Positions 1-24,559 are shown, numbered from the stretch's first letter. The stretch: DNA of 24,559 bases from a virus (IMGVR_UViG_3300006735_000240:1-24559), one strand, 5' to 3'. Notes: a model not told the origin generated them from the sequence alone. Program-made: numbers and translations.

Positions 1-774
1 AGAAGCACCGCTACGGCTGGACACTAACACTGCGCGAGTTTCTACGCCGTTTGTAGCATCCCAATAAAATAAACCACCACCCCTGTGTCCTAGTATAAGA
101 TCTTCGCCGAAATTTGATTGCGACCAAAAACGAATTGCTGATGTAGATGACACACCAATACCCCAAGCACCCTGCCCCCAAGTGCCAGCACCCCAACCTG
201 TGATTGGTGTGGCAAAAGCGTTACCAACATTTATCTGGTAGGCTGCAGATACTGTCCCCCCACCGGTTGCGCTAGAGGTAGCATTGGATGCAGCTGTTAT
301 GGTGTATGTGTTTGCAGCAGATACAGTTGTAAGGCCAACAACAAACTCACCATCTATGGTTAGACCACCTACAGCGGAGGCGTTACTAAATGTAACATAA
401 TCACCGTTTTTATACCCACCATTAGCATCAGTTACAGTGATTACTGCAGAGCCAGAAGTTGTAGTGAAAGGGTTTGATAGTGATACAGTGCTGCGCAGAG
501 GTGTTATATCGTTATAATTACCCACGTTCTCTATATAGAACTTAAGGTGTGTGCCTATACCTATTAAGTTTTGATCGCCTAAAGTTACCCAGTTGTGTAA
601 TGATCTAGCTACACCTTCAAAAGTAGATGCAGATATACGTAACCAACCACCTATTTTTTCTGGTAGTCCCTGTCTAAACCTTATCTTATCTCCGTCATAA
701 TACCCACCTTCAGTAGAATAACGAGTCCCTTCACGATTTATACCGGGTTTTAACGACACTTTTTGCAGTGGCAC
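1..774 (-). CDS. N-terminal part of a tail/stabilisation-type structural protein (runs off the window)
   Basis: An open frame of 258 codons runs from a GTG at 774 to the left edge without a stop, so the protein is truncated by the window. The start is supported by a strong GGAGG ribosome-binding site 8 bases upstream, inside the end of the lysozyme gene, whose TGA lies 3 bases before the GTG. The translation begins MPLQKVSLKPGINREGTRYS and continues with a YYDGDKIRFRQGLPEKIGGW segment. I recognise this N-terminus as that of a large conserved structural protein of marine podovirus-like phages, often called tail or stabilisation protein. After about residue 110 it becomes Thr/Ser/Gly/Ala rich and beta-like. 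Family assignment is from memory of the motif; the C-terminal two thirds or so are not visible. Confidence 0.8.
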   Translation of the reverse strand, partial: MPLQKVSLKPGINREGTRYSTEGGYYDGDKIRFRQGLPEKIGGWLRISASTFEGVARSLHNWVTLGDQNLIGIGTHLKFYIENVGNYNDITPLRSTVSLSNPFTTTSGSAVITVTDANGGYKNGDYVTFSNASAVGGLTIDGEFVVGLTTVSAANTYTITAASNATSSATGGGTVSAAYQINVGNAFATPITGWGAGTWGQGAWGIGVSSTSAIRFWSQSNFGEDLILGHRGGGLFYWDATNGVETRAVLVSSRSGAS

Positions 775-777
775 GAT

Positions 778-1227
778 TCAATCCTCCGCTAATGCTCTCA
801 TTCTATCTACTAAACGTCTAGCACGATTTGGCACCTGAGTATACCATTTGGAATCAACCATCTCATCTGCGGCTTTATTCCAATCTCTAGCATCTACACC
901 AGATTTCATACCTTTGAATTTACTGAGTCTAGGGCGGCCCATATTGAACATCATATTTGCAACGATGTGCTGACACTCTTCGGGCAGGTCATCGAAATCC
1001 GGATACAATACTTTGCACTCATCAATAGTTACCATCATATCAAGAGCAAACAACTGCTTTACTCGCTCCTGTTCCACGACTGTGCCAACAGGTTTGCTGT
1101 GTTCTTCGTCACTTTCTGTGATGAGGTGGCCTATACCACAGGTTGGGAGTCCAAGATGATCTAAATACACCTCGTACTTGCAACCCTCATCCTCTGCGAT
1201 TTCCTCGCGTAATTTATCTTTGTTCAT
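778..1227 (-). CDS. T4-type lysozyme endolysin (GH24 muramidase)
   Basis: 149 aa. It should cleave the beta-1,4 bond between N-acetylmuramic acid and N-acetylglucosamine in peptidoglycan. The N-terminus aligns with T4 lysozyme: the DEG (Glu14), the YLD (Asp23) and the LPTCGIGHL segment (Thr29) have the same spacing as the T4 catalytic triad Glu11, Asp20, Thr26. The C-terminal part (NMMFNMG, residues about 92-98, and the W-x-x-A-A-D-E-M-x-D-S-x-W block) also matches the helical lobe of the family. Length is slightly below the 164 aa of T4 lysozyme. No signal peptide is visible, so export would depend on a holin. Its ATG overlaps the holin stop by four bases (ATGA) and has AAGGA upstream, so the two form a holin-lysin pair. 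Confidence 0.93.
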   Translation of the reverse strand: MNKDKLREEIAEDEGCKYEVYLDHLGLPTCGIGHLITESDEEHSKPVGTVVEQERVKQLFALDMMVTIDECKVLYPDFDDLPEECQHIVANMMFNMGRPRLSKFKGMKSGVDARDWNKAADEMVDSKWYTQVPNRARRLVDRMRALAED

Positions 1228-1601
1228 TTCTTAAATCCTTTTATTCCGCGTATTCCGAAGCTCGCACCGATTGAGGCGTACATCGCCCACTGGAACCACT
1301 CTGGTGTACGAGAAAGAGCCGCAAAGCCATCTTCGACATACGGTTGAGTAAACGGAATAAAGCACATGGCAATTATAACAATGAATAGAATCGTCCACGC
1401 CTCGTCCTTCCAACTGTTGTCAGATGACTGTGCCATTATCTTTTCCCAGCCAGCTTCGTGAGTAGCTGCGACTTTCATAACTTCAGCCTCGGCTTCGGCC
1501 TTTGCTTGTGCAACCCTACCTTTAGCCTTTGTTTGCTCTATCTTTGACTCCATGAAAGAACCAGCTAGATTAGCTATGGGTCCAATAAGTGCCTGTATCA
1601 T
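1224..1601 (-). CDS. Putative holin (GTA/3TM-type holin-like)
   Basis: 125 aa. It has an amphipathic N-terminal helix (1-17), an Ala/Glu/Lys-rich helix (20-50), then two clear membrane segments at about 68-84 and 101-118, and a short Lys/Arg-rich tail. The SWKDEAWTILF start of the first span and the TPEWFQ...SFGIRG second span resemble the holins found next to muramidases in marine phages and gene transfer agents. It would form lesions in the inner membrane that let the lysozyme out. It sits immediately before the lysozyme gene with a four-base ATGA overlap, and itself overlaps the preceding 69 aa gene by four bases. The assignment rests on topology, position and sequence resemblance. Confidence 0.78.
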   Translation of the reverse strand: MIQALIGPIANLAGSFMESKIEQTKAKGRVAQAKAEAEAEVMKVAATHEAGWEKIMAQSSDNSWKDEAWTILFIVIIAMCFIPFTQPYVEDGFAALSRTPEWFQWAMYASIGASFGIRGIKGFKK

Positions 1602-1807
1602 TGCTCAATAATCTCCATTATCTCGCCTGCCTCAATCTTTACCTTCAACTGTTTACACGCCCACCTTTTATCAAAGTCAATCGTATGCCCAGTGTTACGT
1701 TTAATTTTACGACGCACCGTCAGGCATTGAGACAAGTTTTCATACGGCGTATATTCCACCTTTTCATCGCCAATCATCAATAATAAAACAAATGTTACTT
1801 CAATCAT
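1598..1807 (-). CDS. Small protein with hydrophobic N-terminus and two cysteines
   Basis: 69 aa. Residues 1-12 (MIEVTFVLLLMI) are hydrophobic and could be a short signal or membrane anchor, though they lack a basic start. The rest is charged, with cysteines at 28 and 51 that could form a disulphide outside the cytoplasm. The YTPYENLSQCLTVRR segment followed by RWACKQLKV has the look of a recurrent small marine-phage protein of unknown function. The start overlaps the upstream gene by eight bases and the stop overlaps the holin start by four, so it is translated as part of the lysis-side gene chain. The design resembles the 76 aa protein between the two terminase genes. Function not known. Confidence 0.6.
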   Translation of the reverse strand: MIEVTFVLLLMIGDEKVEYTPYENLSQCLTVRRKIKRNTGHTIDFDKRWACKQLKVKIEAGEIMEIIEQ

Positions 1808-2195
1808 TGTTCGTCAGCTTTTCTATATTGTCTTCTATCTTGGTCAATCGCCTATCGTAGAACTCTAACACCAGCTTTTGTTGCTGATCGTGGGGGGCGT
1901 TACCTGATTCTATATTTTCAGCCAGCTTTTCTAGTTCACTAGCAAGGTGTTCTATCATCATAAACTGTTCTGAATCGGCTGGCAAACTACCCATTTCACC
2001 ACGAGGCCACTTAATACGAAACTCTGTGTTTTGACCCAAGTCTGTTTCTACAAGAATAAACTTATTTTCAATAGTGTTTAATCTTTCAATAACTCCAAAA
2101 TACGCCCATGTTGCTACTGCTGCTCCAACTACCATCGCAATCAAATTGCGGATTGGCATAGATAATTCAGTGTTTTCGCTTAACTTAGTAGCCAT
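1800..2195 (-). CDS. Single-span membrane protein with coiled-coil tail
   Basis: 131 aa. A short polar N-terminus is followed by one membrane span at about 15-35 (PIRNLIAMVVGAAVATWAYF). A soluble part then contains the FRIKWPRGEMGSLPADSEQ stretch (about 59-77) and two predicted helical, coiled-coil-like stretches rich in Glu, Leu and Lys (80-98 and 107-131). I recognise the pairing of PIRNLIA-type span and WPRGE-x-G-x-LP motif from myo- and podoviruses of marine bacteria, where it is a conserved protein of unknown function. The topology, a span near the N-terminus with a long helical domain, would fit a spanin-like or accessory lysis role, but no lipobox or partner is visible, so that remains a guess. 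Confidence 0.65.
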   Translation of the reverse strand: MATKLSENTELSMPIRNLIAMVVGAAVATWAYFGVIERLNTIENKFILVETDLGQNTEFRIKWPRGEMGSLPADSEQFMMIEHLASELEKLAENIESGNAPHDQQQKLVLEFYDRRLTKIEDNIEKLTNND

Positions 2196-2207
2196 AAAAC
2201 GAACTCT

Positions 2208-2414
2208 TTAACCATCAGTAATTACAACCCATTTAACATCATTCTGAGTGCTTACCATTCTGAAATTACCTGCTTTAGACCAATCAATTTCTTCTAAACC
2301 TTCATTAAAAACAACTTTTTGACCAACCTCTATTGTTGGATCTTGTTGATCCTCTGCTTGATGGTAATGGTGCATCCCGTAAGCTAATGCGCCAATTATT
2401 AATAATGCTTCCAT
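2208..2414 (-). CDS. Small membrane-anchored protein of unknown function
   Basis: 68 aa. A hydrophobic N-terminal segment (MEALLIIGALAYGM, 1-14) is followed by a His-rich turn (HHYHQ) and a compact beta-rich domain with the pattern VGQKVVFNEGLEEIDW...KWVVITDG. The short hydrophobic stretch may be a single span or uncleaved signal. The ATG has a GAGG site five bases upstream that overlaps the stop of the 41 aa gene before it. It lies in the cluster of small membrane proteins that leads to the holin and lysozyme. No family recognised with confidence. Confidence 0.6.
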   Translation of the reverse strand: MEALLIIGALAYGMHHYHQAEDQQDPTIEVGQKVVFNEGLEEIDWSKAGNFRMVSTQNDVKWVVITDG

Positions 2415-2421
2415 GTATTCC

Positions 2422-2547
2422 TCACTTTTTCTTTTTATTTTTTAACATGCTTTTAAGGGTCTTAGCCTGTTTAGCGTGTGTTTTAGAAGCTTTACTAAGA
2501 CCTTTAACAACCTTTTTTAATTGTCTTTTACCTCTGCCAGAAATCAT
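2422..2547 (-). CDS. 41 aa lysine-rich protein (short gene)
   Basis: A 42-codon frame including the stop fills most of the gap between the 104 aa and 68 aa genes. It starts MISGRGKRQLKKVVKGLSK and ends in four lysines. It has 16 Lys/Arg and no Asp or Glu. An AGGTGG ribosome-binding site lies six bases before the ATG, the gap to the upstream stop is 12 bases, and its TGA sits beside the ribosome-binding site of the next gene, so the spacing fits the gene chain. The KGLSKASKTHAKQAKTLK stretch would form an amphipathic basic helix. I recall similar tiny proteins in marine phage contigs, without a known role. Nucleic-acid binding or membrane interaction are both possible. Confidence 0.7.
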   Translation of the reverse strand: MISGRGKRQLKKVVKGLSKASKTHAKQAKTLKSMLKNKKKK

Positions 2548-2559
2548 TTTTAACCACCT

Positions 2560-2874
2560 TTATTTCTTATTCATCCACGCTGTTGTACCCATATACGCAC
2601 CGACCACGCCTGCGCCACTAATATAAAACAAATTACTTATATCTGATAACGCATTAACTCTTTCTATAGGCACAAAGAACATAGCGATAGTAAACACACC
2701 CATTGATATTAAAGTATATCTAGCCATACGTAATTGAGCTAAGTTTTTGCGTAGTTGTGTCTCCGTTTCTTTAATGGCTTTAATATGTGATAACTCCTCA
2801 TCAGATACTATACCATCGCCATCTTCGTCATACTCTGAATATGCGCTATCTTTCTGTAACTTCTTTTGAGTCAT
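2560..2874 (-). CDS. EF-hand protein with two membrane spans
   Basis: 104 aa. Residues 16-27 (DEDGDGIVSDEE) match the canonical EF-hand calcium loop: Asp at 1, 3 and 5, Gly at 6, a hydrophobic residue at 8 and Glu at 12. A charged helix (28-50) follows, then two membrane spans at about 52-70 and 81-98, and a KK tail. EF-hand plus two-span proteins of this sort recur in marine phages. Position close to the lysis genes suggests a holin or antiholin-like membrane protein, with the calcium loop facing the cytoplasm in the simplest topology, but this is inference. The start overlaps the upstream stop by four bases (ATGA), with GAGGAGA about seven bases before it. Confidence 0.75.
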   Translation of the reverse strand: MTQKKLQKDSAYSEYDEDGDGIVSDEELSHIKAIKETETQLRKNLAQLRMARYTLISMGVFTIAMFFVPIERVNALSDISNLFYISGAGVVGAYMGTTAWMNKK

Positions 2875-3371
2875 AGCACAATCTCCTCTGAATTACCTTG
2901 CGCGACAGTTACAAACAAGAAAACAAATAAAGCTATTGTAACTGCGATAATACCGGCGACGAGTAGCGTTGTTTTAATCGTTTCTTCAACTTCCTTGGCC
3001 CTTCGTGCAGCCTCTTTACGCGCCGCTTTCTGTGCTTCTTTTTGCTCCCTGAGTTTTTGATTATGATGGTTGACAATTTCGTTCCATGTGTCGGGGCCAA
3101 ACCGCAAGTTAATCATAGTTTTAATTTCTTGCATTTGCTCTTGTAATTTCTTGGCTTCAAGAACTGCATCCATACTGCTTTGAAACTTGATATCACCAAC
3201 GCCAGCTTGCTTGTTACGCTCCTCGTTAAGTTTCTTTTGACAGTCGAAGAGCGTACCGATTTGTTGTGAAATATCAGCAACAGATTGAACATCGTTAATT
3301 CTCGCCTTTATAAAAGCAATGGCATTTGATGCAGCTGCTACAGCAGCAATGGCTGTTGCTATTGGTTCCAT
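2871..3371 (-). CDS. Coiled-coil protein with C-terminal membrane anchor
   Basis: 166 aa. An Ala/Ile-rich hydrophobic N-terminal stretch (5-20) is followed by a long helical region with Gln, Glu and Lys (25-130), including a strongly basic alternating stretch of Lys, Arg, Ala and Glu at 106-128. One clear membrane span lies at about 134-156 with a short acidic tail. The start is at a TAATG junction with the previous gene and no strong ribosome-binding site, so it depends on coupled translation. A helical bundle with membrane segment near both ends could be a tail-tip or ejection component or an accessory lysis protein. Unknown. Confidence 0.62.
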   Translation of the reverse strand: MEPIATAIAAVAAASNAIAFIKARINDVQSVADISQQIGTLFDCQKKLNEERNKQAGVGDIKFQSSMDAVLEAKKLQEQMQEIKTMINLRFGPDTWNEIVNHHNQKLREQKEAQKAARKEAARRAKEVEETIKTTLLVAGIIAVTIALFVFLFVTVAQGNSEEIVL

Positions 3372-3943
3372 TAAATTTCATCAGGCCAGTCGTTAATCTT
3401 AGCAATGGTTTTTATTGTACCGTCTGAGTTCATTTCATTCTCAAACAAAGCCATAAACGCCGCTAAATCAGATGCACCATTCAACGCTGTCTCTATCTCT
3501 GCACATTTAGTGCGGACGGAATCCCTGTACGTAGTGACTGAACTTGGGATGGCTGTAGACTTTTCAGCGTTGCGAGTAACGTACCAGTCATTTACTGCAA
3601 GCCTATCTGCCGCTGTTCGCTTTGTTTGTGCTACCCAGATATATTTAAGTCCTCGTGTTACACCTTGTGCGCCTGTTATTGGATCTGTAACAGCCTTCCC
3701 ATCACTATCCACCCACAATGTATCCGTTAGGCTTTTAGGTATGAGTGTACCATCGCTTTGTCTACCACTATAAAATCTATTATCAAATGCAGCCTCTGAT
3801 GCTGGTGGGTCTTCCCAAGTGATGCCAATAGCAGACTTCTCGCTATTGCTATAACGCATCCAGACTTTAGAATACTGCGTACCATCTGTACCAGTAAACT
3901 CTCGTCCTTCTTTAAGGGTTGCCCCATTGTATTTCCACGGCAT
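3371..3943 (-). CDS. Probable tail-fibre accessory/assembly-type protein
   Basis: 190 aa. The N-terminal half has a small domain with the pattern W-K-Y-N-G...EGREFTGTDGTQYSKVW, then a middle segment LIPKSLTDTLWVDSDGKAV and a C-terminal half in which RLAVNDWYVTRNAEKSTAIP is followed by an Arg/Lys-rich helix and short helices. The phrase 'DWYVTR-A-E-x-x-x-x-IPS-V-T-x-Y-R' is common at the C-terminus of small tail genes that follow fibre genes, similar to tail-fibre assembly chaperones (Tfa/DUF4376-like). Its position right after the 865 aa fibre protein, nine bases downstream with AGGAGA before its ATG, supports a role with that fibre. The name is an inference from position and partial motif resemblance. 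Confidence 0.5.
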   Translation of the reverse strand: MPWKYNGATLKEGREFTGTDGTQYSKVWMRYSNSEKSAIGITWEDPPASEAAFDNRFYSGRQSDGTLIPKSLTDTLWVDSDGKAVTDPITGAQGVTRGLKYIWVAQTKRTAADRLAVNDWYVTRNAEKSTAIPSSVTTYRDSVRTKCAEIETALNGASDLAAFMALFENEMNSDGTIKTIAKINDWPDEI

Positions 3944-3952
3944 AATTATCTC

Positions 3953-6550
3953 CTAAAAGGCATTAGCAAATTTAAATGGGCTATTAGCAAAGGCCATATA
4001 AACAAATGTTCCACCACTAGCGTTCACATACGGCTCTGAACCTCTAATCTTAAATCCATTGCTCAAGAAGTCGCGACCATATGCAGCGTCAGAGGTTTCT
4101 GCATATGTACCATTTGCAAACAAAAGACCATCCATTAAATTAAACGGGTTTCTATGATCATCCATCATGTGCCAATCATTTGCAGCATCTATACGTTTAA
4201 TCCAAAGCCAAGCTGGCCTGAATCCTGTGTAGACAAATATTCCGTTATCATTTCCATTTCCTATAAATGAACCAATCGCACTAAATCCTTCAACTTGTGC
4301 AAATACATACGCTACATAATCTTCACCAGACTTATTAACGCTATCAACAGATGAACCAGTATAGCCAATTCTAGGCACTATAGTTGTGGTGTTACTGCTA
4401 TCAAAATCTGACCAGCCGCCACCTGCATAGTTCACTGCTATATTAGTTTGTGCGTCTGTAAAATTTAAAAGCAAGTTGTTGTTGCTAGTTTGCCCGTTCC
4501 ACTTAATAAACCAATAAGAAAATGCTCCACTACCTGAGTCACGACTTTTGCTCATAACGAAAGCAGGTGTTTTACCCAATCCATGCCCAATAGTATGAGA
4601 GGTATTACCAGTCCCTGTGTATGTTAATATGCTTATTCCAGCGTCGGTATTAGCCGATACGCTAGAATCAATACCACTTCCGTCTGTATTTGTTGAGGCA
4701 CTGCCGCCCCCTTTCCAGTTCCACGAAACGTATGTTTCAGTGTTTGTATTATATATATCATCGTCACCAAGACTAAAGCCATCAGCACCAAAAGCAGTCA
4801 AACCATCTGCGTTAGTACTTTCAGCACTCAAAGCATTTGTTTGTATTTCTTTTGTAACTCCACGAACACTATCTGTTAGTGCGTGAGCATCAGTAGCAGC
4901 ACGGTTTTTTATCCACGTCCAGTCTGGTTGAAATCCAACTCCTGTAATGTTTTGGGTGCTGCCATTTCCTGTATACAGCACAGTATTAAAATGGTCATCA
5001 GCTTGGCTGCTTTGTGTGGGACCGATTGCTGGATCGCTCATATTGCCAGAGTGCAAACAAACATAATCGGTTGGCACTGCATACTGAAACAAGCCTTCAC
5101 CATTAGCATCTGTTTCAGAACCAGCAGATTTGTTTCCTGCAAATGTAGAATCTTGACCAAAGTTTATAAATAAATTATCCGTGCTAGAGTTACCTGTGAG
5201 AAAGAAAAACAAATTACCTGATGGATTAATCGCTATTGTATTAGTAACAGTTCCTATCTCATTAGAACCAGCAGATGGATTGCCTGTAGTTCCAGAGTTG
5301 TTTGTACTAGGTGATTTAAAATATGTGCCGTTTCTGTGAAACCAAACTTTACCTGTTGCACCATCAATTGCAATACCTAAGACATCTCCTGCCGCAAGCC
5401 TTGCAACACCTAGACCACCTGCCCCTGCACTTGAACCATAATCTGTTTCAACGCCATTACGATATACACTGCGATTATAATAAGCTACAGAACCATTGCC
5501 TACGAGTTGAGTGCTGTTTTGAACGTGGTTTTGTATAAGTACTCCAGCACCAAATTCAGTTGAGTTTGTTTCACAAACTTCCACATATATTTTTTTATCT
5601 GATGGGATAGCCATTGAGCTAAAACCGCCACCTATAGTAGATGTAGAATACCCACCAGCCAAAACTTTTAAATTGCCTTCCGCATAAGCAGCACTTGCAT
5701 GTACTTGCGTATTGGCTCCACCAACCATTAAAGGATTCATTGTAGCAAAGTTTGTAGTCGGGCTGTCTGGCACGACATCGTGTGCGGCTAGGTTAGTAAC
5801 AGTCCAATCATTTGTATTTGCGCTTTCATCGTCACCAATTGCGCTTGAATCATCGAAGGGAAGATAAAAACCATTATCCCCATGTGAACCTGAATAGGCT
5901 TTTGGAATCCACACTCCACCTTTAGTTTCGCCAAATGAACTTGGGGTTAACTGCTGACCATCAATATTGTGAAACTCAGCCATGTAGCCATCAAAGTTTA
6001 AACTATTGCTGCTGGCACTTCTTGCACCAATAGCACATGATTTACCATTCGTATTCCAGTTTGAATTGCTGCTACTGCTGATGCTACCTCGTTGGTCTGT
6101 AGCAAAAGATGTTTCTTCAGTGCCGTTAATATACAATCTCAGACGATGCGTTGCTGTGCCATTATCTTCATCAAATGCAACGACTATGTGATACCAAGAT
6201 GAAAAATCCCTGAACAATCTGTTTGTTTGAATATAGTGGCCTGCACCACCAGCGTTTATCTGAATGTAAAGAGTGTCATTGTAAAATGCACAAACAGTCC
6301 ACGCCTCACTTTCTTCTGCAAACAAAGTGTGCCAATTACCCCCGTCTTGACTAGCCCTTTTAACCCACATTGAAACAGTCCAAGTGGTATCGTCTGTTGC
6401 TGCCGCACCCCAAGTTCTTGTTAGTCTAGGGGTATCGCCACCATTAAATCGCAGAGACTGGTCAAGGGTGTGACTGAAAAACGAACCTAACGCACCACCC
6501 GGCGCACCTGCTCCTCCTAGTCCTGCGTGATTGCCTTTAATTAAACTCAT
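3953..6550 (-). CDS. Large tail-fibre/receptor-binding protein with LamG-like and SPRY-like domains
   Basis: 865 aa. The N-terminal Gly/Ala-rich leader (GLGGAGAPGGALGSFFSHTL, residues 11-30) is one I know from marine phage fibre proteins. Residues about 30-210 form a LamG/concanavalin-type jelly roll: WTVSMWVKR, SSWYHIVVAFD, LRLYINGTEE and FDGYMAEFHNIDGQ are the usual strands. Residues about 300-475 look SPRY-like (KIYVEVCE...GDVLGIAIDGATGKVWFHRNG...LFINFGQ). From about 520 to the end there are three degenerate copies of a glycan- or receptor-facing module opening with YTGNGSTQNITGVGFQPDW, YTGTGNTSHTIGHGLGKTP and IGNGNDNGIFVYTGFRPAW, like the DUF7483 region of marine phages. It should sit on the tail and bind the cell surface. 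The start shares one base with the stop of the 926 aa fibre gene (TAATG). Confidence 0.82.
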   Translation of the reverse strand: MSLIKGNHAGLGGAGAPGGALGSFFSHTLDQSLRFNGGDTPRLTRTWGAAATDDTTWTVSMWVKRASQDGGNWHTLFAEESEAWTVCAFYNDTLYIQINAGGAGHYIQTNRLFRDFSSWYHIVVAFDEDNGTATHRLRLYINGTEETSFATDQRGSISSSSNSNWNTNGKSCAIGARSASSNSLNFDGYMAEFHNIDGQQLTPSSFGETKGGVWIPKAYSGSHGDNGFYLPFDDSSAIGDDESANTNDWTVTNLAAHDVVPDSPTTNFATMNPLMVGGANTQVHASAAYAEGNLKVLAGGYSTSTIGGGFSSMAIPSDKKIYVEVCETNSTEFGAGVLIQNHVQNSTQLVGNGSVAYYNRSVYRNGVETDYGSSAGAGGLGVARLAAGDVLGIAIDGATGKVWFHRNGTYFKSPSTNNSGTTGNPSAGSNEIGTVTNTIAINPSGNLFFFLTGNSSTDNLFINFGQDSTFAGNKSAGSETDANGEGLFQYAVPTDYVCLHSGNMSDPAIGPTQSSQADDHFNTVLYTGNGSTQNITGVGFQPDWTWIKNRAATDAHALTDSVRGVTKEIQTNALSAESTNADGLTAFGADGFSLGDDDIYNTNTETYVSWNWKGGGSASTNTDGSGIDSSVSANTDAGISILTYTGTGNTSHTIGHGLGKTPAFVMSKSRDSGSGAFSYWFIKWNGQTSNNNLLLNFTDAQTNIAVNYAGGGWSDFDSSNTTTIVPRIGYTGSSVDSVNKSGEDYVAYVFAQVEGFSAIGSFIGNGNDNGIFVYTGFRPAWLWIKRIDAANDWHMMDDHRNPFNLMDGLLFANGTYAETSDAAYGRDFLSNGFKIRGSEPYVNASGGTFVYMAFANSPFKFANAF

Positions 6551-9330
6551 TAGGTTAAAGCTCCAGACGCTGACACAGCTATCGTATTGTTACCACTTGC
6601 CGCACTACAGTAGTAAGCAAGATGATATGTTCCAGCCGTTGCCAATGCTGTTAGAGCAGTAGCGTTGATTGCAACAGAAGCATGGGCTGACACGGTGTGA
6701 CCACCAGAGTTAATCAAAAATACATTGCCAGATTGCCCTGCGGCAGGGTTTGTAAAGGTCAAAGTAAAGTCGCCTGATGGTGTGCATTGAAAGTCGTTGC
6801 CAACAGCAAGGTCAAAGCTACCATCGTTGTCGGTGGTGACATGCCCAAATGCTCTACCATCCACTTCAATATCATCGTTTATCTTGAATATGGTTGTGCC
6901 TGTAGCAATCGAAGCCACTGTAGCATCCGCATCGTTTTTGATTGTTACATCAGTTGTACTACCCTGACCTGTAAGAATTAAACCTTCTCCAGCGGTATAT
7001 CCTATTGCAGCATTGTCACCAGCGGCAGTGTCACCATCAGGTTCAAAGGTAGCTGCTGTGGCTACTCCAACAATGTCTACATTTGTGGTGCCAGTTGGAA
7101 TACTAAGAACTGTAGCATCTGCATCGTTAACTAATGTGATATCGTTGGTTGAGCCTTGTCCGGTTATTATTGCCCCGAGTGCAGCAGTGTAACCAAATGC
7201 CGCTGCATCACCAGCCGCAGTGTCACCATCTGGTTGGAAATTTCCACCACCTACATCACCACTAAAATCAGCGGCAGTGCCGTTTAACTGTTGTGTAAGG
7301 GTGAGCTGTCCATTAGACGCGATTGTAATCGCATCAACATCACTTGCAGAACCAATAGTTTTTCCATCGCCTATTATTATATCATCGGTAAAAGTTGCAA
7401 TTCCAGTTATCGCTGCAGTGCCACTAATCTCTACATTACCGTTTATATCAATCAAAGTTGAATTAAGTTCAATCTCATCATCCGCGTTAATATCCAAATC
7501 ACCATCAGCAGGTGAGCCAATGTTGATAGCGGAGTCACGAAATTGAACTACCATTGCTGCATTAAGTAACAAGCCTGTATCAGCAACATGAGTGAGGGTT
7601 ACGTCTTGATCGTTACCAAACTGTATAGTGCCAGCATCAGCAAGGAATAAGTCAGAAAACTCTTTAGACGCAGAGCCAAGAGTTGTACCATCGGCGCTTA
7701 CTGGTAGAATGGATGTGCCAAAAGTACCCGTGTTAATTACAGGACTGGTAAGTGTCTTGTTTGTTAACGTGTCAGTAGATATTAAAGATACTAAAGTAGA
7801 ATTACCCCCTGCTGGGAGTAACATGATGTTTGTTACTGCTGCACTGTGGGGTTGTGACGCCAGAGTCTGACCGTGACTGTTACTTTCACAGTTGAATACT
7901 ATTCTACCGGAGTTGGTGTTGCCTCGTACAACCACCGTGCCTGTTCCATTGGGAGCCAAGTCTAATGTAGCGTTGGATGTGGTGACGATATCCGCCCCAT
8001 TCATATCCAAATTGCCCCCCAATTGCGGAGAACTATCCTCAACTATATTGCTTATACCAGAAGATGTGGCTAATCCAGCTACTAGCGTGCTACGTGTTAT
8101 TTTCTTTAACCCACCACCCGACGTATCTACAGCAATAAACACATCATCATTCGCTACAGTTGATATCTCAGACAAACTGCCTGCTGCTACGGAATTAAAA
8201 TTTGTACCGTCAGCCACAAGTAAATTACCAGCAGTGTTGGTTCCCATCGTGATGTCATCACCAGATACAGTTAGATCACCACTAATTTCTACGTTGCCGT
8301 TGATGTCAATTGTCGTAGCATTTATTTCTATTTCTGTATCGGATACAAGATCAAGCACACCATCGGCTGATTGATGAATGTACGTACCGCTATCTCCAAA
8401 CTGCAGTTGTCGAGTTGAATTTAAAAGGACGCCTGTGTCGGCAACGTGAGTTAACGTTACGTCTGTATCTGCGCCAAATCCAAGAACTGCAGCATCAGAT
8501 TTTAATGTTAGATCGTCACCAACCGTTGCATCAGCGGATATTTCGAGCAGTGCAGTAGTAATCTCCACTTCTGTATCTGCAGCAATGTCTAGTTGCCCGT
8601 CAGCGCTAGAATTTATAAACAGTGCAGAATCTCTAAAGAGTACTTTCTTATCAGTTGCCACTAATATGTCTTCTGCAAGCCCGTCAATATATGCGGAACC
8701 GTTGATGTATATGTCTTTCCACTGCTTTGAAGAGCTACCTAAATCATAGGTATTATCGTCATCTGGAATGATGTTTGAATCTACTTCACCGCCAAACACA
8801 ATGTTGTCAGTATTTGCGTCACCAAGAGTTATTGTACCGCCGTTGAACGTGGTTGTTCCTGTCACTGTGGCATTACCAGTTACAGCAAGATTACCACCGA
8901 CACCAAAGTCACCCGCTACATAGTTAAGACTCTCGACTACGTTAGTGCCATCACAATACACAAACCCAGTTTCACCCGCTGTAATAGCGACACCAGTTCC
9001 TGATGCTGTCTTAACGGTTACTGTTTGAGCCGTACCATTCTTTACTATAAATATTTTACTAAGCGTTGGCACAATTACCGTAGCTGCGCCAGATAAGGAT
9101 GTACCTGTATCCGTAAGGTTTAGTATGGCGTTTCTTGATTCTGCTGTCGTACCATTAGCTGTGGACAATGTAGCGGAGTTACCACTCCAAGTATTGATAG
9201 TTGCGGTGCCAGCTATGGCTTCCTCTACCATCTTGGTAATATTTTCGTTTACTGTATTACCCCAACTACCGCTTAACTCGCCTTGTGTGGGTAAAGCTAC
9301 TTTCAATAAAGTACTAAATTGTGTTGCCAT
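6550..9330 (-). CDS. Repeat-rich trimeric tail-fibre protein
   Basis: 926 aa. The N-terminal domain (about 1-135) begins TLLKVALPTQGELSGSWGNTVN and contains KIFIVKNGTAQTVTVKTASG, a virion-attachment domain I know from many marine phage fibres. The rest is low-complexity beta sequence rich in Asp, Gly, Thr, Ala and Ile, of the kind that builds trimeric beta-helical shafts. LGSSSKQWKDIYINGSAYID (about 197-216) and the related LGSASKEFSDLFL are typical shaft modules. Two equal 62-residue repeats lie at 290-351 and 576-637, and two 64-residue repeats in tandem at 698-761 and 762-825. The C-terminal about 80 residues form a distinct beta domain. The ATG has GAGGA seven bases upstream. Likely the main fibre, with the 865 aa protein as a tip or second fibre. 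Confidence 0.82.
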   Translation of the reverse strand: MATQFSTLLKVALPTQGELSGSWGNTVNENITKMVEEAIAGTATINTWSGNSATLSTANGTTAESRNAILNLTDTGTSLSGAATVIVPTLSKIFIVKNGTAQTVTVKTASGTGVAITAGETGFVYCDGTNVVESLNYVAGDFGVGGNLAVTGNATVTGTTTFNGGTITLGDANTDNIVFGGEVDSNIIPDDDNTYDLGSSSKQWKDIYINGSAYIDGLAEDILVATDKKVLFRDSALFINSSADGQLDIAADTEVEITTALLEISADATVGDDLTLKSDAAVLGFGADTDVTLTHVADTGVLLNSTRQLQFGDSGTYIHQSADGVLDLVSDTEIEINATTIDINGNVEISGDLTVSGDDITMGTNTAGNLLVADGTNFNSVAAGSLSEISTVANDDVFIAVDTSGGGLKKITRSTLVAGLATSSGISNIVEDSSPQLGGNLDMNGADIVTTSNATLDLAPNGTGTVVVRGNTNSGRIVFNCESNSHGQTLASQPHSAAVTNIMLLPAGGNSTLVSLISTDTLTNKTLTSPVINTGTFGTSILPVSADGTTLGSASKEFSDLFLADAGTIQFGNDQDVTLTHVADTGLLLNAAMVVQFRDSAINIGSPADGDLDINADDEIELNSTLIDINGNVEISGTAAITGIATFTDDIIIGDGKTIGSASDVDAITIASNGQLTLTQQLNGTAADFSGDVGGGNFQPDGDTAAGDAAAFGYTAALGAIITGQGSTNDITLVNDADATVLSIPTGTTNVDIVGVATAATFEPDGDTAAGDNAAIGYTAGEGLILTGQGSTTDVTIKNDADATVASIATGTTIFKINDDIEVDGRAFGHVTTDNDGSFDLAVGNDFQCTPSGDFTLTFTNPAAGQSGNVFLINSGGHTVSAHASVAINATALTALATAGTYHLAYYCSAASGNNTIAVSASGALT
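6856..7239 (-). repeat. Tandem repeat of two 64-codon units in the 926 aa fibre gene
   Basis: Residues 698-761 and 762-825 begin FQPDGDTAAGDAAAFGYTA and FEPDGDTAAGDNAAIGYTA and continue with GQGSTNDIT / GQGSTTDVT and NDADATVLSI / NDADATVASI at the same offsets. The DNA copies have diverged (for example the GTCACCATC segment is kept while codon third bases differ), so this is an old duplication of a fibre-shaft module rather than a recent one. Confidence 0.85.
7420..7605 (-). repeat. Second copy of a 62-codon fibre-shaft repeat
   Basis: Residues 576-637 of the fibre protein: DVTLTHVADTGLLLN, then QFRDSAINIG, SPADGDLDI and IDINGNVEISG. It matches the copy at 8278-8463 without an insertion or deletion over 62 codons. 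Confidence 0.85.
8278..8463 (-). repeat. First copy of a 62-codon fibre-shaft repeat
   Basis: Residues 290-351 of the fibre protein: DVTLTHVADTGVLLN, then QFGDSGTYIH, QSADGVLDL and IDINGNVEISG. A shorter, weaker relative (VLFRDSALFI, SSADGQLDI) lies just upstream in the protein, at about residues 230-255. Confidence 0.85.
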
Positions 9331-9343
9331 CTGTGAGTCCTCA

Positions 9344-9775
9344 CTAATCTATGCGAATTAAAGCATTTGTCTTATCTGCTGTTGGAAACTGAATAACAAA
9401 ATCTGCAGAGCTTGTCTGCTTATCTTCTCCAAAATCAATCACTGCTATTGCAGGATTACCTGTTGCAGACTTGTAAATTAATGCTCCTCTAGCGGTAATA
9501 GAAGAAGAACTCCAAGTCGTATCGGCAAAATCTAAAAATACTGTAGTGCCTGAAGCTGCCGGATTTGCAGCTATAGTTAAGGTATTTCCGCCAGCAGTAT
9601 ATCCAGTACCGCTTACTTCGTTATTTGTAGAATAAGCAGTCGTAGTAGCATCTAAAGTTGCGCTAGATGTGTATAGAGCAATCTTAAATGCCTGTGATGT
9701 ATCACCACTAAAATCCATCTCTCCATCTAAGAGAGCTATCTTGAATGACGTACACAGTGTTTGAGTTACAGCCAT
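9344..9775 (-). CDS. Small beta-rich virion structural protein
   Basis: 143 aa. The sequence reads TSFKIALLDGEMDF, then AFKIALYTSSATLDATTTAY, NEVSGTGYTAGGNTLT and a DTTWSSSSITARGALIY strand. This pattern is one I know as a common, usually unnamed, structural protein of marine and other podovirus-like phages, located between the head-tail adaptors and the fibres. It has no membrane span and no recognisable enzyme motif, and looks like a beta sandwich. A possible role is tail-tube, decoration or fibre-attachment component. AAGGA lies six bases before the ATG, and the stop is 13 bases from the next start. Confidence 0.65.
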   Translation of the reverse strand: MAVTQTLCTSFKIALLDGEMDFSGDTSQAFKIALYTSSATLDATTTAYSTNNEVSGTGYTAGGNTLTIAANPAASGTTVFLDFADTTWSSSSITARGALIYKSATGNPAIAVIDFGEDKQTSSADFVIQFPTADKTNALIRID

Positions 9776-9784
9776 AATTTATCC

Positions 9785-10429
9785 TTAAGTTACAGGCGTA
9801 CGAGACTGTCCAGAACGGTAGTAGTCTTGCCGTAACTTACCGTCTCCAGTGCGCTGTAGTAGTGTAATAGCTTGTAAATAACGCTTCTCATACATAGCAA
9901 CTACATCGGCCTCACCCTTCATAAAACGAATTGCTTCCATAAGTGCGCCGTTTAGAAGTGCAGTATCAAAGTTGTCGCCCAGATATGTGCCTCCAGCGGT
10001 GACTATTGATGTGGGGTATTTTGCATATATGTGTTCTATCTCGTAATTTTGATCTGGAGTAGGTGCAAGCAAGAAGCGCACGTTAGACCCTACTGTGCTG
10101 TGATAAGCATAGAATTTAGGTAGTCCATATTTTGCACTAGTGTTTACAGGGTAAGCATCACGTAAGAAGTTAACGTCTTTATTTAACAGGTAAGTTGTGG
10201 TGCTACTGCTAATTACAGCAAGACTGTAAGTGTACAGATAACCATCTGGCGTAGTGTAATGCTTGTTAGTAGCAGTCAAAGGGCCGCTATCCACATTACG
10301 CATAGCTGGTAACTCAACAGTGTTATGGATCATCTGTTCCGCTTGCTGTGCAAACAAGGCGTGTTGATCCGCTGTAAACGTCTGTTCACATATATCCTCA
10401 ACATTTGCCTTTAAATTAGTATAATTCAT
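9785..10429 (-). CDS. Head-tail adaptor-like protein (SU10 adaptor-type)
   Basis: 214 aa. The N-terminal helices (NYTNLKANVEDICEQTFTAD) and AEQMIHNTVELPAMRNVDSG (about 30-50) are followed by YTTPDGYLYTYSLAVIS, a beta region with FLLAPTPDQNYEIEHIYAKY and C-terminal helices ALLNGALMEAIRFMKGEADVVAMYEKRY. This helix-beta-helix plan, with the AE-x-x-I and L-P-x-x-R elements, is that of adaptor proteins in SU10-like podoviruses. These sit under the portal and join the tail. It comes soon after a second protein of the same general type (10998-11678). The ATG is three bases after the stop of the preceding small gene. Confidence 0.65.
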   Translation of the reverse strand: MNYTNLKANVEDICEQTFTADQHALFAQQAEQMIHNTVELPAMRNVDSGPLTATNKHYTTPDGYLYTYSLAVISSSTTTYLLNKDVNFLRDAYPVNTSAKYGLPKFYAYHSTVGSNVRFLLAPTPDQNYEIEHIYAKYPTSIVTAGGTYLGDNFDTALLNGALMEAIRFMKGEADVVAMYEKRYLQAITLLQRTGDGKLRQDYYRSGQSRTPVT

Positions 10430-10432
10430 AAT

Positions 10433-10660
10433 TTACCCCATAGGACCGCGAGCCATAAAACCTTTGGTTGCTGCACCTGCGCCACGTATTTTGATGCCGC
10501 CTTTAGCTGCACCTTTTGACCGTACCATTTTGCCTGCTTTAAACCCCGGCACTCCACGACCTTTGAGAATGTCAGCTTGTGTGACCTTGTTATCCCCAGT
10601 AAGATCAGGAAATCCGCCTGTACTTGTTTGCTTGCTCATGTTTGCCCTCGTCATTGCCAT
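10433..10660 (-). CDS. Small basic protein with dockerin-like calcium loop and C-terminal RGAG motif
   Basis: 75 aa from the ATG at 10660, or 68 aa from the ATG at 10639, which has the better ribosome-binding site (GAGG, six bases upstream). Residues 19-30 (DLTGDNKVTQAD) fit a dockerin/EF-hand calcium loop: Asp, Thr, Asp, Asn, Val, Thr and final Asp at loop positions 1, 3, 5, 6, 8, 9 and 12. LKGRGVPG follows. The C-terminus KGGIKIRGAGAATKGFMARG is basic and shares R-G-A-G with the 274 aa protein and R-G-x-G with the 88 aa protein. I know the 'DLTGD-KVT--D-L-GRGV' phrase from many marine phages, where it has no assigned role. It lies between the zinc-ribbon gene and an adaptor gene, so a virion role is plausible. 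Confidence 0.68.
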   Translation of the reverse strand: MAMTRANMSKQTSTGGFPDLTGDNKVTQADILKGRGVPGFKAGKMVRSKGAAKGGIKIRGAGAATKGFMARGPMG

Positions 10661-10668
10661 TGTTTTAC

Positions 10669-10995
10669 CTAAGAAGTTGTTACTGTTACTGAACCTAGAG
10701 ATGCGTTCATTACAAACTCTAGTTTGTTATCCAAAGACCCTGAGTATCTTAACGCTCTACTTTCTGCATAACCTACAAAATCTGGTCTAGGATCTCGTAT
10801 TGCTTGTGGATCATCCACTGGAAACATACCTAGCTTTAATTGTGGATGATCGTAATCAAAACAATAAGGACATGCCTTTAAGTTAGTATTATTACCTTTT
10901 CTTATTATATTACGCAAATCACGTAATTTATATCTAAATCCACATATATCACACTCTGCGATAGCTCTTTTTATGGATGCGAACCTATTAGACAT
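10669..10995 (-). CDS. Zinc-ribbon-like protein of the head-tail gene cluster
   Basis: 108 aa. Two Cys pairs, C15-x2-C18 in CDICGF and C42-x2-C45 in CPYCF, form a likely zinc ribbon of about 30 residues. They are separated by the basic YKLRDLRNIIRKG stretch. The region after it, DHPQLKLGMFPVDDPQAIRD, then PRPD, is the signature I know from a widespread phage protein that lies near the head-tail connector genes. The C-terminal half has no cysteines and is beta-like. Function is unknown; a structural or nucleic-acid-contacting role at the head-tail joint is possible. AGGA lies seven bases before the ATG, and the upstream adaptor gene ends two bases before it. Confidence 0.78.
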   Translation of the reverse strand: MSNRFASIKRAIAECDICGFRYKLRDLRNIIRKGNNTNLKACPYCFDYDHPQLKLGMFPVDDPQAIRDPRPDFVGYAESRALRYSGSLDNKLEFVMNASLGSVTVTTS

Positions 10996-10997
10996 AA

Positions 10998-11678
10998 TTA
11001 AATCCTAGCAACTCTCGGTATGTATCGTTCAGAAGTCTTCTCTCTATCTTCACCTGCAGCTAAAGTATATTGTTCATCATAAGCTGCTTTTAACATAGCG
11101 ACCCTATCAGCCAGCTCTGGTGTTTTCATGGCTATGTGATACGCCAAACCAGCAACTAAACAAGGTAAGAATCTGAATACCACGTCTGCTGTTTCAACAC
11201 CGCTACCAGCGTCTTCTATCCTTCTCATCCTAAAATACACAAACGTATATGCCTGATCAGGCACAGGCCATAGGTTTACTCTGGGCGTAGCTAATCTTTC
11301 TACAAACACCTGTATTGGTCTACCGGTTGTTAACTTGTTAGGGATAGAGGCGTAAGTACTAACACCAATACGACTTATGGTGAGATCAGACTGTGTGGCT
11401 GTATTGCCTGCATTTGTGCGTATAACTTGATCTAACAGGTCTATAGTGTCTGCAGGTAAACTATATTGAGCTGTTCCTGCAGTGACGGATATCGTACCGC
11501 TATCAATAGTCCACATATTGATACCACGGTTCTGCCACTCAATAGTCATCAGGTTCATGGATCTACGAGCTGTACGAAGGTCATAACCTGACCGCATTTC
11601 ACGACCGGCACGCTCCCACGCTTCTTCCGCAATTTCAGTGAAATCCATATCAAATGCGGTGGTGCCTGATGTAGCCAT
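10998..11678 (-). CDS. Head-tail adaptor-like protein (SU10/P22 gp4-type)
   Basis: 226 aa. MDFTEIAEEAWERAGREMRS, then YDLRTARRSMNLMTIEWQNR and INMWTIDSG (about 10-62) form the N-terminal helical pair and turn typical of adaptor proteins of marine podovirus-like phages. A beta section follows (ISVTAGTAQYSLPADTIDLL, RPIQVFVERLATPRVNLWPV), then C-terminal helices (FLPCLVAGLAYHIAMKTPEL, VAMLKAAYDEQYTLA). These proteins form a ring beneath the portal and act in closing the head and joining the tail. AAGGA lies eight bases before the ATG. It precedes the zinc-ribbon gene and the second adaptor-like gene. Confidence is good for the family, less so for the exact position in the virion. Confidence 0.75.
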   Translation of the reverse strand: MATSGTTAFDMDFTEIAEEAWERAGREMRSGYDLRTARRSMNLMTIEWQNRGINMWTIDSGTISVTAGTAQYSLPADTIDLLDQVIRTNAGNTATQSDLTISRIGVSTYASIPNKLTTGRPIQVFVERLATPRVNLWPVPDQAYTFVYFRMRRIEDAGSGVETADVVFRFLPCLVAGLAYHIAMKTPELADRVAMLKAAYDEQYTLAAGEDREKTSERYIPRVARI

Positions 11679-11954
11679 TTACTTTTTCCTTCTTAACGAC
11701 TTTACACGTCTTGGTTTACCCGCCGGTTGTCCAATTCTCTTCTTCTGTGCAACCCTACTACGTTTTTGAGCGGCTGTCATTTCTCCAGTAGTTTTAGGAG
11801 TTTTTGAAGAAATACGCTTGGAAGGACGGCAATAAGGAGTTCCGCGCTTTTCGCCCTTCTTTCTGCCACACGCCTTGCCAGTGGATACATCTTTCCAATC
11901 CTCCTTAAACCAGCGCTTTAAGGCTAGACCACTTTTTGTTTTCCTGACTGCCAT
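11679..11954 (-). CDS. Basic cysteine-containing protein of a phage/giant-virus family
   Basis: 91 aa, strongly basic. The N-terminal LALKRWFKEDWKDVSTGKAC, GRKKGEKRGTPYCRPSKR and SSKTPKTTGEMT blocks form a pattern (W-F-x-E-x-W-x-D-V, C-G-R, Y-C-R-P, K-R, K-T-P-K-T) that I know from short proteins of phages and large DNA viruses (DUF5872-like; the domain name is from memory). Two cysteines (29 and 42) could bind metal or form a disulphide. The tail after 60 is mostly Lys, Arg, Ala and Gln, ending in RRVKSLRRKK. Unknown function. It sits in a run of basic small genes just before the first adaptor gene, and its stop meets the next start in a TAAATG junction. Confidence 0.7.
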   Translation of the reverse strand: MAVRKTKSGLALKRWFKEDWKDVSTGKACGRKKGEKRGTPYCRPSKRISSKTPKTTGEMTAAQKRSRVAQKKRIGQPAGKPRRVKSLRRKK

Positions 11955-11961
11955 AAATAAC

Positions 11962-12228
11962 TCACACGTACTTTGTAACTTTACGACGGCTAACTATTCC
12001 ACAACCTCTAGCTATGTTACCGTTGCTGGCAGGTCTCTTTCTTTTACGTCTAGCTAGACCACCATTGTCAAAATTTACAACGCCCCCAGTGGCTTTCTTC
12101 TTTTTGCTGCCTTTGCCGTAGTTAGCTGCGCCGACCTTTCTACATTTCGCAATAGCACCTGAAGCATAAGCGCTTGGAAATACTCTATAGCGAGCTTTTA
12201 CTTTGTGATAACAAGCGTCTTTAGGCAT
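11962..12228 (-). CDS. Basic protein with C-terminal RGCG motif
   Basis: 88 aa with 24 Lys/Arg and only two acidic residues. The N-terminal MPKDACYHKVKARYRVFPSA, then YASGAIAKCRKVGAANYGKG, is a block I recall as conserved in marine phages, with cysteines at 6 and 29. A Lys run (SKKKK) and a Gly/Asn segment link it to the C-terminus, GNIARGCGIVSRRKVTKYV. The last part carries the R-G-x-G motif also present at the C-termini of the proteins at 12511-13338 and 10433-10660. A GGAGG site lies 10 bases before the ATG, which overlaps the previous gene by eight bases. Probable nucleic-acid or virion-binding protein; no activity can be assigned. Confidence 0.72.
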   Translation of the reverse strand: MPKDACYHKVKARYRVFPSAYASGAIAKCRKVGAANYGKGSKKKKATGGVVNFDNGGLARRKRKRPASNGNIARGCGIVSRRKVTKYV

Positions 12229-12511
12229 TTTTTCTAGCCCTCCTTATGCTTTCTTTACCTTGCCGAAATATCTTTGCAACTTCGGTCTTACCCATGACTT
12301 TGGCTCTTTGTTCACCAACAGTAAGTATCTGTATCTTTCTGGCAAAAGGCTTACTTACTTTCTTTACCTTTGCCACAGTAGCTCTAGCGTCAGCAGGAGT
12401 AGCAAACTTTATACCCACGGTATCCTTGGGATTCTCATCAGTATAAAGCCTGCGACCACTACCTTTTGGCTTTTTGCCTGTACCTACTCTTGGGTCTTTC
12501 TTTCTTCGCAT
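12221..12511 (-). CDS. Conserved basic small protein, unknown function
   Basis: 96 aa. It starts MRRKKDPRVGTGKKPKGSGR and has RLYTDENPKDTVGIKFATPA, DARATVAKVKKVSK and ARKIQILTVGEQRAKVMGK. A mostly helical, Lys/Arg-rich protein with no cysteine and no membrane span. The phrase KPKGSGRRLYTDENPKDT and the following I-K-F-A-T-P-A-D-A-R are familiar from uncultured marine phages, where the protein has no role assigned. The start shares one base with the stop of the 274 aa gene (TAATG), so translation is coupled. It may belong with the other basic small proteins of the 9.8-14.5 kb cluster. Confidence 0.68.
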   Translation of the reverse strand: MRRKKDPRVGTGKKPKGSGRRLYTDENPKDTVGIKFATPADARATVAKVKKVSKPFARKIQILTVGEQRAKVMGKTEVAKIFRQGKESIRRARKNA

Positions 12512-13338
12512 TAGATGTACTTCGCTTTCCGCAGTCCTTTTCTCTCAATACCTGCTCCGCGAATCTTACCACCTTTTTTCATGCTTTTTTTCATGCCACC
12601 CATAGCCATGCCTTTTTTCTTCATGCCACCCATGGAAAAGCCTTTTTTCTTCATACCACCAGCAGCCATACCTTTTTTCTGTTTGTCTACCATTTTGATA
12701 GCAGCGTTTAGACCTCCAGCAGCCATACCTTTTTTCTTCATGCCACCCATGGAATAGCCTTTTTTCATGCCACCGGCTTTCATACCCATACCCATGTAAG
12801 GAGTTCCTTTGCCACCAGTGCCAGTTCTGCCCGAACCTACATTCGTGGCTGTTTTTGCGGCGGCTCTCTTTTTTCTATCCTCATCAACTATACGCCTACC
12901 AGACGAACCTAGAGGAATCATTGGAGTGCTTCCAGCTTTTGGCTTTGGAGCAGTAATACCTTTTTGATTAGGCATTACTTTTTTAGCTGCAGGTTTTGTA
13001 GGCTTCGGCTTTGGCGTAACCGTAGGAGCCTTTGGTCCTGCACGAGTCTTACCCTGTTGCTTGTTAAGATAATCACGCAAGGACAAACCTGATTTCTTCA
13101 ACTCTTCTGCTGTTACCGCAGCTTTTTTCTTACCTGATTTATCGGTAAAAGTGCTAAGTCCACGCCGTTTTGCCTCTGCAATAGTTTTGGCTGGGCCTGT
13201 CTTTTTTCTTGGGCCGCTCATTGCACCGGGTGACATACCTGAACGTCTCCCACTCATTGCACCGGGTGACATTCCTAATTTCTTTTTGTTTCTAGGCATT
13301 CTAGGCAGTCCACCGTCCATTGCATCTTCTCTAGCCAT
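12511..13338 (-). CDS. Met/Gly/Lys-repeat protein with C-terminal RGAG motif
   Basis: 275 codons from the ATG at 13338, which follows AGGAAGAA; the longer frame to 13461 would overlap the upstream gene by 131 bases and is unlikely. The N-terminal part has two copies of MSPGAMSG, at about 22-29 and 33-40. A Lys-rich helical section and a Pro/Lys-rich linker follow. From about 181 to 256 there is a run of G-G-M-K-K-K-G-M-A/S-x-G-G units with Met nearly every fourth residue. The C-terminus GGKIRGAGIERKGLRKAKYI ends in the R-G-A-G motif shared with two other small basic proteins here. The repeats suggest disorder and many basic contacts, so a virion or genome-contacting role is plausible. No enzyme motif. 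Confidence 0.7.
   Translation of the reverse strand: MAREDAMDGGLPRMPRNKKKLGMSPGAMSGRRSGMSPGAMSGPRKKTGPAKTIAEAKRRGLSTFTDKSGKKKAAVTAEELKKSGLSLRDYLNKQQGKTRAGPKAPTVTPKPKPTKPAAKKVMPNQKGITAPKPKAGSTPMIPLGSSGRRIVDEDRKKRAAAKTATNVGSGRTGTGGKGTPYMGMGMKAGGMKKGYSMGGMKKKGMAAGGLNAAIKMVDKQKKGMAAGGMKKKGFSMGGMKKKGMAMGGMKKSMKKGGKIRGAGIERKGLRKAKYI
12571..12795 (-). repeat. Degenerate tandem repeats coding G-G-M-K-K-K-G-M units
   Basis: On the plus strand the unit CATGCCACCCAT (or CATACCACC) followed by a CCTTTTTTCTTC tract recurs at least six times with spacers of 12 to 40 bases. The longest spacer holds a non-repeat stretch coding AAIKMVDKQ. Unit boundaries and the T-rich tracts make this a likely slippage site, so its length could vary between related phages. 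Confidence 0.8.
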
Positions 13339-14014
13339 TTTCTTCTTCCTTATACAAGTTGTTAAACACACGCTCGGTATCCCAAACATAACCCACATCT
13401 TCTTTTGAATTGTAAGTATGCTGGTTCGGTCTGAAGTCTGGAGCGCCTTGCCCTGTTTCAAACCATGCAGGATGCGTAACGCGCACCCGATTATTTGGTA
13501 ACGCTACTATGTTACCTGTCAACTCACCAGCATCTAACAACTCTAGCACATGGCTTTGTTTGTGTTGTGCTGGGTGGTCTGCTACTTCGCTATCTGTATA
13601 ATCAACAGTAAAGTAATATTTAGCAGGATAAAATTCACCATCTACCTTGGCTATCCAAGGTGCAGGAGATGCGCGTTCAATCTTATAGACTGAATGATAA
13701 TGAGACATACAGTCCCAAGGTTGCGCTAGATAGGGTGGTAACTCTGTAGGCCACTCTTCATAGGGTACATCAGCTACAAGCGCTGTCAGAGGCATCCTAG
13801 CCCACATAGCGCCGCCATGTACGTTAGGGTCGTCAGTATCATCAGACTCACATCCTGTGAATATGACTTGAAAACTAAGAGTACGGTTGGGCATCGTAGT
13901 CACGGCAACCACCATAGCATGTAAAAATTCACCATGATATTCCTCTAGATTCTTAGTGTACTCTCTCCGAACCCACGCATTGAAGTGTGGTATATTTGAT
14001 TGTAAGTATGGCAT
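13331..14014 (-). CDS. Conserved phage protein of unknown function
   Basis: 227 aa. MPYLQSNIPHFNAWVRREYT, then FLHAMVVAVTTMPNRTLSFQ, VIFTGCESDDTDDPNVHGGA and WARMPLTALVADVPYEEWP form a compact alpha/beta protein. A central block has LPPYLAQPWDCMSHYHSVYK and the C-terminal half NRVRVTHPAWFETGQGAPDF, then NQHTYNSKEDVGYVWDTE. Aromatic and acidic residues are frequent, unlike its basic neighbours. I recall this protein from marine phage contigs beside head genes, without a name. No transmembrane span, signal or enzyme motif is visible. A weak GAAAG precedes the ATG and the stop overlaps the start of the Met-rich protein by eight bases. Confidence 0.65.
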   Translation of the reverse strand: MPYLQSNIPHFNAWVRREYTKNLEEYHGEFLHAMVVAVTTMPNRTLSFQVIFTGCESDDTDDPNVHGGAMWARMPLTALVADVPYEEWPTELPPYLAQPWDCMSHYHSVYKIERASPAPWIAKVDGEFYPAKYYFTVDYTDSEVADHPAQHKQSHVLELLDAGELTGNIVALPNNRVRVTHPAWFETGQGAPDFRPNQHTYNSKEDVGYVWDTERVFNNLYKEEENG

Positions 14015-14017
14015 TTA

Positions 14018-14263
14018 TCATCTTTCGGTTTTGCTCCATGCAAGATTCTCCTCGTATTGTCTACCTGTGAAATCTTCCCACATGGGTTTTAACATAGTAT
14101 GCAATTCATCTATTTTTTGACTATTAGCGTCAGTCTTTACAGCCATGATAGCTATATTCTTATCTACTTCTATTAGAGTAGAGGATATCCATGTAAGCCC
14201 AGCTACGCATACGCCTACAAAAGCGACGAAAAGAGTGCCTGTTATAAACTGTTGTCCTAACAT
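14018..14263 (-). CDS. Small single-span membrane protein with coiled-coil tail
   Basis: 81 aa from the ATG at 14263. The in-frame ATG at 14269 touches its GGAG and is too close, whereas the second ATG has GGAG six bases upstream. One membrane span lies at about 9-26 (TLFVAFVGVCVAGLTWIS). The rest is a soluble helical segment (VDKNIAIMAVKTDANSQKID, then ELHTMLKPMWEDF) with a charged end. This topology, a short span followed by a short coil, suits a holin-like or virion-associated membrane protein, but the gene lies far from the lysis genes. Function unknown. Confidence 0.6.
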   Translation of the reverse strand: MLGQQFITGTLFVAFVGVCVAGLTWISSTLIEVDKNIAIMAVKTDANSQKIDELHTMLKPMWEDFTGRQYEENLAWSKTER

Positions 14264-14547
14264 TTCCATCTCCGTCTTGCCTGACGCAACCTACTATTAG
14301 GATTCTTAGCTGCCTTTGGAAATTGTTTCATCTGACCTGCAGAACGAGCGCAGTATGATTTACGCCGTTTAGCAGCTTTACTACCAGCTTTTACTTTGCC
14401 TGTTACAGCGGTCTTTAGTTTGCTGCCGGGGTTGTCTTTACGGTATTTAGCAACACCTTTTTTAGTCATCCCAGCACCAGACTTAGTAGGACGCTTATGT
14501 CCTCCACCAATGGTGTGGCCCTTCATTGTGCCTTTTCGCCTAGCCAT
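14257..14547 (-). CDS. Very basic small protein (DUF6321-like)
   Basis: 96 aa with 31 Lys/Arg and one acidic residue. The blocks GMTKKGVAKYRKDNPGSKLK, TAVTGKVKAGSKAAKRRKSY, CARSAGQM and the C-terminal RLRQARRRWKC match the pattern of a small conserved phage protein family that I associate with DUF6321 (name from memory): T-K-K-G, N-P-G-S-x-L-K, K-R-R-K-S-(F/Y)-C-A-R and a final (R/K)-W-x-C. Its ATG overlaps the upstream stop by eight bases and has no clear ribosome-binding site; an ATG seven codons further in has AAGG before it. A DNA-associated or virion-packaged role is plausible from charge alone. Confidence 0.7.
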   Translation of the reverse strand: MARRKGTMKGHTIGGGHKRPTKSGAGMTKKGVAKYRKDNPGSKLKTAVTGKVKAGSKAAKRRKSYCARSAGQMKQFPKAAKNPNSRLRQARRRWKC

Positions 14548-15145
14548 GGAAAAAAGTCATCATGTCTATAGTGGCTATCGTGTATTTAACTGACATACCA
14601 TCTTCAAACAAAACACCGTCTGCCGGTATAGTTCTGTCTAATGTGGTGTTATCAGTTCCGATAGTGCGGGACTTAAACACTGCAGATCCGTTCTCTGGAG
14701 TATTATTAATAAACTCCACTGTCCCTGCTGTGCCACCAGATACTATAGAAAACCCTTTGAGTCTGATTCTGTTACTTCCGTTGATAGCTTCGGCGCAAAG
14801 ATCGCCTGATCCTACCGTGATGTTCGCTGCATACTTAGCGGAACATTCTACGGCACTTACTGTTAAAAACAACTTTTCACCCGCAACAGTAGCTGCACTA
14901 CCAGTAGAAGTTATAACTTCTGTCATGGCATTACCAAAAACATCTGTACCAGTTATTGTACAGGTCTTTGCATTATCCCCTGTACCAGCCGTGGTTACAG
15001 TGACATTTCTAGCACCGCCTCCAGCGAACGTGGTTTCCGCCATAGTCGCGCTAGTATCAGGTCTAGCGGCTGTAACCAAACGATCTGGATCTGATGCGTT
15101 TTCATCGCTGATGAATTTAGCTTTTATATCTGAGCTATGACTCAT
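14540..15145 (-). CDS. Beta-rich putative structural protein
   Basis: 201 aa from the ATG at 15145, which has AAGGAGA five bases upstream; a TTG start at 15160 is possible in frame but would lie inside that site. The protein reads MSHSSDIKAKFISDENASDP, then ARNVTVTTAGTGDNAKTCTI, TGTDVFGNAMTEVITSTGS and IRLKGFSIVSGGTAGTVEF: short alternating strands rich in Thr, Gly, Ala and Ser, as in decoration, head-fibre or tail-tube proteins. No membrane span and no enzyme motif. It follows a hairpin at 15166-15185 and overlaps the start of the basic 96 aa gene by eight bases. Confidence 0.68.
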   Translation of the reverse strand: MSHSSDIKAKFISDENASDPDRLVTAARPDTSATMAETTFAGGGARNVTVTTAGTGDNAKTCTITGTDVFGNAMTEVITSTGSAATVAGEKLFLTVSAVECSAKYAANITVGSGDLCAEAINGSNRIRLKGFSIVSGGTAGTVEFINNTPENGSAVFKSRTIGTDNTTLDRTIPADGVLFEDGMSVKYTIATIDMMTFFHG

Positions 15146-15165
15146 ATTAATCTCCTTCAAGAAAG

Positions 15166-15185
15166 GAGAGGGGTAATCCCCTCTC
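15166..15185 (-). terminator. GC-rich hairpin between two structural genes (possible terminator)
   Basis: On the minus strand GAGAGGGG pairs with CCCCTCTC around an ATTA loop (8 bp). The following bases are CTTTCTTG, a weak T-rich stretch, so it could be a leaky terminator, an attenuator or an mRNA 3'-end stabiliser. It lies between the stop of the 244 aa gene and the ribosome-binding site of the next gene. Confidence 0.55.
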
Positions 15186-15193
15186 TGTTAATA

Positions 15194-15928
15194 TTAGCCA
15201 TTAGCATAATCAAAAGCTGCACCGTGGATTTTAATAACCAACTTACCGGCAGTATATGCCGCGTCTGTTGCATCACCACAAGTCAGATACAAAAACTTTT
15301 TACTTAAAGCAGCTAAAGTTGAACCACCATCTGCTTCTGCGTAAAAGCCAAGTGTCAAATCACCATTATTAAGTAGAACAGTACCACTTGTTGTACCAGC
15401 GTTTTCTGCAGTAGTTCCTGTTGCTGAACAAACTAGATTTATGTCTGGATCTCCACCTGTTGGGACTTCTAAACAGGCAAACTCTATTAGATAAGGGATA
15501 CCATTTACTGCTGATGTTAGCTCTGCAATATAGGCATTTGCTGCGCCACCATCTGTTCCTATGACATCATTAGCGGCACCACCTGATGCTAGTCCACCAT
15601 GTAGATCAACAAGAATTGTTGTTGTGATGTCGCCACCAATCTTAGTAATAAATGTATTTATAGCGGCATCTGCAATACCGGAACCGTGTGCGTTTGGTGT
15701 GATGTTAAAGATTGTGGCTGCTGTGCCTAAGCTGGCATTGTTTGCGCCAACTGTTGTTCCTGCTGCAACGATGTTGTCTCTACCAGATGTAGCGACTTTT
15801 TGAACTTCAAGAACGCCTCCGCTAGTAGCATTTAACTGTTCTGTAAAAGTTCCTAGAGTAGAACTCTTAGTTACAACTTTAAATCCATTTTCGGAGCGTA
15901 CTGCACCGTTAAAGGTAGTATTAGCCAT
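15194..15928 (-). CDS. Beta-rich putative virion structural protein
   Basis: 244 aa. The N-terminus NTTFNGAVRSENGFKVVTKS is one I recognise from a structural protein of marine phages found just after the major capsid gene. The body is low in charge and rich in Gly, Ala, Thr and Asn (IVAAGTTVGANNASLGTAAT, ITTTILVDLHGGLASGGAAN), with strands such as LTLGFYAEADGG and KLVIKIHGAAFDYANG at the end. Probably a decoration or head-fibre protein. It is bracketed by hairpins: the capsid-gene terminator before it and the 15166-15185 hairpin after it. AGGAG lies six bases before the ATG, at the foot of another hairpin (15937-15963). Confidence 0.7.
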   Translation of the reverse strand: MANTTFNGAVRSENGFKVVTKSSTLGTFTEQLNATSGGVLEVQKVATSGRDNIVAAGTTVGANNASLGTAATIFNITPNAHGSGIADAAINTFITKIGGDITTTILVDLHGGLASGGAANDVIGTDGGAANAYIAELTSAVNGIPYLIEFACLEVPTGGDPDINLVCSATGTTAENAGTTSGTVLLNNGDLTLGFYAEADGGSTLAALSKKFLYLTCGDATDAAYTAGKLVIKIHGAAFDYANG

Positions 15929-15936
15929 GTCAATCT

Positions 15937-15963
15937 CCTGTCGTGGCTAGTGTCAGCCACAGG
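15937..15963 (-). promoter_or_regulatory. 5' hairpin overlapping the ribosome-binding site of the 244 aa gene
   Basis: On the minus strand TGGCT pairs with AGCCA around a GACACT-type loop, and an outer CCTG pairs with CAGG; the latter is the start of the CAGGAG ribosome-binding site of the gene at 15928. If the outer stem forms, it would cover part of the site. Confidence 0.4.
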
Positions 15964-15994
15964 ATGCGGCTGTCAGGAATAATTCATCGTATAG

Positions 15995-16027
15995 TAAAAA
16001 GAGGGGAGTAGCAAGCCACCCCCCTCT
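15995..16027 (-). terminator. Strong rho-independent terminator after the major capsid gene
   Basis: Reading the minus strand, AGAGGGGGGTGGC and GCTACTCCCCTCT pair over about 12 bp with a four-base CTTG loop (two G-U pairs), followed at once by a run of T. The stem begins 8 bases after the TAA of the major capsid gene. Only part of the transcripts may stop here, since the following structural genes have no clear promoter of their own in the 66 bases that follow. Confidence 0.88.
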
Positions 16028-16034
16028 AATCCAG

Positions 16035-16943
16035 TTATGCTCCGGGTGAACCGAAGATACCCAACGGGTCAGATACACCGAACGAGTAACGCTCACGGGC
16101 TTTGTACCGGCTGTTGCCAGTGCTAAAGTCAGCATCCATAGCGGTAGTCATTGGACTACGTGTGAAGTGCTTGAGGCCGTTTGGAACGTCAGTCATAAGG
16201 AAGAAAGCGTCTGTATCAGTCAAGTAGTGATTGATTACATAGCCTTCTGGGATAGAACCATTATTGCGAAGTGCATTAAGGTCGTTATCCGCTGTACCTA
16301 CACGTCCTTCAGTTTCTAACAAACGAGTTGCCACAAACTGTAGATTCGGTGGAATAACTAACTTGCGTGGTCTAGCAGCAATCAGCAAACCGCGCTCGTC
16401 AGTCCAACCAGCGATCTGAATAACGGCGGCTTCAAGAGAAGTCTCGTTAAGGTCAGCTGCAACTGCAGGCTCATTAGAGTTTGTACCACCATTTACAAGT
16501 GGATGGTCAGTAGCACACAGAGACTTACCATCTCCATATGTAGTGCCAGCAGCAAAAGCATTATTCAGGATAGTTGCTGCCTTAACTTGTTTTGTGTATG
16601 CCATCGCACGAGCCAGTGCTTTAGTATAACGAGATGACAGTGAGTCATACAGGTTATCTTCAATAGCCTCTTCAGTAATTGAAAAGCCCATTGCAACTGT
16701 TTCGTGTGAATAGCGAGCGGTGAACGCCTCTTGTGCATTGTCATATTCGATGGCAGAGCCTTCGTTTTTGACTGGTGCTGCTGAGAAGCCCGATAATTTG
16801 GTCTCCTCTTCAAAAGATCTATCAGAAGTCTCTGATTCAAAGATCTCTGCGTGTTCTTCACCGTACTTTGCGTACTCCAATCCGAACAAAGCGTTCAGGC
16901 CGGGAAGGAGTTCTTTAAGTAGTTGTGCGCGTGAAATAGCCAT
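16035..16943 (-). CDS. Major capsid protein (HK97-fold type)
   Basis: 302 aa. Builds the icosahedral shell. The sequence has the expected elements: an N-terminal helical arm (AISRAQLLKELLPGLNALFG), an extended loop (LSGFSAAPVKNEGSAIEYDN), a spine-helix region YTKALARAMAYTKQVKAATI (about 105-124), the P-domain strand RPRKLVIPPNLQFVATRLLE (about 197-216) and the terminal KARERYSFGVSDPLGIFGSP. It resembles Mu gpT-type head subunits and the capsid proteins of marine podovirus-like phages. It has the strongest ribosome-binding site in the window, AAGGAGGA seven bases before the ATG, as suits a protein made in hundreds of copies. It follows a scaffold gene and a capsid-associated gene, and is followed by the terminator at 15995-16027. 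Confidence 0.92.
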   Translation of the reverse strand: MAISRAQLLKELLPGLNALFGLEYAKYGEEHAEIFESETSDRSFEEETKLSGFSAAPVKNEGSAIEYDNAQEAFTARYSHETVAMGFSITEEAIEDNLYDSLSSRYTKALARAMAYTKQVKAATILNNAFAAGTTYGDGKSLCATDHPLVNGGTNSNEPAVAADLNETSLEAAVIQIAGWTDERGLLIAARPRKLVIPPNLQFVATRLLETEGRVGTADNDLNALRNNGSIPEGYVINHYLTDTDAFFLMTDVPNGLKHFTRSPMTTAMDADFSTGNSRYKARERYSFGVSDPLGIFGSPGA

Positions 16944-16950
16944 TATCTAC

Positions 16951-16958
16951 TCCTCCTT
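16951..16958 (-). promoter_or_regulatory. Full-length ribosome-binding site of the major capsid gene
   Basis: AAGGAGGA on the minus strand, seven bases before the ATG at 16943. It overlaps the TAA of the upstream gene (16957-16959). No other gene in the window has as complete a match to the 3' end of 16S rRNA. Confidence 0.75.
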
Positions 16959-17589
16959 ATACGCCAGCGGTTTGCTGATAACGTTGATAACCCTGTGTAA
17001 GTTTAACAATAAACTCAACAAAATTACCGTCACTATTCTTGGTGTCAGGAACGACATCAACAACGGTGATAGGCAGGATTGTTGCTACATTGTTAATAAA
17101 TACACCCATACGACTGTTACCTGACGCTGTTACACCAGTGTTAAGCACAAGCTCCGCATTACAGGAGATTGCATTAGCACGGCTTACAAACGCAGGAAGC
17201 AGTCCTGAAGAAGCGCCATCAGCAGTGGCACCTGTACAGTTTACTACTTTAAACAGTACATTAGGGTCGTCACATACATATGCCTCAATATCGTCGGCTA
17301 CTATGCTGCCGGGATAGCTTTGGCGAAATGTCAACTGGTTCGTATTAGGATCAGTGTAACTTACACCCATAAACACACCAATAACACCGGCCACTACAGA
17401 AGTATTGTTCTGCAATGTGGTGATAATGATGGTTCCATCGTTCTTATACTGCACCACATCTCCATAGAAAAGGGCTGTGCTGTAGTTTGAAGCGATGGGG
17501 ATCTTACGTGTAGAACCCGCATAGCTATGACCACCAATCATTCCGATTGGGCGGAGGCCATATGGGGCATCAATGGTAGGATATGCCAT
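16957..17589 (-). CDS. Capsid-associated structural protein (decoration/stabiliser candidate)
   Basis: 210 aa. MAYPTIDAPYGLRPIGMIGG at the N-terminus (PYGLRPI, G-x-x-Y-A-G) is a block I know from a protein next to the major capsid gene in many marine podovirus-like phages. The body is beta-rich (YSTALFYGDVVQYKNDGTII, VAGVIGVFMGVSYTDP), with an uncharged middle and the C-terminal GNFVEFIVKLTQGYQRYQQT. No enzyme motif. Position between the scaffold/149 aa genes and the capsid gene suggests a decoration, portal-vertex or assembly protein. TGGAG lies eight bases before the ATG and the gap to the upstream gene is 32 bases. Confidence 0.68.
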   Translation of the reverse strand: MAYPTIDAPYGLRPIGMIGGHSYAGSTRKIPIASNYSTALFYGDVVQYKNDGTIIITTLQNNTSVVAGVIGVFMGVSYTDPNTNQLTFRQSYPGSIVADDIEAYVCDDPNVLFKVVNCTGATADGASSGLLPAFVSRANAISCNAELVLNTGVTASGNSRMGVFINNVATILPITVVDVVPDTKNSDGNFVEFIVKLTQGYQRYQQTAGV

Positions 17590-17621
17590 CTATTTGTCTC
17601 CAGATAACAAAGGTTTTTAAA

Positions 17622-18071
17622 TTAACCCCCCGAGCCAAAAGTAACTTTTGTTTTACGCTCATGAAAGAGCGGCATCCGAGGATCGTTTTCTCTCATAAGG
17701 TTGTTGTCAACTGACTGCATCTGGCCTTGCGTTTGTTGTTCGTAATACGCCGTGCGTTCTGCAATAAGTTCTTCTGGAGCTTTACAAAGAATAAGACCAC
17801 CAATTACAACATTATCTTTGAACTTTTCGTTCTCAATAGTAACTACTGTAATTTCGGGGTGATCTGAAGCTTTTACAGGCTCCCAACCTTCACGAAATTT
17901 TGAAGAAACATTAGTGGCGTCAGTTTGCCCCTGCGTGGCGACTCTAATCCAGCGAAATGCGTAACCCGGCTCGGGATTCGGTGAGGGCAAGGTCTCTGGC
18001 CTTTGCCAAGCTCTAGTACGGGTCGTTTTTTCACGAGTGGTCTGTTCACGTTCTATACGGTTTTCAGCCAT
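17622..18071 (-). CDS. Conserved head-gene-cluster protein of unknown function
   Basis: 149 aa. A basic, Thr/Arg-rich N-terminus (MAENRIEREQTTREKTTRTR) is followed by a small globular core: GYAFRWIRVATQGQTDATNV, KFREGWEPVKASDHPEITVV and NVVIGGLILCKAPEELI. A helix (ELIAERTAYYEQQTQGQMQS) and a Gly-rich end complete it. I recall this FRWIR ... REGWEPV pattern from marine phage head genes, without a named function. It is translationally coupled to the scaffold gene by a one-base TAATG overlap with GAGGA upstream, and precedes the capsid genes, so it probably helps head assembly. Confidence 0.65.
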   Translation of the reverse strand: MAENRIEREQTTREKTTRTRAWQRPETLPSPNPEPGYAFRWIRVATQGQTDATNVSSKFREGWEPVKASDHPEITVVTIENEKFKDNVVIGGLILCKAPEELIAERTAYYEQQTQGQMQSVDNNLMRENDPRMPLFHERKTKVTFGSGG

Positions 18072-19087
18072 TAGTTTTTCCTCATTTCTTCTGCAACCTT
18101 TTGGGCGTATAATTCTAAGGGAACTCCAAGTCGTTTAGCTATAGCTACTTGTGTTTGCGTTAGTTTGACCTTTTTAGGTGCTACGCTCCGCGTTGCGGGA
18201 GCAACCACATTAGCTTGTTTCGGCTTCTCAACCTCTACTTCCTCTGTAGTGTCCTCAAAATTATCTGGGAACACTTGGCGCATACGAGCGTTTAACTTCT
18301 CGTAGTAGTCGTCGCTTCCGATAACAACGTTATCTTTAGCTAGTTTATTATGCACACCCATGGCGAAACTTGTCATTTCATCGTCAGATCCAAACCACGG
18401 ATTGGACGATGCCCACTCTGTAGCTTTTGGATCTGCCACCGGTTGGGTGGGTTCTGGTAACACATTAACAGGAGTTTCTTCTTCCTGTAAAGCCGGAAGT
18501 TTGAAATTATTTATCCTATCAGCTTTAATCTTAACAGCGGTTAGCTTTTCTTGTGCTTCCACGACTGCTTCTGCGTCACCAGACTCATATGCTTCCTTAT
18601 AACCTGCTTTAGCAGCATTTATTTCAGCCTCAACAGATTTTTTAGCTTGATCAAGCATGGTTGACTGATTTTTACCAACCGTGCCTTTTAATTCTTTGTT
18701 TTCATCAACAAGGCGTTGAGCAAGTGATTCTAACTCTTGTCTTTCGCGCTGTGCTTTTTCTTTTTCACGACGTTCATCATGGTAGCCTTTACTGAAGTGC
18801 TTAATTCTGTTGCGAACTTTATCAGAGTATTCATCAAGTTCTTCATCAGTGACATCAGCTGGCGGCTCAGAAGCTTTGCGGTTTCTATCAGCTTCTGGAG
18901 TATCATTAACGACTTCAATCTCAAGTTGGTCATCATTATTATTATCTGCACTCGCAGGTTCTGGGTCAGACTTCTTAGCTGCTTTACCAGAAACATCAAC
19001 TTCAATTGCATCTGAACTCTCCACTTCTATTTCTGGTTTTGTACCTTTTTCATCAGGAAACTCATACTCAACTTTTTGAAACGCCAT
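18071..19087 (-). CDS. Putative scaffolding protein
   Basis: 338 aa with the usual design of a scaffold: an acidic, low-complexity N-terminus (1-95, rich in Glu, Asp, Ser and Asn), a long charged coiled-coil-like helix (about 85-150, HFSKGYHDERREKEKAQRER and the next helix) and a second Lys/Ala-rich helix, a Pro-rich segment, and a basic C-terminal end (KKVKLTQTQVAIAKRLGVPL, then a helix ending EEMRKN). In related phages the basic C-terminus contacts the capsid protein and the scaffold leaves the procapsid before packaging. It lies between the portal group and the capsid gene, as in many podovirus heads. The ATG has AGGAG six bases upstream. Confidence 0.75.
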   Translation of the reverse strand: MAFQKVEYEFPDEKGTKPEIEVESSDAIEVDVSGKAAKKSDPEPASADNNNDDQLEIEVVNDTPEADRNRKASEPPADVTDEELDEYSDKVRNRIKHFSKGYHDERREKEKAQRERQELESLAQRLVDENKELKGTVGKNQSTMLDQAKKSVEAEINAAKAGYKEAYESGDAEAVVEAQEKLTAVKIKADRINNFKLPALQEEETPVNVLPEPTQPVADPKATEWASSNPWFGSDDEMTSFAMGVHNKLAKDNVVIGSDDYYEKLNARMRQVFPDNFEDTTEEVEVEKPKQANVVAPATRSVAPKKVKLTQTQVAIAKRLGVPLELYAQKVAEEMRKN

Positions 19088-19096
19088 TATTAACTC

Positions 19097-19474
19097 CTAA
19101 ACTTTGCAAATTCCACGAGGGTCAGGAATGACCGCTTCTATAGAATCGTCGTTCATCAAACGAAACTCTTTGCCGTTGACCTTAAAACGAGTGCCAGTAT
19201 TCATACGGAACATCACATAGTCACCAACCTTACACCATGCGCCTGTAGGGAATCGCTCTTTGTCGCTATAGGCGGCATCACCCATATCAATGACTACACC
19301 CATAATAGACATGATGTATTCTTTGTGTTTTTCACTGTCAGTTTTTAAGAGAGTGCTACCCTCGTAATAATCACTTATATCAGGCAGTGCTATCAATAAA
19401 CGATAGCCACAAGGTTTAGGTAGTTGTGCGTCCCAATCTTCGTCAGGAGTAATTTTTTTAACTGCTTCAGTCAT
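19097..19474 (-). CDS. GroES-like co-chaperonin (Cpn10 family)
   Basis: 125 aa. Three ATGs stand in a row; the third (19474) is favoured because GGAAG lies six bases before it but touches the first. The core matches the GroES beta-barrel: PCGYRLLIALPD (like the R-V-L-V strand of GroES), GVVIDMGDAAYS (G-x-V-x-x-V/M-G), WCKVGDYVMFRMNTG (V-K-V-G-D-x-V-x-F), KVNGKEFRLMNDD and a final IEAVI strand. The segment EGSTLLKTDSEKHKEY corresponds to the GroES mobile loop, including a hydrophobic T-L-L. It would cap a host GroEL to fold phage proteins such as the capsid protein, as T4 gp31 does. Neighbours are portal and scaffold. A proper GroEL partner was not seen in the window. Confidence 0.82.
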   Translation of the reverse strand: MTEAVKKITPDEDWDAQLPKPCGYRLLIALPDISDYYEGSTLLKTDSEKHKEYIMSIMGVVIDMGDAAYSDKERFPTGAWCKVGDYVMFRMNTGTRFKVNGKEFRLMNDDSIEAVIPDPRGICKV

Positions 19475-19664
19475 CATCATCTTCCATATAATTGCGCGAG
19501 AGGTCTGTTACATAATTTTTGCAGGCATCTAGACCCCGTATCATGCCCGTTATCTCCTTGTACTGAGGGAAGTCTTTGGCTCCGCCCCCTCCAAGAAACT
19601 GTAATGCTGTAGATTTATCTTCATCTAGTTTTTCAATAAGCACGTCAAAGACGGTTTTAGCCAT
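19467..19664 (-). CDS. Small acidic-tailed protein next to the portal gene
   Basis: 65 aa. A helix-rich protein: MAKTVFDVLIEKLDEDKSTA, a Gly-rich turn (GGGGAKDF), a second helix (YKEITGMIRGLDACKNYVTD) and an acidic tail EDDDD. I know this pattern from a small gene next to the portal in marine podovirus-like phages; its role is unknown, though a size and position like this would suit a small head-assembly or portal accessory protein. AAAGAGA stands before the ATG, which is two bases after the portal stop. It overlaps the co-chaperonin start region by eight bases or more. Confidence 0.65.
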   Translation of the reverse strand: MAKTVFDVLIEKLDEDKSTALQFLGGGGAKDFPQYKEITGMIRGLDACKNYVTDLSRNYMEDDDD

Positions 19665-19666
19665 AG

Positions 19667-22126
19667 TTAGTCTCTTTTAAGTTGTGTAATTATTTTAGAT
19701 GCTTCCAAGTTGGTTTTATCTTTATCTCTTCTTTTTTCAGCCTGCATCTTTACGCCAGCTTTTTTAGCGTCAATACCAATCTCTAGTTTATCAAGCTCCA
19801 ACTCTCGCTCTTTAAGCTGTGCATCTGCCATATCTTTAGTGAGTTTGCGTTTCATATCTTCCTGTCTGAGTTGTATATCCGCAGCATCTTTCTGTGTTTT
19901 ACGCTGCACTTCTGCTCCTTTGATCTGCATTTCCTGTTGTTGGAGCTGGAACACAGGGTCTTGCGCTTGTTGTTGTGCAGCCTGTTGAGCCGCTTGCTGT
20001 TGATTTGCCTGTGTAAGTTGTTTGCCAGCCTCTGCAACAACGCGTGCAAGCTGTATTTCTACATCTTCTGGAAGCTCTTCGTTTGGTGCTGGTAGTGGTG
20101 CGCCAAGCTTTTCTTCTATCTGTTTGCGATACTTGAACCCTAGATGCTCTGCAATGTGAGCCTGTAATGCCATCATTATCTGTTGCGCTTGTGGATTCTG
20201 TCCAATCATCTGAGCAACTTGTGGATCTTGCATAAACGACATGTGTGCGCCAATGTGAGCATCATGATCTTGGTAGATAAATGCTTTCATCGGCTTACCG
20301 ATCAACGCGTTCATATTCTCGCTAACAGGATCTGCCGGTTTCAGGTCTTCCTTAAGTGGAACAAGTTTATCTGCGTTCTTTACTCCAAGAACTTCAATCA
20401 TCTGCCTGTGTAATTGTGGCAGGTCATATATCTGCGGAGCCTGTGACGACATCTGTAATACAGCCTGATACTGCACCACACGCTGTGCCATGGTAGAACT
20501 GTTAGGGTCACTAACAGGAATTACATCCACCATCATATAATCAGTCTGACGAGCAGATACCTCTCCCCGTGCAGGCTGATACGAATACTCGGCTGACGCG
20601 TATTCTGCCATTAAAGCTTTAAGGAGTTTAAACTCCTGCTTCATGGCGTAATGAACACGGGCTTGTACTGCAGCCATAGGCTTTAGTGTACGCTCCAAAA
20701 GCGCCAGCGTTGTGCCTACCGGTGCGTTAGCCGACATGTCCGATATGTTCATGTCACTGATCGCGCCCAGTCTGCGGCCTTCGTTAGTGATTTTATCCAG
20801 CAATGCCAGAAGTGTCTGTGATGGTTCTTTGTAAGGTAGCGGCATAATATTGTCGCGTATACTACCTGACGGTACATCAACATCCTTGAACTCACCCGGT
20901 TCAATTGGAGTGTCATCCCCCTTGATACGCAGCCCACGGGACTTTAATCCACCGGGCAAATTAGCGAGCGTACCGGCATCGACAAGTTGGCGTATCAAGG
21001 AGGTTCCTGCTCGTGCATACCCACCGATAATATGGATAAGTCCGAGTCCATAAAAACCAAAACCCGGTACATAGGCATAATGTACGAAGTGTTGGCGCTT
21101 TAGCATAAGTGTGTCTTCAGAGTTCCAGTTTCTGTATATAGACAGAATCTCACCTGAACCACGTTCCAGAGTCACAACGTAAGGTTTTGCAATCTCATCG
21201 TCTGAATCATCAAACCCCTCAATCACAAGATCAGCATGTATTTCATACAGCGCATATCTGTCATCATCGGTAAGAGAATAACCACCCTCTTCAGCTTTAC
21301 GTATCTCAATGTCAGAGTGGTATGGTTGCGGATCGCTTAGTTCTATATCACGGTAAAATCTGCTAACCTGTAATTTCTTAAGTTCATTTTTTGTCTTACG
21401 CATGACGTGAGTAACACGCTCTGCAGTCTCAATGTGAGATGCACTGTAGGGGACAATGCAATCCTCTGCAGGTATAAACAAAGCGACCTGTCGTCCTATA
21501 TTAGGGTCGTGATAAACTTTCTTAAACGCGGAACCTGCCAGTCCAAGGCTGTAGAGCAGGCGCTCATGCTCTGGACGATACTCAATCATGTTCTCTGTCA
21601 ACTCGTAGTTCATGTCAGCTTTGACACGGGCAGCAGATTCAGTCTTCTCTTTTGTCTCTTCGCCAAGAATCTTGGTCTTCACCGGCCCCATGGCAGGAAA
21701 CGTCTCACTCATAGTCTCTGCTTGGAATCTTATGGCTGCTTCTGCCAACACTGTAGAGTAAACTCCACAGGCGCCTTCCCAAGGATCAGTACGCTCTTCA
21801 TACTTGAATCCTAATACATCAAGACCTTTAACGAATGTATCCGCCCACTCAGTGCGGCTGTCCATGTCAGAATCTATCAGACCAACAAGTTCGTCAGATA
21901 AAGACGCTAGGTCGTTATCTTCCATAGCTTCTGCCAGATTACCATCGAACGGTACATCTCCAGATTCACTACCCGGAATTATTGTTATCTCAACGCTACC
22001 ATCATCCAGAGTCACCATCTCAGGATTTACGATCTCAATCTCCAGATCCGCAGATGGCATAGCACCTTCTGGTAAATCTTCATCTATACCCATTGGAGCT
22101 TGGTATAGTCCTTTTTCAACTGCCAT
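19667..22126 (-). CDS. Portal protein
   Basis: 819 aa, in the size range of P22-type portals (725 aa) and longer than most. It would form the dodecameric channel through which DNA enters and leaves. The N-terminal part is acidic; a core follows with ERTDPWEGACGVYSTVLAEA (about 113-132), VKADMNYELTENMIEYRPEH, LYSLGLAGSAFKKVYHDPNI and FVHYAYVPGFGFYGLGLIHI (about 351-370), and ISDMNISDMSANAPVGTTLA, typical of portals of marine podovirus-like phages. The last 130 residues are Gln/Ala and Lys/Glu-rich and form a long coiled coil (QANQQQAAQQAAQQQAQDPV and the Lys/Asp/Gln helix after it). That is like the barrel-forming C-terminus of P22 portal. It follows the large terminase by 11 bases. Confidence 0.9.
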   Translation of the reverse strand: MAVEKGLYQAPMGIDEDLPEGAMPSADLEIEIVNPEMVTLDDGSVEITIIPGSESGDVPFDGNLAEAMEDNDLASLSDELVGLIDSDMDSRTEWADTFVKGLDVLGFKYEERTDPWEGACGVYSTVLAEAAIRFQAETMSETFPAMGPVKTKILGEETKEKTESAARVKADMNYELTENMIEYRPEHERLLYSLGLAGSAFKKVYHDPNIGRQVALFIPAEDCIVPYSASHIETAERVTHVMRKTKNELKKLQVSRFYRDIELSDPQPYHSDIEIRKAEEGGYSLTDDDRYALYEIHADLVIEGFDDSDDEIAKPYVVTLERGSGEILSIYRNWNSEDTLMLKRQHFVHYAYVPGFGFYGLGLIHIIGGYARAGTSLIRQLVDAGTLANLPGGLKSRGLRIKGDDTPIEPGEFKDVDVPSGSIRDNIMPLPYKEPSQTLLALLDKITNEGRRLGAISDMNISDMSANAPVGTTLALLERTLKPMAAVQARVHYAMKQEFKLLKALMAEYASAEYSYQPARGEVSARQTDYMMVDVIPVSDPNSSTMAQRVVQYQAVLQMSSQAPQIYDLPQLHRQMIEVLGVKNADKLVPLKEDLKPADPVSENMNALIGKPMKAFIYQDHDAHIGAHMSFMQDPQVAQMIGQNPQAQQIMMALQAHIAEHLGFKYRKQIEEKLGAPLPAPNEELPEDVEIQLARVVAEAGKQLTQANQQQAAQQAAQQQAQDPVFQLQQQEMQIKGAEVQRKTQKDAADIQLRQEDMKRKLTKDMADAQLKERELELDKLEIGIDAKKAGVKMQAEKRRDKDKTNLEASKIITQLKRD

Positions 22127-22137
22127 GATATTGACCC

Positions 22138-23694
22138 CTAATAATATCCGCTACTACGACGCTTAAAGTACCGTTGCTCTTCTGGCTCGTCACTAGGCAG
22201 ACGTATAAAGCCTCCCTGACGAAACCTCATGAGAGCCATAACAGTTGCATCAACCAAGTCATCATGACTCATAAACGGAAATCCTGCAATCTCTTCTACC
22301 ACTTCTTCAGCCCAACGAGTCTCTGGAACCCAGCAGAGTCCAGATGCCACAATATCTGATACAGAGTTTAAACGAGCCAACTTATCTCCTGAACCTCTGT
22401 GTGGGGTATATTCTTGTACGGGTAATCCAGACCTACGCATCTCCTGATACAGAGCCGTGCCAGAACTTTTCTTCTCAACGATGAACGCGTCTGGGTCCCA
22501 CTCTTCGTATTCTTCCATAGCAAGTTCTTTGAGTTCTGGGAACTCCATACGCCTCTTTATGCTGTTTAGCAATATAATATTATAGTTGTCCTCTTCTTCA
22601 TTCAAAAACACACCCCATGTCGTCAATGCTGTGTAATCAGCACGATTGTGTGTTTCTGCTGCCGCATCTAGAGACATGATTACGTATTCACACTCGGGCG
22701 GCTGCTCTTCTTTCCATATACTCCACCACTCACGTTTGACCAGTGAGGCTTCTTCTGCCGTAGGTTCCTGCTGATACTGGGCGTTCCACTGAAATGCTGG
22801 CATAGATGCCTTTGTGCGTAGTAACGCGTTAAGGTCAAAGAACTCAGGCCACAGTGGTTTCTGCTCTGATTTTTGTGTTTTCTTGTTTACGGTATCCAGT
22901 ATAGCAGGAAACTCCATGATCTCATACTGATCAGCTCGTTCGTTCTGCCCCATGTCTCTGGTCACACGCCCAGTCAGGTCATCCATATGCCAACGTGTCT
23001 GTATGATAGCCACACGGCCTCCCGGCATCAGTCGTGTCCGCGCTCCGAAGGTGAACCACTCATATGCTTTTTCAAATACTTCAAAGTTTCCGTTAATGAC
23101 ATCTTGTTCGGAATGGGGATCGTCAACGAGCAGGAGGTCAGCACCACGACCAGCAATAGAGGAGCCAATACCACACGCATAATACTCACCTCCTGAATTA
23201 GTATTCCATCGTCCTGCAGACTTTGAATCTATAGCCAGCTTAACAGTAGGAAATATAGAATTATACTCATCAGTAGATATCAGGTTACGAACCTTACGTC
23301 CAAAGTCTACCGCCAGATCAGTGGTGTGTGACACCATCATAACCTTCTTGTTCGGGTTACGCCCTAAGAACCAAGCAGGGAAAAATATAGAAACAAGCTG
23401 CGATTTACCGTGTCTGGGAGGTATATTAACGCATATTCTGTCTTTTTTACCCTCTGCAATGTCCATAAGCATGTCTGCAAGCATCCTATGGTGCTTACCG
23501 ACGATATAATCAGGCTGCATACGCTTACAAAACTCAATCAGGTCGTCATACGCCGCCTTATTAACCCTTCTAGAGTCCAACTCATCGACTAACTTATCAA
23601 TCTCTACAATTTCGTCTACAGTATACTGATCTAGGTTGTCCAGCATCTGCTGAACCTCATCTTCAGTAAAATCTACAGCTAACGCAGATGTCAC
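22138..23694 (-). CDS. terL: Terminase large subunit (packaging ATPase/nuclease)
   Basis: 518 aa, starting at a GTG that overlaps the stop of the previous gene by four bases (GTGA). The Walker A motif is IPPRHGKS at 91-98; Walker B is LLLVDD at 187-192; the coupling motif IQTRWHMDDL follows at 231-240. The C-terminal RNase H-like nuclease has the three acidic sites expected: IMSLDAA (Asp343), FIVEKKS (Glu407 within AFIVEKK) and SHDDLVDAT (Asp478/479). It would cut concatemeric DNA and pump it into the head through the portal encoded next. Length fits marine podovirus-like enzymes. No frameshift or missing catalytic residue seen. Confidence 0.96.
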   Translation of the reverse strand: MTSALAVDFTEDEVQQMLDNLDQYTVDEIVEIDKLVDELDSRRVNKAAYDDLIEFCKRMQPDYIVGKHHRMLADMLMDIAEGKKDRICVNIPPRHGKSQLVSIFFPAWFLGRNPNKKVMMVSHTTDLAVDFGRKVRNLISTDEYNSIFPTVKLAIDSKSAGRWNTNSGGEYYACGIGSSIAGRGADLLLVDDPHSEQDVINGNFEVFEKAYEWFTFGARTRLMPGGRVAIIQTRWHMDDLTGRVTRDMGQNERADQYEIMEFPAILDTVNKKTQKSEQKPLWPEFFDLNALLRTKASMPAFQWNAQYQQEPTAEEASLVKREWWSIWKEEQPPECEYVIMSLDAAAETHNRADYTALTTWGVFLNEEEDNYNIILLNSIKRRMEFPELKELAMEEYEEWDPDAFIVEKKSSGTALYQEMRRSGLPVQEYTPHRGSGDKLARLNSVSDIVASGLCWVPETRWAEEVVEEIAGFPFMSHDDLVDATVMALMRFRQGGFIRLPSDEPEEQRYFKRRSSGYY

Positions 23695-23921
23695 AATGAT
23701 GTCTCTTTCTTCGATTCAGGCTCTGCGGGTAGTATTGCTTCTTCGCAATGTACAACTAACTTATAATATTCGTTACTTTCGCGCCAAACCCAGTTTTTAG
23801 CCATGGCATCGCATTTTTCTATGGGCATAAGCATGTCTAAAACTATATTATTACCCACATATACCCATTCATTCTCTGCTGTGAATCCCCAAATACTTAC
23901 AACCAGTAAAAAACTCTTCAT
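23691..23921 (-). CDS. Small protein with signal-like N-terminus between the terminase genes
   Basis: 76 aa. MKSFLLVVSIWGFTAENEWV looks like a short signal peptide or membrane anchor (Lys2 plus a hydrophobic stretch at 4-12). The rest has two cysteines (37 in EKCDAMAKNW and 58 in VVHCEEA) that could pair outside the cytoplasm. W-x-Y-V-G-N-N and N-E-Y-Y-K-L-V-V-H-C are familiar from small marine-phage proteins. Its start overlaps the putative small terminase stop by four bases and its stop overlaps the large terminase GTG by four. A signal-bearing protein inside the packaging genes is unexpected; superinfection exclusion or cell-envelope action are only possibilities. Confidence 0.65.
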   Translation of the reverse strand: MKSFLLVVSIWGFTAENEWVYVGNNIVLDMLMPIEKCDAMAKNWVWRESNEYYKLVVHCEEAILPAEPESKKETSL

Positions 23922-24514
23922 TCCTCGTTCTCCAGTCCCAATTCAGCGTCAACATCCAGAACTTCGCCATCTATTACTATGGCTTCTTGTATTCTTTCTT
24001 CTGATGTACTCAGCTTTTGTAGTTTTTCCCGTAATTTAGCTCGTAAATCATCGGTGGACTGGTGTGTAATGGTCACTTCGGACTTCTCTGCAAACAATCC
24101 AACGTCAGAAATCTTACCCAGTAGCTCCAAAGCACGTATCCGCACCCTTGGATCTGGATTTTCTGTCTCATCTATGAGCTTGTTAGTCACCAAGTGTCGT
24201 ACTTGTAACGCACTCTCGACTACTGAATGGCCAAATTCCTGCAAAATGTTGTTTGTAAGCACTAGAGATGCCGGAGTAAGTGTCGCTGCACGCTTTGTGG
24301 TAACTTTTTTAGACGTGTTGTCAGGGTTATCAGCATATGCCGTAACCAATTTAGCAGCGATATCCTCATCTTCTTTGGTAGGCTCTAGGTCTACGCCATG
24401 GTCAGCGAGTTCCTTGGCGGTTTCTGATGCCGCGTCAGTACGTTGCTTCAAATCCATAGGTGGTAACTCTTCAGGAATTGCCACACCTAGCTCTGGTTCC
24501 ACTAATATACTCAT
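23918..24514 (-). CDS. Putative terminase small subunit
   Basis: 198 aa from the ATG at 24514; a longer frame opens only with a TTG at 24547. The protein is acidic and helical: SILVEPELGVAIPEELPPMD, then LKQRTDAASETAKELADHGV, a Thr/Lys-rich middle, LVLTNNILQEFGHSVVESAL and PRVRIRALELLGKISDVGLF, then a C-terminal helix ending DAELGLENEE. The PD-P-R-V-R-x-R-A-L-E-L-L-G-K segment followed by a Ser/Thr/Lys helix is like the DNA-binding or oligomerisation part of small terminases in marine phages. Its place directly before the large terminase, with one small gene between, supports the call. No clean helix-turn-helix is evident, so the label is provisional. Confidence 0.65.
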   Translation of the reverse strand: MSILVEPELGVAIPEELPPMDLKQRTDAASETAKELADHGVDLEPTKEDEDIAAKLVTAYADNPDNTSKKVTTKRAATLTPASLVLTNNILQEFGHSVVESALQVRHLVTNKLIDETENPDPRVRIRALELLGKISDVGLFAEKSEVTITHQSTDDLRAKLREKLQKLSTSEERIQEAIVIDGEVLDVDAELGLENEE

Positions 24515-24559
24515 GTTTTTTCGCAGGTTATTAACCGTTCGTATCAATCTATATAGTAA

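Follow-up and report, generated by a model that had tools for sequence, protein, structure and literature searches.

A selected, transferable C-terminal RGxG tail on small basic proteins of ocean and lake phages, a candidate label for particle entry

Why should proteins with unrelated bodies, encoded close together in one phage genome, end in the same kind of tail? The question is raised by a viral DNA of 24,559 nucleotides (IMGVR_UViG_3300006735_000240), the whole of which we call the window. A preliminary description had noted three basic proteins there that share a Gly-rich end with an R-G-x-G motif, and had proposed a common signal. The three proteins do end as described, with ...KKGGKIRGAGIERKGLRKAKYI in 12511-13338, ...NIARGCGIVSRRKVTKYV in 11962-12228, and ...GGIKIRGAGAATKGFMARGPMG in 10433-10660; their respective C-termini are KIRGAGIERKGLRKAKYI, NIARGCGIVSRRKVTKYV, and KIRGAGAATKGFMARGPMG. 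The proposal of a common signal on unrelated bodies is strongly supported by a fixed register, purifying selection, exchange of tails, and the occurrence of the tails in one phage family. As judged from the sequence comparisons presented here, the tail is a real, strongly selected, transferable C-terminal tag, apparently undescribed, with a candidate functional role.

The head gene block and its tailed proteins

Gene calling and profile search indicated that the structural block of a podovirus-like phage fills the - strand of the window, on which all the window genes named here lie. The block includes TerL (22138-23694), the portal (19667-22126), a GroES-like protein (19097-19480), a probable scaffold by our own reading (18071-19087), and the major capsid protein (MCP; 16035-16943; N-terminus MAISRAQLLKELLPGLN), which matched the Phage_capsid_4 and Mu-like gpT families, which we take to have the HK97 fold. 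Tail genes are also in the window, and a run of small basic genes lies between MCP and two SU10-type adaptors (10998-11678 and 9785-10429; both Pfam PF24175). By portal, the closest named relatives are HTVC027P, 023Pt_psg01, and HTVC023P, with freshwater, Roseobacter, and Caulobacter phages farther away.

The protein at 12511-13338 is a basic, low-complexity protein of 275 residues with MKKKG-x-x-GG repeats and an SLRDYLN module; profile search matched it to no Pfam or PHROG family. It ends in a tail that we assign to class A (GGKIRGAGIERKGLRKAKYI, 12514-12573), a class kept in relatives. The protein at 11962-12228 (88 residues) consists of a short helical N-terminal body, a disordered linker, and a class B tail (NIARGCGIVSRRKVTKYV, 11965-12018). 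AlphaFold2 gave pLDDT values of 71 to 81 for residues 1 to 40 and about 40 to 48 for the remainder; the model thus has two short helices, after which linker and tail are disordered. Its body is phrog_727-like, and at a score of 15.0 against a DUF5872 (PF19197) cut-off of 27.5 it is not a member of that family, whereas its tailless neighbor at 11679-11954 (DUF5872/phrog_23735) is one, with a score of 55.8. These adjacent proteins cover DUF5872 profile positions 12-49 (sub-threshold) and 49-111, respectively, and may represent a split or fused DUF5872 pair.

The third tailed protein (75 residues, 10433-10660) is encoded between the two adaptor genes, the second of which lies directly downstream. 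It combines an MCP-like N-terminus (MAMTRANMSKQ, 10628-10660), a dockerin/EF-hand-like stretch (FPDLTGDNKVTQADILKGRGV), and a class C1 tail (GGIKIRGAGAATKGFMARGPMG, 10436-10501). The dockerin/EF-hand-like module (FPDLTGDGKVTQADVLKGRGV) is found here and in contigs L015, L034, and L028, with A, C1, and C2 tails, and also in a tailless HTVC027P protein (L082, 18490-18756). When the three tailed proteins and MCP were compared with solved structures, no significant match was obtained.

Register, selection, and distribution of the tails

The general form of the tail is GG...RGxGxAxxG followed by basic residues, placed at a constant distance from the C-terminal residue. It falls into at least five classes: A, (G)GK(V/I)RGAGIARKGVRPAKMR; B, ARGCGAVMENRRKKTLYT; C1, K(I/V)RGTGAATKGxMARGPM(A/G); C2, RGMGAATRGGK(F/Y)xxx; and D, RGDGIAQRGKT(K/R)G(R/K)xx. 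The three tails of the window thus differ in class (A, B, and C1), and each class is conserved in its own right. The K-Y-(I/V) ending that the preliminary description saw in two of them did not hold as a common feature, being class-specific: class A usually ends in (A/C)K(M/I/Y)R and class B in T-x-Y-(T/V/I).

The frequency of the motif was determined in 80 IMG/VR contigs (L001-L080) picked by their adaptor protein with the tail ignored, which contain 1,098 ORFs on the dominant strand. RGxG occurred within the last 34 residues of 191 of the 1,098 ORFs, against a mean of 33 and a maximum of 46 expected from 200 shuffles of those residues. In this set, 167 of 211 RGxG motifs ended exactly 11 to 13 residues from the stop, and only 17 lay 40 or more residues from the C-terminus. 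Chance is excluded as the source of the tails. Pattern scans of all viral contigs recovered RGMGAATRGGK on 63 contigs and RGTGAATKG and RGDGIAQ(R/K)GKT on at least 120 each. In frame, RGMGAATRGGK lay 3 to 5 residues from the stop in all matches and RGTGAATKG 7 to 8 residues from it in all matches listed; for class D, the distance was 3 residues in 109 of 117 among the matches listed. Across 257 Gb of bacterial and archaeal genomes, the RGTGAATKG pattern was found in 14 stretches, only three of them in register (8 residues from the stop) and the others at random position or frame; the three are on MAG contigs that bear genes of this phage family. A few regex matches were rejected as false positives, e.g., GQWSARKAQLLAKRYKARGGGYR, an endolysin in L194. 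Searched by tblastn against phage records, the tail peptide, a query too short or masked, gave no match, and a text search of 5.39 million open-access papers did not find the tail strings.

The C1 tail is encoded by at least 157 distinct DNA versions, with near-full codon freedom at positions where the residue is 88 to 100% conserved, and in no class are third codon positions much constrained. Since synonymous codons are interchanged with little restriction at residues that do not change, it is the peptide that is under selection. Part of the C1 and D alignments came from pattern matches, so that the searched residues in them are fixed by construction; the same codon behavior was seen outside the search strings and in classes A and B, which come from the unbiased set. 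Within the window, the A and C1 tails differ in codons at most of their shared residues, and so are not a recent duplication.

The tails are concentrated in one part of the genome and in certain clades. In 16 long genomes (54 to 68 kb), all convincing tails lie between the terminase and the second adaptor, and the RGxG ends elsewhere, about five, look spurious. The head module of this family was present on every C1 contig among the matches listed, on every C2 contig, and on 108 of 110 D contigs among the matches listed. The preliminary description named a lack of conservation in relatives as grounds for refuting its reading, and this condition did not hold: conservation of the tails is high in the window clade and in its freshwater-type sister clade. 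In the HTVC027P clade, tails are almost absent. Among contigs with 4.5 kb of sequence downstream of MCP, tails were present in 26 of 26 from the window clade (adaptor-selected) and in 30 of 31 of freshwater type (MCP-based sampling). The HTVC027P clade has kept the bodies, and 77 of its 80 contigs carry no tail at all; the bodies can therefore do without tails. Tail presence is mixed and variable in the HTVC023P group, HTVC023P itself having three to four RGxG tails. On an MCP tree, we counted about seven changes of tail state, one perhaps owed to a spurious ORF: Pag-Yong1, scored as tailed, has no convincing tail, and the ORF in question lies in GC-rich DNA.

Bodies behind the tails

Masked for low-complexity repeats, 583 distinct tailed proteins fell into 172 BLAST body clusters, a number above that of true bodies, since the clustering over-splits. 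In a MAFFT alignment of 102 tailed proteins, only M1, GG, and R-G-x-G-x-A-x-x-G were near-invariant; because these members were chosen by the tail pattern, the core is partly a product of selection, and the finding is that no other column is shared. The bodies are basic, with a median net charge of +0.09 per residue; 78% are above 0.05 and 1% are negative.

The same body can carry different tails or none. The PSAYA body bears a B tail in the window and a C2-like tail in HTVC023P, and is tailless in HTVC027P, in CRP-901 (75% identical body), and in DSL-LC04. The phrog_23735 body, tailless in the window (11679-11954) and in HTVC027P, bears the B tail in L041 and L046. Likewise, the DUF6321 body is tailless in the window (14257-14547) and carries a D tail in relatives (L205, L165, and L261), and three more body clusters bear A and D, or A and C2, tails. 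By these comparisons, the tail is a C-terminal label that can pass from one body to another. Among the bodies, tailed and untailed, several are members of DUF5872/phrog_23735 or DUF6321, families of marine phages and algal viruses; the families are, however, defined by their bodies, and the RGxG tail is an addition that lies outside either model. An algal virus, too, has a DUF5872 annotation (PMC12085832). In CRP-901 (L085, 11542-12062), three small basic ORFs are unannotated in the record, one of them the 75% identical relative of the window's class B body.

The N-terminus of MCP (MAISRAQLLKE, 16911-16943) recurs on small basic proteins of the block, both tailed and untailed. Examples are the C1-tailed protein of the window, MAINRSNLMKEM in L074, and MAISRAQMGSQM in L119; untailed proteins of 45 residues start in the same way (MAISRAQMGKQI), and MCP-like starts were also noted in L013. 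The start MA-[IM]-[ST]-R-A-x-M-x-K-Q was found in only 14 of the 583 tailed proteins, from classes A, C1, C2, and D, and in none of the reversed-sequence controls. The same N-terminus on a capsid protein and on small proteins suggests a shared binding site, and thus suggests that at least part of the set is tied to capsid assembly.

Candidate roles of the tail

Entry into the head, or binding to one partner, appears to be the best fit to the gene position, the capsid-like N-termini, and the precedent of phage T4. Our leading explanation, to which we give a little less than an even chance, is that the tail is a docking signal by which small basic proteins are recruited into the head as it assembles. 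On this view, a flexible Gly/Lys-rich linker joins the small basic body of a tailed protein to a fixed end of 16 to 20 residues (GG..RGxGxAxxG plus basic residues). That end would bind a conserved component of the phage's own nascent head, and would in this way collect several unrelated basic proteins in or on the prohead; from the interior, they could then help to condense the DNA or be ejected with it. We infer the presence of the tailed proteins in the virion, their placement there by the tail, and the identity of the reader. The likeliest reader would be MCP or another core head protein; MCP is favored as the most highly conserved among the head proteins compared (64 to 94% identity to the window across genomes, against 32 to 64% for the scaffold). 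The AlphaFold2 model of MCP has a pLDDT of 38, and we therefore propose no docking site. Against this explanation stand the HTVC027P clade, whose bodies do without tails, the patchy presence of tails in the HTVC023P group, and the small share of tailed proteins with an MCP-like N-terminus (14 of 583). The several tail classes could also mean several partners rather than one. A bolder version, possible but unlikely in our estimate, is a C-terminal encapsidation code, in which classes A, B, C1, C2, and D would each have their own address in the HK97-type head, cargo would be freely swapped behind a constant tag in a manner similar to encapsulin loading, and some cargo would bear a second tag copying the MCP N-terminus.

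The first alternative sees in the tail an end for nucleic-acid binding, RGG-like or protamine-like, that would assist in condensing phage DNA with no specific protein partner. The strong basicity of bodies and tails and the Gly/Arg-rich composition of the latter speak for it, but charge alone does not call for a register held to within 1 to 2 residues, counted from the C-terminus, or for G, A, T, P, and M residues that are near-invariant. RGG-box proteins, moreover, carry repeated RGG/RG motifs, unlike the single C-terminal RGxG found here, and we consider this explanation unlikely.

Docking on the portal, adaptor, tail parts, or outer capsid surface instead of the head interior would account for the C1-tailed gene that adjoins the adaptor genes. 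LysM domains (PF01476, peptidoglycan-binding) occur in two kinds of tailed body (L117, 3063-3683; L141, 1043-1651; L179, 1090-2061). They fit the docking signal favored above, as parts of a protein that the virion would carry to the cell wall, and could also act on the tail side. The genes of classes A, B, and D, however, cluster just after the capsid genes, and conservation is lower in adaptors and portal than in the tails, which makes docking outside the head interior quite improbable in our view.

Binding of the tail to a host protein, as a means of host takeover or a localization signal, would agree with the lack of an obvious reader among genes specific to tailed genomes. A gene-content comparison, a limited search, gave no convincing candidate for a gene that is confined to tailed genomes and is a reader or a protease. 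A 206-residue tail-fibre-like protein (our own reading), a small terminase lineage, and unidentified replication-side genes were confined to tailed genomes, and none made a convincing reader. No protease family was detected among the ten head-module proteins of the window that were scanned, and the suggestion of the preliminary description that the tail might be a processing signal found no support, the limited search having turned up no tail-specific protease gene. A host partner is nevertheless improbable: HTVC023P, which has tails, and HTVC027P, which has none, were both isolated on SAR11 strain HTCC1062, so that the presence of tails does not track the host; the tails are restricted to a single phage family, within which they lie in the head block; and the window clade shares its C1 tail with the freshwater-type sister clade. 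An element of the nucleic acid itself, for coupling to the following gene or as an RNA signal, would suit a stretch that is always at a gene end and often near the next start, but this reading is almost certainly wrong, RNA and DNA elements being ruled out by the codon freedom at fixed amino acids in every class.

The docking signal that we favor has parallels in known systems. The capsid targeting sequence (CTS) of T4 lies at the N-terminus, where the prohead protease cuts it off. As with the CTS, a single phage has one short conserved terminal peptide on several of its unrelated proteins; the RGxG tail, however, lies at the C-terminus in constant register with the stop, is Gly/Arg-rich, and has no sequence relation to the CTS, and no counterpart of the prohead protease was identified in the limited search. 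By analogy, the tail may work like the CTS without being a member of that system. In T4, diverse internal proteins share only the CTS (PMC3012670). The second parallel, in the encapsulins, lies in a short C-terminal peptide on unrelated proteins and in an HK97-type shell gene, here MCP, in the locus of the tailed proteins. Encapsulin targeting peptides are short, extended, and C-terminal, sit on unrelated cargo, and are made alongside an HK97-type shell. The encapsulins differ in being cellular compartments with enzyme cargo; the RGxG tails have no sequence relation shown to their peptides, and shell binding by the tails is putative. These targeting (cargo-loading) peptides are treated, at least in part, in PMC10960027 and PMC8346489.

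A large phage family of oceans and lakes thus probably uses the same tail on many unrelated small basic proteins as a label for entry into the particle. Most small head-block genes of these phages are without a function, and a shared, transferable end offers one handle on the set. If the tail is a packaging label, a reporter fused to about 20 residues would be directed into the head, and virion proteins of unannotated ocean and lake phages could be predicted from the tail by itself; the known loading routes of HK97-type shells would then extend to a C-terminal phage tag. The family includes the HTVC023P-type group, which has been described as the most abundant of known pelagiphages, at about 7.6% of viromic reads (PMC12753301). 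HTVC023P and HTVC027P have the same head module, but HTVC023P is tailed, whereas the HTVC027P clade is practically without tails. In DSL-LC04 (L086), a phage without convincing RGxG C-terminal tails, the motif stands at the N-terminus (MAGRGMGCATRGGG) of a small protein at 24763-24990. Small post-portal proteins of the tail-poor phages end in RGTKRMLKDKKKTATWY (L082, 18767-18958), KGTRRMRPDKKPVKATWY (L083, 18424-18615), and KGQGRVIRSKKTRIC (L086, 18648-18992), which are possibly diverged class B-like tails.
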